From contig JAILAD010000078.1 of assembly GCA_024681795.1 (NCBI GenBank), forward strand, positions 62,001 to 126,000: DNA of 64,000 nucleotides, in the 5' to 3' direction. The stretch's first letter is position 1. The number at the start of each line of letters is the position of its first letter. Shown in pieces: positions 1 to 64,000 of this stretch. A model generated the notes under the pieces. It worked only from the letters and a program-made list of their open reading frames with translations, was not told the DNA's origin and did no database searches. The position numbers and the translations under genes are program-made. The DNA is from Lachnospiraceae bacterium. Its GTDB lineage: Bacteria > Bacillota > Clostridia > Lachnospirales > Lachnospiraceae.

Positions 1-62
1 TACCTGGTCCGTCCACACAAACCGATACTTCGGGTCTGCAATGCGGAATTATCATTGCCTGA
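1..62 (+). CDS. possible 3' end of a plus-strand gene cut by the window edge
   Basis: The third plus frame is open from the edge to a TGA at 60-62 and reads PGPSTQTDTSGLQCGIIIA. This is only 19 residues, so the family cannot be named. Its support is indirect: two hairpins follow at 77-92 and 97-112, the second with a T-run on the plus strand, as expected after a plus-strand gene. Chance readthrough is a real alternative. Confidence 0.25.
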   Translation, partial: PGPSTQTDTSGLQCGIIIA

Positions 63-96
63 AATGCGTGATAAATGTCCGGTTTACCGGACCAGA

Positions 97-119
97 CGGT
101 TTCTTTTAACCGGTTTTTT
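97..119 (+). terminator. Rho-independent terminator, plus strand
   Basis: CGGTT pairs with AACCG around a short loop (97-112) and is followed by a run of six T at 114-119. A second hairpin, GTCCGG-TTTA-CCGGAC, lies just upstream at 77-92. The T-run is on the plus strand, so this ends transcription entering from the left, not the minus-strand gene at 175-1299. Confidence 0.5.
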
Positions 120-174
120 GCATGACGCAGCATTCTTTTACCTGAACGGGCTTACGATATCGATATACGATTCA

Positions 175-1299
175 TCATAGACGCAGTTTTCTTTTTTCCA
201 AAACGGGCTTTTTGAAAATCTCCTGCAATTCATTTACAATTTGCTCGGAATAATCATTTTGAGTTTTTTTGGAACTTGCAAAAAAAGCAGACGGTACTCC
301 CTTTAACCTGAATGTTTCCTCTTTCAGATACGGATTATCGATTGCTAAAACGATGGAATTATTTCTTGTATATCTCCATTCCGAGTGGTCACCGGAGGAA
401 TCATATTCATAAATCATTTCATAAGCAATACCTTTTACGGCACTGTACGGATGAATCAGTCCGCTTGGGTTACCGACTTCTGTGCTGTTAAATTCAGTTG
501 CAGATGCAACACGGAAAAGAAAATTCATTTCATCCAGTTCCAGACAACCGTCACAAATAACCCTTGTCGGAGTAAAAAAAGAATACTCTTCCTGATTCTT
601 TTTTAAGTATTCAAGACGTTCCTCCAGATCTTTTGAAGATAGACTTCTGATTGTAGAATCCGGAGAGATATAATGCGCGGTTTTATGAGCCGGAAGAAGA
701 GCCGGGTCTTCTGCTCGTTTCGGAAGCATGGCTGTATACTTTGATAAACATTGATTGCAAATTACTCCGTCAGTCAGCTTATGAAGCTTGAAAAATGATT
801 CCGTTTTATTATTCTTGCAGTAAATACAATATTTCCACTTTGCATTGGGATCATTCGCAATTCTTTCATCTTTGTATTCTTCGCCGAGAATTTCCGCACC
901 CACGCTCATTCCGTCCGCCGAAAGTTTCATATCGTTTATTGTTCCGAGAACACCAAGTCCTCCGGCGAGGAAAATATTCACTGCAAAGATTTTTACTGTT
1001 CTTCTTCCCAGTGCCTCATAGTATTCATAGACTTCTTTTACACCGGCTTCACCGTTTTCTATGCGTTCCAGTAATTTTTTCGTCTTTAAGAAACCAAGAA
1101 GATTAATCACGAACATTACCAACATGGCAACACCGTAAATCAAAATGCATAATACCAATCCGACAACCAGAAGGTAAATAAGCAAACCTGTCCAGATACG
1201 AAGGTTTTTCTTTATGGCTTCCTTCTGTGCCTCCAGATATTCGCTTTCCGTCATTGGTGTTTCTTCAAAGGTTTCTTCTTTTAAATTCGTGCCGTCCAT
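175..1299 (-). CDS. membrane protein with zinc-ribbon and PH-like C-terminal region
   Basis: A 374-residue protein not matched to a named family. Residues about 35-75 contain a long hydrophobic stretch (one or two membrane segments) and a further hydrophobic segment lies near 105-125. Next comes a four-cysteine zinc ribbon: CIYC near 158 and CNQC about 20 residues later. A third CxxC (CDGC) follows near residue 250. The C-terminal part alternates hydrophobic and polar residues, as in bacterial PH-like domains, but this is inference. The start ATG at 1299 follows a purine-rich GGGGGAAAAG site. A -35/-10 pair lies upstream (1358-1386). Role unknown; a membrane-anchored metal-binding sensor or adaptor is possible. 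Confidence 0.7.
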   Translation of the reverse strand: MDGTNLKEETFEETPMTESEYLEAQKEAIKKNLRIWTGLLIYLLVVGLVLCILIYGVAMLVMFVINLLGFLKTKKLLERIENGEAGVKEVYEYYEALGRRTVKIFAVNIFLAGGLGVLGTINDMKLSADGMSVGAEILGEEYKDERIANDPNAKWKYCIYCKNNKTESFFKLHKLTDGVICNQCLSKYTAMLPKRAEDPALLPAHKTAHYISPDSTIRSLSSKDLEERLEYLKKNQEEYSFFTPTRVICDGCLELDEMNFLFRVASATEFNSTEVGNPSGLIHPYSAVKGIAYEMIYEYDSSGDHSEWRYTRNNSIVLAIDNPYLKEETFRLKGVPSAFFASSKKTQNDYSEQIVNELQEIFKKPVLEKRKLRL

Positions 1300-1357
1300 G
1301 TCTTTTCCCCCTTTTCTGTCCCGCTGTATTTTTTTCGATTTTTTTACACTGATTTTT

Positions 1358-1386
1358 AGTTTACTCCATCATTGCTTTTACTGCAA
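1358..1386 (-). promoter_or_regulatory. putative sigma-A promoter of the zinc-ribbon membrane protein gene
   Basis: On the minus strand TTGCAG (1381-1386) and TAAACT (1358-1363) are separated by 17 bases. Both elements deviate from consensus, so this is a moderate candidate located about 60 bases before the ATG at 1299. Confidence 0.4.
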
Positions 1387-1417
1387 CAAAATGCCGGAAT
1401 CAACACACTCATTGCAG

Positions 1418-2269
1418 TTAAAATTTGAAATAATTTGCAATAATTCCATTGCCTTCTATGCGGCATTCAAACAAACAGCCGTCATATTCGCCTTTCAGGT
1501 CGTTTCCCGATGTTGTAATAAATAAAGTATTTAAATCCGGTCCGAAGCAGCAGGAAGTAACATTTGTTGCATCCACGTGAATGAGGGCAAGCAATTCACC
1601 TGTTTTCCCGTCTCTTTTTTCGATTCGGTGTCCTCCCCAGATTGCAACATATAAATTATCATCGGCATCGATACACATCCCGTCAGGGATTCCGTTTTCC
1701 GTTTTGAATAATATTTCTCTGTCTGAAATTTCATTTGTTTCAGAATCGTAACGATAACGGAAAATTGCTTTTTTCGGGGAATCCGAGAAATAAAATGTCT
1801 GATTGTCCTTACTCCATGCCATCCCGTTCGATATTTCGGTATTTTTTTGCATATATTTTAATTTCCTGTTATCGAGACAATACAGGTTTCCTTCCGGCTC
1901 ATATTCCCCTTCCCCAACACTGGAACCGAACCAGATTCGTCCTTTTGAATCTGCTTTTGCATCGTTTGAGCGAAGGTAAGGCTTGAATTCTTTTGTCAGA
2001 TCAAGAAAAAGCCGGATTTCATCTTTGGAATTCAGTAAATACAGTCCGTTTTTTGCTGCCAAAAGAAAGCCGTCCGAATCAGAAAGCGGGATTGCCGCAC
2101 CGATTGGTTCGTTAAAGGTAAAGGAGTGCTTCTGCCCTGCTCTCATCGTAATAATTCTGTTATTTATAATATCAACCCAAGAATACCGATTGAATCGCGG
2201 ATCATAAAAAGGTGATTCGCCGAGAGCATAGCGTTCTGTATCAATTGCTTTTGCATAATATTCTTTCAT
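1418..2269 (-). CDS. SMP-30/gluconolactonase/LRE family hydrolase
   Basis: A 283-residue six-bladed beta-propeller of the SMP-30/regucalcin family, metal-dependent lactonases acting on sugar lactones. The typical opening is present (GESPFYDPRFNRYSWVDI, with the metal-ligand Glu in GESP), as are SNGMAW and NGIPDGMCIDADDNLYVAIW, which carry the Asn and Asp ligands. There is no signal peptide, so it should be cytoplasmic. Length matches the family. Neighbours do not indicate a sugar pathway, so the substrate is unknown. Confidence 0.85.
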   Translation of the reverse strand: MKEYYAKAIDTERYALGESPFYDPRFNRYSWVDIINNRIITMRAGQKHSFTFNEPIGAAIPLSDSDGFLLAAKNGLYLLNSKDEIRLFLDLTKEFKPYLRSNDAKADSKGRIWFGSSVGEGEYEPEGNLYCLDNRKLKYMQKNTEISNGMAWSKDNQTFYFSDSPKKAIFRYRYDSETNEISDREILFKTENGIPDGMCIDADDNLYVAIWGGHRIEKRDGKTGELLALIHVDATNVTSCCFGPDLNTLFITTSGNDLKGEYDGCLFECRIEGNGIIANYFKF

Positions 2270-2294
2270 AAACAGTTATCCTTTCATTTGACAA

Positions 2295-2322
2295 AAATGA
2301 CCTCCGTGACGGGAGGCCATTT
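2295..2322 (-). terminator. terminator after the AI-2E permease gene
   Basis: On the minus strand AAATGGCCTCC pairs with GGAGGTCATTT (one G-U pair), followed by TT. It begins 8 bases beyond the stop codon of the AI-2E family gene. Confidence 0.65.
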
Positions 2323-2329
2323 AAATCCG

Positions 2330-3733
2330 CTATTTGTTTTTCTTTTTTAACCATTTTGGCAGCTTGAGTACGCGCCCTATTTTATTAAGCGACCTTACCT
2401 GGTAATCGGGAATGTGTTTAACAAACGCATTTGTTTCGGAATCGATATAATCAAGATTTTTGTAATTCTCAGTATCTTTAGGCAACTCTTTTTTGCCGAG
2501 TTTGGTTTCAATAAATGTTTTTACAGCAGCATACAGGACGGCAAACAACGGAACACCGATAATCATTCCCGGAACTCCCCAGATTCCGCCGAATAAAGTA
2601 ATGGAAAAGATAACCCATAATCCGGATACGCCGGTGGACTCTCCGAGAATTTTAGGTCCGAGAATATTTCCGTCAAACTGCTGAAGTAAAATGACAAATA
2701 TTACGAAATATAAACTCTTTATCGGACTGATTAAGAATAACAGGATAAAGCAGGGAATGGCTCCGAAAATCGGCCCGAAAAACGGTATGATATTTGTCAC
2801 ACCGATAATCATGGCTATTAAGACCGGATAATCAAACTTCAGAATATAGCACATAATTAAAGCGATAAATCCGATAATCAGGGAATCAACCAGTTTTCCC
2901 ACAATGAAACCGCTGAATTTACTGTTGGTAAATCTTAAATTATTGATAAATTTATTTGCTGTTTTTGTGCCGAGGATTGCATAAAACACCTTCTTAAACT
3001 GAGCTGAGAATTTCTCTTTTTCGGCAATGATATAGATGGAAAAAATCAAACCGATAATGATATCCCAAACGGTAGAAAAGAATCCCCAGATTTTAACTGC
3101 ACCGGTATTTGCCAGTTCCCTGATTTTCGGCAAGAGCGTATTGTCTCTCCATGTAAAGAATACATCCTTATACTCTTCCCAATTGTTTTCGACGATTTTG
3201 GCAACATCGGGATATTTGTTTTCAAGAAATGAAATATATTGATTGAAATTATTGTAGTACTGATTGGATTTTTTAACGATGTTGGTAATACTGTCTTTTA
3301 TTTGGGGAATAACCGAATACAAAAAAGCATAACACAATAAAGCGACAAATAATAAAGTTAAAATAATGGAAATAGTTCTTTTAAGTCGAAAGCGTGATTT
3401 TTGTTTTTTCTCATAAGCTGCTTTTTCTTCGTCGTTCATTTCGGTTTCGTAACGATGCTGTTCGGAAAGCAGCTTATCCTGAATTTCTTTTTTCTTTTTC
3501 GGAGTGGTAAAGAAATAGACCAGCCGATGCTCAATGAAATTTACAATCGGAATCAGCAGGAATGAAATGATAAGTCCGTCAATTATTGGTGACAGAATAC
3601 CAAGAGTAGTTGAGATAAACTTGGAAACGTTTTCTCCGTGATAAATCAGATAGCAAAATGTGATGGCAATTAAGGAAACAATTAAAAGTGTAACGCCTAT
3701 CTGGATATATTTTTTTTCAAAGAAGTTTTTCAT
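2330..3733 (-). CDS. AI-2E family transporter (UPF0118, YtvI/PerM-like)
   Basis: A 467-residue polytopic membrane protein of the AI-2E/PerM family. Two N-terminal hydrophobic helices (about 10-70) are followed by a charged cytoplasmic stretch, another helix near 115-140, a large soluble section, and a cluster of C-terminal helices including the family signature region VLIAMIIGVTNIIPFFGPIFGA. Family members have been linked to autoinducer-2 export or Na+/H+ antiport; the substrate here cannot be read from sequence. The tail is highly basic (LPKWLKKKNK). It is a single gene with its own terminator. Confidence 0.88.
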   Translation of the reverse strand: MKNFFEKKYIQIGVTLLIVSLIAITFCYLIYHGENVSKFISTTLGILSPIIDGLIISFLLIPIVNFIEHRLVYFFTTPKKKKEIQDKLLSEQHRYETEMNDEEKAAYEKKQKSRFRLKRTISIILTLLFVALLCYAFLYSVIPQIKDSITNIVKKSNQYYNNFNQYISFLENKYPDVAKIVENNWEEYKDVFFTWRDNTLLPKIRELANTGAVKIWGFFSTVWDIIIGLIFSIYIIAEKEKFSAQFKKVFYAILGTKTANKFINNLRFTNSKFSGFIVGKLVDSLIIGFIALIMCYILKFDYPVLIAMIIGVTNIIPFFGPIFGAIPCFILLFLISPIKSLYFVIFVILLQQFDGNILGPKILGESTGVSGLWVIFSITLFGGIWGVPGMIIGVPLFAVLYAAVKTFIETKLGKKELPKDTENYKNLDYIDSETNAFVKHIPDYQVRSLNKIGRVLKLPKWLKKKNK

Positions 3734-3853
3734 CTTCCTTTTCCCCTGTCGAATTATTCTTAATACAAAGTAAATACACTATTATTTTATCACGATTCAA
3801 TAGGGATTAAAAGAAAAATAAAACAGTCAGAATGCATTTTTTAATCAGCTGAA

Positions 3854-4225
3854 TCAGGGCTTTATTTCCGTGGAATAATACGGAACATATAATTTCTGAC
3901 CGGCACGGATGTCATTTACATCCTTCAGTGAATTCATGAATTTTACTTCTTCGATATAGTCGGATACGGATGAATAACCGAGGGTGTGTTCTTTTGCAAT
4001 GGAAGTTAAGGTTTCGCCCTGTTTGACTTCCACGGAAGTGTAATATTTAATCATCGGCTTCTCTTCTTTTGCATTTACCGGTTTGGAAAGGAAGAAAATG
4101 ATATTTGCAACCGTTAATAGAAATGAAACAGCAATCAGAAATCGAACGGAATATTTACGGATCATTCGGTTTCTGCGTTCGATTTTTCTTTTATTCCATT
4201 TCATTCTTCTTTCTTCCAGTGTCAT
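3854..4225 (-). CDS. yneA: YneA-like SOS cell division suppressor (TM plus LysM)
   Basis: A 123-residue protein: basic N-terminus, one membrane helix at about 28-48 (FLIAVSFLLTVANIIFFL), then an extracellular LysM domain at about 64-115 (VKQGETLTSIAKEHTLGY ... IRAGQKLYVPY). This is the architecture of YneA, the SOS-induced inhibitor of FtsZ-dependent division in Bacillus. It is transcribed divergently from lexA, as yneA is in Bacillus. Its promoter contains GAAC-N4-GTTC-type operators, so SOS induction is well supported. The name rests on architecture and context rather than on strong sequence identity. Confidence 0.8.
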   Translation of the reverse strand: MTLEERRMKWNKRKIERRNRMIRKYSVRFLIAVSFLLTVANIIFFLSKPVNAKEEKPMIKYYTSVEVKQGETLTSIAKEHTLGYSSVSDYIEEVKFMNSLKDVNDIRAGQKLYVPYYSTEIKP

Positions 4226-4292
4226 TTTGCTCTCCTCCGATTACTGTATGATTGGTTTATACTTCCACAGAACAAATGCAAACATTTATTCC

Positions 4293-4304
4293 GAACAACA
4301 GTTC
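4293..4304. promoter_or_regulatory. LexA (SOS) box 1
   Basis: GAACAACAGTTC matches the Gram-positive LexA core GAAC-N4-GTTC exactly; flanking bases give CGAAC...GTTCT. It lies 7 bases downstream of the -10 of the yneA-like promoter, over the expected start of transcription, a good place for repression. Confidence 0.8.
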
Positions 4305-4311
4305 TGTATGT

Positions 4312-4340
4312 ATAATACAAACATTCGTTTGGGCTGTCAA
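4312..4340 (-). promoter_or_regulatory. strong promoter of the yneA-like gene
   Basis: Minus strand: TTGACA (4335-4340), 17-base spacer, TATTAT (4312-4317). The spacer contains the palindrome CAAAC-ATTC-GTTTG (4318-4331), which is the SOS core with one symmetric change per arm (AAAC/GTTT for GAAC/GTTC). Confidence 0.75.
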
Positions 4341-4371
4341 TATAATTTTACAAAAAATCGAACAAATTTTT

Positions 4372-4385
4372 GGAATATATGTTTG
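4372..4385. promoter_or_regulatory. LexA (SOS) box 2, lexA side
   Basis: GGAATATATGTTTG agrees with the Bacillus consensus CGAACATATGTTCG at 11 of 14 positions. It overlaps the proposed lexA -35 (TTGCTT, 4383-4388), consistent with autoregulation. A further half-site CGAAC lies at 4359-4363. Confidence 0.6.
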
Positions 4386-4411
4386 CTTTTTTGGCGGAGG
4401 TATGTTATTCT
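4383..4411 (+). promoter_or_regulatory. putative lexA promoter
   Basis: TTGCTT (4383-4388), 17-base spacer, TATTCT (4406-4411), about 65 bases before the lexA ATG. The elements are imperfect, but the overlap with SOS box 2 supports it. Confidence 0.5.
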
Positions 4412-4476
4412 GTATTTGTAAATACTGAATTTAAGCAGTTTTCGTTTGAAAATGATTTATAATACGGAGGTGCTTT

Positions 4477-5103
4477 ATGGCAAAAGGAAAGATCAGTTCC
4501 AAGCAGAAAGAAATCCTTGAATTCTTAAAGGAAGAAATTTTAAGAAAGGGCTATCCGCCTTCAGTACGTGAAATCTGTGATGCGGTAAACCTGAAGTCTA
4601 CTTCTTCCGTTTTCGCACATCTTGAAACTCTTGAAAAGAACGGATATATCCGTAAAGATCCTACCAAGCCCCGTGCAATAGAAATTGTTGATGATTCTTT
4701 TCAGCAGGTTCGTACCGAAATGACTTCCATTCCGATTGTCGGAACAGTTGCCGCAGGACAGCCGATTCTTGCGGAAGAAAACATTATCGGCTTCTTTCCT
4801 ATTCCGATGGAACTTGTTCCGAATTCCGAGACATTTGCCCTTAAGGTAAAAGGAGACAGCATGATTAATGCCGGTATTTTTAACGGGGATTCGATATTTG
4901 TCGAGAAATGTGATACTGCAAAAAACGGCGATACCGTTGTTGCCCTGGTTGAAGATTCCGCTACCGTAAAGACGTTCTATAAAGAAAACGGTCATTATCG
5001 TCTGCAACCGGAAAATGATACAATGGATCCGATAATTGTGGATGATGTAAAGATTCTCGGAAAAGTGTTCGGAGTATTTCGTTTATATCATAACGGAAAA
5101 TAA
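4477..5103 (+). CDS. lexA: SOS-response transcriptional repressor LexA
   Basis: A 208-residue LexA of normal length. The N-terminal winged helix (about 1-65) contains YPPSVREICDAVNLKSTSSV. The self-cleavage site is Ala93-Gly94 in VGTVAAGQP. The catalytic dyad is Ser128 (KGDSMINAG) and Lys165 (SATVKTF). RecA filaments trigger autoproteolysis, which derepresses SOS genes. Start: ATG after GGAGG (spacing 8). SOS boxes lie upstream and the divergent neighbour is a yneA-like division inhibitor. It is one of only two clear plus-strand genes here. Confidence 0.98.
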   Translation: MAKGKISSKQKEILEFLKEEILRKGYPPSVREICDAVNLKSTSSVFAHLETLEKNGYIRKDPTKPRAIEIVDDSFQQVRTEMTSIPIVGTVAAGQPILAEENIIGFFPIPMELVPNSETFALKVKGDSMINAGIFNGDSIFVEKCDTAKNGDTVVALVEDSATVKTFYKENGHYRLQPENDTMDPIIVDDVKILGKVFGVFRLYHNGK

Positions 5104-5134
5104 ATACGGAAAAAGAATATATAAAACTAAAAAG

Positions 5135-5164
5135 AGCAGGCTGTATGTTACAGTCTGCTTTTTT
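5135..5164. terminator. bidirectional terminator between lexA and rsfS
   Basis: AGCAGGCTGTA and TACAGTCTGCT form an 11-bp stem (one G-U pair) with a 3-base loop and a T-run to 5164 on the plus strand. The minus strand also ends in CTTTTTAG, so it probably serves lexA and the convergent rsfS cluster. Confidence 0.85.
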
Positions 5165-5196
5165 CAGGAACGGGGCCTTTTTCAATGTCTTCATTT

Positions 5197-5550
5197 TTAT
5201 GAAAGAAAATCCTTCAATTCGATAAACTCAGCATCTCTCCAGATGCGTTCGAGGTTATAATATTCTCTGCTCTCTTTATCAAATAAATGAATAATAAAAT
5301 CACCGTAATCCATTAAAATCCAGTTGGCATTTTGATATCCTTCGGATTGTTTGCAGAATACTTTCTTTTTATCGAGTGCTTCGGATACGTAATCCGATAA
5401 CGCTCTTACATGATTTACATTTTTTCCTGTGGCGATAATAAAATAGTCTCCGAGCGTGGAAACTTTGCTGATGTCAATAATTCGAATGTCCTCTGCCAGT
5501 TTTTCGTCCAGAACGGATACTGCCAGTGAGGCACTTTCTTTAATATCCAT
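5197..5550 (-). CDS. rsfS: ribosomal silencing factor RsfS
   Basis: A 117-residue RsfS/Iojap (DUF143) protein, which binds L14 on the 50S subunit and blocks subunit joining in starvation. Characteristic segments are DIRIIDISKVSTLGDYFIIATG, QSEGYQNANWILMDYGDFIIHLFD and YYNLERIW. Length is normal. It is the last gene of the obgE-yhbY-nadD cluster, its usual position in Firmicutes. Confidence 0.96.
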   Translation of the reverse strand: MDIKESASLAVSVLDEKLAEDIRIIDISKVSTLGDYFIIATGKNVNHVRALSDYVSEALDKKKVFCKQSEGYQNANWILMDYGDFIIHLFDKESREYYNLERIWRDAEFIELKDFLS

Positions 5551-5649
5551 ATTTTTACGGCTCCTTTATCTGATACTGATTCGGTTATAATTTTCTGTTC
5601 GTGTAAATACGATGTTATACAGAATCATTTCCGTATAATTTTAGAATAA

Positions 5650-6840
5650 TTATTTAAGAAAAACCTTATAATATTCATATGCCTGCTTTGTAGTCGGATC
5701 AATGGCCTTAATTTTATTATTCGGTCTGGAATCAAGATATAACAAAGTTTCTTCCAGTATGTTTGCGGCACATTTGTTCAGGTCATTCTTTGCGATTTGT
5801 CTGAATTCGTCAAGTTTCGGACTGTGATTTCTGCCGGGTTCTATGTAATCGGAAATAAAGATAATCAAGGTCAGAGGACTCATTCCGGGCTTTCCGGTTG
5901 TATGATAATAAATGGCATCCTCAATCTCCGGATCTTCAATTCCGTATTTTGCTTTTGCGAGTGCTGCGCCGGCATGAGCATGTAATAATTCAGGGTTCTT
6001 TAACTCCAGTTCGGAAACGGGATATCCGTATTCGCGGCATAAATCAACTTTGTCTTCCGTACTGAAGTATTTGGCACAGTCATGCAATAAAGCGGCGATT
6101 CTTACTTTGTTTACGTCCACATCGTGGATTTTGGCGAGCTCATCCGCCGTTTCGCACACACCCAGGGTGTGAGTGATTCTCTTGGGCTTTAAATCAAGTT
6201 TCAGAAGCGCCAGAATCTCGTTTTCTTTCATCGGGGAATGGTCATACAGATGTTTCTCTTCTGCGTAACAAATAACACTGTCGGGACATTCTGCCTGAAT
6301 TTTGTATGCGGGTGATTTGATTTTTAATGCCGCACGTAAGAGTGTTGCGGATACATCATATTTCTCGGCTTCCAAGAATTTAATTTTTGCGCCGTAATTC
6401 TTCTTAAGATAATCCGCTTTTTCTTTTTTGTCTTCTCTGTTTTGATCTTCCCGGTCTGCAACTATAATGGTTGCATTTTGGAAAATATATTCGAAATTTT
6501 TCCATTTTTCCATCATAAACAGCGTGTCGACACCGATTATGAAGTAAAATTTATCTTCCGGATACGTTTTCTTGAGTTCTGCAATGGTCTCGCAGGTATA
6601 TGTATTTCCGCCCCTGAATACTTCCAGGTCGCTGATTTCGAAATTCGGATAATTTTTAATGGCAAGACGGACCATTTCATAACGGTGTTTGGCATTTGAA
6701 ACGTCTGTTTTCATATAGGATACCCCGGTCGGGATAAAAATCACTTTTGACAGTGAAAATTCTTCCATTGCTTTATTCGCAATGTATAAATGACCGTTAT
6801 GAATTGGATCGAATGTTCCGCCGATAATACCGATTTTCAT
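5650..6840 (-). CDS. nadD: fused nicotinate-nucleotide adenylyltransferase (NadD) and YqeK HD hydrolase
   Basis: A 396-residue two-domain protein. Residues 1 to about 195 are NadD, which makes deamido-NAD from NaMN and ATP: GGTFDPIHNGHLYIA holds the HxGH nucleotidyl-transfer motif and VSATLLRAAL the ISSTxIR-like motif. Residues about 205-396 are a YqeK-type HD domain with RITHTLGVCETADELA and AALLHDCAKYF (His and HD metal ligands) and HAHAGAALAK. YqeK enzymes cleave diadenosine tetraphosphate symmetrically. In Bacillus these are adjacent separate genes; fusion is common in Lachnospiraceae. No frameshift signs. Confidence 0.95.
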   Translation of the reverse strand: MKIGIIGGTFDPIHNGHLYIANKAMEEFSLSKVIFIPTGVSYMKTDVSNAKHRYEMVRLAIKNYPNFEISDLEVFRGGNTYTCETIAELKKTYPEDKFYFIIGVDTLFMMEKWKNFEYIFQNATIIVADREDQNREDKKEKADYLKKNYGAKIKFLEAEKYDVSATLLRAALKIKSPAYKIQAECPDSVICYAEEKHLYDHSPMKENEILALLKLDLKPKRITHTLGVCETADELAKIHDVDVNKVRIAALLHDCAKYFSTEDKVDLCREYGYPVSELELKNPELLHAHAGAALAKAKYGIEDPEIEDAIYYHTTGKPGMSPLTLIIFISDYIEPGRNHSPKLDEFRQIAKNDLNKCAANILEETLLYLDSRPNNKIKAIDPTTKQAYEYYKVFLK

Positions 6841-6855
6841 GGCTTTTTCTCCGTC

Positions 6856-7155
6856 TTATGCTTTAGGTAATATGATTTCAGGTTTTTCCTTAAAGGGCTT
6901 GTACAGAATCAGTTTTTTCCCAATGCTGCAAACGAAGGTTGCACCGGTTCTTTCCGCAATCATTTCGCCCAGTTCTCTCGGGTCATCCTGACAGTTTTTT
7001 AATACGGAAAGCTTAATTATTTCCCTTGTATTGAATGCTTCCTGTACGGCAGCGGTCAGTTCGGGTGTCAGGGATGATTTTCCGACCTGAAAAAGGGCTT
7101 CCGTATGATTTGCCAGTCCGCGTAAGTATGCACGTTGTTTACTTGTTAAATTCAC
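6856..7155 (-). CDS. yhbY: YhbY family ribosome-associated RNA-binding protein
   Basis: A 99-residue CRM-domain protein. It starts with LTSKQRAYLRGLAN and has the family GxG-type loop as FQVGKSSLTPEL. YhbY binds pre-50S particles and is thought to help 50S maturation. It sits between obgE and nadD, the conserved order. The ATG is preceded by a GGAGAA site. Confidence 0.95.
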   Translation of the reverse strand: MNLTSKQRAYLRGLANHTEALFQVGKSSLTPELTAAVQEAFNTREIIKLSVLKNCQDDPRELGEMIAERTGATFVCSIGKKLILYKPFKEKPEIILPKA

Positions 7156-7179
7156 TGTTTTTCTCCTGAATGGTTACAT

Positions 7180-8526
7180 TTACTTATAATAGTCAAACGA
7201 AAATCCGTACATTCGGACGGTATCGCCTTCTTTGATTCCCAGAGCTTCAAGTTCGTCAAGCATTCCGTTTTCTTTCAGGAATTTTTGGAAAAAAGCAAAT
7301 CCTTTTTCGGAATCCAGATTGGTATAGCCGAGCATTTTCTCGATTCTGGGACCTTCAATGACATATTCTTTTGTGTCGTTGTCAAAATAAACGCTGTAAG
7401 GCTCATTGTTATTTGCAAGTTCATATTCCGGGTCAAATTCCTGTTCAAATACAATGGGCTTTGTATCGATGGTTTCAAGAACGTCGGCAACGTAGTACAA
7501 TAAATCTTCGATTCCTTCGCCGGATACGGCACTGATGGGGAATACTTTGATTCCGAGAGGTTCGTATTCAGAACGAATTTTTTCTATCGGATTGGTATTC
7601 TCTTTCGTATCATATACCAGTTCACCGTTTTCATCGATATCCACTGCTTCGGGTTCAGTATTTATTATAGCATCCGTTTTGTTTGCGGCGATGACTTGTT
7701 TTCTGGAAGCAAGATCGGCATTGTAACGTGCCAATTCCTCGTTAATGGTTTCAATATCGTTTATCGGATCACGACCTTCGGTGGATGCGGCATCCACAAC
7801 ATGAATTAAAAGTTTTGTGCGTTCGATGTGCCGTAAAAACTGGTGTCCCAGACCCGCACCGTCGCTTGCACCTTCAATCAGTCCGGGAATATCGGCCATT
7901 ACAAAACCGCGGCCGTCTTTTAAATCAACAACTCCGAGATGAGGATTGATGGTTGTAAAATGATAGTTTGCAATTTCGGGCTTTGCATTGGTGGTTCTTG
8001 ACAAAAGGGTGGATTTTCCGACATTCGGAAAACCGATCAGTCCAACATCGGCAATTAATTTAAGTTCCAGAAAAAGATTTAATTCCCTGGACGGCTGTCC
8101 GGGCTGTGCATATTTCGGAGCCTGCATGGAGGCCGTTGCATAATGCTGGTTTCCGTTTCCTCCTCTTCCGCCTTTTAACAGGACATATTCCTTTGTATCA
8201 CCGGACATATCGACAATTACTTTGCCGCTTTCCGCTTCTTTTACAACGGTTCCTTCCGGTACCTTCAGAATGATATCTTTTCCGTTTTTTCCGCGGCAAT
8301 TCTTCTTTCCGCCGTCTTCGCCGTTTTCAGCGCAGTATTTACGAATATGACGGAAGTCCGTGAGGGTATTTTTCCCAAAATCAACCTGAAGGATAACGCT
8401 TCCGCCGTTTCCTCCGTCACCGCCGTCAGGTCCGCCGTCCGGTACATATTTCTCCCGTCTGAAAGAAACATGCCCGTCACCGCCTTTTCCGCTTCGAACA
8501 TAGATTTTAGCTCTGTCTGCAAACAT
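7180..8526 (-). CDS. obgE: GTPase Obg (ObgE/CgtA)
   Basis: A 448-residue Obg GTPase. Three domains are visible: the glycine-rich Obg fold (about 1-158, FADRAKIYVRSGKGGDGHVS), the G domain with G1 GFPNVGKS, switch I NYHFTTINPHLGVV, G3 DIPGLIEGA and NKTD-like AANKTDA, and a C-terminal OCT domain (about 350-448, ending GDTVRMYGFSFDYYK). Obg couples ppGpp and GTP levels to 50S assembly and, in spore formers, to sporulation. It lies downstream of rpmA across a hairpin terminator, so it may be partly read through or have its own promoter. Confidence 0.98.
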   Translation of the reverse strand: MFADRAKIYVRSGKGGDGHVSFRREKYVPDGGPDGGDGGNGGSVILQVDFGKNTLTDFRHIRKYCAENGEDGGKKNCRGKNGKDIILKVPEGTVVKEAESGKVIVDMSGDTKEYVLLKGGRGGNGNQHYATASMQAPKYAQPGQPSRELNLFLELKLIADVGLIGFPNVGKSTLLSRTTNAKPEIANYHFTTINPHLGVVDLKDGRGFVMADIPGLIEGASDGAGLGHQFLRHIERTKLLIHVVDAASTEGRDPINDIETINEELARYNADLASRKQVIAANKTDAIINTEPEAVDIDENGELVYDTKENTNPIEKIRSEYEPLGIKVFPISAVSGEGIEDLLYYVADVLETIDTKPIVFEQEFDPEYELANNNEPYSVYFDNDTKEYVIEGPRIEKMLGYTNLDSEKGFAFFQKFLKENGMLDELEALGIKEGDTVRMYGFSFDYYK

Positions 8527-8552
8527 TTCCGATACTCCGAATCATTTTTAAA

Positions 8553-8585
8553 AAAGCCTCAAACCAAATACTGATTTGAGGCTTT
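8553..8585 (-). terminator. terminator after rpmA
   Basis: AAAGCCTCAAA and TTTGAGGCTTT form an 11-bp stem; the minus-strand transcript then runs into TTT AAAAA. It separates rplU-prp-rpmA from obgE and could act as a partial terminator tuning ribosomal protein versus Obg expression. Confidence 0.8.
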
Positions 8586-8603
8586 AAACATTTGTAATCT
8601 GAA

Positions 8604-8888
8604 TTATTTCTCTACAGGATAAACACTTGCCTGTTTTTTGTCACGGCCTTTTCTTTCGAAACGAAGAACTCCGTCCGTTAAGGCAAATAATGTATCATCA
8701 CCGCCGATTCCTACATTCACACCGGGATGAATCTTGGTACCGCGCTGTCTGTACAGAATATTTCCGGCTTTTACAAACTGTCCGTCAGCTCTCTTTGCAC
8801 CTAATCTTTTGGACTCGGAATCCCTTCCGTTCTTGGTAGAACCAACTCCCTTTTTATGTGCAAATAATTGAAGGTTCAATTTTAACAT
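8604..8888 (-). CDS. rpmA: 50S ribosomal protein L27 with cleavable leader
   Basis: A 94-residue L27 when started at the ATG at 8888, which has AGGAGGTG upstream. An in-frame codon at 8912 would give 8 more residues but overlaps prp, so I reject it. The N-terminus [14 protein letters not shown] is the Firmicute leader removed by Prp after LQLF, leaving AHKKG at the peptidyl-transferase centre. The core [21 protein letters not shown] is typical. Confidence 0.98.
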
Positions 8889-8892
8889 CGGT

Positions 8893-9213
8893 TTACACCT
8901 CCTTATAATCAATCATTAGATAATTTTTACCGTATTCTTTTTGAATGGATTCAAGTCCCAAAAGCATGGATTCAATTAATAAAACGGCTTTTTCGTCGGG
9001 ATGATCTGCCAGTACAATGGTCACAATCCCGTCATCCGCTTCGGATCCCAAAAGTGAATTCGTAAACTTTTCGATTGAATTTGCCGTATTAATCAGTAAA
9101 ATCGATGCCGCAGAACATACAATGTCACTTCCTGCTTCGGAATAATCCGCATGTCCCGTACAGATTACCGATTTGTATTCCTGATTATGCTTTTGAACAA
9201 TGACCTGAATCAT
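8893..9213 (-). CDS. prp: ribosomal-processing cysteine protease Prp
   Basis: A 106-residue Prp (YsxB). It removes the N-terminal leader of L27 before ribosome assembly. The catalytic His is in [20 protein letters not shown] and the catalytic Cys is in the same block (VCSA). The gene lies between rplU and rpmA as in other Firmicutes, and the adjacent L27 carries the matching LQLF cleavage site. It ends 4 bases before the rpmA start, which implies coupled translation. Confidence 0.97.
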
Positions 9214-9219
9214 AAAGTA

Positions 9220-9525
9220 TTAAGCGTTGATCTTGTCAATCTTAACCTGAGTGTATGCTTGTCTGTGTCCGTTTTTCTTATGGTAACCGGATTTTCTCTT
9301 GTATTTGTATACAATAACCTTCTTACCTCTGCCCTGTTCCATAACGGTTGCAGATACGCTGGACTTTTCAACATCAGCACCGACAAGTAAAGAATCGCCG
9401 CTGATTGCAACAACATCATCAAAAGTAACGGTTTCACCTGCTTCTGCTGCAAGCTTCTCAACTTCGATAATATCTCCCTCGGAAACTTTATACTGTTTTC
9501 CTCCGGTTGCGATAATTGCGTACAT
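9220..9525 (-). CDS. rplU: 50S ribosomal protein L21
   Basis: A 101-residue L21 from the ATG at 9525, preceded by AGGAGGTGCC. The start at 9615 suggested by the open frame would translate the leader and is rejected. Typical sequences are [20 protein letters not shown] at the N-terminus and [17 protein letters not shown] near the C-terminus. First gene of rplU-prp-rpmA. Confidence 0.98.
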
Positions 9526-9623
9526 AAGGCACCTCCTTATTATAAAAACTCGCTGACTGCGGTGGCAAAATATTTCGGCATGAGCCGCTATATTTACGCG
9601 CTTTGACCTCATCATGCGGCATA
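9526..9623 (-). promoter_or_regulatory. structured 5' leader of rplU (L21 leader candidate)
   Basis: Between the promoter and rplU is a leader of about 100 bases with complementary GCCGC and GCGGC segments that can pair. Firmicute rplU operons commonly carry the L21 leader RNA (an Rfam family) thought to give feedback regulation by L21. Assignment here is from position and pairing only; a covariance-model search would settle it. Confidence 0.55.
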
Positions 9624-9630
9624 CTCGAAT

Positions 9631-9660
9631 ATTGTAGCATTGATGTTACGGTTTTGTCAA
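9631..9660 (-). promoter_or_regulatory. rplU-prp-rpmA promoter
   Basis: Minus strand: TTGACA (9655-9660), 18-base spacer, TACAAT (9631-9636). The -35 is perfect, as expected for a ribosomal protein operon. The start of transcription would be near 9624. Confidence 0.75.
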
Positions 9661-9711
9661 CATAAAATCTTTTTATCCAAGGGGTTATTATTAGCCAATA
9701 GTTAACGCAAT

Positions 9712-9742
9712 AAAAAAGGGGATGGTTTTCACCATCCCCTTT
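9712..9742 (-). terminator. terminator after the SHOCT-repeat gene
   Basis: AAAGGGGATGG pairs with CCATCCCCTTT around a short loop and is followed on the minus strand by TTT. It begins 12 bases past the stop codon of the SHOCT-repeat gene, isolating it from rplU. Confidence 0.85.
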
Positions 9743-9754
9743 AAATAAGCTTTT

Positions 9755-11500
9755 TTACAGTTCGCTCATTAACTTCATCTTGTAGTTATCATATTCTTCT
9801 TCGGTAAGCATTCCGGTCTTCTGGAGATCCATAAGTTTCTTCGCTTTGATCTGGAACTCGTCCATAGTTTCATAAGAACCGAAAATTTCATCGATAAACT
9901 TCTGCTTTCTCTGCTCATATTCGGACTCGGAAATGATGCCGATCTTAGGAAGCGAGATGTAAAGTTCAACCTTGGTAATGTAATCTTCTACCTGATCTAC
10001 CTTACGAAGCAGTTCGACTTTCTTGGTATGGAAATCCATTTCGGATAACCAGTTGCAGCGCTTCAAAGCCATCAGTCTTTCTACAACGCCCTGGAATTCG
10101 GGAACGTTCTTCCAGGGAATATTGGCAAAGGTTTCCACTACGTTTGCCTGTTTTCTTCTGAGCTCTCCGTCGGAAATCAGTCTTGCCTCAACAAGCGCAG
10201 GCCATTTTGCAAGTTTTGCTTCCAAAGTAGGAATGCTGTCGTATTCGGAAACATCGATGATATCGATTAAACTCTGTACCTTAGCCTTGTACTCGTCTTC
10301 GCTTAATAATTCCGCTTCCTTCAGAATCGGCCAACGCTCCAGTTTTGCAACGAGAACATCATGAGAATCGGAATCGCTGAAATCAACTTCTGCAATGATA
10401 TCTGCCTTCTTCTCCTGGAATTCGGCTTCGTCAATCATTCCGCCGAGTTTTAAGAACGGAAGCTTGGAAATATTGTCTTTATACTGACTGAGATCGGAAA
10501 CGTTGGTATCGCAGCATTCTCTGATGATGTCAACCTTTCTGGTTTCGAATTCACTGTCGGATAACATTCCGCACTCTTTCAAAACAACGAGTTTCTGAAC
10601 TTTCTCGTTAAAGTCGGTCATGCCGCAAAGTTCGCTGACAAGTTCAAGTTTCTTGTCTTCGAATTCTTTGTCGTTTAACATTCCGATTTCTTTCAGCTTA
10701 TACAGCTTCTCCATACGCTTCTGGAAATCTTCGGAATCCTTTTCTTTTTCTTTCTTTTTTACGGGAGGTGTGGATGCCTTTAATACAGGAGCGTCTACAG
10801 CCGGTGCCGGAGCAGGTGCGGGCGCAGGTGCCGGAGCAGGTGCGGGTGCGGGTGCGGGTGCGGGCTGCGGATGAGTATGATTCATCTTGCTGGATCCGAC
10901 CGGAATGTTCTGCTGCTGTTGCTGAACCTGAGGATTTCTGGTAAGCAATGCACTTCCGACATTGGGATCCTCGCCTCTCATAGGAGATTCCTGCTTAATA
11001 ATCACATTCTGAGAAGGTGTTTCCATTCTCTTAGGAACGGGTGCAGGAGCAACTGCCTGGGGACCACCCTGGGGTGCAACGGGTACAGTTGGTCTTGCAA
11101 TGGGCTGGCTCTGTGTGGTTGCCTGACGGGGAGGTTCTTTTGCTGATGCGCTTCCTCCGTGAGATTCCTTCATCTGCCCTATTTTTTCAATGACGATGTC
11201 GATATCCTTCATTGAAGGGAAAATTGTCTGAGCCTTTTTTGTACCGTACAAACTGGTAAGACGGGTGTTCATAATCAGTGCGGTGTTGCCCTGATATTCG
11301 CCCTTGAAGACTTCACGAACGTCATTAATCGGGTAATCGAAATTATCGATGTATCCGTTACGACCTTCTTCGTTACAGATAAATGCCTTTCCGGAGATCT
11401 TACCGTCTTCGATTTTTAAGAACAGTTTTTCTCCGCTTTTTAACAGCTTATTCTTAATGCTGCCGCCGTAATTACAAGTAAAAACTTGAGCGTTTGCCAT
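9755..11500 (-). CDS. eight-copy SHOCT-repeat protein with PH-like N-terminus and Pro-Ala linker
   Basis: A 581-residue protein of unknown function. Residues 1 to about 107 form a compact beta-rich domain (MANAQVFTCNYGG ... NDVREVFKGEYQGNTALIMN) that resembles bacterial PH-like domains. Residues about 108-250 are a disordered linker rich in Gln, Pro and Ala, including a perfect (PA)n run. From about 255 to the end there are eight consecutive units of about 40 residues on the SHOCT pattern: leucine-rich helix, L/IKxxGMLSDxEF, then ExKKxxLxxEL. Clear copies are KLYKLKEIGMLNDKEFEDKK and KLVVLKECGMLSDSEFETRK; the last, LQKTGMLTEEEYDNYKMKL, ends the protein. No signal peptide or membrane helix. 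It has its own promoter and terminator inside an otherwise conserved cluster. SHOCT units usually occur singly at the ends of membrane proteins, so a purely SHOCT solenoid suggests a cytoplasmic scaffold. Confidence 0.85.
   Translation of the reverse strand: MANAQVFTCNYGGSIKNKLLKSGEKLFLKIEDGKISGKAFICNEEGRNGYIDNFDYPINDVREVFKGEYQGNTALIMNTRLTSLYGTKKAQTIFPSMKDIDIVIEKIGQMKESHGGSASAKEPPRQATTQSQPIARPTVPVAPQGGPQAVAPAPVPKRMETPSQNVIIKQESPMRGEDPNVGSALLTRNPQVQQQQQNIPVGSSKMNHTHPQPAPAPAPAPAPAPAPAPAPAPAVDAPVLKASTPPVKKKEKEKDSEDFQKRMEKLYKLKEIGMLNDKEFEDKKLELVSELCGMTDFNEKVQKLVVLKECGMLSDSEFETRKVDIIRECCDTNVSDLSQYKDNISKLPFLKLGGMIDEAEFQEKKADIIAEVDFSDSDSHDVLVAKLERWPILKEAELLSEDEYKAKVQSLIDIIDVSEYDSIPTLEAKLAKWPALVEARLISDGELRRKQANVVETFANIPWKNVPEFQGVVERLMALKRCNWLSEMDFHTKKVELLRKVDQVEDYITKVELYISLPKIGIISESEYEQRKQKFIDEIFGSYETMDEFQIKAKKLMDLQKTGMLTEEEYDNYKMKLMSEL
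10796..10870. repeat. GC-rich 6/12-base tandem repeat encoding the Pro-Ala linker
   Basis: The plus strand shows repeated GCAGGTGCGGGT-like units (about 70 bases), which encode alternating Pro and Ala on the minus strand. It is much richer in G and C than its surroundings. Units are multiples of three, so gain or loss of copies would change linker length without a frameshift. Confidence 0.85.
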
Positions 11501-11579
11501 TATAAATAAACCTCCCTTTCATTCCCAATATACACTCCGAAGATGCTATACCCTGCTTTTTTAAAGCGAAAAGCAACAC

Positions 11580-11600
11580 AAAATCTAATTTCTAGATTTT
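11580..11600 (-). promoter_or_regulatory. inverted repeat in the 5' leader of the SHOCT-repeat gene
   Basis: AAAATCTA and TAGATTTT form a perfect 8-bp stem with a 5-base loop (ATTTC). It lies between the promoter (11636-11664) and the ATG at 11500. It could be an operator or a leader hairpin; function is not known. Confidence 0.4.
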
Positions 11601-11635
11601 GGTCACTCATTATAATATCTTTCGGACATGAATAT

Positions 11636-11664
11636 AATATAACAATAAAACTATGTTTTTTCAA
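11636..11664 (-). promoter_or_regulatory. promoter of the SHOCT-repeat gene
   Basis: Minus strand: TTGAAA (11659-11664), 17-base spacer, TATATT (11636-11641). The leader to the ATG at 11500 would be about 125 bases long, and a GGGAGG ribosome site precedes the ATG. Confidence 0.6.
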
Positions 11665-11702
11665 GTAAATTTTGTTAAATTATACAAAAAGACATAAAAA
11701 TT

Positions 11703-12803
11703 TCACGAATCAAATTGTTCATATAAAGAAGGACCTGTTTTCTGCCTTGTGGTTTCCATAATTCCGAGTTTTGTGATGTCAACCACATGCATTTGGGGGT
11801 CATTGGAATTACATAACTCTTTCATGTATCCGATGAGTTCGGTTCTGTCCGATTCTTCTTTCATATTAATAAAATCGATCAAAATAATGCCTGACAGATT
11901 TCTTAAAAGAACCTGCCGGCTGATCTCTTCTGCGGCTTCTTTATTTAATGAAAGAAAATGTGTATCCCTGTCTTCTTTTTTGGAACTTTTTCCGGAATTG
12001 ACATCGATTACGGTGCATGCTTCCGTATAATCGATATACAGATCGGCACCGGATTTTAACCAGACATGCCTTCCGAGGGCTTCTTTTATTTTCCCGTTTA
12101 ATCCGTAAAGGACATTCAGCTTTACAAGACTGTCTTCGTATTTGAGTAAATCAAAACAGTAAGGAGAGGGACAATCCGAATCCGTGCCGTTTTTCCGAAG
12201 AACGGAATCGGGACCGTCTAAAAGACGGTACAGCTCGTCATCGTCCGTTATGATTCGGAAACGAAAGCCGGAAGTATTTTCATTGCTCCGATTAACCCGG
12301 TCAGTCAACGACTTGAAGAACGATACAGACCGGTTGACATACGAATCACCGTATTTTAGTACAGAGAAATCGGTCCGTGTCTCTCCGACGGTTCTTAAAA
12401 ACATTTCTTCTTCTTTCAACCCGGTTGTTCCGGATGCAAGCTTGCTTTTATGCGGCTCTTTTGTAATTTTAATAACAAACGAATCTCCGCATTTTGCATT
12501 CTGCCCGGGACGGGTTAAATTGAATTTACCGCTTAATTCGGAAAGTTTTACGAAGCATTTCTGTTTATTTGCCAGAAGTAAAAATGCACTTCCGATTTCC
12601 TCTTTGATTTCGGAAACTTTTCCGAGACAGACGGTACCGACCGGAAGCCCGTTTTCCTTCACGTACACTTTCCGCAAAACACCGTTAACGAGAATTGCTG
12701 CAATTTTTTTGTTTTCGAATGTCGTAAAAAGAAGAACCGTGTCCTGCTGCATGGTTTTTGAAAGTTCGACACCGTCCTGGTTTTTCGGTTTCGGTTTAAT
12801 CAT
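11703..12803 (-). CDS. ribonuclease E/G family protein, C-terminally short
   Basis: A 366-residue RNase E/G family protein. An S1-like region is at about 35-110 (VCLGKVSEIKEEIGSAFLLL). The catalytic core carries the metal-binding aspartates in CTVIDVNSGKSSKKED and GIILIDFINMKEESDR, and the end KLGIMETTRQKTGPSLYEQF matches the family. RNase G and E normally continue into a CPxCxG zinc-link motif that bridges subunits; this protein stops before it. It is translationally coupled (8-base overlap) to the TIGR03936 gene, the usual order in Clostridia. A role in rRNA or mRNA processing is inferred. Confidence 0.88.
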   Translation of the reverse strand: MIKPKPKNQDGVELSKTMQQDTVLLFTTFENKKIAAILVNGVLRKVYVKENGLPVGTVCLGKVSEIKEEIGSAFLLLANKQKCFVKLSELSGKFNLTRPGQNAKCGDSFVIKITKEPHKSKLASGTTGLKEEEMFLRTVGETRTDFSVLKYGDSYVNRSVSFFKSLTDRVNRSNENTSGFRFRIITDDDELYRLLDGPDSVLRKNGTDSDCPSPYCFDLLKYEDSLVKLNVLYGLNGKIKEALGRHVWLKSGADLYIDYTEACTVIDVNSGKSSKKEDRDTHFLSLNKEAAEEISRQVLLRNLSGIILIDFINMKEESDRTELIGYMKELCNSNDPQMHVVDITKLGIMETTRQKTGPSLYEQFDS

Positions 12804-13491
12804 GGTTCACTGCTTTCAGTCCGGCTGAAAGCGGGACGATTTTTTCATCTTCGGTTTTGTAGACTTCCGTTCTGGTTAACGTATATTCCCAGGGCTTTAA
12901 TTCGATTCCGAACGGCGAAAACAATCCTTCAAGCAGCGCAGAGGGTTTTAAATTACCGCCGGAAGAAGCATCGCAGGTAAAGGTTAATATTCCTTCGTTC
13001 TCATCAATGTCGTATACCGCATCTTTTAAATTTCGTTCCCTGATGCCGGTTTTGGTTTCCTTAAAGGATTTTACTTCGTCCGATTCCTTAAATTTCTTTA
13101 CTGCTTCCGATAAAATCGCAGCCGTCCTTTCATCGTGAAAGGAAATTTTGTAGGATGCGGCACTGACGGAGGCCATGGCTCCTTTTGCCTTTTCGGGAAG
13201 CTCGTAGAGATTCAGAACGGTCAGACCATCACACATCTCCCGGTTTAGGGAATCCTTAAAAGCTTCCACGCCTTCCATGCTGACGACTTCAATGTCGAAA
13301 TATTCACTCTCTGCCTCCATTCCGACTCCGAGCGGAAAGGCAAACGAAAGCACCTGATGCGGAGAAAAACCTTCCGTATATTTTACCGGGATTCCCGCCG
13401 ACTTGATGGCTTTCTGGACAAAACGCATGGTATCCAGGTGACCGATGTATTTAATTGGGCCGAATTTCGAAAAGCGAACCCGAAGTTTCAT
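12796..13491 (-). CDS. TIGR03936 family radical SAM-associated protein (DUF2344)
   Basis: A 231-residue DUF2344 protein, recognised by VRFSKFGPIKYIGHLDTMRF near the start and GFSPHQVLSFAFPLGVGMEA near 45-65. This family always accompanies a TIGR03960-type radical SAM protein, encoded just upstream here. The biochemical role is not known to me; it may deliver a substrate or act on rRNA or tRNA given its ribosomal neighbours. Downstream gene overlaps by 8 bases. Confidence 0.92.
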   Translation of the reverse strand: MKLRVRFSKFGPIKYIGHLDTMRFVQKAIKSAGIPVKYTEGFSPHQVLSFAFPLGVGMEAESEYFDIEVVSMEGVEAFKDSLNREMCDGLTVLNLYELPEKAKGAMASVSAASYKISFHDERTAAILSEAVKKFKESDEVKSFKETKTGIRERNLKDAVYDIDENEGILTFTCDASSGGNLKPSALLEGLFSPFGIELKPWEYTLTRTEVYKTEDEKIVPLSAGLKAVNHD

Positions 13492-13569
13492 ATGCGTTAT
13501 TTTCCTCGTAATTTTTTATATGTTAAAAGATTAGTGTATGTTTCATATGTTTCTTTCCGGAAGCATCCG

Positions 13570-15432
13570 TTACGGGCAATACAGACCGACTCCGTAACTT
13601 GCCGCACCGCATCCCTGACACTGCATTCTGCAGTTGGGACTGACTTTTTCCATAAGCGCATTATGCCATTCACGAAGCAGGAACGATTTGCTTACACCGA
13701 TATCAATAAAATCCCAGGGGAAAATTTCATCGTCTTCCCTCTTCCTTGTCGTATAAAAATCAATGGAAATGCCGTTGTCTTCAAATGCCTTGAGCCATAA
13801 ATCATACCGGAAGGTTTCGTTCCAGGCGTCGAAAATACAGCCGCTTTCATAGGCATATCTGATGACCCCGGAGATTTTACGGTCTCCCCTGGCAAAGACA
13901 CCTTCCAGAACGGATACATCCGTGTCGTGCCAGTTATATTTTATGCTTCTCTGGTTCAGCGTTTCCATGATTCCGAGTCTTGTCTGATAGGCCTTTTCCC
14001 TGAAATCGCTTTCCGTGTACATCTGAGCCCATTGAAATGCGGTAAAGGGCTTCGGAATAAAGAATGACGTACTTGCCGTTACCTGAATCTTCTGTCCGTT
14101 TCTCTTTTCTTTGGGAACGGTTTCGAAATAGGTTTTGCAGATTTCATTGCAAAGAAGCCCGATTCCTTTGATATCCTCTTCCGTTTCCGTCGGAAGTCCG
14201 AGCATAAAGTATAATTTTACCTTATTCCATCCGCCCTCAAATGCAAGTTTTGCACCGGATAAAATATCCTCCTCTGTCAATCCTTTGTTTATGACATTAC
14301 GAAGCCTTTGAGAACCGGCTTCCGGAGCAAAGGTTAAAGAGGATTTTTTGACATCCTGGACTTTGTTCATTACATCGAGCGAAAACTGGTCGATTCGAAG
14401 GGAAGGAAGGGAAATGTTGATTTTCTTTGCTTCACATTCATCGATCAGGAATAAAAGGAGTTCTTCGAGTTCGGTATAATCACTGGAACTTAACGAACTT
14501 AAGCAGATTTCCTCGTGCCCGGTGTTGGCAATGAGTTCTTTTGCATACTGTTTTAACGTTTCAAGGCTTCTTTCCCGGATCGGACGGTATAACTGCCCTG
14601 CCTGACAGAATCTGCACCCTCTGATGCATCCGCGCATGATTTCCAGAACCAGACGGTCCTGTGTGGCCTTAATAAAAGGAAGGACCGGCCTGGTGGGATA
14701 AAAAGATTCGGATAAATCTTTTACAATCTGCTTTTTTACGGTTTTCGGGATGTCTTCATAAATGGGTTCAAACGAAGCTACGGTACCGTCATTTTTATAA
14801 GAAACTTCGTACATACACGGAACATAAATTCCAGGAATCAGTGCCGCGTGATGAAGAAATTCCTCCCTGGATACTCCTTTTGCCCTGTCTTCTTTATATA
14901 AATCAAGTAAATTCCGGTACTGTGTTTCGCCTTCCCCGATATAGAACAAATCAAAGAATTCCGCAATCGGTTCCGGATTATAGGAACACGGTCCGCCGCC
15001 GATTACAACCGGATCATCCCAGGTCCGGTCTTTTGCGGAAAAAGGGATGCCGGAAAGGTCCAGTATCTGCAGAATGTTCGTATAACACATTTCATACTGC
15101 AGTGTGATTCCGAGAAAATCAAAATCTTTTACGGGATCCTGGCTTTCAAGTGCAAAAAGAGGGATTTTTTTCTCTCTCATAATCCGGTCCAGATCCATGC
15201 CGGGGGAATAGACTCTTTCGCACCATGTGTCCTCATAGGAATTAAACATACCGTACAGAATCTGAATTCCCAGATGACTCATTCCGATTTCGTATAAATC
15301 GGGAAAACACATAACAAAACGAACAGCGATGTCGGTTTTGTCCTTCATTACGCTGTTCTTTTCACCGCCGATATAGCGGGCGGGTTTGTCGATTGTCAGT
15401 AAAATTTCATCGTTAAGAGCTAATTTGCGCAT
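13570..15432 (-). CDS. TIGR03960 family B12-binding radical SAM protein
   Basis: A 620-residue protein from the ATG at 15432 (MRKLALNDEILLTIDKPARY). The open frame extends to 15543, but that part overlaps hisIE and lacks conservation. Residues about 10-150 resemble a B12-binding domain. The radical SAM cluster is CIRGCRFCQAGQLYRP (CxxxCxxC), followed by SLSSSDYTE and LPSLRIDQFSLDVM. C-terminal cysteines (NCRMQCQGCGA) may bind a second cluster. It pairs with the DUF2344 protein downstream. The substrate is unknown. Confidence 0.93.
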   Translation of the reverse strand: MRKLALNDEILLTIDKPARYIGGEKNSVMKDKTDIAVRFVMCFPDLYEIGMSHLGIQILYGMFNSYEDTWCERVYSPGMDLDRIMREKKIPLFALESQDPVKDFDFLGITLQYEMCYTNILQILDLSGIPFSAKDRTWDDPVVIGGGPCSYNPEPIAEFFDLFYIGEGETQYRNLLDLYKEDRAKGVSREEFLHHAALIPGIYVPCMYEVSYKNDGTVASFEPIYEDIPKTVKKQIVKDLSESFYPTRPVLPFIKATQDRLVLEIMRGCIRGCRFCQAGQLYRPIRERSLETLKQYAKELIANTGHEEICLSSLSSSDYTELEELLLFLIDECEAKKINISLPSLRIDQFSLDVMNKVQDVKKSSLTFAPEAGSQRLRNVINKGLTEEDILSGAKLAFEGGWNKVKLYFMLGLPTETEEDIKGIGLLCNEICKTYFETVPKEKRNGQKIQVTASTSFFIPKPFTAFQWAQMYTESDFREKAYQTRLGIMETLNQRSIKYNWHDTDVSVLEGVFARGDRKISGVIRYAYESGCIFDAWNETFRYDLWLKAFEDNGISIDFYTTRKREDDEIFPWDFIDIGVSKSFLLREWHNALMEKVSPNCRMQCQGCGAASYGVGLYCP

Positions 15433-15487
15433 ATTGTTCCTGCTGCGTATTTTTATTGATCCGGATTGCCGTAGTAAAAATCCGGTG

Positions 15488-16771
15488 TTATTCCCTTGCT
15501 GCGAGTTCCGAACAGATTTCTTCCCAGGAGATGCCTTTTTCAACCATCAGCACCATGCAGTGATAAAGAAAATCCGAAATCTCGTATTTAATCTCGCCTG
15601 CATCCGGATTTTTGGAAGCAATGATAATCTCGGATGCCTCCTCTCCGACTTTTTTCAGGATTTTATCAATTCCTTTGTCGAAGAGATAATTGGTATAAGA
15701 ACCTTCTTTCGGATTATTCTTACGATCCACGATTACGTCATATACCTGTTCGAATACTTTAAGAGGATTCTTTTCGGCATATTCCTTCGAAGCAATCTCG
15801 TTAAAGAAACAGGTCGGATTTCCGGTATGGCATGCAACTCCGATTTGAGAGACCTTTGCAAGTAGCGTATCAAAATCGCAGTCCGCATAAAGCGTTTTCA
15901 CGTACTGGAAATGTCCGCTTTCCTCTCCTTTTTCCCACTGTGCTTTGCGGGATCTGGAATAATAATTCATTTTTCCGGTTTTCATTGTGGTCAGATATGC
16001 TTCTTCGTTCATATATGCAAGCATCAGAACCTGACCGGTCTTGTAATCCTGCGCGATAACGGGAATTAAGCCGTCTGAATTCTTTCGAAGCTTGCTCCAT
16101 GGAATCTGCGGGAAAAAACTGTTTACGTCAATTCCGCGTTCGGTGCAGAGATTTTTAATGGCATTGATTTCTTTGGCATTGGAATTGATGACGTCTCCGA
16201 ATACACCTTCCACACTTTCAAGAGTAAGCGTATCAAGGATTTTTTCCAAAGTTACGTTGGCAAGTCCCAGATATACCGGAAGGGAAATCTGAGAACTGAT
16301 ATCGCTTTCTTTCATGCCGCCGAACACGAAAATACGGGAGGCATAGGTTTCCGCTGCTTTCCGGTATACTCCGAGATTGGTATAATCATCAAATGTAACG
16401 GCTATTTTTTCTTTGCCGAACCGCTTGGAAACGTCTTCGAGCATATCCCAGTTGCTCTGTTTGGAAAGATTTAAAATAACGGTTTTGGCATCTGCATATA
16501 AGAGTTTTTTTACGTCCTCCTCGCGTTCTATCGGAAATGTTGCGTAAACGGGGATTTCGGAGATTTTTGCAATCTCTTTTAAGGTGTGGATGGATTTATC
16601 CTTTCCTTCATCTCCTTCTGCCTTAATCTGTATGAGCAAAGAATCGGCATTGATGTCTCCGTAATAGCGTACGGTTTCGGCAACAAGCGCACCGGCTTCT
16701 TTTTTGTTTTCTTCGTCAAAGAATACTTCTCCGTTGTTTATAAATAACTGAACCGTTATATTTTTTTTCAT
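15488..16771 (-). CDS. hisIE: bifunctional HisIE with degenerate HisA/HisF-like N-terminal domain
   Basis: A 427-residue protein. Residues about 210-330 are phosphoribosyl-AMP cyclohydrolase HisI (IPVIAQDYKTGQVLMLAYMN, then YADCDFDTLLAKVSQIGVACHTG with zinc cysteines). Residues about 335-427 are phosphoribosyl-ATP pyrophosphohydrolase HisE (KVGEEASEIIIASKN, ISDFLYHCMVLM). These are steps 2 and 3 of histidine synthesis. The first 205 residues look like a worn half of a HisA/HisF (beta-alpha)8 barrel (LFINNGEVFFDEEN, AVTFDDYTNLGVY) without the expected catalytic Asp motifs. Last gene of the his run; hisA, hisF and hisH are not in this window. Confidence 0.95.
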   Translation of the reverse strand: MKKNITVQLFINNGEVFFDEENKKEAGALVAETVRYYGDINADSLLIQIKAEGDEGKDKSIHTLKEIAKISEIPVYATFPIEREEDVKKLLYADAKTVILNLSKQSNWDMLEDVSKRFGKEKIAVTFDDYTNLGVYRKAAETYASRIFVFGGMKESDISSQISLPVYLGLANVTLEKILDTLTLESVEGVFGDVINSNAKEINAIKNLCTERGIDVNSFFPQIPWSKLRKNSDGLIPVIAQDYKTGQVLMLAYMNEEAYLTTMKTGKMNYYSRSRKAQWEKGEESGHFQYVKTLYADCDFDTLLAKVSQIGVACHTGNPTCFFNEIASKEYAEKNPLKVFEQVYDVIVDRKNNPKEGSYTNYLFDKGIDKILKKVGEEASEIIIASKNPDAGEIKYEISDFLYHCMVLMVEKGISWEEICSELAARE

Positions 16772-16837
16772 AGCGGATTCCTTTCTGTGTAACGTTTAGA
16801 ATCAGAATATTTTGCATGCATGAATTAACTGCACTGT

Positions 16838-17554
16838 TTATAAGGTGCCCTTCGTGGAAAGAATGCCCTTTCTTCCGTCTTTGCTGACCGCAATGCTTAA
16901 AGCGTTTGCAAAACCCTTGAATGCAGCTTCTATGATGTGATGTGTATTTTCTCCGTCCAGAACCTTGATGTGAATATTCATTCCGGCATTGTCGCTTACG
17001 GCGCGGAAAAATTCCTTTAATGTTTCGGTTTCAAAATAGCCGACGCGTTCTTTCGTGAATTCATAATTGAAATTTAAATATGCTCTTGAACAAAGGTCTA
17101 CACTTACCAGTACAAGCGCATCGTCCATAGGCTGGATAAAACTTGCATAACGGTTTAAGCCGGTTTTGTCTTCGGTCAGTTTCGCAATTGCCTGTCCCAG
17201 AACGATTCCGAGATCTTCCACCGTGTGGTGACAGTCTACGTTTAAATCTCCTTTTTCTATAATTTTTAAATCAAAATTGCCGTGACGGGCAAAGCCGTCA
17301 AGCATGTGATCGAAGAAACCGATACCGGTACTGATATCGGAATTCCCTTCTCCGTCAAGTCTTAAACCGAGCGTGATATTGGTTTCCTTTGTCTCTCTTT
17401 TGATTACGCATTCCCTTACGGTGCTTTTCTCATTTTCATTCTTTTGTTCCATCTGAGTCTCCTCTTTTGCCGGATTGCCGGCAATATTGTTTCCGGAAAC
17501 GTTTTCCGGACCGGTCTTCAGACTGTTATTAACGGTCTTTCCTTTTTTGGCCAT
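16838..17554 (-). CDS. hisB: imidazoleglycerol-phosphate dehydratase HisB
   Basis: HisB converts imidazole-glycerol phosphate to imidazole-acetol phosphate. Metal-binding signatures are present: GIGFFDHMLDGFARHGNFDL, DCHHTVEDLGIVLG and THHIIEAAFKGFANAL. Two starts are plausible. The ATG at 17554 (238 residues) follows AGAGGAG at the end of hisD and gives a Lys/Asn-rich 34-residue extension. The ATG at 17452 (204 residues) also has AGAGGAG and gives the usual length. I list the longer form because of its coupling to hisD and coding-like codon use; the core starts near VRECVIKRETKETNI either way. Confidence 0.95.
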   Translation of the reverse strand: MAKKGKTVNNSLKTGPENVSGNNIAGNPAKEETQMEQKNENEKSTVRECVIKRETKETNITLGLRLDGEGNSDISTGIGFFDHMLDGFARHGNFDLKIIEKGDLNVDCHHTVEDLGIVLGQAIAKLTEDKTGLNRYASFIQPMDDALVLVSVDLCSRAYLNFNYEFTKERVGYFETETLKEFFRAVSDNAGMNIHIKVLDGENTHHIIEAAFKGFANALSIAVSKDGRKGILSTKGTL

Positions 17555-17556
17555 AG

Positions 17557-18855
17557 TCACTCCTCTTCCTCAAATCTTACCCGGATTGAATTTGCATGTG
17601 CTTCGAGTCCTTCTTCTTCCGCAAACAGTTCAATCTTTTCGGCAACTGCTTTCAGTGCATCGTATGAATAATTGATAATACTGGATTTCTTGATAAAATC
17701 ATCCACCGACAACGGAGAGAAAAATTTAGCCGTTCCGTTGGTCGGAAGCACATGGTTCGGTCCTGCAAAATAATCTCCGAGAGGCTCTGATGAATACTCT
17801 CCGAGGAAAATTGCGCCGGCATTTTTCACCTTCGTCATGGTTTCGTAAGGGTTCTTCGTTACAATTTCCAGATGCTCGGATGCAATATTGTTTACGGTTT
17901 CAATTGCCTGGTCCATATCCTTTGCGATTAAGACAAAACCGTATTTGGAAAGGGATTTCTCCAGAATTTCCTTTCTTTTGGCAGTCTTAACCCGCTTTTC
18001 CACTTCTTCGATAACCGAATCGGCAAGCGTTTCCGAAGTGGTTACCAAAATCGCAGAAGCCATTTCATCATGTTCTGCCTGACTCATTAAGTCGCAGGCT
18101 ACGAATCTTGGGGTTGCGCTTTCGTCCGCAAGCACCAGAATTTCGGAAGGCCCTGCAATGGAATCTATGGAGACGTTTCCGTATACATTCTTCTTTGCAA
18201 GTGCAACAAAAATATTTCCCGGTCCGACGATTTTATCCACTTTCGGAATGGATTCGGTACCGAATGCAAGAGCAGCAATCGCCTGTGCCCCGCCGACTTT
18301 GTAAATTTCCTTAACACCTGCGATTTTTGCCGCTGCAAGCGTTCCGGCATTTACTTTTCCCTGAGCATTGGGAGGTGTACACATAATGATTCTTTCGCAT
18401 CCGGCAACGATTGCAGGTACAATGTTCATAAGCGTGGAGGAAGGATAAGCTGCCTTTCCGCCCGGAACGTAAACTCCGACTTTTTCAATCGGGGTGATGC
18501 GCTGTCCCAGAATGCTCCCATTCTCATAGGTATGAATAAAGGAATTACGGACCTGCATTTCATGGAATCTTTTAATGTTTTCAAATGCTTCCTGCATGAC
18601 TTCAATGTATTCGGGCGAAATGGATGCATATGCTTCTTCGATTTCGCTTTCCGTAACCCGGATATTCTGTTTCGTTAAAGAAAATTTATCGAATTTCAGC
18701 GTATATTCAAAAACAGCATCGTCTCCGCCCGCCTTTACGTCGTTTACGATTCCGTAAACAATACTTTCATATTCTTCATAGTGATTCGGACTTCTTTTGA
18801 TCAGCTCGTTTAAAACGTTTTTGATGTTATTCTCGTCCAAATATAATTTGTTCAT
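17557..18855 (-). CDS. hisD: histidinol dehydrogenase HisD
   Basis: A 432-residue zinc-dependent dehydrogenase that oxidises L-histidinol to histidine in two NAD-linked steps. Typical blocks: GVYVPGGKAAYPSSTLMN, KIVGPGNIFVALAKK, IDSIAGPSEILVLADE, DLMSQAEHDEMASA (Gln and His zinc ligands) and GPNHVLPTNGTAKF. Length is normal. It starts 3 bases after hisG ends, so the operon is tightly packed. Confidence 0.98.
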   Translation of the reverse strand: MNKLYLDENNIKNVLNELIKRSPNHYEEYESIVYGIVNDVKAGGDDAVFEYTLKFDKFSLTKQNIRVTESEIEEAYASISPEYIEVMQEAFENIKRFHEMQVRNSFIHTYENGSILGQRITPIEKVGVYVPGGKAAYPSSTLMNIVPAIVAGCERIIMCTPPNAQGKVNAGTLAAAKIAGVKEIYKVGGAQAIAALAFGTESIPKVDKIVGPGNIFVALAKKNVYGNVSIDSIAGPSEILVLADESATPRFVACDLMSQAEHDEMASAILVTTSETLADSVIEEVEKRVKTAKRKEILEKSLSKYGFVLIAKDMDQAIETVNNIASEHLEIVTKNPYETMTKVKNAGAIFLGEYSSEPLGDYFAGPNHVLPTNGTAKFFSPLSVDDFIKKSSIINYSYDALKAVAEKIELFAEEEGLEAHANSIRVRFEEEE

Positions 18856-18858
18856 GGA

Positions 18859-19512
18859 TTATCCCCTTTCCAATTCTGCCTTTAACTTATCTATTATATC
18901 GCAAATCCGTTCATTTTGCATCTTCATGCTGACGCGGTTTACAATGACTCTTGCGGATAAAGGGCAGATTTCCTCCAAAACGTCGAGTCCGTTTTCGCGA
19001 AGCGTGCTTCCGGTTTCCACGATATCCACGATCACGTCCGATAATCCGACAATCGGACCGAGTTCCACGGAGCCGTTTAATTTAATAATGTCAACCGTCT
19101 GGTTTTTGCGATTGAAGAAATAATCTTTTGCGATGGTCGGATATTTGGTGGCAACACGGATTCTTTCGCGGTGCTTAAGCAGTTCTTTTGCACTTTCCGG
19201 TCCGCAGACACACATGCGGCATTTGCCGAAACCGAGATCCAGGACTTCGTAAACTCTTCTGTTTTCTTCCAGAATAATGTCGCTGCCGACAACCCCGATA
19301 TCCGCAGCTCCGTATTCCACATAGGTCGGAACATCCGGTCCTTTTGCGAGGAAAAATTTCAGCTTTAAGTCTTCATTGACAAAGACAAGTTTTCTGGTTT
19401 CCTTATCATACATTTCTTCGCAGGTAATGCCGATTTTTTCAAGAAGTTCCAGAGTTTTAAATGCCAGACGTCCTTTGCAGAGTGCAAATACGATATATTT
19501 TTCGTTTTCCAT
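18859..19512 (-). CDS. hisG: ATP phosphoribosyltransferase catalytic subunit HisG (short form)
   Basis: A 217-residue short-form HisG, first step of histidine synthesis (ATP + PRPP). Seen: FALCKGRLAFKTLELL, the substrate loop AAADIGVVGSDI-like segment, and VDIVETGSTLRENGLDVLEE, the PRPP-binding motif. Lacking the C-terminal regulatory domain, it needs HisZ, encoded immediately upstream. Start ATG at 19512 follows a GGAG site. Confidence 0.97.
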   Translation of the reverse strand: MENEKYIVFALCKGRLAFKTLELLEKIGITCEEMYDKETRKLVFVNEDLKLKFFLAKGPDVPTYVEYGAADIGVVGSDIILEENRRVYEVLDLGFGKCRMCVCGPESAKELLKHRERIRVATKYPTIAKDYFFNRKNQTVDIIKLNGSVELGPIVGLSDVIVDIVETGSTLRENGLDVLEEICPLSARVIVNRVSMKMQNERICDIIDKLKAELERG

Positions 19513-19540
19513 TTTTTAATCTCCGTAAATTGATTATTTT

Positions 19541-19555
19541 CCGGTTCCGAACCGG
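19541..19555. promoter_or_regulatory. hairpin in the hisZ-hisG gap
   Basis: CCGGTT-CCG-AACCGG is a perfect 6-bp stem with triloop in the 92-base gap between hisZ and hisG. No T-run follows on the minus strand, so it is not a terminator; an mRNA processing or stability element is possible. Confidence 0.35.
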
Positions 19556-19604
19556 CTGTCCGGGGATTCGCGATTGCAAAAACCCGGGAAACCTCAGGGC
19601 GTTG

Positions 19605-20783
19605 TCAGATAAAAATACAACGGTTTCCGGAAGCCTCCGATTTATTCATATATTCTTCCCTGCTGATCTTTTTATCCCATAATACTAGTTCCGCAGGAAG
19701 CCCTTCTTTTCTGATTTTTGCAGCTTCTTCCAGGGCTTTTTCGTAATTTTCTTCCTGATATACCAAAACGGTCTTTTTTACATCCGCGTTCGATGCGGAC
19801 AAATGATTTCTGCGGAGTGCGTTCAGAATTTCGTCAATCTGGAAGACACATCCGACAGAAGGTGCTTCTTTTCCGAATTTGCCGATTAATTTATCATATC
19901 GGCCGCCCTTAACGATGGAATCGCCGACTCCGTAAGTATACGCGGTAAAAATGATTCCGGTGTAATAATGGTACTTGCTTAACATCGATAAATCAAAAGA
20001 AACAAACCGGTCAAGTCCGGCTTTTGCAAGGAGTTTCTGAATATCCAGAAGCCTCCGGATTGCATTTTTAGACCTTTCGTTTGTGGCATTCTCATAAAGT
20101 GCCTCCAGATCTTTTTCCGGAAGAAAAACTTTGGAAATGGCTTCCAGCTGATCCAGAAGCGTTGCATCAATCTTCTGCTCCGATAAAAACTCGCGGGAAC
20201 CGTAGAAATTTTTAGAGGTAATGTAATCACGAAGTTTTAACTCGGTTTCTTCGTCGAGATTTGCTTCTTCACAGATGCCTTTGAAATAATTGCTCTCTCC
20301 GATACTGATCTGAAATTCCTTTAATCCGGAATTTAACAGACTTTCGATTACAATCATAATGGCTTCGGCATCCGCATAGATGGAACTGTCGTTAATCAGC
20401 TCAAAACCGATCTGGGTGGTTTCTTTTAATTTTCCCTGTAATTCCGACGTATTGATATAGGTGTTTCCTTCATAGCAGAAACGAAGAGGCATTTTTTCTT
20501 CGGAAAAATATTTCGCGGCACACCTTGCCACGGAAGGTGTAAAGTCAGGTCTTAAGACCAGTGTGTTTCCTTCTTTGTCAAAGAATTTGTATAAATCCTT
20601 TGAAGGTGTTGTTCCGATATCCCTGGAAAAAACATCAAAATATTCAAATGCCGGCGTATCGATTGCTTCGTAGCCGTATAATTCAATGGTTTTATTGATG
20701 GAGGAAGCAACATTCTTCTTCTCTTTTAATTCCGACCCGTATAAATCACGGACTCCGTCAGGAGTATGTAATAATGAAATCAT
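19605..20783 (-). CDS. hisZ: ATP phosphoribosyltransferase regulatory subunit HisZ
   Basis: A 392-residue HisZ, a histidyl-tRNA synthetase paralogue that forms a hetero-octamer with short HisG and carries histidine feedback control. It starts ISLLHTPDGVRDLYGSEL and contains the class II motif 2-like LVLRPDFTPSVARCAAKYF. The later block YYTGIIFTAYTYGVGDSIVKGGRYDKLIGKFG is typical. It retains the aaRS core but has an aberrant His-specific motif region, as HisZ does. First gene of the his run. Confidence 0.95.
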   Translation of the reverse strand: MISLLHTPDGVRDLYGSELKEKKNVASSINKTIELYGYEAIDTPAFEYFDVFSRDIGTTPSKDLYKFFDKEGNTLVLRPDFTPSVARCAAKYFSEEKMPLRFCYEGNTYINTSELQGKLKETTQIGFELINDSSIYADAEAIMIVIESLLNSGLKEFQISIGESNYFKGICEEANLDEETELKLRDYITSKNFYGSREFLSEQKIDATLLDQLEAISKVFLPEKDLEALYENATNERSKNAIRRLLDIQKLLAKAGLDRFVSFDLSMLSKYHYYTGIIFTAYTYGVGDSIVKGGRYDKLIGKFGKEAPSVGCVFQIDEILNALRRNHLSASNADVKKTVLVYQEENYEKALEEAAKIRKEGLPAELVLWDKKISREEYMNKSEASGNRCIFI

Positions 20784-20823
20784 AGGTATCCTCGCTTTAA
20801 TAAATTAAAGTGCTAATCAATTA
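20784..20823. promoter_or_regulatory. tandem inverted repeats before hisZ (possible his operator)
   Basis: Two adjacent inverted repeats lie between the promoter and the hisZ ATG: CTTTAAT-TT-ATTAAAG and CTAAT-TG-ATTAG. Firmicutes often regulate his genes through a TrpR-like repressor (HisR/YerC) rather than a T-box; these repeats could be its sites. The match to a known motif was not verified. Confidence 0.45.
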
Positions 20824-20840
20824 GAGTGATAGCGTAGTAA

Positions 20841-20869
20841 ATTATATCGGAACAGGCTTCTTTTGTCAA
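20841..20869 (-). promoter_or_regulatory. consensus promoter of the his operon
   Basis: Minus strand: TTGACA (20864-20869), 17-base spacer, TATAAT (20841-20846). Both hexamers are perfect consensus, so the promoter should be strong unless repressed. Confidence 0.85.
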
Positions 20870-20885
20870 ACAAAAGAAACACGAA

Positions 20886-21872
20886 TCAGTTATCGATGAA
20901 GGAAAAAGGCGCCTCACAGCTTATGACATGCCTGCTTAAATAGGCGAAATCTCCTTTTATTTCCGGAAATTCGACCCTTACGGCACAGAGCAGCTGGCCT
21001 TTTTGTCTTTTTGACTTATGATAGTCTCCGGTATTGTATTTCGGGTCGCCGGAAATCGGGAACCCGAGCTCCTTCAGCATTACGCGAATCTGATGACTCT
21101 TTCCGGTATGCAGTTCGATTTCCAGAAGGCTTTCTTCCTTCTTTCGGGAAATGGGCCTGACATTCAGGCTGACGGGTTTTACATCCGCCATAATACCGGC
21201 CGGAATGTCTGATTCATTTCGGTAGAAGGAAACTTTGTTTTCTGCACGGTCTTTATAGATATATCCGTTATAATTACCTTCCAAAAAACATTCCCCGGAA
21301 ACAACGGCATAATAAAATTTCCGGAGGGAACGGTCTTTTAACATGGATGAACCGAGCCGGCTTCCGGCAGGGGTTTTACCGCAGATGACGATTCCGCAGG
21401 TATTTCTGTCCAACCGGTTTAAAACGGACGGATGAAAAACAGACAGAGACTCTTCCGTAATTTGCCGGTTATTCAGCAGATATCCGATCAGCCATTCGTT
21501 AATGCTTAAATCGTCACTTTTTGCCTTTTGGCTTAAGATTCCGTCCGGTTTATAAAGAAAAACAAAATCAGGGTATTCTTCTATGACATGGATTCCTTTT
21601 AGTTCCCTGTATGCTTTTTGATACATGGATATCCGGGAATCAGAAGATATCTTCGCAGAAAACAGGGCAAGGGTATCGTCGGATACATACAGTCTCACCC
21701 GGTCTCCCGCCTTCAGGATTTCCTTACCGGTGCATTTTTTTGCGTTGATCACCAGATTCTTTTTTCTGGCCATTTTATAAACAAAAGAATCCGGAGCTTC
21801 GGAAAGTCTTGATTTTATAAATTTATCAAGCCGCCCGCCGGCTTCGGATTTATCGACAGTCCATTCAATCAT
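20886..21872 (-). CDS. RluA family pseudouridine synthase
   Basis: A 328-residue RluA-family enzyme that isomerises uridine to pseudouridine in 23S rRNA. An S4 RNA-binding domain is at about 12-65 (GGRLDKFIKSRL). The catalytic motif is NRLDRNTCGIVICGKTP with the nucleophilic Asp in RLD. The C-terminal ELHTGKSHQIRVMLKELGFPISGDPKY is the family signature. The target position (RluC- or RluD-like) cannot be fixed by eye. The his promoter lies just downstream of its stop codon. Confidence 0.93.
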   Translation of the reverse strand: MIEWTVDKSEAGGRLDKFIKSRLSEAPDSFVYKMARKKNLVINAKKCTGKEILKAGDRVRLYVSDDTLALFSAKISSDSRISMYQKAYRELKGIHVIEEYPDFVFLYKPDGILSQKAKSDDLSINEWLIGYLLNNRQITEESLSVFHPSVLNRLDRNTCGIVICGKTPAGSRLGSSMLKDRSLRKFYYAVVSGECFLEGNYNGYIYKDRAENKVSFYRNESDIPAGIMADVKPVSLNVRPISRKKEESLLEIELHTGKSHQIRVMLKELGFPISGDPKYNTGDYHKSKRQKGQLLCAVRVEFPEIKGDFAYLSRHVISCEAPFSFIDN

Positions 21873-21890
21873 AATTCCAAATTCCGATAT

Positions 21891-22469
21891 TTATAATGAT
21901 AAAGAAGCAAGTAATGCAAATGCCCTTTGTTCGTTTTCCGTAGGTTCGTCTTCGGAGTCGGCCAACGAGGCGATTCGCCCCAGAAATTTCTCTTCCGAAT
22001 CAAAAATCTTTACCGTGATGCCGGAGATTTCGTTTTTCTTTAAATATTCTTTTATGTGGGATTCCGCCGCATTCAGATCCGTTTTGGAATCCCAGCAGAG
22101 TCCGATTAATGACTGCTTTCCGACAGCTGCAGCCGGGATGGGATAATTTACGGAATAGCTGGTCAGATAATAATCATAACCGATGAAAGCTTTTTTTCCT
22201 TCATATTTTTTTATCTTATCATGCAGTTCTTCCGGACAGGAGTATTTTTCTGCACGAAAATACATAATCAGAGTTACGATTCCTTTTGCCGCAGGCAGCA
22301 TTCCGACAACCGCGACAACCGTAAAAAGATTTTTGTATCCGTGCGTCGTAAAAAAACCGATCAGGAAAAGTCCGGCAGGTAAAAGCATCAATACCAGCGT
22401 AAAAAGCCCCTGAATAACCGGAGCCTTCTTTAAATATCCGAACTGTCCTTTCTTTTTTTGAAAAATCAT
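21891..22469 (-). CDS. hypothetical membrane protein with two N-terminal helices
   Basis: A 192-residue protein with two hydrophobic helices at about 17-38 and 45-68, then a soluble C-terminal domain of about 115 residues (YEGKKAFIGYDYYLTSYSVNYP ... SLADSEDEPTENEQRAFALL). No signature recognised. It overlaps the RsuA-type gene by 4 bases, so they are co-translated, and both lie in a run with the RluA gene. Confidence 0.8.
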   Translation of the reverse strand: MIFQKKKGQFGYLKKAPVIQGLFTLVLMLLPAGLFLIGFFTTHGYKNLFTVVAVVGMLPAAKGIVTLIMYFRAEKYSCPEELHDKIKKYEGKKAFIGYDYYLTSYSVNYPIPAAAVGKQSLIGLCWDSKTDLNAAESHIKEYLKKNEISGITVKIFDSEEKFLGRIASLADSEDEPTENEQRAFALLASLSL

Positions 22470-23179
22470 TTTGATCCTTTCAACCGGAGTTCGGAAAGTT
22501 CAGCTTCGGAAAGAATCTTTCCTTCTCCCTCGTTTAATTTCATATTTTCAAGCGTCAGGCCGCCGAACGATATTCTTTTTAAGGCCGTTACTTTATTGCA
22601 GGTGGCCTGCATCATTCGTTTCACCTGATGGTATTTTCCTTCGCAAATGGTCAGGATAATCTCAAAGTCATCTTTACCGGACATGATTTTTGCCGGAAGC
22701 GATACTTCCCCGTCTCCGAGATTCACACCGTCTTTCAGACGATTTTTATCCTCATCGGTAACCGGCTTTAACGTATTTACCAGATAGGTTTTTTCAACAT
22801 GGTTTTTGGGGGAAAGGAGGCTGTGAGCCAAATCGCCGTCATCCGTAAAAAGAAGCAGGCCGGTGGTGTTCTTGTCCAGTCTTCCGATCGGATTTAAGCG
22901 TTTTCTCAATTCCGGGGGAAGCAGGTTATGAACGGGAATGCCGTCTGCTTCATTTAATGAACAGACATACCCTGCCGGTTTGTTTAAAGCGTACGTGATA
23001 TTTTTCAGATACGGAATGATCCGGTTTTTGTAACGAATTTCATCTATTTCTTCCGAAATGTTTACGGACGAATCGGTCGCGGGGATGCCGTTTACTGTAA
23101 TGAGGCCGCTTTTTATCGCTGCTTTTGCATCTTTCCTGCTTAATGTATTTGTCTCACTTAAGAATTTATCAAGCCGCAT
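22466..23179 (-). CDS. RsuA family pseudouridine synthase
   Basis: A 237-residue RsuA/RluB/E/F family rRNA pseudouridine synthase. An S4 domain begins MRLDKFLSETNTLSRKDAKAAIKSGLITVNG. The catalytic motif is IGRLDKNTTGLLLFTDDGDLAH, and EGKYHQVKRMMQATCNKVTALKR closes the fold. Length and S4 domain resemble RsuA, which modifies 16S U516. It starts 3 bases after the amidase gene ends. Confidence 0.94.
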   Translation of the reverse strand: MRLDKFLSETNTLSRKDAKAAIKSGLITVNGIPATDSSVNISEEIDEIRYKNRIIPYLKNITYALNKPAGYVCSLNEADGIPVHNLLPPELRKRLNPIGRLDKNTTGLLLFTDDGDLAHSLLSPKNHVEKTYLVNTLKPVTDEDKNRLKDGVNLGDGEVSLPAKIMSGKDDFEIILTICEGKYHQVKRMMQATCNKVTALKRISFGGLTLENMKLNEGEGKILSEAELSELRLKGSK

Positions 23180-23181
23180 GA

Positions 23182-24522
23182 TTATTTTATTTCTTTTTTC
23201 TGTATAAAATACAAAATAGCGCAGATTGCAAGTCCCATGAAGGCACCGAAAATTACCACGACTGACTGTGTGGCATTGATTTTCGGGTCGTGATCGCGAA
23301 TGTCGGGAACAGTTGATTTTTCGGAATCGGAAGTGATTTCAACGATTCCGGCTTCTTCGGATGAAATTTCGGAAACGGTTTCCGAGGAACCTTCTGAAAG
23401 GGCCGCTTCTTCGGCCTCTTTTTTATGCAGGGAAAACTGCGGGTCGAGTTCCACTTCGTTTATGGCATCAAGAGCGTTGCTTGTAACGGACAGCCCTTCC
23501 TTGCTGTATGCGGTTACAACTACGATTTTATTCTCGTTTTTGCGGATGATTTCGGTAAAATCGCCTTTTGTTCCGTAGTCAAATTTTTTTAATTCCGAAT
23601 AGGTTTTTCCGCCGTCGGTGGATACGCGGTATCCCGATAATACGCTGTTTGCATTCGAGGCATTGACGGAAAAAGTGATCAGACATGCGCGGTTTGTAAT
23701 CTGTTCATATTCCTTTACCGAGACGGTTACGTCTTCCGGATATTTGGAACTGTCTTTTATGGAATAAGGCTCGGAATATTCAACTGCTGGAATTCCTTCA
23801 AATTTATAAATCATTGAATTGGAGTTCAGGTTCAGGGCACGTGCTATTGCAATTGCATCATTTTTACCGATTTCATCCAATGCCTGAGGCGTATCGATAT
23901 AGTGAAGGTACTCTTCCCTGTCCATATAGAGGTGTTCGATAATCATTGCAGGTATATTGCCGTTATCCTCGCAGTTCCGGATCAGGCCGTAATACTCTTT
24001 CCCTTCGCTGTCCGTACAGGTGTATATTCCGGCGTTGTAAATGCCCATGCCCTGCAGCGATTCTGAGACGGATTGTGCAATCGGCATAACGGCTTCCTGA
24101 AGTTTTTCATTGGAAGGAACGTAGATTTCGGATCCGGTCTGCTTGTGAAATTCGGATTCGTTAAAATGAATGCTGATGACATAATCGGCTTTTTTTGCCT
24201 TGGCGTAATTCGCTCTCTCCGCTATTTTCGGATTTTTGTCATCTTTTCTTGTAAGCAATACTTTTACATTATCAAATCTTTCAAGGTATGATTTGACGGA
24301 TTTGGCAACCGCCAGATTCAGATCTTTTTCTTTTAAATCAAAATATTCACAGCCTGTACTCTTTCCGCCGTTACCTGCATCGATGACGACAACCACGGGA
24401 TTGTCTTTTGCAGGCGCCGCAGTTACGGTAAGCGGTGAGAAAACGGAAAAAAGAACCGTAATCAGAAGAACGGCCGTGAGTATCATTTTTATTGTATTGT
24501 GTTTATTTAAGATGCTTTTCAT
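23182..24522 (-). CDS. N-acetylmuramoyl-L-alanine amidase-like protein, membrane-anchored, altered Zn site
   Basis: A 446-residue Amidase_3-family protein. A signal-like hydrophobic segment is at about 10-35. The amidase domain (about 42-230) keeps Glu65 (DLKEKDLNLAVAK), His119 (YVISIHFNES) and catalytic Glu196 (MIIEHLYMDREEY). The first zinc ligand, normally His in DPGHGG, is Asn51 here (VIDAGNGGKSTG). A beta-rich region (about 260-350) resembles an Ig-like fold, followed by a Ser/Glu-rich linker and a C-terminal membrane helix (about 415-440) ending in KKEIK. It probably acts at the cell surface on peptidoglycan, if active at all. Confidence 0.85.
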   Translation of the reverse strand: MKSILNKHNTIKMILTAVLLITVLFSVFSPLTVTAAPAKDNPVVVVIDAGNGGKSTGCEYFDLKEKDLNLAVAKSVKSYLERFDNVKVLLTRKDDKNPKIAERANYAKAKKADYVISIHFNESEFHKQTGSEIYVPSNEKLQEAVMPIAQSVSESLQGMGIYNAGIYTCTDSEGKEYYGLIRNCEDNGNIPAMIIEHLYMDREEYLHYIDTPQALDEIGKNDAIAIARALNLNSNSMIYKFEGIPAVEYSEPYSIKDSSKYPEDVTVSVKEYEQITNRACLITFSVNASNANSVLSGYRVSTDGGKTYSELKKFDYGTKGDFTEIIRKNENKIVVVTAYSKEGLSVTSNALDAINEVELDPQFSLHKKEAEEAALSEGSSETVSEISSEEAGIVEITSDSEKSTVPDIRDHDPKINATQSVVVIFGAFMGLAICAILYFIQKKEIK

Positions 24523-24581
24523 ACTTAAATTACGTGAAATTCTTAACAGAATCTGATTCCTGAATGATTTATCTGAAGGAA

Positions 24582-24612
24582 AAAACCGGTCCCTTATAAA
24601 GAAACCGGTTTT
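24582..24612 (-). terminator. terminator after the coiled-coil protein gene
   Basis: AAAACCGGT pairs with ACCGGTTTT; on the minus strand the stem runs directly into TTTTTT. It lies 40 bases past the stop codon of the 24652-25284 gene and so ends the rsmD-coaD-coiled-coil unit. Confidence 0.8.
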
Positions 24613-24651
24613 CGTGTTTCATCTCTGTTTTTTGAAAACGTATTGTGGTTC

Positions 24652-25284
24652 CTATACCATGTCAAGATTTAATTCTCCGGTAGAGGAAGGAATTCCGGAA
24701 AAGCTGTCGGTATTTCCCGAAGGCATTACCTGTGTTGCTTCGATACGTTCCGGATACAACTCGGCACGATTCTCTTTTAAGGTATTGTAATAACGGTCAA
24801 GAGCTGCCTGCTGTTCGTTATATTTCTTTTCGTTGGTTTCCATAGCCTGGGCAATTACTTTTTCGATTTCCGCCATCAGTTCATCGGTATATGCAATGGC
24901 TGCTTCTTTAATCTGATTTGCTTCGGCGGTTGCGTTGTCGAGAATTTCCTGAGCCTGTGTAGTTGCCAGTCTCATAACTTCGTCGGACTGTGCATATGCT
25001 GCCTGAACAATTTCGTGTTCGCTTACCATCTGATTGGTTCTTGCCGATGCATCGTCGATTAATGCCTGCGCTTTTTTCTTTGCATCGTTCATGATTGCTT
25101 CTTTATTGGAAACAATCTTGCGAAGAGCTTTGATTTCATCGGGAGTGCTTGCTTTTAATTCTTCTATAAGCTCCATAAACTCTTCTTTGTCGACCGTAAT
25201 TTTGTTCGGTGCAAAGATGGTTCCCTTGCAACCATCGATATAATCTTCAATGTCTTTGATGGTTTGTTCGATTTTGCTTTGCAT
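24652..25284 (-). CDS. coiled-coil protein (often labelled ATPase or DivIVA-like)
   Basis: A 210-residue, mostly helical protein. Residues about 45-165 are a continuous coiled coil with Ala-rich heptads (DAKKKAQALIDDASARTNQM, AQEILDNATAEANQIKEAAI), similar to V-ATPase stalk subunits and to DivIVA tails. No ATP-binding motif is present, so a name such as ATPase would mislead. The tail is Ser/Pro-rich and disordered. It follows rsmD and coaD and ends at a good terminator. A structural or cell-pole role is inference. Confidence 0.75.
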   Translation of the reverse strand: MQSKIEQTIKDIEDYIDGCKGTIFAPNKITVDKEEFMELIEELKASTPDEIKALRKIVSNKEAIMNDAKKKAQALIDDASARTNQMVSEHEIVQAAYAQSDEVMRLATTQAQEILDNATAEANQIKEAAIAYTDELMAEIEKVIAQAMETNEKKYNEQQAALDRYYNTLKENRAELYPERIEATQVMPSGNTDSFSGIPSSTGELNLDMV

Positions 25285-25343
25285 TTTTATTCTCCTTTGA
25301 CTTTACACAAAAATAATTTTATGAAAAGCGCAATGCGCCGGGA

Positions 25344-25832
25344 TTACATATCATAGCCGTATTTACGGTAAAGCTTGGTGGCAACGTATTTCGGAACGAG
25401 CTGCGAAATATCGCCGTGGAAAGAGGCAATCTCTCTTACCGTTGAGGAAGAAAGGAAGGAATATGCCAGATCCGTTGTCAGGAATATCGTTTCCAGATCT
25501 CCTCTTGAAATGGTGGAGTTTGTCTGCGCAAAATGGAGCTCGTAATCAAAATCCGTAATAGCCCGAAGCCCTCTGATTGCAATATGACAGTTCTTCTCTC
25601 TTGCATAATCGATTAAAAGGCCCGAGAAGGAATCAATCTCCACATTCGGTAAGTGCGCAGTAACCTCACGTAACATTGTAACACGTTCTTCTACTGTAAA
25701 CAAGGGAGATTTTGCAGGATTATTCAAGACGGCAACGATAATGTGGTCAAAAATCCTGCTGGCTCTTGTGATGACATCGATATGACCGTAGGTTACGGGA
25801 TCAAAACTCCCCGGATAGATGGCTGTACGCAT
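25344..25832 (-). CDS. coaD: phosphopantetheine adenylyltransferase CoaD
   Basis: A 162-residue enzyme making dephospho-CoA from 4'-phosphopantetheine and ATP. Motifs: AIYPGSFDPVTYGHIDVITR (TxGH), the RGLRAITDFDYELHFA block, and SFLSSSTVREIASFHGD. I use the ATG at 25832 (AAGGAG upstream) rather than the GTG two codons earlier. It follows rsmD directly, the usual Firmicute pair. Confidence 0.97.
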   Translation of the reverse strand: MRTAIYPGSFDPVTYGHIDVITRASRIFDHIIVAVLNNPAKSPLFTVEERVTMLREVTAHLPNVEIDSFSGLLIDYAREKNCHIAIRGLRAITDFDYELHFAQTNSTISRGDLETIFLTTDLAYSFLSSSTVREIASFHGDISQLVPKYVATKLYRKYGYDM

Positions 25833-25837
25833 TTGCA

Positions 25838-26389
25838 CTACTCCTTGTATTTTATGAAAACATGTCTGCAGCTTTTATAATTTTTTTCTTTATAAATACA
25901 TAAATTATACTGTTCCAGGAATGAATAATCGGCATTTTCGTCACATTCCGTAACGATAATTCCGTCCTCTTTCAAAAGGCCCTTTTGATGAATGAGGGGA
26001 ATGATATCCCGTTCTGCATGCAGGGCAAAAGGCGGATCCAGAAAAATGATATCCGCTTTTTCCAAAAGCTTTAAGGAAATCGCGTCTTTTACATCTTTTT
26101 TTACAATGCGGGCTTTTTCGGAAAGTCTTGTTTTTTCAAGATTTTCGTTAATGCAGTTCAATGCCTCCCGGTCATTTTCCACAAAGTAGGCAACTCTCGC
26201 ACCCCTGCTCAACGCTTCGATTCCGATTCCGCCGCTTCCGCTGAATAAATCCAGAAAAACCGCATCATAAAGTGCATCCGATAAACAATTAAACAATGTC
26301 TCTTTATGTTTGTCAATGGTGGGGCGGGTTTTGTCGCCCTTTGGCGTCTTTAACGGAATGCTCCGCGCCGTACCTGCAATTACTCTCAT
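25838..26389 (-). CDS. rsmD: 16S rRNA (guanine(966)-N(2))-methyltransferase RsmD
   Basis: A 183-residue SAM-dependent methyltransferase. It starts MRVIAGTARSIPLKTPKGDKTRPT, has the SAM loop LDLFSGSGGIGIEALSRGA and the catalytic DPPF in ADIIFLDPPFALHAE. It modifies G966 of 16S rRNA. It overlaps the stop of parC by 4 bases and leads into coaD. Confidence 0.96.
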   Translation of the reverse strand: MRVIAGTARSIPLKTPKGDKTRPTIDKHKETLFNCLSDALYDAVFLDLFSGSGGIGIEALSRGARVAYFVENDREALNCINENLEKTRLSEKARIVKKDVKDAISLKLLEKADIIFLDPPFALHAERDIIPLIHQKGLLKEDGIIVTECDENADYSFLEQYNLCIYKEKNYKSCRHVFIKYKE

Positions 26390-28623
26390 AGTCTTAATTT
26401 TGTTCCTTTGCCGTCACGGCCGGTCAGTTTGATTTTAGAGAATTCGATTAATTTGTCACGGTAAGAAAATACATTTCCGCCGTCCGTATTTTCATAGAAT
26501 ACCATATCCACTTCGGCATTTGCGGAAAGCTTCATACCTCTTACACCGGAGGAATTCTTTTTCATTTCCGATATTTCCTCAACCGGGAATCGGATAAAGT
26601 ATCCGTCGTTGGAAACCATAACGACATTCTTCGTATCTTTCATGACTTCAATACTTACAACCCTGTCTCCGTCATTCAGTTTTGTCGCAAGAATCTGTCT
26701 TCTTGTTACGTCGAATTCTCCGCCGCTTACGATTTTACACAAAGATTTCGCGGTAACGAATACGAACCGGTAAAGATTTAATTCCGACTGAGAGGATACG
26801 TTCAGAATCTGTTCGTTTTTGGAGGAATATGTGGAAATATTGTCAATTGCAATTCCTTTATCCTTCATTTTACCCATCGGAATATCGGAAACCTTGACGG
26901 TGTGCATCTGTCCCATATCCGTAAAGATACAGATTCTGCCTGTGTTCTTGCAGAGTACGATGAATTTGTTCTCTTCCTCGACGGTTTCCTTATTTCTTGT
27001 GTAGGTATTTTCGTCAACGCATTTTACATATCCGAAGCGGTCCATCAGAACGTAAACATCCGCCTCTTCAATCTTCTTTTCCTCATAAACGGCTTCTTCG
27101 CCGTTTTCAATCACGGTACGGCGTTTTCTTGAAAATTCCTTCTTAAACTGCTCCAAATCGCTTAAAATGACCTGCGTCATGGAATCGTGACGCTCGAGAA
27201 TATCCTCGTAACGGAAAATATTCGCCATGGTTTCGTCATGTTCTTTAATTAATGCATCCAGCTCGAGGCCGATTAATTTATACAGCCTCATTTCGAGAAT
27301 GGCATTTGCCTGACGTTCGGTAAAACGAAGCATCGCGGCCATAATCTCGGATTCTTTGGATTTAAAACGGATTCCGGTGGTATCGCCTTCGACAAGACAA
27401 CGCTTGGCCATCGGACGGTCCTTGCTTCCGCGTAAAATTTCAATAATCAGATCGATTACGTTGCAGGCGCGGATCAAACCTTCCTGGATTTCCTTGCGCT
27501 CGTTTTCTTTTTGAAGTAAATTCGTATATTTTCTTCTGTTGATTTCATAATAAAATGCACTGCATTTGCTTAAAATGTCGCGTAAGCCCATGGTTTCCGG
27601 CCTTTTGTCGGAAATGGCAAGCATGTAAACGCCGAACGTATCCTCCAGTTTGGTCTTTTTATAAAGCATATTGATGAAATTATTGGTATCGGTATCTTTT
27701 TTTAACTCAATTACGATACGGATTCCTTCCTTGGAGGACTGGTTGGAAATATCCACAATATCCGTACATTTCTTGCTCTCATAAAGATCCGCGACATCCG
27801 AAAGAAATTTGGAAATACCGGAACCGATCATGGTATAGGGGATTTCGGAAATAACGACGTTGATATGGCCGTTCTTTCCTTTCTCAATATCCACTTTTCC
27901 CCGGATTCTGATTTTTCCTTCGCCTGTTTCGTAGATATCCAAAAGATCGTCTTTATTGATTACGATACCGCCGGTCGGAAAATCCGGCCCCTTAATATAA
28001 CGCATCAGTTGTTTTGTACTGATTTCCGGGTTTTCGATATAGGCTTTCATCGCATCGATGACTTCGCCGATGTTATGAGGGGGAATTGACGTTGTCATGC
28101 CGACCGCAATTCCTTCCGAACCGTTAATCAGAATATTGGGGATTCTGCAAGGCAGAACTTCAGGTTCTTTTTCCGTTTCGTCAAAGTTCGGGATAAAATC
28201 AATCACGTCCTTGTCAAGATCGGAAAGCATGGCGTCCTGTGTGCATTTCTGAAGACGTGCTTCCGTATAACGCATGGCAGCGGCGGTATCGCCTTCAATA
28301 TTTCCGAAGTTACCGTGACCGTCAACGAGAGCCATTCCTTTTTTGAAATCCTGCGCCATTACGACCAGCGAATCATAAATGGAACTGTCACCGTGGGGAT
28401 GATATTTACCCATGGTATCCCCGACGATACGGGCACTTTTACGATACGGATGGTTGTAATAAATTCCGAGTTCGTGCATATCATATAAAGTTCTTCTCTG
28501 TACGGGTTTTAATCCGTCTCTTACATCGGGCAGCGCACGGGCGATGATAACACTCATGGCATAGTCGATATAGGATTTCTGCATTACTTCGGAATATTCG
28601 GTTTTTATAATATTCTCTGACAT
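26386..28623 (-). CDS. parC: DNA topoisomerase IV subunit A (ParC-like)
   Basis: A 745-residue type IIA topoisomerase A subunit. Seen are the winged-helix QRDR SARIVGDTMGKYHPHGDSSIYD, catalytic Tyr119 in AAAMRYTEARL, the tower and coiled-coil regions, and a C-terminal beta-pinwheel. I saw no GyrA-box (QRRGGKG) in the C-terminal part, and the gene is paired with parE-like DNA away from dnaA-gyr genes, so ParC is preferred over GyrA. It decatenates daughter chromosomes. Starts 30 bases after parE ends. Confidence 0.88.
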   Translation of the reverse strand: MSENIIKTEYSEVMQKSYIDYAMSVIIARALPDVRDGLKPVQRRTLYDMHELGIYYNHPYRKSARIVGDTMGKYHPHGDSSIYDSLVVMAQDFKKGMALVDGHGNFGNIEGDTAAAMRYTEARLQKCTQDAMLSDLDKDVIDFIPNFDETEKEPEVLPCRIPNILINGSEGIAVGMTTSIPPHNIGEVIDAMKAYIENPEISTKQLMRYIKGPDFPTGGIVINKDDLLDIYETGEGKIRIRGKVDIEKGKNGHINVVISEIPYTMIGSGISKFLSDVADLYESKKCTDIVDISNQSSKEGIRIVIELKKDTDTNNFINMLYKKTKLEDTFGVYMLAISDKRPETMGLRDILSKCSAFYYEINRRKYTNLLQKENERKEIQEGLIRACNVIDLIIEILRGSKDRPMAKRCLVEGDTTGIRFKSKESEIMAAMLRFTERQANAILEMRLYKLIGLELDALIKEHDETMANIFRYEDILERHDSMTQVILSDLEQFKKEFSRKRRTVIENGEEAVYEEKKIEEADVYVLMDRFGYVKCVDENTYTRNKETVEEENKFIVLCKNTGRICIFTDMGQMHTVKVSDIPMGKMKDKGIAIDNISTYSSKNEQILNVSSQSELNLYRFVFVTAKSLCKIVSGGEFDVTRRQILATKLNDGDRVVSIEVMKDTKNVVMVSNDGYFIRFPVEEISEMKKNSSGVRGMKLSANAEVDMVFYENTDGGNVFSYRDKLIEFSKIKLTGRDGKGTKLRL

Positions 28624-28653
28624 TTCTTCACCTTAAATATAGATTTATGAAAA

Positions 28654-30585
28654 TTAAACATCCAAAAGCGCATCCTGTGCATGCAGGTAAATGAATTCCT
28701 TCCTGGGCGGAACCTCGGTTCCCATCAAAAGTTCCGTAATCTTACTGGCCTGCGAAGCATCTTCGATTTCGACAAGCTTTAAATTACGGGTTTCCGGATT
28801 TAGCGTGGTTTCCCAAAGCTGTTCCGGATCCATTTCTCCGAGTCCTTTATATCGCTGTAATGTGAAAGGCCCTTTGTGGTTTTTCCGGTATTTGGCCAGC
28901 GCGTAATCGTCGTATAAATACTCTTCTTCCCCTTTCTTCGGAACCGCCTTGTAAAGCGGAGGCATGGCAATATAAACATGCCCTTCCTGTATCAGTTCCG
29001 GCATAAAACGGTAGAATAAAGTCAGAAGCAAGGTACTGATATGTGCTCCGTCGACATCGGCATCGGCCATAATGATAATCTTGTTATACCGGAGTTTGGA
29101 AATATCGAAATCATTGCCGTAGCCTTCCGAAAAACCGCAGCCGAATGCATTGATCATGGTTTTGATTTCCGCATTTGCAAGAATTTTGTCAATGCTTGCT
29201 TTTTCAACATTTAGAATTTTTCCGCGGATTGGGAGAATTGCCTGATATTTCCGGTTTCTCGCTGTTTTAGCACTGCCGCCGGCGGAATCACCTTCGACAA
29301 TAAAAATCTCACATTTTTCCATTTCTTTCGACTCACAGTTCGCAAGTTTACCGTTTGAGTCAAAGGAAAATTTCTGTTTGGAGAGCATATTTGTCTTTGC
29401 TCTCTCTTCCGCTTTTCGGATTTTTGCCGCTTTCTCCGCACAGGAAATTACGGATTTTAAATTTTCAAGATTCCTGTCAAAATAAAGTACAAGCTCGTCG
29501 CCGGTTACTTTTGATACCGCTTTTGCCGCATCCTGGTTATCGAGTTTTGTTTTGGTCTGGCCTTCGAATCTCGGTGCGGGATGCTTGATGGAAATAACGG
29601 CAACCATTCCGGAACGGACTTCGGGACCGGTGAAATTCTGATCCTTGTCTTTTAATATTTTCAGCTCTTTTGCGTAATTATTGATAATTGTTGTAAAGGT
29701 GGTTTTGAAACCGGTAATATGGGTTCCGCCTTCTGCATTATAGATATTGTTGCAAAAGCCGAGAACATCCTCGTGAAACTCGTTGATGTACTGAAATGCA
29801 CATTCCACGATGATATCGTCGGAACTTCCTTTAAAAGAAACCACTTCGTGTACGGTTTCGCGGCCCTTGTTGATATCCTCGACAAAGCTTACCAGACCAC
29901 CCGGCTCATGAAATTCAATTTTTTCCTGCGGATCCACTCTTCTGTCTTCGAATACGATTGTCAGTTCCGGATTTAAATAAGCGGTCTCATGAAGACGAAG
30001 TTTGATATCTTCCGCTTTGAAATACGTTTTTTCAAAAATCGTATCATCCGGTATAAAGGTGATGGTGGTTCCTGTTTTGTTGGTTTTTCCGACAACCGGA
30101 AGAAGTCCGTTAATCAGTTCGGTAGTCGGTTTGCCGCAGGCATAGGTATCCTCATAGATGTTGCCGTCACGTTTAACCTGTACCTTCATATATTTGGAAA
30201 GAGCATTTACAACAGAGGAACCGACACCGTGCAGACCGCCGGAGTTTTTATAAATGTTGTTATCGAATTTGCCACCGGCATGAAGCGTTGTTAATACGAT
30301 ACGCTCTGCAGAAACGCCTTTCTCATGCATATCGACGGGGATTCCGCGCCCGTTGTCGGAAACGGTTGCAGATCCGTCCTTATCTAAAATGACCGTGATT
30401 TTGGAGCAGTATCCTGCCATATGTTCATCAACGGAATTGTCCATTATTTCATATACGAGATGGTTTAATCCCTTTGTGGAAAGGGAACCGATGTACATAC
30501 CGGGGCGTTCCCTGACCGGTTCAAGCCCCTCAAGTACGGTAATTGACGAAGAATTATATTCCTGTTTACTGCTGTTTTTTGCCAT
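28654..30585 (-). CDS. parE: DNA topoisomerase IV subunit B (ParE-like)
   Basis: A 643-residue subunit. The GHKL ATPase contains VYEIMDNSVDEHMAG, SDNGRGIPVD and GGLHGVGSSVVNAL. TOPRIM follows with FIVEGDSAGGSAK and ADADVDGAHISTLLL. The C-terminal QRYKGLGEMDPEQLWETTLNP is conserved. GyrB and ParE are hard to tell apart by eye; pairing with the ParC-like gene supports ParE. It has a clear promoter containing a long inverted repeat. Confidence 0.88.
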   Translation of the reverse strand: MAKNSSKQEYNSSSITVLEGLEPVRERPGMYIGSLSTKGLNHLVYEIMDNSVDEHMAGYCSKITVILDKDGSATVSDNGRGIPVDMHEKGVSAERIVLTTLHAGGKFDNNIYKNSGGLHGVGSSVVNALSKYMKVQVKRDGNIYEDTYACGKPTTELINGLLPVVGKTNKTGTTITFIPDDTIFEKTYFKAEDIKLRLHETAYLNPELTIVFEDRRVDPQEKIEFHEPGGLVSFVEDINKGRETVHEVVSFKGSSDDIIVECAFQYINEFHEDVLGFCNNIYNAEGGTHITGFKTTFTTIINNYAKELKILKDKDQNFTGPEVRSGMVAVISIKHPAPRFEGQTKTKLDNQDAAKAVSKVTGDELVLYFDRNLENLKSVISCAEKAAKIRKAEERAKTNMLSKQKFSFDSNGKLANCESKEMEKCEIFIVEGDSAGGSAKTARNRKYQAILPIRGKILNVEKASIDKILANAEIKTMINAFGCGFSEGYGNDFDISKLRYNKIIIMADADVDGAHISTLLLTLFYRFMPELIQEGHVYIAMPPLYKAVPKKGEEEYLYDDYALAKYRKNHKGPFTLQRYKGLGEMDPEQLWETTLNPETRNLKLVEIEDASQASKITELLMGTEVPPRKEFIYLHAQDALLDV

Positions 30586-30643
30586 TTCTGTCTATCCTTT
30601 TGTGAAACACTTTTTTAATCGGAATTAAAACGATTTGAAAAAT

Positions 30644-30677
30644 ACAAACACTTAGTTATTATAGCACAAGTGTTTGT
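30644..30677. promoter_or_regulatory. 10-bp inverted repeat spanning the parE -10
   Basis: ACAAACACTT (30644-30653) and AAGTGTTTGT (30668-30677) are perfect inverted copies separated by 14 bases that include the TATAAT. One arm lies in the promoter spacer, the other near the start of transcription, the layout of a repressor operator. The cognate regulator is not known. Confidence 0.55.
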
Positions 30678-30686
30678 GTTTTGCAA
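30658..30686 (-). promoter_or_regulatory. parE-parC promoter
   Basis: Minus strand: TTGCAA (30681-30686), 17-base spacer, TATAAT (30658-30663), about 70 bases before the parE ATG. Confidence 0.75.
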
Positions 30687-30775
30687 AGAGAAACAATACA
30701 CGATATAGTGAGAAACATTGATTTTTCAGATGTGAAAAGCTTGCGTAAAGATTGCGTACAGGATAAGAACTACTG

Positions 30776-32758
30776 TCAGGTCAGCGCCTCTTTTACTTTA
30801 ACGAGAATGTCATAGTCCTGAATAATATCAGCCAGAATAAACTGCATGTCACCGCTTTGGCGTACTCCGTTGATGTCCCCGGGACCTCTTAGGCGCAAAT
30901 CTTCTTCTGCAATAAAGAAGCCGTCATTGCTTTTGTGAAGGACTTCAAGACGTTCATTTTCCGTACTTTTCCCGCTTCCGTTAATAAAGACGCAGTAAGA
31001 CTGCGCATCTCCTCTTCCGACACGCCCTCTTAACTGATGCAGCCCGGCGAGGCCGAAACGTTCCGCATTTTCTATGATAATTACAGTTGCATTCGGCACG
31101 TCAATACCGACTTCCACAACAGTTGTGGAAATCAGAACATCGATTTCCCTTTTGGCAAAACTTTCCATGATATCGTTTTTTTCTTTCGGCTTCATTCGAC
31201 CGTGCAGAATTCCGTAACGTATGCCGCCTTTAAACCATGCATCCAGTTTTTCATGGTAGGAAGTAACGTTTTCAAGTTCGATATCTTCGTTCTCTTCCAC
31301 CATGGGACAGATGATATATGCCTGATGACCGTCATCTGTTTCTTTTTTTATCAGAGCAAACGCATCTTTACGCTGGGCCGGAGTGATTACACAGGATTTA
31401 ATCGGGATACGCTTTGCAGGCATATCCTTCATTACTGATATTTTTAAATCCGTATATAAAGTCAGTGTAAGCGTTCTCGGGATCGGAGTTGCACTCATTA
31501 CCAGAATATGCGGAGTGCTGCCTTTTTCGGAAAGCATTTGCCTCTGACGTACACCGAAGCGGTGCTGTTCGTCCGTAATGACAAGCGAAAGGTTCCGGAA
31601 ATTTACTTTTTCCTGGAAAATTGCGTGCGTACCGATTACGATATTATAATCTCCGTTTTCGATTCCGGCATATACTTTTTTCTTTTGTGCCGCAGTTAAG
31701 GAACCGGTTAATAAAACCGGTTTTAATGAAAGCCCGTACGCTTCGTTATCCTTACAAATTTTTTCATAATGTTGTGTGGCAAGCACTTCCGTGGGTGCCA
31801 TCATGGCGCACTGGAATCCCGCATTTGCCAAATCCGTCATGGCAAGAAACGCTACCATCGTCTTACCGCTTCCGACATCACCCTGAATCAGTCTTCTCAT
31901 GCAGATTCCCGAAGACAAGTCGGAACGGATTTCTTCCGCGGTTGCCTTCTGTGAACCGGTAAGTTCAAACGGTATGGATTCAATATAATGATTCCCCATG
32001 GAAAAATCATGGATGACAAAATCGGAGGGGCACTCGGTATTATCACTCTTTGAGGCTTCTATCTGTTTTAAAAAATCAAAAAATTCATGAAAAACAAGAG
32101 TGTTTCTTGCTTCTCCGGCATCCTCCGCATTATTTGGAAAATGAATTTTACGGAATGCATCGGATAAAGACATCAGATGATTTGTACGGATAAAATCATT
32201 TGAAAAAGAATCGTCAACCGGGAAAAAATCATTGATTGCGGTCTGAATGTGTTTTCGGATGGTATTACTGGAAATGCCTTTTGTCAGTGGATAAATTCCC
32301 TGGAGATTATTTAACTTTGCTTTGTAATCTTCCGGAGAATAATATTCGGGCATTTCCATGCTGTAGCCGAAACCGTTTTTTTTGATTTTACCGTAGAAAA
32401 CAAAACTTTTTCCGGGATAAAAGATATTTTTGACATAGGACTGACCGAAAAAGACGATTTTCAGCCGGATGGAAGAATTGTTCCTGCTTGCGTCGTGAAT
32501 CGTAAAGGTGCTGATTAACACCCTTGAATACCTGTTTTCGGAATAATCCCTGTTTACGGTACCGTAAACCGCAACGATTTGTCCGTCTTCAAGATCGTGA
32601 ATACCGGAAAAGGGAATAATCTCCGGATATTTGATATAACTTCTCGGCACATACCAAAGAAGGTCATTGACACTTTCGACATGCAGTTTTTTTAAACATT
32701 TTGCCGTTTTGTCACCGATTCGTTTGATTTGGGTTACATTTACCTGTTTTAAATCCAT
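30776..32758 (-). CDS. recG: ATP-dependent DNA helicase RecG
   Basis: A 660-residue RecG, using the ATG at 32758 (MDLKQVNVTQIKRIGDKTAK); the frame is open for 24 more codons upstream, but those overlap a terminator hairpin. The N-terminal wedge OB-fold (about 60-160) precedes helicase motifs: I GDVGSGKTMVAF, II DEQHRFGVRQR, III MSATPIPRTL, and later RFGLAGLHQLRGRVGRGD. It reverses stalled forks and branch-migrates Holliday junctions. It lies downstream of the DhaL kinase gene. Confidence 0.96.
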   Translation of the reverse strand: MDLKQVNVTQIKRIGDKTAKCLKKLHVESVNDLLWYVPRSYIKYPEIIPFSGIHDLEDGQIVAVYGTVNRDYSENRYSRVLISTFTIHDASRNNSSIRLKIVFFGQSYVKNIFYPGKSFVFYGKIKKNGFGYSMEMPEYYSPEDYKAKLNNLQGIYPLTKGISSNTIRKHIQTAINDFFPVDDSFSNDFIRTNHLMSLSDAFRKIHFPNNAEDAGEARNTLVFHEFFDFLKQIEASKSDNTECPSDFVIHDFSMGNHYIESIPFELTGSQKATAEEIRSDLSSGICMRRLIQGDVGSGKTMVAFLAMTDLANAGFQCAMMAPTEVLATQHYEKICKDNEAYGLSLKPVLLTGSLTAAQKKKVYAGIENGDYNIVIGTHAIFQEKVNFRNLSLVITDEQHRFGVRQRQMLSEKGSTPHILVMSATPIPRTLTLTLYTDLKISVMKDMPAKRIPIKSCVITPAQRKDAFALIKKETDDGHQAYIICPMVEENEDIELENVTSYHEKLDAWFKGGIRYGILHGRMKPKEKNDIMESFAKREIDVLISTTVVEVGIDVPNATVIIIENAERFGLAGLHQLRGRVGRGDAQSYCVFINGSGKSTENERLEVLHKSNDGFFIAEEDLRLRGPGDINGVRQSGDMQFILADIIQDYDILVKVKEALT

Positions 32759-32794
32759 TTTGTGTCCTGCATGTTGTAAAAATACGGGGTCTGA

Positions 32795-32821
32795 AAAGGG
32801 ATGACATTTTGTCATCCCTTT
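32795..32821 (-). terminator. terminator after the DhaL-kinase gene
   Basis: A perfect 12-bp stem, AAAGGGATGACA with TGTCATCCCTTT, around a 3-base loop. On the minus strand it ends in TTTTCA; the T-run is short, so some readthrough into recG is likely. Confidence 0.65.
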
Positions 32822-32851
32822 GAAATACAATTCTGTTTAAGGCAGGCAGCT

Positions 32852-34480
32852 TTATTCAACCGATACGATGTAGTAATAAATCGGCTGACCGCCGTACTGC
32901 ATTTCGATATCTACCGAAGGAAATGCTTCTTCGATGCGTGCCTGAAGCATTTTTGCGTCTTTTTCGGAAACGTCGCTTCCGTAATAAACGCTGATTAATT
33001 CGCTGCCATCATCTGCAAGCGCCTGAATCATTTCCAGAGTAACGTCATCACGCTGTTTACCGACTGAAAGAATTCCGTGATCGCCGATTCCCATGAAGTC
33101 ATCCTGATGAATTTCGTGATTGTCAATTACGGTATCTCTTACGGCATATGTAACCTGGCCTGTCTTGACATTTGAAATGCCCTCGTTCATCTGGGACTCA
33201 TTCTCTTCGGCTTCCATCTCGGCCATGAAATTAATGACAGCGGTAATTCCCTGCGGAACGGTCTTGGTGGGGATTACGACAATCTGTTTATCCGATGTTA
33301 AATCCCTTGCCTGATTTGCCGCCATGATAATGTTTTTGTTATTCGGAAGAATGAAAATGGTTTCCGCATTTACATTCTCAATTGCATTCAGCATATCTTC
33401 CGTGGAAGGATTCATGGTCTGGCCGCCCGAAATAATGTAATCCACTCCTAGTGATGTGAAGATCTCGTTGATTCCTTCTCCTACGGAAACGGCGATGAAA
33501 CCGTATTTCTTTCTGGGTTCCGTTTTTTTCGGAACGGAAACGGAAGGAGCCGTTCCGGAGCTTTTTAATTTCAGATTCTGAATCTGGATTCCGTTCAGAT
33601 CACCGTATTTTAAGCCCTTTTGAAGAGGAAGTCCGGGATCGTTTGTATTTAAAGAGATTTTAACGGTATCGTTTTCAACGGTAAGGGTAATGGAATCACC
33701 GATGGTTTCCAGGTAATCCTTTAAATCGATCTCGTTCTTAACGTTGAAATTTTTGCTTAAAAGAACCTCAAATTCAGCACTGTAAGTGAATTTCAGTTCT
33801 TCTTTAACCGGTTCTTTTTCTTTCTTTTTGGAAGAGGTATTGAAGGAAAAATCGATTTCCTTGCCGCAGAATGCATCATAAGCACCCTTTAAGCATTCCA
33901 GCAAACCCTGTCCGCCGGAGTCAACCACACCTGCTTCTTTTAATACGGGTAATAAATCGGGAGTTGTAAGAAGTACTCTCTGGGCTTCATCCACAATCCC
34001 TTTTAAGAATTCTTCGAGATCCTCGGTGCCGGAAGCATGAAGTTCTTCTGCTTTTTTTGCCACTCCGGCAGCTACGGTAAGAATGGTACCTTCTTTCGGA
34101 ACCATAACCGCTTTATATGCGGTTTTAACGGCCTTCTGACAAGCTTCGTCAAGAATGGCCACATCCAATTCGTCATAATTTGAAGCAATTTTGGTAAAAC
34201 CTCTGATAAGCTGACTTAAAATAACACCGGAGTTTCCTCTTGCACCTCTTAAAGAACCGCTTGATACGGCCTTGCAGACGGTCTGCATATTTACATCGGT
34301 TACTCCGTTTAATTCTTTCGCTGCGGAAAGAATCGTCAGGGTCATGTTTGTACCGGTATCACCGTCCGGCACGGGGAATACATTCAATTCGTTAATGTAT
34401 TCTTTGTTGTTTTCAAGATACTTTGCTCCTGCAAGAAACATTTTTGCCAAAAGATCGGCAGAAATTACTTTTGCTGACAT
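32852..34480 (-). CDS. DhaL/DegV-type kinase domain protein (FakA/YloV family)
   Basis: A 542-residue protein of the YloV family. Residues about 1-205 are a DhaL nucleotide-binding domain (NVFPVPDGDTGTNMTLTI, with the Mg-binding aspartates, and LRGARGNSGVILSQL). A central domain and a C-terminal domain (IIMAANQARDLTSDKQIVVIPT ... YGSDVSEKDAKMLQARIEEAFP) complete the family architecture. In Staphylococcus, FakA phosphorylates fatty acids held by FakB (DegV) proteins; no fakB is in this window. The neighbouring Asp23 gene is a conserved partner. Confidence 0.9.
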   Translation of the reverse strand: MSAKVISADLLAKMFLAGAKYLENNKEYINELNVFPVPDGDTGTNMTLTILSAAKELNGVTDVNMQTVCKAVSSGSLRGARGNSGVILSQLIRGFTKIASNYDELDVAILDEACQKAVKTAYKAVMVPKEGTILTVAAGVAKKAEELHASGTEDLEEFLKGIVDEAQRVLLTTPDLLPVLKEAGVVDSGGQGLLECLKGAYDAFCGKEIDFSFNTSSKKKEKEPVKEELKFTYSAEFEVLLSKNFNVKNEIDLKDYLETIGDSITLTVENDTVKISLNTNDPGLPLQKGLKYGDLNGIQIQNLKLKSSGTAPSVSVPKKTEPRKKYGFIAVSVGEGINEIFTSLGVDYIISGGQTMNPSTEDMLNAIENVNAETIFILPNNKNIIMAANQARDLTSDKQIVVIPTKTVPQGITAVINFMAEMEAEENESQMNEGISNVKTGQVTYAVRDTVIDNHEIHQDDFMGIGDHGILSVGKQRDDVTLEMIQALADDGSELISVYYGSDVSEKDAKMLQARIEEAFPSVDIEMQYGGQPIYYYIVSVE

Positions 34481-34498
34481 CAGTTACTATCTCCTTTA

Positions 34499-34855
34499 TT
34501 ATTCTACCACTTTAACCCCTTCAATATAGACATTTACCCGTTCTACATCGAGGCCGGCGAATTGCTCAACTTTGTATTTTACTTCACTCATTAAGTTGTT
34601 TGCAACCGGGATGATGCTGCACCCGAAAGCGACGATAATATGAAGATTAATGGTCACTTTATTGTTTTCGCAGGAAACAAGAATTCCCTTGCTCATGCTG
34701 TCTTTTTTCAAAAGACCGACAAAGCCGTCTCTCATATTAACGGCAGCCATACCTACAACTCCGTAGCATTCCAAAGCCACGTTTCCGGCGAAATTTGCGA
34801 TTACATTGTTGTCGATGACAATACTGCCCATATGTGTATCCATAGAATTCTTCAT
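34499..34855 (-). CDS. Asp23/Gls24 family envelope stress protein (YloU-like)
   Basis: A 118-residue protein from the ATG at 34855, preceded by AAGGAGG at spacing 8; the GTG at 34876 is rejected because it lies before that site. Family blocks: GSIVIDNNVIANFAGNVALECYGVVG and NLHIIVAFGCSIIPVANNLMSEVKYKVEQF. Asp23 proteins are small cytoplasmic proteins tied to envelope homeostasis. It forms a two-gene unit with the DhaL kinase, as in Bacillus yloU-yloV, and is divergent from rpmB (as in Bacillus). Confidence 0.93.
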   Translation of the reverse strand: MKNSMDTHMGSIVIDNNVIANFAGNVALECYGVVGMAAVNMRDGFVGLLKKDSMSKGILVSCENNKVTINLHIIVAFGCSIIPVANNLMSEVKYKVEQFAGLDVERVNVYIEGVKVVE

Positions 34856-34889
34856 AGACAAAGCCTCCTTAAACACAAAATTCTAATAT

Positions 34890-34918
34890 ATTATAACCTC
34901 TTTTCATAAAAAATGAAA
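34890..34918 (-). promoter_or_regulatory. putative promoter of the Asp23-DhaL kinase unit
   Basis: Minus strand: TATAAT (34890-34895) with a weak TTTCAT (34913-34918) 17 bases upstream. The spacer holds a TTTCAT-N5-ATGAAA inverted repeat. Confidence 0.45.
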
Positions 34919-34934
34919 GCATTTTATTTTTTAC

Positions 34935-34963
34935 TTGCATTCCTTTTTGTAATCTGTTAAAAT
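34935..34963 (+). promoter_or_regulatory. rpmB promoter
   Basis: TTGCAT (34935-34940), 17-base spacer, TAAAAT (34958-34963), about 50 bases before the rpmB ATG. The leader then carries AAGGAGGTG immediately upstream of the start. Confidence 0.65.
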
Positions 34964-35014
34964 ACAAACGTTGCGAGTTTTTGCAATGAAGTATGTCCTA
35001 AGGAGGTGTAAGAA

Positions 35015-35200
35015 ATGGCAAAATGTGATATTTGCGAAAAGAGCGTTCATTTCGGTAATAATGTAAGTCACTCCCATAGACGTTCCAATCATATTTGGAA
35101 TTCAAATATCAGAAAGGTTAGATGCAAAGTTAACGGCGGCACCCAGACTCTTCATGTTTGCACCAGATGCTTAAAGTCTAACAGAGTTGAGAGAGCATAA
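35015..35200 (+). CDS. rpmB: 50S ribosomal protein L28 (zinc-binding form)
   Basis: A 61-residue L28 of the C+ type: Cys4 and Cys7 (AKCDICEKS) and a second pair, HVCTRCLKS, near the end can hold zinc. The core NNVSHSHRRSNHIWNSNIRKV is typical. Start has a strong AAGGAGGTG site. It is divergently transcribed from Asp23-DhaL kinase, the same arrangement as in Bacillus, and ends at a clear terminator. Confidence 0.97.
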   Translation: MAKCDICEKSVHFGNNVSHSHRRSNHIWNSNIRKVRCKVNGGTQTLHVCTRCLKSNRVERA

Positions 35201-35252
35201 TTTATTATTTCGAATTTGAATCCGTTTGCTTCTTTTTAAAGAAGCTTGCTAT

Positions 35253-35280
35253 AAAAAAAGAACCTTTCGGTTCTTTTTTT
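35253..35280. terminator. bidirectional terminator between rpmB and gerW
   Basis: AAAAAAAGAACC and GGTTCTTTTTTT form a symmetric hairpin with T-runs in both directions, ending rpmB on plus and gerW on minus. Confidence 0.9.
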
Positions 35281-35348
35281 ATTTTATTTATGTTTTTCTT
35301 TGTTACACTTCTTCTCTTTCTCTGTTATACGTTTATATACTTTTTCAA

Positions 35349-35744
35349 TTACTCTTCTTCATCTTTGAAGGCAATCTTCTTCGCTTCATCATCGTCAATC
35401 TTGGAAGGATTTCCTTTTTCCTTGAAACGGTCTACCAGATCCGGAATCAGATCGATAATCTTGGTCATGGTATCCTGATTCTTGATATTTACAAGTTTGG
35501 TTCTTCCCTGATGGATAACAAGTACGGCGGAAGGCTGTAATTTGGCTCCCATACCGCCGCATCCGCCGCCGGATTTCTCTCCGTTGGCACTACCCGCTCC
35601 GATTCCGAAAGAAACGTCAACAAGCGGTACGATGATTGTATCGTCGATATGTGTTGCTTCGCCGACAACGGTTTTGGAAGAAAGGAATCCGTCCATTCCG
35701 TTTAATAACGAATCAACTACTGCGTTAAAATTGGTATCAGCCAT
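35349..35744 (-). CDS. GerW family sporulation protein (YtfJ)
   Basis: A 131-residue YtfJ/GerW protein. Family blocks: VVGEATHIDDTIIVPLVDVSFGIGAGS, the Gly-rich SGGGCGGMGAKLQPSAVLVI, and DLIPDLVDRFKEKG. GerW is needed for normal spore germination in Bacillus, so its presence hints that the host belongs to a spore-forming lineage, though many non-sporulating Lachnospiraceae keep it. It overlaps the DUF2953 gene by 8 bases, a common pairing. Confidence 0.92.
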   Translation of the reverse strand: MADTNFNAVVDSLLNGMDGFLSSKTVVGEATHIDDTIIVPLVDVSFGIGAGSANGEKSGGGCGGMGAKLQPSAVLVIHQGRTKLVNIKNQDTMTKIIDLIPDLVDRFKEKGNPSKIDDDEAKKIAFKDEEE

Positions 35745-36732
35745 GTTTTTTACCCTCCCGTGTAAATAACTTAATCATTTTTCTTACATGCTTATTCAGG
35801 TATGCCCTAATAGCATAGAATGCAAGGACACATAATTGGAAATGCCCTTTGATATATGCGTTTCCTTCGATGATTTTTTGATCAAAATCCGCATCAAAAC
35901 GAATTTGCTTGCGGAAATACGGATAAATCATACTGTATATTGCAATTGCATTTGCGGTGTCCGCAGGGTCGTCAGCTCCGTAATGTAACGTGATACGAAC
36001 TTTTCTCGGACGTATATGCTTAAAAATTCCGATTAAGGTTTTCTTCACCATTTTAAATGCAGGTTCCATGCTTTTATAGTGAAGAACTTTATAATAATAC
36101 CGGATCATCCTGGAATAATACCGGGCTTTTTTCCGGAACTCATTTACGCTCCGTTTAAGATTATACCATTTTTCCCTTAGTTTGGAAATTATATTTTCGA
36201 TATGGTCAAAAAATTCATCCACTACGGATTTCGGACTTTCGGGCGGAAGTTCTTTCGCCATAAATTCGTCGATTTCTTCTTTGCCCGGGCCGAAATCCTC
36301 TTCCGTTATCTCTTCTTCATTTTCTTTCTCTTTGGTATAAGCCGATTCGTCTGATTCTCCGGCTTCGTCTCCTTCATTTGGAGATTCCGTGCTTCCTTCG
36401 GCGACTTCCCCGGATGAATCGAAAAAATCATCCGGTATTTCATCGGTGTCTGAAAGCTCTTCCTCCGGTTCTTCGGAAAAATTATTTTCATAAACTTTAA
36501 TCCAGAGAACTTTTGCAACCAACAGGGGATTTCCGTCTTCAAACGTAAAAATCACTCTTACAAAATGAAAAAGAAAACTCAGAACGGCTTTTGCCTTGAA
36601 TTTTTCATGATAATCGGCTTCGATTTTATATTTGAAAGGCCATATCAGTACCAGCAGAATGATGAAAAGAATCAGTCCGATGATGCCGAGCAGAACGAAG
36701 CCGATGATTTTTAAAATATTTAAAAAGATCAT
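35737..36732 (-). CDS. DUF2953 domain membrane protein
   Basis: A 331-residue protein. An N-terminal membrane helix (about 5-33, IIGFVLLGIIGLILFIILLV) and the following YKIEADYHEKFKAKAVLSFLFHFVRVIF are typical of DUF2953. A strongly acidic, Ser/Glu-rich insert (about 88-150) separates it from a basic C-terminal half with ITLHYGADDPADTANAIAIYSMIYPYF. DUF2953 genes commonly neighbour gerW/ytfJ in spore formers. Function unknown; membrane location likely. Confidence 0.9.
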   Translation of the reverse strand: MIFLNILKIIGFVLLGIIGLILFIILLVLIWPFKYKIEADYHEKFKAKAVLSFLFHFVRVIFTFEDGNPLLVAKVLWIKVYENNFSEEPEEELSDTDEIPDDFFDSSGEVAEGSTESPNEGDEAGESDESAYTKEKENEEEITEEDFGPGKEEIDEFMAKELPPESPKSVVDEFFDHIENIISKLREKWYNLKRSVNEFRKKARYYSRMIRYYYKVLHYKSMEPAFKMVKKTLIGIFKHIRPRKVRITLHYGADDPADTANAIAIYSMIYPYFRKQIRFDADFDQKIIEGNAYIKGHFQLCVLAFYAIRAYLNKHVRKMIKLFTREGKKHG

Positions 36733-37148
36733 TGATTCATCCTGCTTTCCGAAGATTCTTCTTCGTTTTCTCCATCGTTCCGCGGCTTTACGATTGTGAA
36801 GGAAGATACCTCGGAAAAACGTTCAACCGGTTCCCGGGAGTTTAAATAATATTCTCTGTAATTCAGATCGGGATCGGATTTATAAGTGCTTTCTATCATA
36901 CTCCGCAGAATTGCAATCGCATTTTCCTCACTGGATGCAAAACCTGTAACAATCGGTCTGTGATGATGAAAGTACGGATAATCCAGATTTTTAATATCCG
37001 TAAATTCCATCCTTTCCCCGTTTTCGGGAAAATAGACACAAAAAAGAGGCAAGCGATAGATTTTCCGTTTGCTGAATGGAAAGAGTTTCTTTTTATGAAG
37101 CAGCTTGTTGCTTTTTTCGTCAAGATATAAATTTGTAGTAAATCGCAT
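36729..37148 (-). CDS. small hypothetical protein
   Basis: A 139-residue protein with no recognised domain. It has a basic N-terminus with KLLHKKKLFPFSKRKIYRLPLF, a central HHHRPIVTGFASSEENAIAI block and a charged C-terminus. No membrane helix. It overlaps DUF2953 by 4 bases, so it is co-translated with it and gerW. Coding is supported by the length, codon usage and overlap. Confidence 0.75.
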   Translation of the reverse strand: MRFTTNLYLDEKSNKLLHKKKLFPFSKRKIYRLPLFCVYFPENGERMEFTDIKNLDYPYFHHHRPIVTGFASSEENAIAILRSMIESTYKSDPDLNYREYYLNSREPVERFSEVSSFTIVKPRNDGENEEESSESRMNQ

Positions 37149-37192
37149 AAGAATAAATGTACTTCCCGGTGAATGTGAATAAAACCGTTAAG

Positions 37193-37220
37193 AAAAAAGC
37201 CCATATGAAATGGGCTTTTT
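37193..37220 (-). terminator. terminator after the CheY-like gene
   Basis: AAAAAGCCCAT pairs with ATGGGCTTTTT (11 bp) around 5 bases and runs into TTTT on the minus strand, 11 bases past the stop codon. It closes the zapA-to-CheY gene run. Confidence 0.88.
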
Positions 37221-37230
37221 GAAAATCTTA

Positions 37231-37590
37231 TTATTTGCTTAATTTGTCAACCATCTTCAAAATTGCGTCTGCATCAAAAGGTTTTGTTACAAATTCGGAA
37301 GCCCCAAGCTTAATCGCATCCATCATTTTATTCTGCTGACCTGCTGCTGTAACCATTATTACTTTAGCATCCTGATCGTCTTCCCGGATATTCTTTAAAG
37401 ATTCGAGTCCGTCCATTATCGGCATCGTAATATCCATGGTAACAACCTGGGGAGAAAACTCTTTGAATTTGTTTACACCATCCAGTCCGTCTACGGCTTC
37501 GGCCACGATTTCGTGTCCGGCGCCTTCCAAAATACCTCTTAAGATTTTTCTGGATGTTCTGGAATCATCTACAATTAAAATTCTTGCCAT
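37231..37590 (-). CDS. CheY-like response regulator (single receiver domain)
   Basis: A 119-residue receiver domain from the ATG at 37590; an in-frame codon at 37611 lies inside the upstream gene. Phosphorylation site and acidic pocket: ILIVDDSRTSRK, the phospho-acceptor Asp in VVTMDITMPIMDGLES, Thr in VMVTAAG, and Lys in FVTKPFDADAIL. No output domain. It is paired with a CheX-domain protein, a family of phospho-CheY phosphatases. No kinase is nearby, so its input is not seen here. Confidence 0.93.
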   Translation of the reverse strand: MARILIVDDSRTSRKILRGILEGAGHEIVAEAVDGLDGVNKFKEFSPQVVTMDITMPIMDGLESLKNIREDDQDAKVIMVTAAGQQNKMMDAIKLGASEFVTKPFDADAILKMVDKLSK

Positions 37591-37591
37591 T

Positions 37592-38488
37592 TTAGTTCGC
37601 CCCCTCAACAATCAGTTTCTCATTGAAAACGGAAATTAAATTAATTTTCTCACCCTGAATATATACCGGAATCATACACATCCGGTCAGCCGTCAGCGTA
37701 ACGGCGGTGTCTTCGTACTGCGGAGGAAGCATATCTACGTTAAATTTCGGTGAACAGCCGGATGCAAACATGCCGTTTACACAGTTAATGAATTCCGCAC
37801 ATGCATCCAATGCATCCGCATCGACTTTTTCAAACTCTTCTCCTGCAAATTTATTGGCTACTTTTAAAAGATTATTGCCTTCTGCCACAAAACAAAGGGA
37901 TGCATCCGCGTCACCCGTAATGTGCTGGAGTGCATAACCGTCAGCGGAAAGCTCAGCGACGAAACCGGCTTTGTCAATATAAAGATCGTTGTCAATCAAA
38001 CGAGTCAGTGTTTTGATAAACACTAAAATCTGTTCTTTCTGATATTCATCAAGCCCGAGCGGCAAAAACAAAGGAATTGCAAGGTCTGCCTCTCCGCTTT
38101 TCAAACGGTCCATTTCAGTCTGGGTAAAATTCAGTTCCTTCTGGAAATCTTCGTAACAGGATTCGATTTCTTCAACCGTCATAAGATTTTCATTCGTAAT
38201 TTCCTGCACAAAGGATAAATATAAATTTCCCTGCATTCCGAGAAGTCTTCCGACCTGCTCGTTTGTCAGATATCCTTTTTCAACGGCAATGTCTCCGAAT
38301 CTCTTATCCAGCATGGACTGAAGTTTGTTGACTTCGTCCGCCTGCTCGATTGTCATCAGCTTTTCGGATACTGCAATCAAACCAAGTTTTACACGAACCT
38401 TTTTCTGCGCTTCATACACTTTGGTCAGCTGCTCGGAATTCAGTTTTCCGATTTGCTTTAAATAGTTACCAAATAAAATATGAATCAT
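37592..38488 (-). CDS. CheX-like domain protein with GspE-N-like N-terminal half
   Basis: A 298-residue protein from the ATG at 38488 (GGAGG upstream); 30 further in-frame codons upstream are rejected. Residues about 5-120 contain two helical repeats of the GspE/T2SS N-terminal type (LNSEQLTKVYEAQKKVRVKLG, YLTNEQVGRLLGMQGNLYL). Residues about 150-298 match CheX/FliY phosphatase folds (ALDACAEFINCVNGMFAS, with the E-x-x-N motif). It is one base from the CheY gene, so the pair probably acts together: CheX domains dephosphorylate CheY. The link to cell envelope genes upstream is unexplained. Confidence 0.8.
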   Translation of the reverse strand: MIHILFGNYLKQIGKLNSEQLTKVYEAQKKVRVKLGLIAVSEKLMTIEQADEVNKLQSMLDKRFGDIAVEKGYLTNEQVGRLLGMQGNLYLSFVQEITNENLMTVEEIESCYEDFQKELNFTQTEMDRLKSGEADLAIPLFLPLGLDEYQKEQILVFIKTLTRLIDNDLYIDKAGFVAELSADGYALQHITGDADASLCFVAEGNNLLKVANKFAGEEFEKVDADALDACAEFINCVNGMFASGCSPKFNVDMLPPQYEDTAVTLTADRMCMIPVYIQGEKINLISVFNEKLIVEGAN

Positions 38489-38555
38489 TTGAAATACCTC
38501 CGAATATTTATAATAACCCCAACAATAATATACAAAAAATCCGTAAAAAGTGCAA

Positions 38556-40019
38556 CTATTCTTGTGCTTTTTCTTCAAAATAGCAGTCGAACAGACGCTT
38601 TGCTATCGGAACGGCATAGGTCCCGCCTGTTCCGGCACCTTCAATAATGATTGTAACCGCTATTTCGGGATCTTCATAAGGTGCAAAACCGGTAAACCAT
38701 GCATGTGAGGAATTTGTTGAGGATTCCGTTTCGGCCGAACCCGTCTTACCGGCCGAAGAATATTCGGCGCTCTTTAAAAAACTTCCCGTACCTGATGTTA
38801 TTACCGAATGCATATAATTCGAAACGACCATGGCATCCTGTTCGGAAACGAGTTTTTTGTATACGGTCGGATTATAGGTTTTTAATTCCGTACCCTGTGC
38901 ATTTTTTATCTGATCCACCAGCATGGGTTTCATCATAACACCGTTGTTTGCAATGCACGCGGTTATCATATTCAGGTGCATCGGAGTAATGACGGTTTTT
39001 CCCTGGCCGATACTGCCCTGTACCACGTCTCCGTCTTCCGCTTCCGCATTAATCGGAGTGTGGCTTTTTTTGTATTCGATATCCAACGGCAGTTCAGTAT
39101 CAAATAAGAGATTCTTCAATGTATTTCCGAATTCTTCACGGTCAACATTCATGGCGATATTTGCAAAAGAACAGTTACAGGAATTTGCAAAGGAGGCACG
39201 GAGACTTTGATATCCGTGAACGGTTCCGTGGTAGCAGGTAATCTTTCTTCCGTCATAATGATAGGAACCGTTACACTGGTAGCCGTAATTTTCATAATCC
39301 GAAGGATGTTCCTGTATATATTCGAGTAAATCCAGAATTTTAAAGGTGGAACCCGGAGGGTATAGTCCCTGCGTAGCCCGGTTTAAAAGAATCGACGAAT
39401 CTTCGTCGGAAATGATGTTCTCCCACTCGGCTTCAATTTCGTTCGGGTCAAAGCATGGTTTTGATACCATGGCAAGAATCCTTCCGGTTTTCACTTCGCT
39501 TACCACGATTGCACCTTTATAGAATCCGATTGATTTATAAGCGCACTGCTGAAGGGGAATATTCAGTGTCGTTACGATGGTATCGCCCCTGTCTTTCGAT
39601 CTTGTAATGTCATTGTCGACTTTTGTCGAAAGGGAGGAATTCGACGTAACCAGATTCATGTTCATGGTATTTTCAATACCTGTTTTTCCCATGGTGGAAA
39701 ATCCGACTACATGGGCAAACAAATCTCCGTACGGATACAGCCTGCTTTCGACGTTGCCGGAAACATTCGTTACGGCAAGTATCTGACCGTCGTTTGATTC
39801 GATGCTTCCGCGAATGTTCTGATGTGCCAAAAGCGCCTGCCTCGGATTATGGCTGTCGGAAATAATATCATAACTCTTTCCTTTCACGAAAAAGACGATA
39901 TTAAATATCAGAGCACAGAACATACAGATTAAAATCAGGCCCGTCCATAACTGCGGTGATTTTAACACGGAGATAAAATATTCTTTTTTCGAAGAAGTAT
40001 TCTTCCTGTTCTTTTTCAT
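38556..40019 (-). CDS. class B penicillin-binding protein (PbpA/FtsI-like transpeptidase)
   Basis: A 487-residue monofunctional PBP from the ATG at 40019. One membrane helix (about 25-46) anchors it. The transpeptidase keeps its three motifs: SxxK with Ser224 (PGSTFK), SxN at 280-282 (SCN), and KTG at 425-427 (AGKTGSAE). The N-terminal dimerisation region is short, more like actinobacterial PbpA than a full PBP2. It follows an FtsW/RodA-type gene, its expected glycosyltransferase partner. A role in division, elongation or spore cortex synthesis cannot be decided from sequence. Confidence 0.9.
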   Translation of the reverse strand: MKKNRKNTSSKKEYFISVLKSPQLWTGLILICMFCALIFNIVFFVKGKSYDIISDSHNPRQALLAHQNIRGSIESNDGQILAVTNVSGNVESRLYPYGDLFAHVVGFSTMGKTGIENTMNMNLVTSNSSLSTKVDNDITRSKDRGDTIVTTLNIPLQQCAYKSIGFYKGAIVVSEVKTGRILAMVSKPCFDPNEIEAEWENIISDEDSSILLNRATQGLYPPGSTFKILDLLEYIQEHPSDYENYGYQCNGSYHYDGRKITCYHGTVHGYQSLRASFANSCNCSFANIAMNVDREEFGNTLKNLLFDTELPLDIEYKKSHTPINAEAEDGDVVQGSIGQGKTVITPMHLNMITACIANNGVMMKPMLVDQIKNAQGTELKTYNPTVYKKLVSEQDAMVVSNYMHSVITSGTGSFLKSAEYSSAGKTGSAETESSTNSSHAWFTGFAPYEDPEIAVTIIIEGAGTGGTYAVPIAKRLFDCYFEEKAQE

Positions 40020-40029
40020 ATTCGTTCGT

Positions 40030-41643
40030 TTACAGATCTTCAAAATTAAAATCGTTTATCATTTCTTCTTTTGACATGGGCGGTTCCTCCGTCACAGGTT
40101 CTAATTCGGATTCTATCACTTCCGCTTCGTCATATTCATCGGGAAGTTCATAGGACGGATTGCTCTCTTCGATGGTATAACTGCTTTTGGCAGTCTTTTC
40201 ATAAATTGTTACATCGTCATCGTCATTTTCATATTCTTCTTCCGGTTCTTCCTCTTCTTCCTCTTCTTCCGGTTCTTCCTCTTCTTCCGGTTCTTCCTCT
40301 TCTTCCAGTTCTTCCTCTTCCACGGTCTCTTTTGACAGATTCTTATAATCGAATTCCTTGACGTAAATACCCTGAATAATCGAGAACATCAAAACCGTTG
40401 CACAGAGAGAACTACCGCCCATGCTGATTAACGGCAGCGTAACTCCTGTTAACGGAATCAGTCTGGTTCCACCTCCGATTGTAACAAAAACCTGTACTGC
40501 AAAGCAAACCGCAAATCCGTATAAAAGGAGCTGATGAAAGAAGGATTTTACCCGAAAACTGTATCGGATGATATGAAGTGCCGTAAACAGATACAAAAGA
40601 ATCAACAGTACGGAAAAAAGCACTCCCATTTCCTCTCCGATAGCAGAAAAAATAAAGTCCTCTTCCACATACGGAATGGATTTCGGATATCCCTGGAAAA
40701 GTCCCATTCCGAACCAGCCTCCGGTTCCGATAGCAAACAGGGACTGCGATAACTGCCAGCCGGTATTTTCCACGTCTTCAAAGGGATTTAACCATGTATG
40801 AACACGGACTCTGACATGCGAAAATTCTTTGTACGCAAATGTAAAAGCACCGACGGATAAAACTGCTCCTGCCGGAAGAATAAAAGGTGAACGGCTGGCA
40901 CAGAAAATCATGAAAATCATGGTTACCAGATATATTCCTGCGCTTCCCAGGTCTCTGGATAATACAAGAATCATAATATGTACCAGCATAAAAAGAACCG
41001 CTAATACATATCTGGTCTTGTTCTTTTTCTGTGAAAGCATGGATGCCATAAAAAAGACAATGGAGATTTTTACGAATTCGGAAGGCTGGAAATTAAAGCC
41101 CCAGAGATCGATGTTAAGTTTTGAACCGTGCGTTACGGAACCGGTGATCCAAACGGCGGCCAAAGCAATGATACCGACCGCACAGTAAAGATACGGTGCA
41201 TTTCTCCATCCCTTGTTTTTAATATAAATGACCGGTACAAAAAGGGAAACAATCAATAAAACCACTGTTATGGAGAACTGCCGTAATGCATTCTCGAATG
41301 CAAGCCGTCCGAGAATGATAAACGAAACGTCCAGAAGAAAAAGCATATTGTTTAAAAGCAGACGGCTGATGGACGGATAAATCGTAAGATAAATCATCAT
41401 AATCGCAATCATGATGATTTCCTGGAATGCAAAGAAAAAGAAATATTTCAGGTCTTCCGACCGCATAAATAAAGTGATATATCCGACTGCATGGAATAAA
41501 ACGGCGATAATAAACTGAAAAGCATAGAAATGCCTGTGTTCTTCCGGATTTTTAAAGAAAAACACAATCACATTGGTTATCACATAAAAGAGAATGATTC
41601 CAACAAAAAGATAATTGGAAGTCTCCGAAATAAAGCTCGCCAT
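40030..41643 (-). CDS. FtsW/RodA/SpoVE family protein with acidic repeat tail
   Basis: A 537-residue SEDS peptidoglycan glycosyltransferase. About ten membrane helices span residues 10-415, with the family segments QPSEFVKISIVFF, SRDLGSAGIYLVTMIF and TGVTLPLISMGGSSL. A cytoplasmic tail of about 110 residues is almost pure Glu/Pro in one part (EEEELEEEEEPEEEEEPEEE) and unusual for the family. The downstream gene is its likely PBP partner. Which complex (FtsW-FtsI, RodA-PBP2, SpoVE-SpoVD) is not decided. Confidence 0.93.
   Translation of the reverse strand: MASFISETSNYLFVGIILFYVITNVIVFFFKNPEEHRHFYAFQFIIAVLFHAVGYITLFMRSEDLKYFFFFAFQEIIMIAIMMIYLTIYPSISRLLLNNMLFLLDVSFIILGRLAFENALRQFSITVVLLIVSLFVPVIYIKNKGWRNAPYLYCAVGIIALAAVWITGSVTHGSKLNIDLWGFNFQPSEFVKISIVFFMASMLSQKKNKTRYVLAVLFMLVHIMILVLSRDLGSAGIYLVTMIFMIFCASRSPFILPAGAVLSVGAFTFAYKEFSHVRVRVHTWLNPFEDVENTGWQLSQSLFAIGTGGWFGMGLFQGYPKSIPYVEEDFIFSAIGEEMGVLFSVLLILLYLFTALHIIRYSFRVKSFFHQLLLYGFAVCFAVQVFVTIGGGTRLIPLTGVTLPLISMGGSSLCATVLMFSIIQGIYVKEFDYKNLSKETVEEEELEEEEEPEEEEEPEEEEEEEEPEEEYENDDDDVTIYEKTAKSSYTIEESNPSYELPDEYDEAEVIESELEPVTEEPPMSKEEMINDFNFEDL
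40243..40318. repeat. 18-base tandem repeat encoding the Glu-Pro tail of the FtsW/RodA protein
   Basis: The plus strand repeats CGGTTCTTCCTCTTCTTC about three times with shorter variants around it, in frame with the SEDS gene and encoding EEPEEE units. Copy number could vary without breaking the frame. Confidence 0.75.
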
Positions 41644-41682
41644 TAAAGTATCCCCTGCGTATTTAGTGGGTTTCAGGGTTGC

Positions 41683-43923
41683 TTATAAAACACCTTTTAT
41701 GAAATGTCCGTTTGTATATTCATACGGAACATTTTCGGGAAGTTCCCCTTCTCTTCCCCGGGCAAATATATGATAAACGAATTCACAGTCCTTAGGATTT
41801 TCGTTTGTAAATCGTAACTGAAGTCCTGCCGAATCAAAGGAAAATAGATCCCGCATATGTTTATGCAGTGATAACGGCACGGAATTATATATGGTATTAT
41901 AGCATATTATCTCATTGCAGTGTGTGTAAATCGGAAAACAGGCCCCAAGCCGGTCGGTCAGTTTACGGAACCCTTCTGTTTTTCCGCATCTTCCGGTTGT
42001 GTTTAAAACACAGTTGGCAGTCTGCATAAGCGGAATTCTGCCGTAAATCATGATTTCATGATGATTATTATGAATTCCCCGTATTTCATTTTTGGACAAT
42101 TCCGGACTTAATGTATATGACCGGATGCGGTCTTTAAACAGTTCCGAAGAAAGCCCGTTGGCAATGTAAAATGAAAGATTGCCCCGGATTTCGCGGGTAC
42201 CGGTATTTCCGGACTCAAGAGCTTCTTCCGTAAGCTTTAAGGAATCAGGTTGTGAAACATAAAATCCTTTTATGTTTTCATACATTAAAGCTTTCCGGAT
42301 GTTTTCTTTATGTTTCACGACGTTTGCCGAGCGAATCACGGAAGGGAGGGAGACAAAATAACGCAGTTCTCCGTTATTCGTAAGAATATCCGAAATCTCC
42401 CTGCAGGAATCATTCTCAAAAAAGGAAAGCGGAAAACAGATTTCGTCGGTTTTGCTTAAAACCCCGGATAAGCGTTTGATCTGTTCCGTTGAGGAAACGA
42501 AGATAATAAAAGGCGTATTGTTATTCTTCTTTTTTATTTTATTATCATCCGTGCTTATATCGGATCTGCCGGGAAAACGGATCGTATTATCTTCCCTGAT
42601 TTCCCTGGATAAATATGCGTTACGTATTTCTTCAAGACAGAATTCCTCTGCTTTTCTTCTGAGCGCATTAATCTGTCCGACGGGAAGAAACGCTCCGTCG
42701 GAAAGGCTGCAGTCTTTTATTTCGAGGGAAAAATATCCGCTGCTGCTTTTTTGAAGCCTTTTTATGAGATCTTTTTCGGAAAGCTGGGCATTTTTTGCCG
42801 AGTCGACTATATCTCCGGTAACGGTCTTGCTCTTACCCTGCACTTCGAAATGAATTTTTGCTTCTTTTCCGATTTCAAATTCCGCTCCGGCAGGGATTTT
42901 TACGGGGATTTTATTTCTGCAGTAAGTATCGTTTAAATAACCGCAAAGGGAATCGTCCGTCTTATTGTAAGAAGGCGACTTGATGCTGACCATATTTCTG
43001 TTTTTGGATTTTTCGTAATATCCGTCCTGTAAATCGGTCCTTAGATAGAGGGATTTCAGTATTTCCAGATCTTTTTTGTCTGTTTTGTATTCGGATTTGT
43101 TTTGAAGACTGCAATAATAATCGATATATTTGCGGTAGATGCTGCTGACACCCGCGGCGTATGCCGCCGATTTCATCCTGCCCTCTATTTTGAAAGAAGA
43201 AATACCGGCATCAATTAATTTCGGAAGAATCTGAAGGGTACAGAGATCTTTTAAGGAAAGCAGGTATTCCTCATTCTTTTCTCCTTCCAGACAATAAGGC
43301 TGTCTGCAGGGACCGGCACATCTTCCCCTGTTACCGCTTCTGTTCCCCAGAAAAGAAGAAAACAGGCACTGTCCGGAATAACAATAACACATGGAACCGT
43401 GAATAAAACACTCCGTTTCGATACCGAGTGCATTGATTTCCCGGATTTCATCAAGCGATAATTCTCTTGCGGGAACAATTCGGGTCGCACCGAGTTTTTG
43501 CATCTCTTTTGCGCCCCATACGCTTGTAATACTCATCTGCGTTGATACGTGAACCGGTAATTCGGGAAATACATTCCGGATATATTGAAACACACCGAAA
43601 TCCTGCACGATGACGCCGTCAAGGCCGGCAAGATAAAACGGCTTCAGAAAATCAAACAGTTTTTTTAATTCTTCGTTTTTTGTCAGGGTATTTACGGTTA
43701 AATAGATTTTTTTACCGTGAACATGGGCATAAAGCAGTGCTTCAAGAATTTCTTCCTCCGAAAAATTTTTCGCATAGGCTCTGGCGCCGAACAGGTTTCC
43801 TGCCAGATAGACTGCGTCCGCACCGGCATTTACCGCACCTAAAAAAGCCTGAAAGTCTCCGGCAGGAGCAAGCAATTCAGGCATTTTTTTAACAGGCTGT
43901 TCGTTTTTTGTATTTTCGCTCAT
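41683..43923 (-). CDS. U32 family protein (RlhA/DUF3656-like)
   Basis: A 746-residue U32 protein. The peptidase U32 barrel begins MPELLAPAGDFQAFLGAVNAG and DAVYLAGNLFGARAYAKNF. The conserved cysteine region FIHGSMCYCYSGQC ... GNRGRCAGPCRQPY may hold an iron-sulfur cluster, and SFKIEGRMKS is a family signature. The C-terminal DUF3656-like region continues to residue 746. RlhA and TrhP, relatives, hydroxylate rRNA or tRNA using prephenate rather than cleaving peptides, so RNA modification is more likely than proteolysis. Transcribed with zapA. Confidence 0.88.
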   Translation of the reverse strand: MSENTKNEQPVKKMPELLAPAGDFQAFLGAVNAGADAVYLAGNLFGARAYAKNFSEEEILEALLYAHVHGKKIYLTVNTLTKNEELKKLFDFLKPFYLAGLDGVIVQDFGVFQYIRNVFPELPVHVSTQMSITSVWGAKEMQKLGATRIVPARELSLDEIREINALGIETECFIHGSMCYCYSGQCLFSSFLGNRSGNRGRCAGPCRQPYCLEGEKNEEYLLSLKDLCTLQILPKLIDAGISSFKIEGRMKSAAYAAGVSSIYRKYIDYYCSLQNKSEYKTDKKDLEILKSLYLRTDLQDGYYEKSKNRNMVSIKSPSYNKTDDSLCGYLNDTYCRNKIPVKIPAGAEFEIGKEAKIHFEVQGKSKTVTGDIVDSAKNAQLSEKDLIKRLQKSSSGYFSLEIKDCSLSDGAFLPVGQINALRRKAEEFCLEEIRNAYLSREIREDNTIRFPGRSDISTDDNKIKKKNNNTPFIIFVSSTEQIKRLSGVLSKTDEICFPLSFFENDSCREISDILTNNGELRYFVSLPSVIRSANVVKHKENIRKALMYENIKGFYVSQPDSLKLTEEALESGNTGTREIRGNLSFYIANGLSSELFKDRIRSYTLSPELSKNEIRGIHNNHHEIMIYGRIPLMQTANCVLNTTGRCGKTEGFRKLTDRLGACFPIYTHCNEIICYNTIYNSVPLSLHKHMRDLFSFDSAGLQLRFTNENPKDCEFVYHIFARGREGELPENVPYEYTNGHFIKGVL

Positions 43924-43927
43924 TCGA

Positions 43928-44350
43928 TTAAGCCTTGCTGTCTTTTCGGTCGCGTTCTTTCAATTCGGTTTCCAGTCGAATGATTTTCTTTTCTTTTTCC
44001 GCAAGATCTGATTTTAATGTATTTAAGCTCTTTTCCTGATTGTCCAGTTTAATCTGGGTGGAAATCAGCTGATGCTTAATATTGCATAAATCATCTTCTC
44101 TGCTTTTTAATTCGTCTTCCAGTAAAGAGATCTGATTTTTTGCTTTAAAATAATCATCCGCAACATTAAACTGCAAAAGGAGATTCTGATAGTCAAGCGT
44201 AAGTCTTCGGAAGCCGTCGTCCTTGTTGAAATCATTATATTTTCCGTTTAAATAAGTAGCTACTTTCTGTAAGTATTCTTCACTTTCGTAACCGCTTATG
44301 GTAAAGACTTTTCCGCCTACAATTACTTCGGTATCGATTTTAGATGACAT
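43928..44350 (-). CDS. zapA: cell division protein ZapA
   Basis: A 140-residue ZapA. The N-terminal domain (about 1-70; TEVIVGGKVFTISGYESEEYL and QKVATYLNGKYND) is typical, followed by a coiled coil from about 70 to the end (ISLLEDELKSREDDLCNIKHQL). The tail is longer than in Bacillus ZapA. ZapA bundles FtsZ filaments at the division site, and the cell-division character fits the FtsW/PBP genes downstream. It has a clear promoter. Confidence 0.92.
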   Translation of the reverse strand: MSSKIDTEVIVGGKVFTISGYESEEYLQKVATYLNGKYNDFNKDDGFRRLTLDYQNLLLQFNVADDYFKAKNQISLLEDELKSREDDLCNIKHQLISTQIKLDNQEKSLNTLKSDLAEKEKKIIRLETELKERDRKDSKA

Positions 44351-44417
44351 ATCTTTTTCCTCCGAATCCGATCAATTTATATAAATCGGTTATTCTTTCG
44401 TATTACTGATTTATTCA

Positions 44418-44445
44418 GGTTTATGAATGGATTATATGATAAACC
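44418..44445. repeat. inverted repeat in the zapA leader
   Basis: GGTTTAT (44418-44424) and ATAAACC (44439-44445) are perfect inverted copies with a 14-base loop, between the zapA promoter and the ATG. It could be the end of ruvB-side structure or a leader hairpin; no function shown. Confidence 0.4.
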
Positions 44446-44454
44446 GACAACAAT

Positions 44455-44483
44455 ATTATACATAAATAAACATACTCATTCAA
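44455..44483 (-). promoter_or_regulatory. zapA promoter
   Basis: Minus strand: TTGAAT (44478-44483), 17-base spacer, TATAAT (44455-44460), just beyond the ruvB stop codon. It separates the ruv genes from the zapA-U32-FtsW-PBP-CheX-CheY run. Confidence 0.7.
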
Positions 44484-44494
44484 TACCGCAAAAC

Positions 44495-45493
44495 TTATTC
44501 TTTGTATTCCAGACGGAAATGTGCATACGCTTCTTTTGTGACAACTCTTCCCCTCGGAGTCCTGGTCAGAAGCCCGTTTTTCATCAGATACGGTTCGTAA
44601 ACATCCTCAATCGTTCCGGCATCCTCGCCGATTGTTGCGGCCAGTGTTTCCAGACCTACCGGGCCTCCGTCGAATTTCTCAATCATGGTAAGCAGCATGC
44701 TTCTGTCGATATGATCAAGACCGAGTTTGTCTACATCGAGCATGTCCAGGGCTTCATTTGCAACTTTCAGTGTAATGACACCGTCTGCACAGACCATGGC
44801 ATAATCGCGAACTCTTTTTAAAATACGATTTGCAAGTCTGGGGGTTCCTCTGCTTCTTCTTGCCATTTCCAATGCCCCGTCTTTATCCGTTTCAATTCCG
44901 AGTTTTTTTGCGGAGTTTAAGATAATCAGCGACAGTTCTTCCGGCGTATAGAATTCCAGACGGTGAATCAGGCCGAAACGGTCCCTTAACGGCGCGGTCA
45001 GCATTCCGGCTCTTGTTGTCGCACCGATCAGCGTAAAATGAGGCAGATCGAGCCGGACGGATTTGGCGTTCGGTCCGTCGCCGATCATAATGTCGATGCA
45101 GTAATCTTCCATAGCCGGGTATAATACCTCTTCCACCTGTCTGTTTAAACGATGGATTTCGTCGATAAAGAGAATATCCCCTTCGGATAACATATTTAAA
45201 ATTGCTGCAATATCACCCGGTTTGTCAATTGCGGGTCCGGAAGTTACTTTGATGTTTACTCCCATTTCATTGGCAAGAATGGTTGCGAGTGTGGTCTTCC
45301 CGAGACCCGGAGGACCGTACAGTAAAATGTGGTCAAGCGGCTCCTCCCGCATTTTTGCGGCATTGATTGTGATATTTAAAGATTCCTTGATTTTGCTTTG
45401 GCCGATATAATCTTTTAATCTTACCGGTCTTAAGGATTTATCAAGTATTTTGTCCTCGTTTGTTATTTTACTTTCAATTACTCTTCCGGCCAT
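44495..45493 (-). CDS. ruvB: Holliday junction branch migration helicase RuvB
   Basis: A 332-residue AAA+ motor. Walker [20 protein letters not shown], Walker [17 protein letters not shown], sensor 1 region [20 protein letters not shown], and C-terminal winged helix ending [12 protein letters not shown]. It drives branch migration with RuvA, encoded 12 bases upstream. No RuvC or SOS box was seen here. Confidence 0.98.
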
Positions 45494-45504
45494 TTTTCTC
45501 CTCG

Positions 45505-46131
45505 TTACAGAAACATCACGTTTTTCAGTGCAATTTTAATCAGTTCTTCTGCGGTAAGTCCTTCTTTTTCTTCAACCATATCCACGGCCTTTTCCGCATT
45601 TGCCCTGGAATATCCGAGATTCACGAGTGCCGTGATGCATTCCGTTTCCGCAATTCCGTAAGTTTTGGTTTGTTTCGGATTTCCGGCAGTATCTTTCTTT
45701 TCCGAAACTTTTCCGAGCGTCGTAAAATCAATTTTCATTTTATCTTTCAGATCATTGATGATTCTTCCGGCGGTTTTCTGGCCGATACCGGGTGTTTTTG
45801 CGATGGTTTTGGCGTCCCCGGTTGCAATTGCAACTCTGATATCTTCCGTGCCGATGCTGGCAATCATGGCCTGTGCGCTCTTCGGTCCGACTCCGTTTAC
45901 GGAAATCAGGGTTTTAAACAGCTCCAGTTCTTCTTTTGAGAGAAAACCGAACAGAATGAATTTATCTTCTCCGACCGAGGTGTACGTATAGAATTTAACG
46001 GCGGTACCGACCGGAGGAAGTTCGAGAAGGGAGGAATCGTAAACATGAATATTGTATCCGATTCCGTTTACGTTCACGATGACAACATCAGGTTCGGAAT
46101 CAGCAAGGATTCCGTCAAAAAAAGCATACAT
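45505..46131 (-). CDS. ruvA: Holliday junction branch migration protein RuvA
   Basis: A 208-residue RuvA. The N-terminal OB domain begins [26 protein letters not shown]; the HhH region is at about 70-140 ([36 protein letters not shown]); the C-terminal UBA-like domain ([17 protein letters not shown]) binds RuvB. It forms the tetramer that holds four-way junctions. Pairs with ruvB downstream. Confidence 0.97.
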
Positions 46132-46134
46132 AAA

Positions 46135-46665
46135 TCAAACTCCTTTTTCGGTTTTTATGATTTTTTTCAACGTCGGATAAAGCAGTTTTGACAGTAATCC
46201 GGTTACCGATCCGGCGGCAAGTCCGAAAACGACGAGAACCGGAACATAAAATATAATTCCGGGAAGTCTTGTTACTAAAAATGCGATAAGAATCTGTCCG
46301 ATATTATGAAAAAGTCCTCCGAGCATTCCGATTCCGACAGGCGAAAACACTTCGTTTTTTCTGTACAATAATATCATAATCAAAAGACTGAATGCTGCCC
46401 CGGTAACGGAATACAGAAACGAATACATACTTCCGAAAAGCAATGAAGACAGAATAATCCTTGTAAGATTGATTATTACAGCCTCCGCAGGTCCGTAAAG
46501 ATACAAAATCAAAAGAATAAATCCGTTTGCAAGTCCTAATTTGATTCCGGGCGCAAAGGTAAATGTGGGAATGATATTTTCCACGTAAGAAATAATCATT
46601 GCAAAACTTAAAAGCAGACTGAGATATGCAATTTTATGAAAACTTTTTTTCGGTTTCGGCTTCAA
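46135..46665 (-). CDS. Gx transporter family protein
   Basis: A 176-residue polytopic membrane protein with about five helices, of the Gx transporter family (related to ECF S-components and once annotated as heptaprenyl diphosphate synthase component I). The family segment FAPGIKLGLANGFILLILYLYGP is clear, as is GMLGGLFHNIGQILIAFLV. Substrate unknown. It follows the NusG-domain-II gene by 2 bases, a frequent association. Confidence 0.88.
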   Translation of the reverse strand: MKPKPKKSFHKIAYLSLLLSFAMIISYVENIIPTFTFAPGIKLGLANGFILLILYLYGPAEAVIINLTRIILSSLLFGSMYSFLYSVTGAAFSLLIMILLYRKNEVFSPVGIGMLGGLFHNIGQILIAFLVTRLPGIIFYVPVLVVFGLAAGSVTGLLSKLLYPTLKKIIKTEKGV

Positions 46666-46667
46666 TT

Positions 46668-47000
46668 CTATTCAGACTCCAGAATTACGGAAAGTTTGTG
46701 AGGAAGACAGATAATGGAATCTCCGGTTTTGGATATTGGGGCCGAATGTACGCAAATCTGATTGGCGCAATCTGCTTCCGATACGGTTGCTTTTCCGTCT
46801 TTGATTTCGAGTATGTTATAATGACCGCCTTCGGTTTCAATTCTTTGGGTAATATCCTCATCCATAGAAAAACGATAACGTTCCGCTCCGTTTTCATAAA
46901 CCACACATATCACAGCTTTCGGTTTCATCAGAAAAAACAATACACAGGAAAGCGTCCCGATGCCGAGAATGATAAGCAAAATGATATCGCCTTTTTTCAT
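46668..47000 (-). CDS. NusG domain II-containing membrane-anchored protein
   Basis: A 110-residue protein with an N-terminal membrane helix (about 5-24) and an extracytoplasmic NusG domain II-like fold. The conserved cysteine pair is in ADCANQICVHSAPISKTGDSIICLPHKL. Such proteins often accompany Gx transporters and Rnf or redox genes, suggesting a redox or transport accessory function, which is inference. It starts 3 bases after ilvN ends. Confidence 0.88.
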   Translation of the reverse strand: MKKGDIILLIILGIGTLSCVLFFLMKPKAVICVVYENGAERYRFSMDEDITQRIETEGGHYNILEIKDGKATVSEADCANQICVHSAPISKTGDSIICLPHKLSVILESE

Positions 47001-47003
47001 TCC

Positions 47004-47489
47004 TTATTCCCCTTCCGAGCATTTCGGCATGGCAAGAGTCCCGGTTCTGGAAATTTCCGCAATATTGAATTTGCGAAGCATGGATAAGAGTTTTTCTATC
47101 CGGTCTGGCGTATCGCACAATGTAATAATCATATGTGTAGCGGTTGCATCCACGATATCCGCTTTTAAGAATTCGCAGATTTCCATAAGTTCTCTTCTTT
47201 CCTGGGAAGCATATTTTATTTTCAATAAAATGACTTCCCTGCAGATTGCATTTTCTTCGGAAAACGTCCGAACCTTGATGACGTCCAGCTTTTTATTCAG
47301 CTGCTTTTCTATCTGTTCCAAAGTATGTTTCGTTCCGGTACTGACAATAGTCATGTTGGAGACGGTTTTATCCTGCGTTTCTCCGACGGTAAGGGAATCA
47401 ATGTTATATGATCTTCTTGAGAATAAACCGGCTACTTTGCTGAGTACACCGGATCTGTTTTCCACCCATACGGAATATATACGTTTCAT
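47004..47489 (-). CDS. ilvN: acetolactate synthase small subunit IlvN
   Basis: A 161-residue regulatory subunit. The ACT domain (about 2-75; YSVWVENRSGVLSKVAGLFSRRSYNIDSL) binds valine for feedback, and the C-terminal domain (about 80-160) activates the catalytic subunit. Length is normal. Directly downstream of ilvB. Confidence 0.96.
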   Translation of the reverse strand: MKRIYSVWVENRSGVLSKVAGLFSRRSYNIDSLTVGETQDKTVSNMTIVSTGTKHTLEQIEKQLNKKLDVIKVRTFSEENAICREVILLKIKYASQERRELMEICEFLKADIVDATATHMIITLCDTPDRIEKLLSMLRKFNIAEISRTGTLAMPKCSEGE

Positions 47490-47552
47490 TCTGCAATCCT
47501 CGTTTAAGTTGAACTCCGAATCAATGTATTAATATATTGCAAACCTGCGTCT

Positions 47553-49172
47553 TTAATTCGCAGTAAAGGCATCCGCATCAATATCGGTTTGTGCAATGAG
47601 CATGCCTTTCCGGGAAAGAATCTTTTTTACGGATTCCGTAATTTCATTGTTGGCCGAAATTCTCATAAAAGGAATTCCGTATGCTTTTGCAATCAGGGAA
47701 TAATCGGGAAGATTCATTAAATCCACCATATTGTAGCGGTTTTCGTAATGCGTATGCTGATACTCCCGAATCATTCCGAGACACCTGTTATCCATAATAA
47801 TAATTTTAATATTACAATTCAGTAAAGAGGCTACCGATAATTCTCCCAAAACCATCTGTATGGCACCGTCGCCGACGGTACAGATGATCTGCCTGCCGGG
47901 TGCCGCAAGTGATGCTCCGATTGCGGCCGGCAGGGAATACCCCATGGTTCCCATTCCGCCCGATGTCAGAAAATGACCGGATTTTACGACATAATTGCCG
48001 CAGGAATAAATCTGATTTTGACCGACATCCGCAACATATACCGCATCTTCGTCAAGAGCGAGCGACAATTCTTTGATAAAAGCATTCGGATCCACATATT
48101 TCGCGGTACTTTCCGTTTTTTCGTCTCTGGTTTTGCTGTAATAAACGAGCCGGTCGAGCCATTCTTTAAAATCACAGGATAATTCGGCACGGTTTAATTC
48201 TTCAAAAATTGCCTTTGCATCTCCCACAATCGGAATGGACGGTCCGGCGTTCTTCCCTATTTCTGCAGGGTCCACATCGATATGTACAAGGATTTTATCT
48301 TTCGTAATCAAATCGGGCTGGCTTACCGCACGGTCAGCAACTCTTGCACCCACCATGATTAACACATCCGATTCGTTCATTGCCCTGTTTGCATATTTTT
48401 TTCCGTTATTCCCTACCATTCCGATATATAACGGATGTTCCGAAGGCATAACCCCGATTCCCATCATGGTGGAAACAACGGGCAAATTGTATTTTTCCGC
48501 AAAAGCAGTAACTTCATTTTGTGCCCCGGATGAAATAACTCCTCCGCCGACGCAGAGAATCGGCCTTTTGGCTTCCGACAGAACTTTTAACACTTTTTTG
48601 ATCTGAACGGCATGGCCTTTTACGGTGGGCTTATAGGTACGAAGCATAACTTTGTCAATCTTTGTAAAATCACCGCCGAAAGCATTCTGGATATCAATCG
48701 GCATATCAATTAAAACAGGCCCTTTCCTGCCCGTGGAAGCAATATAAAAAGCCTCCTTCATGATCCTGGGAATATCCTTGGCAGCGCGAACCGAATAAGA
48801 ATATTTTACAAAAGATTCACATGCACCGATAATATCCGCTTCCTGAAACATATCGGAACCGATTTGTTCACACGGAACCTGCCCTGTAATACAGATTATG
48901 GGGATGCTGTCTGCAAATGCCGTTGCAATGGCCGTGATTAAATTAGTGGCACCGGGGCCTGAAGAAACCGCAACCACTCCGGGTTTTCCGGATACTCTCG
49001 CATATCCGTTTGCGGCATGGCCGGCATTTTGCTCGTTACGCATCAGAATACCCTTGATTTTACTCCTTGAAAGAGAATCAAAAAACGGACAGATGGACAC
49101 TCCGGGATATCCGAAAACATATTCAGTATTTTCCGCCTCTAAGGCTTTTACTATTAATTCCGCACCGTTCAT
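47553..49172 (-). CDS. ilvB: acetolactate synthase large subunit IlvB (divergent)
   Basis: A 539-residue thiamine-diphosphate enzyme, first step of branched-chain amino acid synthesis. Cofactor site: GDGAIQMVLGELSVASLLN with IIMDNRCLGMIREYQ, and the activating Glu in MRNEQNAGHAANGYARVSG. Compared with textbook IlvB (VFGYPGGAILP, RHEQGA), it reads VFGYPGVSICPFFDSL and RNEQNAG, so it is a divergent member. The following ilvN supports the acetolactate role over other ThDP enzymes. No T-box leader is seen upstream. Confidence 0.9.
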   Translation of the reverse strand: MNGAELIVKALEAENTEYVFGYPGVSICPFFDSLSRSKIKGILMRNEQNAGHAANGYARVSGKPGVVAVSSGPGATNLITAIATAFADSIPIICITGQVPCEQIGSDMFQEADIIGACESFVKYSYSVRAAKDIPRIMKEAFYIASTGRKGPVLIDMPIDIQNAFGGDFTKIDKVMLRTYKPTVKGHAVQIKKVLKVLSEAKRPILCVGGGVISSGAQNEVTAFAEKYNLPVVSTMMGIGVMPSEHPLYIGMVGNNGKKYANRAMNESDVLIMVGARVADRAVSQPDLITKDKILVHIDVDPAEIGKNAGPSIPIVGDAKAIFEELNRAELSCDFKEWLDRLVYYSKTRDEKTESTAKYVDPNAFIKELSLALDEDAVYVADVGQNQIYSCGNYVVKSGHFLTSGGMGTMGYSLPAAIGASLAAPGRQIICTVGDGAIQMVLGELSVASLLNCNIKIIIMDNRCLGMIREYQHTHYENRYNMVDLMNLPDYSLIAKAYGIPFMRISANNEITESVKKILSRKGMLIAQTDIDADAFTAN

Positions 49173-49182
49173 TTCAATATCC

Positions 49183-49641
49183 TTAATTTCCGTTATTTTG
49201 TAATGCTACGCCGACATTTTTAATCTCGGTTACGGCGTTTCCGTATGAAAGTTTTGCATTGGAAAGAGCCATTTCATCCACTTTCTCACCTTCCAATGCT
49301 TTATGATAATATTCCGTTGCTTCCGCCATGAATGCAGAGGCATTTTGAGCATGTTCTTTTGCTTCGGGAGCCTCTGCGGGAACCGGTAATTCGGCAAATG
49401 CTTTAAAATCCCTGTTCATATCGTCCAAAATCGCCAGAAGCTCGTCCGATGCATTTTTATCTTTGGCATCAATGCGGTTTATTTTGGCATCATAAGAAAC
49501 AAGTTTATTGTAAAAATTATTTACCTCGGAGATATATACGTCATTCTTATTGTTTTTTGTACATCCGCAAAGTATAAGCGGAAACACAAAAAGAACTGCC
49601 GTAATTATCATAACAATTGATTGTTTTATACTCTTATGCAT
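49183..49641 (-). CDS. putative lipoprotein
   Basis: A 152-residue protein with a lipoprotein signal: basic start, hydrophobic core IVMIITAVLFVFPLILCGC with the lipobox Cys (LCGC) at about residue 27. The mature part is helical (NNFYNKLVSYDAKINRIDAKD ... HAQNASAFMAEATEYYHKAL), possibly a small helical bundle. No domain recognised. It starts the run leading into ilvB 11 bases away. Confidence 0.8.
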   Translation of the reverse strand: MHKSIKQSIVMIITAVLFVFPLILCGCTKNNKNDVYISEVNNFYNKLVSYDAKINRIDAKDKNASDELLAILDDMNRDFKAFAELPVPAEAPEAKEHAQNASAFMAEATEYYHKALEGEKVDEMALSNAKLSYGNAVTEIKNVGVALQNNGN

Positions 49642-49726
49642 ATTCGGTTCCCTTTTTTCCGGATTTGTTAATGTTGTAAAACGGATTAAAATATCAAAAC
49701 CGTTTGTAAACGTATTGATATAAAAT

Positions 49727-49757
49727 GAGTAGGGACGGCAATGGGCAATCCCTACTC
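49727..49757. terminator. terminator after the small membrane-protein gene
   Basis: GAGTAGGGA (49727-49735) and TCCCTACTC (49749-49757) are perfect inverted copies. The minus-strand transcript then runs into ATTTTAT; the plus side also has TTTTAT. Confidence 0.75.
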
Positions 49758-49791
49758 TTTTATTCCATCCCTATGGAATTACATCAAATCA

Positions 49792-50055
49792 TTACTTGTT
49801 GAACCAGTCAACCTCGCCGAAGATAGGAAGCTTGTAATCTTCATCACCCTTTGCAATGTTAACGATAGCCATAATGGTAAAGATTGTACCTGCGATATAA
49901 CCGATGCAGGGAATACACCAAACAATGGCAAGAATAAGACCCTGTGTCATAAGTCTGGTTCCGAGTACTTCTTTCTGATCTTTAAAATTAAAGAAAGCAA
50001 TCAGCCAGAAAATAAATCCACAATGTAAGAAAATCTGCGCAGTTTTTTTGTTCAT
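49792..50055 (-). CDS. small two-helix membrane protein
   Basis: An 87-residue protein from the ATG at 50055, with GGAGG upstream; an in-frame codon at 50103 is rejected. Two or three hydrophobic helices (IFLHCGFIFWLIAFF, LMTQGLILAIVWCIPCIGYIAG, TIFTIMAIVNIA) and a short acidic tail (YKLPIFGEVDWFNK). It resembles small DUF4870-like membrane proteins. It has a strong promoter with a palindrome in the spacer and its own terminator, so it is an independent unit. Confidence 0.78.
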   Translation of the reverse strand: MNKKTAQIFLHCGFIFWLIAFFNFKDQKEVLGTRLMTQGLILAIVWCIPCIGYIAGTIFTIMAIVNIAKGDEDYKLPIFGEVDWFNK

Positions 50056-50115
50056 TTCAAAAATTCCTCCTTGTATACATGCCTTCAATTTTCCGGATAA
50101 CAAAACTACATTTCA

Positions 50116-50144
50116 ATAATATACACAAAATGTTGTGCTGTCAA
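50116..50144 (-). promoter_or_regulatory. strong promoter of the small membrane-protein gene with spacer palindrome
   Basis: Minus strand: TTGACA (50139-50144), 17-base spacer, TATTAT (50116-50121). The spacer contains CACAA-AATG-TTGTG (50124-50137), a perfect 5-bp inverted repeat, a possible operator. Confidence 0.75.
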
Positions 50145-50219
50145 TACTTCCATGCACAATTCAGGAAATAAAAATTTAAGATTTTTTTACCGATTAAAAC
50201 TTTAAAGCAGTAAATTATT

Positions 50220-50894
50220 TTACAGAGCATATTTTTCCACAATATGTTCCGGATCCTTGAAAATATGATTCGACGGAACATAGCCTCTTACGGAGGATGT
50301 CGGATAAATATTGGTATTTCTGCCGATTACGGTTCCGGGATTCAAAACGCTGTGGCAGCCGACTTCCACATGATCTCCGAGCATTGCACCGAATTTCTTA
50401 AGGCCGGTCTCAATCTGCTCGTCTTTATTCTTTACGACTACCAGGGTTTTGTCACTTTTTACGTTGGAGGTTACGGCGCCTGCACCCATATGGGACTTAT
50501 AGCCGAGAACGGAATCCCCGACATAATTGTAGTGAGGAACCTGCACGTTATTAAAAAGGATTACGTTTTTTAACTCGGTTGAATTTCCGACAACGCAGTT
50601 TTTTCCGATAATTGCATTTCCTCTGATGAATGCGCCCGGTCTTACTTCAGTATCCTCATCGATGATACAGGGACCGAGAATGGTTGCACTCGGATAAATC
50701 TTTGCACTTTTGGCAATCCAGATATGATCTTCTCTTTTTTCAAAACGGTCTGCGGGAAGGGATTCTCCGAGCTTTAAGATAAAGGTTTTAATCTCCGGAA
50801 GTACTTCCCAGGGATATGTCTTTCCTTCAAAAATTTCTGCTGCATTCGTCTCTTCCAGATTGTAGAGATTTTTAATCATTAATACTTCTGACAT
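50220..50894 (-). CDS. left-handed beta-helix acyltransferase/nucleotidyltransferase-like protein (GlmU-type C-terminal fold)
   Basis: A 224-residue protein made mostly of hexapeptide repeats (ATILGPCIIDEDTEVRPGAFIRGNAIIGKNCVVGN, GAGAVTSNVKSD, VGCHSVLNPGTVIGRNTNIYP). GAGAVTSN and the repeat arrangement match the C-terminal acetyltransferase part of GlmU-like proteins; no N-terminal uridylyltransferase domain is present. It is probably a nucleotide-sugar acyltransferase acting in envelope biosynthesis. Substrate not determined. Transcribed with topB. Confidence 0.82.
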   Translation of the reverse strand: MSEVLMIKNLYNLEETNAAEIFEGKTYPWEVLPEIKTFILKLGESLPADRFEKREDHIWIAKSAKIYPSATILGPCIIDEDTEVRPGAFIRGNAIIGKNCVVGNSTELKNVILFNNVQVPHYNYVGDSVLGYKSHMGAGAVTSNVKSDKTLVVVKNKDEQIETGLKKFGAMLGDHVEVGCHSVLNPGTVIGRNTNIYPTSSVRGYVPSNHIFKDPEHIVEKYAL

Positions 50895-50926
50895 TTTGAA
50901 TTCCTCTCTTTCTTATTATTGTAATG

Positions 50927-53053
50927 TTATTTATAGTATTTTGAAGCATAATCAAAGTACTTATAGAGCCGGTCCTGATTCCGGAGTTTTTTTACTTTAT
51001 TCGTATTTTCGGAAACAAATGCGGAAAGTTTCTGCATATACTCTTCTTCCTTTATTTCCCCGTTTGCCACCATGGTCAGTCCCTTTTCCCAGCTTGCCGT
51101 AAGGGACGGATTCAGCATTTGAACAATGGAATTTCCGACCACGTCGTGTACCATTTCGCCGAGAAGCGTGGGCGTATAAATCTGCGTTTTCCGGTTCAGA
51201 TTCAGATATTTGATGTTCACAAGCTTTTTGATAATGGAATCCCTGGTTGCCGAGGTACCGATGCCGCTTCCCTTAATCTGCGCCCGAAGTTCCTCGTCTT
51301 CGATAAACTGGCCCGCATTTTCCATTGCAAGAATCAGACTTCCGGAATTATAACGTTTCGGGGGAGTTGTTTCTCCCTCTTTAATCAGAAATGCGGTTAC
51401 GGGAAGTTTTTCGCCTTTTTTTAATTTGGATAAGGCTTTTAAAAATTCCTCATCGCATTTCACATCTTCGGTCTGGTCGGGATCGTTACCGTTATCCGTT
51501 CCGTCAGAGTCTTCGGAACCGCTTTCCGTACCGGGATTTCCGGAAGGATTACCGTTCGTTTTTGTTTGATCGGAATCCGGAGCCGCATCTTTTGCTTCGA
51601 CTTTATTCTTTGCAAAAGAGTTTACGGTAACTTTTAAATATCCGTCATCTTTCAGCACCTTAAATGAGCTGAAAAATTTTTCCCCCTTCATGGAAGTTAT
51701 CAGCGACAGTTTTTCATAAACCGCAGGAGGGAAAAAGATACTTAAAAATCTTCTCACAATGACTTCATATACTTTGGCAGCCGTCGGATTCAGGGATTTT
51801 AAATTTGCGAATCCCTGACCGGTCGGAATGATTGCATAGTGATCCGTAATCTGCTTATCGTTAACGTACTTGGTTTTTGCAATATTTTTATAAAGTCCCA
51901 AATCCAGCGCTTCCTGTGCCAGATTCCCGATTACCGCATAGTTTCTTAAACCTTCGATATTTTTGTGAATCTCTTTGGCGATTGCGGTGGATAAAACCCT
52001 TGCATCCGTTCTGGGGTATGTCACGAGCTTTTTTTCATACAATTCCTGAATGATTTCAAGTGTCTGGCTGGGATCGATTTTAAAAAGTTTGGAACAAATA
52101 TTCTGTGCTTCCGCAAGATTAAACAAAAGCGGAGGGCTTTTCTTTTCTTTCTTTTTTTCGATATTTTCAATCAGGGACTCACCGTGGTAATTCTCATTGC
52201 TCCAGTCGGCATTGTCTGTTACGTAATCAATACAGGAATGCGCGTCCTTTTCTTCTTTAAAACCGTTTTCCTTATAAAGCAAAGGAGAATTCTCGTATTT
52301 GGATCCTTCCACCGCGCGGAATTCACCTTCCACATTTGTACCGAAAACATCATTCTGAATCAAAATCCGGTAAAACGGAGTTTTCGTAAAATTACGGATT
52401 TCCCGCTCTCTTTTGACAATCATGCCGAGTACACAGGTCATGACACGGCCGACACTGACCACGCCTTTATCGGCTTTTAAATAGTTTTTGATCTGATAAC
52501 CGTATTTTAAGGTCAGTGCACGCGAAAAATTGATTCCCATCAGGTAATCTTCCTTGGCACGGAGATATGCCGCATCGGATAGTGCATTATATTCCGAGAT
52601 GTCTTTCGCTTCTTTTAAGCCCCTCTTCATCTCCTCTTCGGTCTGGGAATCAATCCAGACACGCTTTTCGGTTTTACCGGTAACTCCCGCTTCCTGACGG
52701 ACCAGTCGGTAAATGTATTCTCCCTCGCGTCCCGAGTCGGTGCAGACGTAAATAGTTGAAACATCCGCACGGGTTAAAAGCCCCTTTACTATTTCAAACT
52801 GCTTCTTTACACTGCCGATTACCTCGTATTTATACTCTTCGGGAATAAACGGAATGGTGTCAAAAGTCCAGCGTTTGTATTTTTCGTCATAGACTTCGGG
52901 ATAACTCATAGAAACGAGATGCCCTACACACCAGGTCACGATGAATCGGTCGCCTTCCATATAGCCGTCTTTATTATTCATTTTTTCTCCGAGAACCTTT
53001 GCAAATTCCTTTGCCACGGAAGGCTTCTCGGCAATCAGTACAGTTTTTGACAT
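50927..53053 (-). CDS. topB: DNA topoisomerase III (TopB)
   Basis: A 708-residue type IA topoisomerase. The TOPRIM region starts MSKTVLIAEKPSVAKEFAKVL with the acidic motif CTDSGREGEYIYRLV, typical of Firmicute TopB. The catalytic Tyr is in KLVTYPRTDARVLS. An unusual acidic low-complexity insert (about 495-540; rich in Asp, Gly, Asn and Ser) lies in the C-terminal part. It acts on single-stranded crossings and works with RecQ-like helicases. It starts 20 bases after the DUF234-type gene ends. Confidence 0.95.
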   Translation of the reverse strand: MSKTVLIAEKPSVAKEFAKVLGEKMNNKDGYMEGDRFIVTWCVGHLVSMSYPEVYDEKYKRWTFDTIPFIPEEYKYEVIGSVKKQFEIVKGLLTRADVSTIYVCTDSGREGEYIYRLVRQEAGVTGKTEKRVWIDSQTEEEMKRGLKEAKDISEYNALSDAAYLRAKEDYLMGINFSRALTLKYGYQIKNYLKADKGVVSVGRVMTCVLGMIVKREREIRNFTKTPFYRILIQNDVFGTNVEGEFRAVEGSKYENSPLLYKENGFKEEKDAHSCIDYVTDNADWSNENYHGESLIENIEKKKEKKSPPLLFNLAEAQNICSKLFKIDPSQTLEIIQELYEKKLVTYPRTDARVLSTAIAKEIHKNIEGLRNYAVIGNLAQEALDLGLYKNIAKTKYVNDKQITDHYAIIPTGQGFANLKSLNPTAAKVYEVIVRRFLSIFFPPAVYEKLSLITSMKGEKFFSSFKVLKDDGYLKVTVNSFAKNKVEAKDAAPDSDQTKTNGNPSGNPGTESGSEDSDGTDNGNDPDQTEDVKCDEEFLKALSKLKKGEKLPVTAFLIKEGETTPPKRYNSGSLILAMENAGQFIEDEELRAQIKGSGIGTSATRDSIIKKLVNIKYLNLNRKTQIYTPTLLGEMVHDVVGNSIVQMLNPSLTASWEKGLTMVANGEIKEEEYMQKLSAFVSENTNKVKKLRNQDRLYKYFDYASKYYK

Positions 53054-53073
53054 AATAATTAATCCAAATTTTT

Positions 53074-54450
53074 TTAAGACAAATCCGTCCGGTCAAAAAG
53101 GAATACATTCTCTCTGTCTGCAAGTTCATTGAGCGTTTGGGAGTCAAATCCGTCCAGCGAAAACAGATAATAATAATCCGGTGTCAGATGAGTTTCTTTT
53201 GTGACGGAAACAAGCTTTATGAATTCATCATAGGTTAAAAGGCCGCGCTCTTTTTTGCAGTATCCGAATAAGAACTGTCTTTCCCTGTCCTGTGCAATAA
53301 TGTCAACCGTGCCGGTTTTTCCGACCCACTCTCCGTATTTGGTAAACTTAATCGGAAGATATTCGCGTTCATTAGCCAGGCACAAAAATTCCTCGCATAT
53401 GGTCGGAAAAATCTGCATACAGTAATTGTCGATATGATCTTTGATATACGTGTTGTAAAATTCCTCTTCACCGATTAACGATAGTTCGGTTTCGTGAGGA
53501 TAAAGAAAAGTAAAATAAAATTTTACAATCGGATTCTTAATGCGGTAAACACCTTTTTTGGTATTTTCCGCACCCGGGGTATCATAGGATTTAACCTTTT
53601 CCACAATCGAGATTTCCGTCAGGTTTTTCAGATAAACGGAAATCTTTGCCCTGGAAAAACCCGTATGAAGAAATAAATCGTTTAATTTATTCCGGCCTTC
53701 AGCCAAAGACGCAAGAATCGTCGAATAAACGGAAGGTTCCCTTAACTCGCTTTTGATTAAATCCATTCCGTAACTCCGGTATACACCGCCCGGAAGAAGG
53801 AAGGTTCCGATTATATTTTGCCGCAGGGAAAGTGCAGGCGTGAAGTGTTCATATGCGTCCTGCATTCCGCCCAGAATTGCATAAAATGACAGCAGTTTGT
53901 CAAACTCTTCCGTATTCATCATACAAACGATATCCAGAAATTCCAGAGGGTTAACTTTCACAAATCCCTGAAACTTTATTTTCTTCAGGAGAAGTTCCGA
54001 TACAAGGGTATTTTCCACCCAGTTTCCGCGTTCACTGACAAGCAGAACCATTATTTTATCTTCATAACGGTATTTTTGAATGAAGTCATTTAATTCTTCA
54101 AGAAAAGCAGAACCGCTCTGAATCAAAAAATGAAAATCAGAAAGAATCAGAAGCTTTTTTTCATGCTTATTCGGATTGACTGCGGAAATAACAGACTCAA
54201 AAACGGATGTGAACGAATAATCGAATTCGGTTTCTCCGTTCCAGTTAAGGGTTTTTGCGAATAAATAAGCCTGTTCCCTTCCGGATGCGGGAACGGCTTT
54301 CAGATATGTGGTATCCTTCCCTCCGGCGAATTCACGCCAGAGAGAAGATGTACCGACAAGATGTTCTCCGTAGAGAACAACAATGTTACTTTCTTTGCGT
54401 TCAAAGAAGTCGTTTAATGTATTCAGTTCTTCATTACGTCCCTGAAGCAT
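53074..54450 (-). CDS. DUF234 C-terminal archaeal-type ATPase-like protein with degenerate Walker A
   Basis: A 458-residue protein of the archaeal ATPase/DUF234 family: N-terminal P-loop region (about 1-220), a winged-helix region (about 230-310) and a C-terminal DUF234 domain (about 320-440) of PD-(D/E)xK-like fold. The Walker A should read GxxxxGK(S/T); here it is GEHLVGTSS (Gly28 to Ser36) with Thr replacing the Lys. Walker B is LLILSDFHFLI with a single Asp. ATP binding is therefore doubtful. Function unknown; it may bind DNA or act as an inactive relative of a family often linked to mobile elements. Confidence 0.8.
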   Translation of the reverse strand: MLQGRNEELNTLNDFFERKESNIVVLYGEHLVGTSSLWREFAGGKDTTYLKAVPASGREQAYLFAKTLNWNGETEFDYSFTSVFESVISAVNPNKHEKKLLILSDFHFLIQSGSAFLEELNDFIQKYRYEDKIMVLLVSERGNWVENTLVSELLLKKIKFQGFVKVNPLEFLDIVCMMNTEEFDKLLSFYAILGGMQDAYEHFTPALSLRQNIIGTFLLPGGVYRSYGMDLIKSELREPSVYSTILASLAEGRNKLNDLFLHTGFSRAKISVYLKNLTEISIVEKVKSYDTPGAENTKKGVYRIKNPIVKFYFTFLYPHETELSLIGEEEFYNTYIKDHIDNYCMQIFPTICEEFLCLANEREYLPIKFTKYGEWVGKTGTVDIIAQDRERQFLFGYCKKERGLLTYDEFIKLVSVTKETHLTPDYYYLFSLDGFDSQTLNELADRENVFLFDRTDLS

Positions 54451-54480
54451 TTAGTATTCCTGAAAAAATTCCGTATTGTT

Positions 54481-55566
54481 TTATTTGGCGGAAATATATC
54501 CCTGTGCTTTTAATAATTCTGCGCAAAGAACTGCACCGCCTGCGGCACCTCTGACCGTATTGTGGGAAAGGCCCACGAATTTCCAGTCATAGATGGAATC
54601 TTCACGGATTCTTCCGACGGAGATTCCCATACCGTGTTCAAAATCAACGTCTAACGTAACCTGGGGACGATTGTCTTCCTCAAGATACTGAATAAACTGC
54701 TTCGGTGCGGAAGGAAGATTAAGTTCCTGGGGAACACCTTTGAAGGAAGTGATTTTTTCAATCAGCTGCTCTTTCGTAGGATCCTTTTTGAATTTCACGA
54801 ATACGGATGCAGTATGTCCGTTTAATACCGGTACACGGATGCACTGGCTTGTAATTTTAATAAAATCAGCAGGCACGATAACACCGTCTTCGATTTTACC
54901 CCAGATTCTGAGAGGCTCTTTCTCGCTCTTTTCCTCTTCGCCGCCGATATAAGGAATAATGTTCCCTTCCATTTCGGGCCAGTCCTTAAATGTCTTTCCG
55001 GCACCGGAAATAGCCTGATACGTGGAAACAATCGCTTCATACGGCTCGAATTCCATCCATGCGGTTAAAACAGGTGCATAACTTTGAATGGAACAGTTCG
55101 GTTTTACTGCAATGAAGCCGCGCTTTGTACCGAGACGTTTTTTCTGGAATTCAATGACTTTCATGTGTTCCGGATTAATCTCGGGAACCACCATAGGTAC
55201 ATCGGGAGTCCAGCGGTGTGCGGAATTATTGGAAACTACGGGAGTTTCTGATTTTGCATAACGCTCTTCGATTGCACGGATTTCATCTTTCGTCATATCC
55301 ACTGCGGAAAACACAAAATCAACTACGGCGGAAATTGCATCCACATCATTGACGTCTTTTACGATTAAACTCTTTACCGCTTCCGGCATCGGAGTGGTCA
55401 TTTTCCATCTTCCGCCAACGGCTTCTTCATATGTTTTACCGGCACTTCTCGGGCTTGCTGCCACCGTAACAACTTCAAACCAGGGATGATTTTCAAGTAA
55501 AGAGGTAAATCTCTGCCCTACCATACCCGTTGCGCCTAAAATTCCGACTCTTAATTTCTCACTCAT
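54481..55566 (-). CDS. asd: aspartate-semialdehyde dehydrogenase
   Basis: A 361-residue Asd that reduces aspartyl phosphate on the way to lysine, threonine and methionine. The NADPH loop GILGATGMVGQRFTSLLENHP, the catalytic Cys in AVKPNCSIQSYAPVLTAW and the His in VLNGHTASVFVKFKK are present. Length is normal. It has its own promoter overlapping the end of argH, and is followed 30 bases later by the DUF234-type gene. Confidence 0.97.
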   Translation of the reverse strand: MSEKLRVGILGATGMVGQRFTSLLENHPWFEVVTVAASPRSAGKTYEEAVGGRWKMTTPMPEAVKSLIVKDVNDVDAISAVVDFVFSAVDMTKDEIRAIEERYAKSETPVVSNNSAHRWTPDVPMVVPEINPEHMKVIEFQKKRLGTKRGFIAVKPNCSIQSYAPVLTAWMEFEPYEAIVSTYQAISGAGKTFKDWPEMEGNIIPYIGGEEEKSEKEPLRIWGKIEDGVIVPADFIKITSQCIRVPVLNGHTASVFVKFKKDPTKEQLIEKITSFKGVPQELNLPSAPKQFIQYLEEDNRPQVTLDVDFEHGMGISVGRIREDSIYDWKFVGLSHNTVRGAAGGAVLCAELLKAQGYISAK

Positions 55567-55660
55567 TTTCGTACTCCTTTTTGTACCTGTAACATTATTT
55601 ATATTTTAAATGAGTCATCAGATTCATTAAAAATATCAGATAAAGAAATAAATTCCTATT

Positions 55661-55689
55661 AAAATAGTACAAAGCAAATAAAATGTCAA
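55661..55689 (-). promoter_or_regulatory. asd promoter overlapping the argH stop
   Basis: Minus strand: TTGACA (55684-55689), 17-base spacer, TATTTT (55661-55666), about 95 bases before the asd start. The -35 overlaps the argH stop codon, so asd can be transcribed independently of argH. Confidence 0.65.
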
Positions 55690-57068
55690 GCGTGTAATTT
55701 TAATATCTTTTCATAACGTTTAATTGCTTCGTTTACGGCAGCCTCGGAAGGTGCTCCTTTTGTCAGTCTTCTGTTTACGCATGTCTTTAACGAAATCGCA
55801 TCATAGAGATCGTTTTCAAAATCGGGACAGATTTCTTTTAATTCCTCCAAAGACAAATCTTCAATCGCACAGTTCTTTTCGATGCATTTAAGGACAAGAC
55901 GACCGATTACGGAATGCGCATCCCGGAAAGGCATACCTTTCTTCACCAGATAATCTGCGGCATCCGTTGCATTGGTAAAGCCCATCATGGCACTTTTTTC
56001 CATAATATCCTTGTGGAAAGTAATGGTTTTTAACATGCCGGAGAATAAGTGCAGGCAGTCCTTTACGGTATCAAATGCATCAAATGCAACCTCTTTGTCT
56101 TCCTGCATATCTTTGTTATATGCAAGGGGAAGTCCTTTCATGGTGGTAAGTAAGGACATTAAATCTCCATAGACTCTTCCGGTCTTTCCGCGAACAAGTT
56201 CCGCAATGTCGGGATTCTTTTTCTGCGGCATAATGGAAGAACCGGTAGAAAAAGCATCATCCATTTCCACGAACTGATATTCATTCGAATTCCAGAGAAT
56301 CAGTTCCTCGCTGAATCGGCTTAAATGCATCATAATTGTGGATAAAGCCGATAAAAACTCAATCAGATAATCTCTGTCCGATACAGAGTCCATGGAATTA
56401 AACGTAGCGGAATCAAAACCGAGATCCTTTGCAACCGTTTCTCTGTCCAGAGGATAGGTGGTTCCGGCAAGCGCTCCGGCACCCAGCGGACATACGTTCA
56501 ATCTTTTCCTGATATCAATCAGTCTTGCGGAATCCCTTAAAAACATTTCCATATAGGCGCCCATATAGTGGGAAAGTGTAACGGGCTGTGCCTTCTGAAG
56601 ATGGGTGAATCCGGGCATATAGGTATCCGTATTCTGTTTGATGATGTCAAGAAGTACACATTCCAATTCGTGTAAAAGTTCCGAAACGGCATCCAGTTCA
56701 TCTCTTGTGTACAATTTCATATCCAGCGCTACCTGGTCATTCCTGCTTCTTCCGGTATGAAGTTTTTTTCCGACATCTCCGATTCTGTCAATCAGATTTG
56801 CTTCCACGAAACTGTGAATATCCTCGTGTTCCGGGGTGATTTCCAGTTTTCCGTTGTCAATATCAAGAAGAATCGATTTTAATCCCTTTTTGATTAAATT
56901 CGCTTCTTTTTTTGTAATTATTCCCTGCTCACCGAGCATTTTTACATGTGCAATGGACCCGATAATATCATGCTTATATAATCTTTTGTCAAAATCGATG
57001 GAAGCATTAAAACGAAATACGTCCCGGTCCGTAGCTTTTGTAAATCTGCCGCCCCAAAGGTCTGCCAT
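55686..57068 (-). CDS. argH: argininosuccinate lyase
   Basis: A 460-residue ArgH, last step of arginine biosynthesis (argininosuccinate to arginine and fumarate). Signature GSSIMPQKKNPDIAELVRGK contains the catalytic Ser; substrate loops LHTGRSRNDQVALDMKLY and TYMPGFTHLQKAQPVTLSHY are typical. Starts 50 bases after the tRNA-Thr terminator, with AAGGAG before the ATG; no separate argH promoter was found. Confidence 0.98.
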   Translation of the reverse strand: MADLWGGRFTKATDRDVFRFNASIDFDKRLYKHDIIGSIAHVKMLGEQGIITKKEANLIKKGLKSILLDIDNGKLEITPEHEDIHSFVEANLIDRIGDVGKKLHTGRSRNDQVALDMKLYTRDELDAVSELLHELECVLLDIIKQNTDTYMPGFTHLQKAQPVTLSHYMGAYMEMFLRDSARLIDIRKRLNVCPLGAGALAGTTYPLDRETVAKDLGFDSATFNSMDSVSDRDYLIEFLSALSTIMMHLSRFSEELILWNSNEYQFVEMDDAFSTGSSIMPQKKNPDIAELVRGKTGRVYGDLMSLLTTMKGLPLAYNKDMQEDKEVAFDAFDTVKDCLHLFSGMLKTITFHKDIMEKSAMMGFTNATDAADYLVKKGMPFRDAHSVIGRLVLKCIEKNCAIEDLSLEELKEICPDFENDLYDAISLKTCVNRRLTKGAPSEAAVNEAIKRYEKILKLHA

Positions 57069-57118
57069 AATCTCTCCTTTAATTCACCCGGCTCATTCAG
57101 CCGATGTTTTATTTGCAT

Positions 57119-57148
57119 AAAAAAACCATACCTCACGTGGTATGGTTT
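57119..57148 (-). terminator. terminator after tRNA-Thr
   Basis: AAACCATACC pairs with GGTATGGTTT around 6 bases and runs into TTTT on the minus strand, immediately downstream of the tRNA. Confidence 0.8.
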
Positions 57149-57150
57149 AG

Positions 57151-57223
57151 AGCCGGAAATCAGACTCGAACTGACGACCCCTTCATTACGAGTGAAGTGC
57201 TCTACCGACTGAGCTATTCCGGC
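57151..57223 (-). tRNA. tRNA-Thr (anticodon CGU)
   Basis: A 73-base tRNA. The 7-bp acceptor stem is GCCGGAA/TTCCGGC with discriminator U. The anticodon arm reads CUUCA-CUCGUAA-UGAAG, giving anticodon CGU (reads ACG, threonine). The T arm contains GTTCGAGTC. CCA is not encoded. It lies alone between argH and the GlgB-like gene. Confidence 0.95.
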
Positions 57224-57246
57224 AAGTCGACCTGCGACCACGTGTT

Positions 57247-57275
57247 ATTATATCTGTTTCAAATTAAAAGTGCAA
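57247..57275 (-). promoter_or_regulatory. tRNA-Thr promoter
   Basis: Minus strand: TTGCAC (57270-57275), 17-base spacer, TATAAT (57247-57252), 24 bases before the 5' end of the tRNA. Confidence 0.8.
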
Positions 57276-57285
57276 GAAGAAATCC

Positions 57286-59688
57286 TTATTTTAATATTTT
57301 TTCGAGTTCTTTCACCTGATTTTCGGCATTTTTCTTTGCATTTTCAATGATGGAATTCTTTTCTGCTTCAATTTCTTTAATTCTGCTTTCCGCATTTTTC
57401 ACGGCTTCGGCTATAATACGCTGCTTTTCTTCTTCCACTTCTTTCTTTTTGGTTTCTACGTAGCGTACTTTTTCCTGATATTTCCTCTTTGCAATCTGTT
57501 CCTGTTCTTTTTCCGTAAAAGGACGATAGGAAAAAATCTGCATGCTCATTGCGGGAATGCTGACAGTAGCCGACTGTGTGAATCCGTCCATCGGGATTTC
57601 CTTTGTGGAGATTGCGCTTTTGTTAATCAGTCCGCCTTCCGTATATTTTTCGTCATCAGTGGTGAATATTTCTTTGATTTTTCCTTCCCTGGGAAGACCG
57701 AACGAATATTTCTCAATTTCATGATTGGAGAAATTGAAAATAATGAATTCCGTTGTGTTTCCGGATAAATCACTTCTCTGGAAAATGAAGACGTTATCCG
57801 TCGGGTCGTCCGATTTAATCAATGTGAAGTTGGCACTCTTTTCCCCTTCCGGATGATACAGTTCCTTTGCTTCGTACATGGCAAACATATCTTTGATGCA
57901 CTGAATTTTATTGATAAAAATTCTGGCTTCTTTTAAAGAAGTTGCATAGGGATTTGCAAAATAACTTTCTTCACAGAAATTGTCGGTTCCCATGAAATTC
58001 AGTTTTTTTCCGGGAAATACGCTTAAAAATGCATTTGCCAAAACCACGTTTTTGATTTTGTCTTCCAGTGTTCCGGGCATTCTCATCAGCATGGAAACAA
58101 AATCCCTGGAAGATGCCTTGTAGGAAAACGGGAGAATAAAATCTTCATGGAAAGCATAATGAATCAGATCCGCAAATTCATAATAATGCTCATTTCTGTA
58201 AAACGGATCGTTCTGCAGATAGGAAATGACGCCGGTTTCAAATCCGGTGTTCAGGATATAATCAAACAAAAGGGAATCCTTGCCGGATTTCACCGTTACA
58301 TTTTCCAGGACACCGTCGGAGGATGCGATCTTAAATACATGCGGATACTTTTTCGCGATTTTTCCGTTTAATTTCTTTAAGAAACGTACTCCGGAAAGAT
58401 TTAAGTTTCCGCCGTATTCATTCGGAATCCACTCGCCTGCCCTCTTTCCGTAATCCAGATATAAAAGTGCAGCAAGATCCGGAATCCTGTATCCGTCAAG
58501 ATGATAGGTTTCAATCAGATAAAGTGCAGCGGAAATCAGATAACTTTGTACAAATCCGTTTGAAAAATCGAATGCAAAACCACCGAATCCGGGCTGATAC
58601 ATGACTCTTTCATCTGCGGATTCAAACAAAGCCTCTCCGTCAAAGAAATGAAGTCCCGCTTCCGTTCCCGCAAAATAGGAAACCGGAAAATCAACGGATA
58701 CGGACAGATTTGCTTCATGAAGTTTGTTTACAAATTCCTTAAATATTTCAGGCCCGCCCAGTTTCTTTGAAATTGCATAGATTCCGAGAATGTGCATTCT
58801 GTCGTTTGCATCCGGAAGAGGCTCGTAAATACCCATCAGATGAATTCCCGTATAGGAATATTCCTTGCAGTGTTTCAGCAAAACAGGAAGTAAATCCAGA
58901 CAGTTTTCGGTCTTTTCGTCAAGAAGCGAAAACAAATCCACTTCATAAAAATGTGTTGCGGATTTTAAGGCAACATTTTTAGCGGCTTTTTTATCGGAAG
59001 AACCGATATGACTGCATATTACGGAATTTCTTCCGTTCTGGCACAAAGCGAAAGGATCGGCTTTTTCAATATTCTTCGACCCGCGTCCTTTAATGGAATA
59101 ACGATATTCCGTTCCTTCCTCTGCACCGGGTACGAACAGTGAAAACACTCCCGTACTCTCATTCTTTTCCATCAGATGAGAGCCTTCCTTGAAATTGTTA
59201 AAATCGCCGAGAATGCTGATTTTCTGGGCTTTCGGCGCATAGACCGAAAATAAAATTCCTTCCACCCCGTCAAACTTCATTTTCTTTGTACCGAGAATCT
59301 GCGAAGCCGTTTCGTTCGTTCCGCGTTTAATGGATGCGATTCCCTTATCGTCAACAGCAGCCTTAAAAGAATACGGGTCATATACATTTTTCTTCTCCGC
59401 ATTTGCGTATTCAATCGTATACGTATAGGAGTCAAAGGTTTCTTTTGTCAGAAATACGGCAAAGAATCCGGCTTCGTCCACAAGTTCCATTTCCACTTTT
59501 TTTGTCTTTTTTGTTTTGCCGTTGTACAGATTGGCATAAACTTTGGAAGCTTCAGGGAAAAATGCCTGCAGAATTTTTTCGGACTTGCGTGTATGCAGTC
59601 CTAAAACGGTTGACGGCTTTGCGCAGTCCGCATATACGATGGATTCAATTTCCTCCCAGTTCATAAGGGCATACTGTTTTTTGTTCAT
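57286..59688 (-). CDS. GlgB-like protein lacking all three catalytic residues, with C-terminal coiled coil
   Basis: An 800-residue protein homologous to 1,4-alpha-glucan branching enzyme. Two CBM48-like domains span about 20-230 (ILGDFNNFKEGSHLMEKNES). The (beta-alpha)8 barrel follows (about 245-600) with GlgB-like blocks YHLDGYRIPDLAALLYLDYG, AGEWIPNEYGGNLN and SVFPGKKLNFMGTDN. In active GlgB the three catalytic residues are Asp (RVDAV), Glu (AEES) and Asp (SHDE); here they are Pro403, Ser456 and Lys524. Residues about 690-800 are an unusual charged coiled coil (VRYVETKKKEVEEEKQRI, ENAKKNAENQVKEL). It is therefore probably a non-enzymatic glycan-binding or scaffold protein. Downstream of the DUF1015 gene; no other glycogen gene is in the window. 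Confidence 0.9.
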   Translation of the reverse strand: MNKKQYALMNWEEIESIVYADCAKPSTVLGLHTRKSEKILQAFFPEASKVYANLYNGKTKKTKKVEMELVDEAGFFAVFLTKETFDSYTYTIEYANAEKKNVYDPYSFKAAVDDKGIASIKRGTNETASQILGTKKMKFDGVEGILFSVYAPKAQKISILGDFNNFKEGSHLMEKNESTGVFSLFVPGAEEGTEYRYSIKGRGSKNIEKADPFALCQNGRNSVICSHIGSSDKKAAKNVALKSATHFYEVDLFSLLDEKTENCLDLLPVLLKHCKEYSYTGIHLMGIYEPLPDANDRMHILGIYAISKKLGGPEIFKEFVNKLHEANLSVSVDFPVSYFAGTEAGLHFFDGEALFESADERVMYQPGFGGFAFDFSNGFVQSYLISAALYLIETYHLDGYRIPDLAALLYLDYGKRAGEWIPNEYGGNLNLSGVRFLKKLNGKIAKKYPHVFKIASSDGVLENVTVKSGKDSLLFDYILNTGFETGVISYLQNDPFYRNEHYYEFADLIHYAFHEDFILPFSYKASSRDFVSMLMRMPGTLEDKIKNVVLANAFLSVFPGKKLNFMGTDNFCEESYFANPYATSLKEARIFINKIQCIKDMFAMYEAKELYHPEGEKSANFTLIKSDDPTDNVFIFQRSDLSGNTTEFIIFNFSNHEIEKYSFGLPREGKIKEIFTTDDEKYTEGGLINKSAISTKEIPMDGFTQSATVSIPAMSMQIFSYRPFTEKEQEQIAKRKYQEKVRYVETKKKEVEEEKQRIIAEAVKNAESRIKEIEAEKNSIIENAKKNAENQVKELEKILK

Positions 59689-59764
59689 GGATTTTTTCCT
59701 TTCAGGTGAATTCAGACATTTTCCGGTTAAATCTAAGCCTGTACCGGCATTTATGAAAACATAA

Positions 59765-61003
59765 TCAGCGGATGGAATGAATAAAAAGTCCGCTTCTTAA
59801 TTTCGGCTCAAACCAGGTTGATTTGGGAGGCATCAGTAAATGTGCATCCGCAACTGCAAAAAGTTCATTAATGGACGTCGGATACATTCCGAATGCAACC
59901 CTGCAATCGGTATGTACTCTTCTTTCCAATTCGGAATATCCTCGTATTCCGCCGACAAAATCAATTCTCTTGTCGGTTTTCGGATCCTCGATATGAAACA
60001 TCGGATTTAATACATAATCCTGTAAAACGGATACATCAAGCCCTTTAATGGGATCATCGCTCTTAAAGGCATCCTTTACTTTCAAAAGGTACCAGCAATC
60101 GGACAAAAACATCGCTATTTCGCCTTTTGATGAAGGCTTCTCGGGATTGGTTCCGACGGTTTTGATTTCAAAAACGTCCTTTAAAGCTTCAATAAAAGAT
60201 TCATCGGTATATTCGCCGAGATCTTTTACGACACGGTTATAATCCATAATCATAAGCTGCTCGTCCGGAAAAAGTACGGACAGGAAATAATTAAACTCTT
60301 CTTCTCCGGTGTAGCCGGGATTCGCTTCTCTTTTCTTTAATCCGACTTTTACTGCGGATGCACATCTGTGATGTCCGTCGGCAATGTAAATATCTTTCAT
60401 TCCCGCAAATGCATTCCGGATAACATCAATTGATTTTTCGTCGGAAATAATCCAGACTTTATGAGTAATTCCGTCCTCCGAAGTAAAATCGTACAAAGGT
60501 GCTTCGGCTTTAGCTTTTTTGATTTCCCGGTCAATGTTTTCTTCAAAGCGATACGCTAAAAAAATCGGTCCGGTCTGTGCTTCCATGGTTCCGACATGAC
60601 GAATACGGTCCTCTTCCTTATCGGCTCTCGTATTTTCATGTTTCTTGATAATTTCATTCTGATAATCGTCAATGGATGCGCATGCAACAAGACCGGTCTG
60701 TGAACGGCCGTCCATAATCAGTTCATAAACGTAATATACCGGTTTTTCATCGGTTACGTAAATTCCCTCCGATACCTGTTCCCGGAACATGTCCCTTGCT
60801 TTTTCGTATACCTCGTCGCTGTAAGGGTCAGTCCCTTCGGGAAACTGTGTTTCCGCACGGTCGATATTTAAAAAAGAATAAGGTTTTCCTTCCACCTCTT
60901 TACGAGCTTCTTCGGTATTGTAAACATCATACGGAAGTGCTGCGATCTGAGATTCCAGCCCTTTTTTCGGCCGGATTCCCTGAAACGGTCTGATGACTGC
61001 CAT
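59765..61003 (-). CDS. DUF1015 family protein
   Basis: A 412-residue DUF1015 protein. Family opening MAVIRPFQGIRPKKGLESQIAALPYDVYNTEEAR and later YIADGHHRCASAVKVGLKKR are distinctive. The central HHR motif suggests a nucleotide- or phosphate-binding site. In Clostridia this family frequently lies beside serC and serA, as here with one membrane protein between. Its biochemical role is not known to me; a link to serine metabolism is contextual. Confidence 0.93.
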   Translation of the reverse strand: MAVIRPFQGIRPKKGLESQIAALPYDVYNTEEARKEVEGKPYSFLNIDRAETQFPEGTDPYSDEVYEKARDMFREQVSEGIYVTDEKPVYYVYELIMDGRSQTGLVACASIDDYQNEIIKKHENTRADKEEDRIRHVGTMEAQTGPIFLAYRFEENIDREIKKAKAEAPLYDFTSEDGITHKVWIISDEKSIDVIRNAFAGMKDIYIADGHHRCASAVKVGLKKREANPGYTGEEEFNYFLSVLFPDEQLMIMDYNRVVKDLGEYTDESFIEALKDVFEIKTVGTNPEKPSSKGEIAMFLSDCWYLLKVKDAFKSDDPIKGLDVSVLQDYVLNPMFHIEDPKTDKRIDFVGGIRGYSELERRVHTDCRVAFGMYPTSINELFAVADAHLLMPPKSTWFEPKLRSGLFIHSIR

Positions 61004-61037
61004 GGATAATCCTCCTGTTTTTATGTGATTCTGTTAT

Positions 61038-62138
61038 TTAATATAATTTTCTGTTTTTTAAAAGCTCTGCAGATAACGATTCGTAATCAACGGCATTCAA
61101 CCGGTTTACAATCTCCGTAAATCCGGTCTCGCAGGCTTTTGAAATATAGATGCAAAAATCTTTATTCGGCCGTTTGAATAAATGAATTATTTCTTCTTTC
61201 GGACCGTCTATTGTAAATACCGCAAAATTTTCATGTCCGACAATGTAAAAATACTCACTTTTCGGGATTTGATATTCCCGGAAATGCTTTCCGAAGAAGG
61301 CTTTCCCGTAAATCACCAGTTGATTCTCCTTGTATGTCACAAATACCTTGTCGAATTTGCGAAAAGGCAGTTCGGGAAATCGGTCTTTCCGGATCATGAA
61401 AGCAACACACATATTCTGTCCCGGATGCATTGCTTTTAATTCTTTCGGGATATACTTTGTTCCTGTGTGTGACCTGATTTTCCCCCGGTCGAGTATCATA
61501 TAACGGAATGTCACAATATCCTGAAAATAGAAATACTGCAGCATTTTATTGCATTTCGGATAAAGAATAATCGTAACGATTACCATTGCTCCCCATATCG
61601 GGAAAGCGTATACCGGTATAAATATACTGATACCGAGAAGGATGAAATAAATAAGTGTTTTTATAATCTCACCGAAAAACGACATAAAAGGATATTGCAG
61701 GAAATTCTGCTGATAGCCGAATGCCGCAAACCAGAAACAGGATACAAAATACCACGCAATTAATGATAACAAAAGGAATACAAAAGTCATCGCATAAACA
61801 CAGATGATGTAAGAAAAGTACTCCGAAGTATTGCCGGATAGGATTCTATCCCCGTATTTCGTTCGGTAAAGATAATCCGCTTCTTTGTAATTTAAGTAAG
61901 AACGAATCAGGATTAAAACCAGAGAAAGGACAATTTCCAGTCTGCTGTAAAGTATCATGGCAACGGATTTGGAAAAACTTACCGAGGAGAACAATTTTCC
62001 GACCAGAAATATACCGAAACAAAGAACAATCACATAAATCGGCACATAATAGAAAAACGGATACATCACCCTGTTTCCGAAAAAAGCATTCAGGAGATAA
62101 AGAATTCCTTTTACGGAAACTGAAAGAACCGGTTCCAC
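61038..62138 (-). CDS. polytopic membrane protein with YcxB-like C-terminal domain; true start probably upstream
   Basis: A 366-residue protein from a GTG at 62138. About six hydrophobic helices occupy residues 10-210, followed by a soluble domain (about 240-345; FVTYKENQLVIYGKAFFGKHFREYQIPKSEYFYIVGHENFAVF) resembling YcxB-like domains. The frame is open and protein-like for 24 codons upstream of the GTG (NYASLVPDLVEPVLS and more), and the best ribosome site AGAGAGGA is at 62208-62215. No ATG, GTG or TTG is in frame near that site, but an ATT is at 62196-62198. Function unknown; it sits between serA and the DUF1015 gene. Confidence 0.75.
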   Translation of the reverse strand: MEPVLSVSVKGILYLLNAFFGNRVMYPFFYYVPIYVIVLCFGIFLVGKLFSSVSFSKSVAMILYSRLEIVLSLVLILIRSYLNYKEADYLYRTKYGDRILSGNTSEYFSYIICVYAMTFVFLLLSLIAWYFVSCFWFAAFGYQQNFLQYPFMSFFGEIIKTLIYFILLGISIFIPVYAFPIWGAMVIVTIILYPKCNKMLQYFYFQDIVTFRYMILDRGKIRSHTGTKYIPKELKAMHPGQNMCVAFMIRKDRFPELPFRKFDKVFVTYKENQLVIYGKAFFGKHFREYQIPKSEYFYIVGHENFAVFTIDGPKEEIIHLFKRPNKDFCIYISKACETGFTEIVNRLNAVDYESLSAELLKNRKLY

Positions 62139-62248
62139 AAGATCCGGTACCAGGGATGCATAATTTCTTAAACTAAGGATGAAAAATTCTCCGAAAATTT
62201 CAAAAAATCCTCTCTATTCGTCTATATTCAAAAAACAGCAATAATATT

Positions 62249-62283
62249 ATAACCCCCAAGATATCTATTATCAAGGGGGTTAT
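62249..62283 (-). terminator. hairpin after serA
   Basis: ATAACCCCC and GGGGGTTAT form a perfect 9-bp stem around a 17-base loop, 45 bases past the serA stop. The following minus-strand sequence is AT-rich but has no long T-run, so termination may be moderate. Confidence 0.55.
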
Positions 62284-62327
62284 TTGCTTTCAGACTATTG
62301 ATTTTTAAGGATTTTTGAAAGAAAGAA

Positions 62328-63491
62328 TTATTTTACCTTTCTTACACGGATTACACCTTCAATGGAGGATAAAGCGTTAACGATTTCATCGGTAACCACA
62401 TCTTCCACATCCAGCATGGTATAGGCATAATCACCTTTGGACTTGTTGGTCATATCGGAAATATTAATTCCTTTTTCACCGAAAAGTGTGGTGAACTTGG
62501 AAATCATATTGGCAATATTTTTATGGAAAATCGCTACACGACCTGCTTTGGTGCAGATTCCCATATCGCAGTTCGGATAATTTACGGAATTTAAAATGTT
62601 TCCGTTTTCAAGATAATCAATCATCTCTTTTACTGCATTCTTTGCGCAGTTGTCTTCGGATTCTTCCGTGGAAGCTCCGAGGTGGGGAATGACGATACAT
62701 CCTTCCTGACCTGCGGTTGTGGGATTTGCAAAATCGGATACGTATTTGCGAACCTTTCCTGCCTTGATTGCATCAATGACATCTGCTTCGTTCATAAGGA
62801 CATCACGTGCAAAGTTAAGAAGGATTACGCCGTCTTTCATTTTATCGATTGCTTCTTTGTTAATCATTCCCTTGGTGGAATCCATAGCGGGAACGTGAAT
62901 CGTGATAAAATCACAGTTTGCATAGATTTCATCCAGTGTATTTACATGGATGATATCGCGGCTTAAGTGCCATGCAGCATTTACGGAAAGATAGGGATCA
63001 TAACCGTAAACGGTCATTCCGAGAGATTTTGCAGCATTTGCTACCTTGACGCCGATTGCTCCGAGACCGATTACACCGAGTTTCTTTCCTTCGATTTCGG
63101 TTCCGGCAAATGCCTTCTTGGCTTTTTCCGCTGTTTTTGCAATGCCTTCGTCAGCCTTATTTTCTTTCACCCATTCGATTCCGCCCACAATGTCGCGGCT
63201 TGCAAGGAGCATACCGGCAATTACGAGTTCTTTTACACCGTTTGCATTGGCACCGGGAGTATTGAATACCACTACGCCTTTCTCGGCAAGAGTATCAAGA
63301 GGAATATTGTTTACTCCTGCTCCTGCACGTGCTACGCAGAGAAGATTATCGGAAAAATCCATTTCATGCATAACCGCACTTCTTACAAGAATTCCTTCTG
63401 CGGCATTAACATCATCCGTCTTTGCATAATTATCGTTAAAATAATCCAGACCCACCTGAGCAATGGGATTTAAGCAATGATAGTGAAACAT
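62328..63491 (-). CDS. serA: D-3-phosphoglycerate dehydrogenase
   Basis: A 387-residue SerA, first step of serine synthesis. NAD-binding GLGAIGVKVANAAKSLGMTVYGYDPY, catalytic region CVARAGAGVNNIPLD and HLGASTEESEDNCA, and a C-terminal ACT domain (about 315-387) for feedback. The start ATG overlaps the serC stop by one base (TAATG), so the two are translationally coupled. Confidence 0.95.
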   Translation of the reverse strand: MFHYHCLNPIAQVGLDYFNDNYAKTDDVNAAEGILVRSAVMHEMDFSDNLLCVARAGAGVNNIPLDTLAEKGVVVFNTPGANANGVKELVIAGMLLASRDIVGGIEWVKENKADEGIAKTAEKAKKAFAGTEIEGKKLGVIGLGAIGVKVANAAKSLGMTVYGYDPYLSVNAAWHLSRDIIHVNTLDEIYANCDFITIHVPAMDSTKGMINKEAIDKMKDGVILLNFARDVLMNEADVIDAIKAGKVRKYVSDFANPTTAGQEGCIVIPHLGASTEESEDNCAKNAVKEMIDYLENGNILNSVNYPNCDMGICTKAGRVAIFHKNIANMISKFTTLFGEKGINISDMTNKSKGDYAYTMLDVEDVVTDEIVNALSSIEGVIRVRKVK

Positions 63492-64000
63492 TACATGTTC
63501 TCCTTTTCAAATTTCTTCATAAAATCAACAAGTTTCTCAACACCTTCAATCGGCATTGCATTGTAGATACTTGCTCTCATACCGCCGACGGTTCTGTGAC
63601 CTTTTAAGTTAACAAAACCTGCTTCGGTAGCTTCTTTGATGAATTTGGCTTCCGTTTCCGCTTTCTTGTCTGCATCTTCGATATTGCAAACAAAAGGAAC
63701 GTTCATTAAGGAACGGTCTTCTTTTACAACGGTTCCTCTGAACAATGCGGATTCGTCAAGATAATCGTAAAGAATTGCAGCTTTCTTTTCGTTAAGTGCC
63801 TTCATAGCCTCAAGTCCGCCCATCTTCTTTAACCACTTGAATACCTTGCCGCAGATATAAATGGTATAGCACGGAGGTGTATTGTAAAGGGAATCGTTGT
63901 CTGCCTGGGTCTTCCATTTCAACATGGTCGGGGTTCCGGGAAGAACGTCATCCGTAATCAAATCTTCCCTGATGATTGCGATAACACATCCTGCAGGTCC
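63491..64000 (-). CDS. serC: phosphoserine aminotransferase, 5' part beyond the window
   Basis: The C-terminal 169 residues of SerC. The frame stays open to the window edge: GPAGCVIAIIREDLITDDV reads straight into YNTPPCYTIYICGKVFKWL, matching SerC (which normally has KNIGPAGL here). The family end VGGMRASIYNAMPIEGVEKLVDFMK is clear. It transaminates phosphohydroxypyruvate made by SerA. The true start lies right of 64000. Confidence 0.93.
   Translation of the reverse strand, partial: GPAGCVIAIIREDLITDDVLPGTPTMLKWKTQADNDSLYNTPPCYTIYICGKVFKWLKKMGGLEAMKALNEKKAAILYDYLDESALFRGTVVKEDRSLMNVPFVCNIEDADKKAETEAKFIKEATEAGFVNLKGHRTVGGMRASIYNAMPIEGVEKLVDFMKKFEKENM

Follow-up and report, generated by a model that had tools for sequence, protein, structure and literature searches.

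A GlgB paralogue without its catalytic triad is kept by purifying selection in a Lachnospiraceae genus, with similar and apparently repeated losses across the family

What might keep a glycogen branching enzyme (GlgB) homologue in a genome once all three of its catalytic residues have been replaced? The question is raised by an 800-aa ORF on the minus strand (57286-59688, as for all parts of the gene below) of a 64,000-nucleotide stretch of a Lachnospiraceae genome (hereafter the window), with a likely ribosome-binding site read from the sequence (AAAGGA, 59697-59702, minus strand, the ATG following 8 nt further on). The protein has the domain order of type 1 GlgB (GH13_9, N1 + CBM48) and clear full-length homology to it, with an N1 domain (GlgB_N, residues 11-106, 59371-59658; PF22019, E 1.4e-23), a CBM48 (residues 139-214, 59047-59274; PF02922, E 2.1e-22), a GH13 barrel region placed by alignment (residues about 240-620, 57829-58971) and a C-terminal all-beta domain (residues 626-720, 57529-57813; PF02806, E 2.4e-14). 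It is matched by six NCBIfam branching-enzyme models, each under its equivalog cut-off (best scores 422.8 vs. 741, 408.3 vs. 577 and 388.1 vs. 463.95 bits), and profile-profile comparison to GlgB by hhalign gives a probability of 100%; together with the Pfam domains, phmmer and MAFFT, these matches confirm the GlgB homology of the original prediction. The Pfam catalytic-barrel (alpha-amylase) model PF00128 has no match in the 800-aa protein, but does match the three other copies scanned (two intact and the partly changed L042).

At the three columns that we take, from established GH13 knowledge, to be the catalytic Asp/Glu/Asp, the protein carries Pro403 (nucleophile, 58480-58482), Ser456 (acid/base, 58321-58323) and Lys524 (third acid, 58117-58119). 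These are the residues originally predicted, and they were recovered by script and by three alignments that agree and are free of gaps around the sites (phmmer against GlgB chain 5GR1, hhalign, and a MAFFT alignment joining the query to 69 homologues, of which 4 are fragments). Tyr523 replaces the region-IV histidine that precedes the third acid, and Tyr338 the region-I histidine. A pseudoenzyme should have no intact acids elsewhere in its active site, and indeed no replacement acid at or next to the three sites is conserved across the genus copies in the MAFFT alignment. Two candidates for a shifted catalytic residue were rejected: Asp404, adjoining Pro403, gives way to Asn in L008 and L009 and to Phe in L011 and L012, and Asp458 to Asn in L013 and to Tyr in L015. 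The structure model (built from 7 sequences) is poor overall (pLDDT 52), so active-site geometry cannot be read from it. At the sequence level this is a catalytically dead GlgB paralogue, unlike GlgB in lacking the Asp/Glu/Asp triad and the motif histidines, in scoring under the NCBIfam cut-offs and in carrying a charged helical tail; it probably has no branching activity.

The same state is found throughout the genus. Among 31 genomes (30 plus the window genome), a complete or almost complete copy of the gene is present in 27, and the search for orthologues proposed with the original prediction found the intact triad missing from all 27. The four genomes without a full copy are 70-80% complete, and one of them (G011) shows a gene fragment at a contig end; the copy of G016 (L031) is cut by a contig end and starts near residue 36, and L009 has a masked run inside its tail. 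The replacements are mostly P/S/K, the others being P/S/T, P/S/I, P/S/E, P/S/Y, S/S/K, N/D/D, N/D/N, N/E/N and V/Q/S. Every one of the 27 genomes with a dead copy also has a second GlgB, without N1 and with an intact D/E/D triad (in G028 split over two contig-end pieces, one with the triad). In the window genome this intact GlgB is 706 aa long, and GlgA, GlgD and, adjoining GlgD, a GlgD-like protein that is presumably GlgC are encoded as well. N1 separates type 1 from type 2 GlgB (as stated in an excerpt of PMC6339891); here, the type 1 copy is dead and the type 2 copy intact.

Constraint on the dead copies is clear. The ratio of non-synonymous to synonymous changes (dN/dS, Nei-Gojobori) between the query and an 88% identical orthologue (L005) is 0.047, and for the same pair of genomes it is 0.049 in the intact GlgB, 0.047 in argH and 0.061 in DUF1015. 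Over nine dead-copy pairs the ratio ranges from 0.047 to 0.098 (0.047-0.049 over three intact pairs), values that are rough because dS exceeds 1 in six of the nine. When the domains are taken separately, the barrel is lower than the CBM48 in query-L005 (0.037 vs. 0.084) and L017-L018 (0.068 vs. 0.118), but this is reversed in L011-L012 (0.115 vs. 0.064) and L014-L026 (0.136 vs. 0.089), leaving no steady order across pairs. Purifying selection keeps the dead paralogue, and the idea of a pseudoenzyme retained by selection is strongly supported by these sequence data (no intact triad in 27 of 27 copies, low dN/dS, an intact GlgB in each of these genomes). That the gene is a decaying pseudogene is hardly credible: between genus sub-clades its branches are longer than those of neighbour genes, which corresponds to faster change, but a long open frame is found in 27/27 genus copies, the single stop flagged (L014) sits at the end of a 779-aa ORF, and the low dN/dS already contradicts such decay.

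What the dead copies keep was measured at the columns that do not vary among 53 intact copies. Across the 27 copies of the genus, mean retention is 0.92 for N1, 0.76 for the C domain, 0.62 for the CBM48, 0.40 for the barrel outside the motifs and 0.26 for the catalytic motifs, and the corresponding values are 0.98, 0.92, 0.86, 0.68 and 0.48 in the 10 changed copies from outside the genus that were known at the time of the count, and 0.99, 0.67, 0.51, 0.49 and 0.34 in the query clade of 7, these means being coarse since only 10 N1 and 12 C-domain columns qualify. The CBM48 is the least conserved domain within the query clade (0.34 of positions invariant vs. 0.44-0.53 elsewhere). One CBM48 column (166) is Trp in 53/53 intact copies and keeps an aromatic residue in 27/27 genus and 10/10 other dead copies (Phe in the query and its clade). 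In the query clade, the stretch past motif II is 83% invariant, which suggests that binding, newly gained or retained, may be a role of the old cleft region.

The loss is not a single event: copy counts and trees point to its recurrence in many genera across the family. Outside the genus we considered 90 N1-type copies, chosen by score and coverage among the matches listed (60 and 26 from two collection rounds, plus L019, L033, L042 and L045), with several genomes contributing two. Seventy are intact, 19, each from a different genus, lack one or more residues of the triad and one (L208) is unreadable at the third site; given selection by score and coverage among the matches listed, 19/90 is not a frequency estimate. 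In one of the 19 (L101) the sole change is Asp to Glu, and this copy may be active. Replacements are unrelated between lineages (P/S/K, N/D/N, V/Q/S, T/E/D, I/E/K and others). The full rows sorted as N1-less are D/E/D in 37 of 37 cases, one of which (L043) belongs in fact with the N1-type copies and comes from another family; a further 12 N1 copies taken from other families are likewise all D/E/D. A third, shorter GlgB-like copy occurs in some family genomes (L180 in G068, L176 in G034, L253 in G064 and L252 in G189) and is D/E/D in the three that were read (L176, L180 and L253). An intact GlgB is also present in all 19 outside-genus genomes with a changed copy (in G064, the partner gene is interrupted by a masked run), and where the N1-type copy is a genome's single match among the matches listed, it is intact (10/10 such genomes). 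Overall, in everything read, catalytic loss is found solely where another GlgB remains, which matches the prediction from redundancy.

On a protein tree, the dead state needs seven changes, six of them forced by starred branches, and a single origin is rejected (p-AU 0.005). This tree has 66 rows (10 of the 27 genus copies, all 19 other changed copies, 33 hand-picked intact copies out of the family's 70, and 4 from other families) and was built with a mixture model and a quick search after removal of the three catalytic columns. Trees of the neighbour genes need six changes for DUF1015, seven for MscS and ten for both together (four of them forced), and the two genes combined again reject a single origin (p-AU 1.6e-5; 49 rows, of which 6 have less than half the columns; outside the genus they cover 13 of the 19 changed copies and 19 intact ones with neighbour genes at hand). 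A first tree without the mixture model (LG+G4, 98 rows) needed only two changes, its dead rows being pulled into a grade of long branches. All trees were quick and carry SH-aLRT support only, several dead rows being long branches, and counts of changes alone do not separate loss from regain, which we take to be improbable. Repeated independent loss of the catalytic residues is thus well supported, its exact number being uncertain.

Past the C domain, residues 726-799 (57292-57513) form one predicted helix, a block with pLDDT 71-78 in the otherwise poor model, with a helical periodicity of 3.65 residues per turn (0/1000 shuffles as strong) and nearly balanced charge (20 K/R vs. 18 D/E in 76 residues). 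The coiled coil originally described thus stands as a charged, coiled-coil-like helix, but at about 75 residues by helix prediction rather than about 110. It had also been taken as an addition to the dead copy, which charged tails on intact relatives rule out: 55 of the 70 intact family copies have at least 20 residues past the C domain, 51 of them at least one third charged, and the same holds for 15 of the 19 changed copies outside the genus (13 at least one third charged). Tail and catalytic loss are thus independent of each other. Tail sequence and length vary widely between genera, a poor fit with a fixed partner site. The intact GlgB of the window genome (L040:1240-1500) begins with a Lys/Ala/Glu-rich low-complexity extension of ~88 aa; among 28 genus copies measured, this extension is 88-98 residues in 4 and 0-44 in the rest. 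Both GlgB paralogues of the window genome carry charged tails, at opposite ends.

Directly upstream of the ORF lies a DUF1015 gene (59765-61003, minus strand; PF06245 and synteny), a neighbour found in 17/17 genus loci with flanks. In 12 of these 17, a gene for a small MscS-type channel is directly downstream; argH and asd follow downstream in most loci whose contig reaches that far, and serA lies further upstream in 7. A terminator-like hairpin (57123-57148, minus strand) separates the 800-aa gene from argH, a consensus match only, the five such hairpins of the region being about as many as in shuffled sequence (mean 4.3). Among 89 loci with flanks outside the genus, 64 have MscS directly downstream, 27 have DUF1015 directly upstream and 68 have at least one of the two adjoining; DUF1015 and/or MscS adjoin 16 of the 19 changed copies, an adjacency that links these copies to this locus. 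All told, 76 of 106 loci have MscS on the same strand immediately downstream (dead 25/36, intact 51/70, with the unreadable L208 counted as intact), mostly within a few dozen bases of glgB. Examples of the pair are L096:122-1015 and L094:10046-10891, and the MscS domains were confirmed by Pfam for one locus protein.

How, then, is a protein of this kind best explained? A glycan-binding or structural role, as originally proposed, is plausible. We lean, with modest confidence, towards a non-catalytic glucan-binding scaffold or regulatory subunit whose role is older than the catalytic loss. N1, CBM48, the C domain and perhaps a remodelled barrel cleft would hold glycogen chains, and the charged helical tail would oligomerise the protein or bring in a partner, for instance GlgA or the active GlgB. 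A second, non-catalytic role was probably present already in the active ancestor at this locus; with the N1-less GlgB covering branching, the ancestor's catalytic residues would have been free to go and were presumably lost repeatedly for this reason. Against the scaffold stands the query clade, in which CBM48 invariants survive at about the barrel's rate (0.51 vs. 0.49), the CBM48 is the least conserved domain and column 166 is Phe.

Other explanations draw on the neighbourhood and on the constrained barrel. A binding or assembly protein tied to the DUF1015/amino-acid gene block, with a role unrelated to glycogen, is not a likely alternative, although DUF1015 is constant across the genus loci, argH and asd (and in 7/17 serA) share the block and the window genome does not have the gene beside glgA, glgC or glgD; the N1, CBM48 and C-domain signatures are kept, and DUF1015 adjoins the gene in only 27/89 loci outside the genus. 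The glgB-MscS pair could instead point to a partner of the channel, acting near it or regulating it and linking glycogen to turgor or osmotic state. The pair occurs at dead and intact loci alike, and its called starts (placed mechanically) overlap the end of glgB in 14 of 76 cases, but adjacency alone may be shared transcription, and in the clade of the window genome MscS is lost from the locus while the dead GlgB persists, the genome's only PF00924 match being distant (28% identity over 187 residues); we consider such a partnership unlikely. A wider and quite unlikely proposal would combine these elements, in that a branching-enzyme fold with a non-catalytic function predating the loss, paired with MscS across a large gut family, would connect glycogen with the tension of the membrane or with osmotic state, catalysis being optional and shed about six times or more. 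Finally, the barrel constraint in query-L005 (dN/dS 0.037) and the invariant stretch past motif II are what an enzyme using other residues, or another chemistry in a remodelled pocket, might show; this is very unlikely given that no acid at or adjoining the three sites is conserved genus-wide, that the catalytic motifs are the worst-kept part (0.26) and that lineages carry unrelated replacements.

Pseudoenzymes in plant glucan metabolism help decide how the polymer is built, and in Firmicutes GlgD is a regulatory-type paralogue of GlgC, similar to a regulatory GlgB paralogue in kind and pathway but of the ADP-glucose pyrophosphorylase family. The 800-aa protein shares with plant PTST proteins a CBM48, a coiled-coil-like helix and the absence of catalytic residues, but has a whole GH13 barrel and is thus not filed as a PTST member; the two are presumably not homologous along their whole lengths. 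Glucan binding, for a PTST-like role, is a candidate property suggested indirectly by the aromatic residue kept at column 166. In excerpts of PMC6243121, PTST proteins are non-catalytic, glucan-binding helpers of starch synthases with CBM48 and coiled coil, described there with no GH13 barrel, and GlgB is given a number of glucan sites on its surface, apart from the active site, so that binding could plausibly go on without catalysis. Plant ISA2 comes nearest among described cases; the relevant part of PMC12510319 presents it as a non-catalytic GH13_11 isoamylase paralogue that evolves at an elevated rate, has an N-terminal domain absent from the catalytic paralogues, binds ISA1 and was already non-catalytic in a common ancestor. 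Both are non-catalytic GH13 glucan-enzyme paralogues kept beside a catalytic one, with a raised rate of change and an additional N-terminal domain, but ISA2 is a plant debranching protein with an ancestral loss, and the 800-aa protein a bacterial one of the branching class with repeated losses. A glgA-glgB fusion of Criblamydiaceae and Waddliaceae is reported to inactivate the branching domain (excerpt of PMC11046441), which likewise gives a bacterial branching-enzyme domain without activity (here a prediction); that fusion, however, is a rearrangement in a broken GlgC-GlgA pathway, whereas the 800-aa protein is free-standing and conserved in a genome with glgA, glgD and an intact glgB. A free-standing bacterial branching-enzyme pseudoenzyme did not appear among the matches listed in the open-licence PMC literature.

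Repeated losses at one locus amount to a natural replicated experiment, in which the features surviving in every dead copy mark the non-catalytic function. Many second GlgB genes in Lachnospiraceae probably cannot serve to branch glycogen, a point that bears on how gut glycogen metabolism is predicted. The glgB-MscS pairing, frequent as it is, stands as an unexplained lead, the literature matches listed for MscS, glgB and Lachnospiraceae being stem-cell and microbiota papers.

Close to DUF1015, the surroundings of the locus also encode proteins of about 370-515 aa that evolve fast (L094:5004-6494 and window 61038-62138), with no Pfam match in either of the two scanned; one of 496 aa has hydrophobic stretches by eye, and four genus loci (L083, L084, L086 and L090) have two related fast-evolving genes side by side. 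A DUF234 protein with a sub-threshold ATPase_2 match (window 53074-54450) lies between topB and asd in many genus loci.
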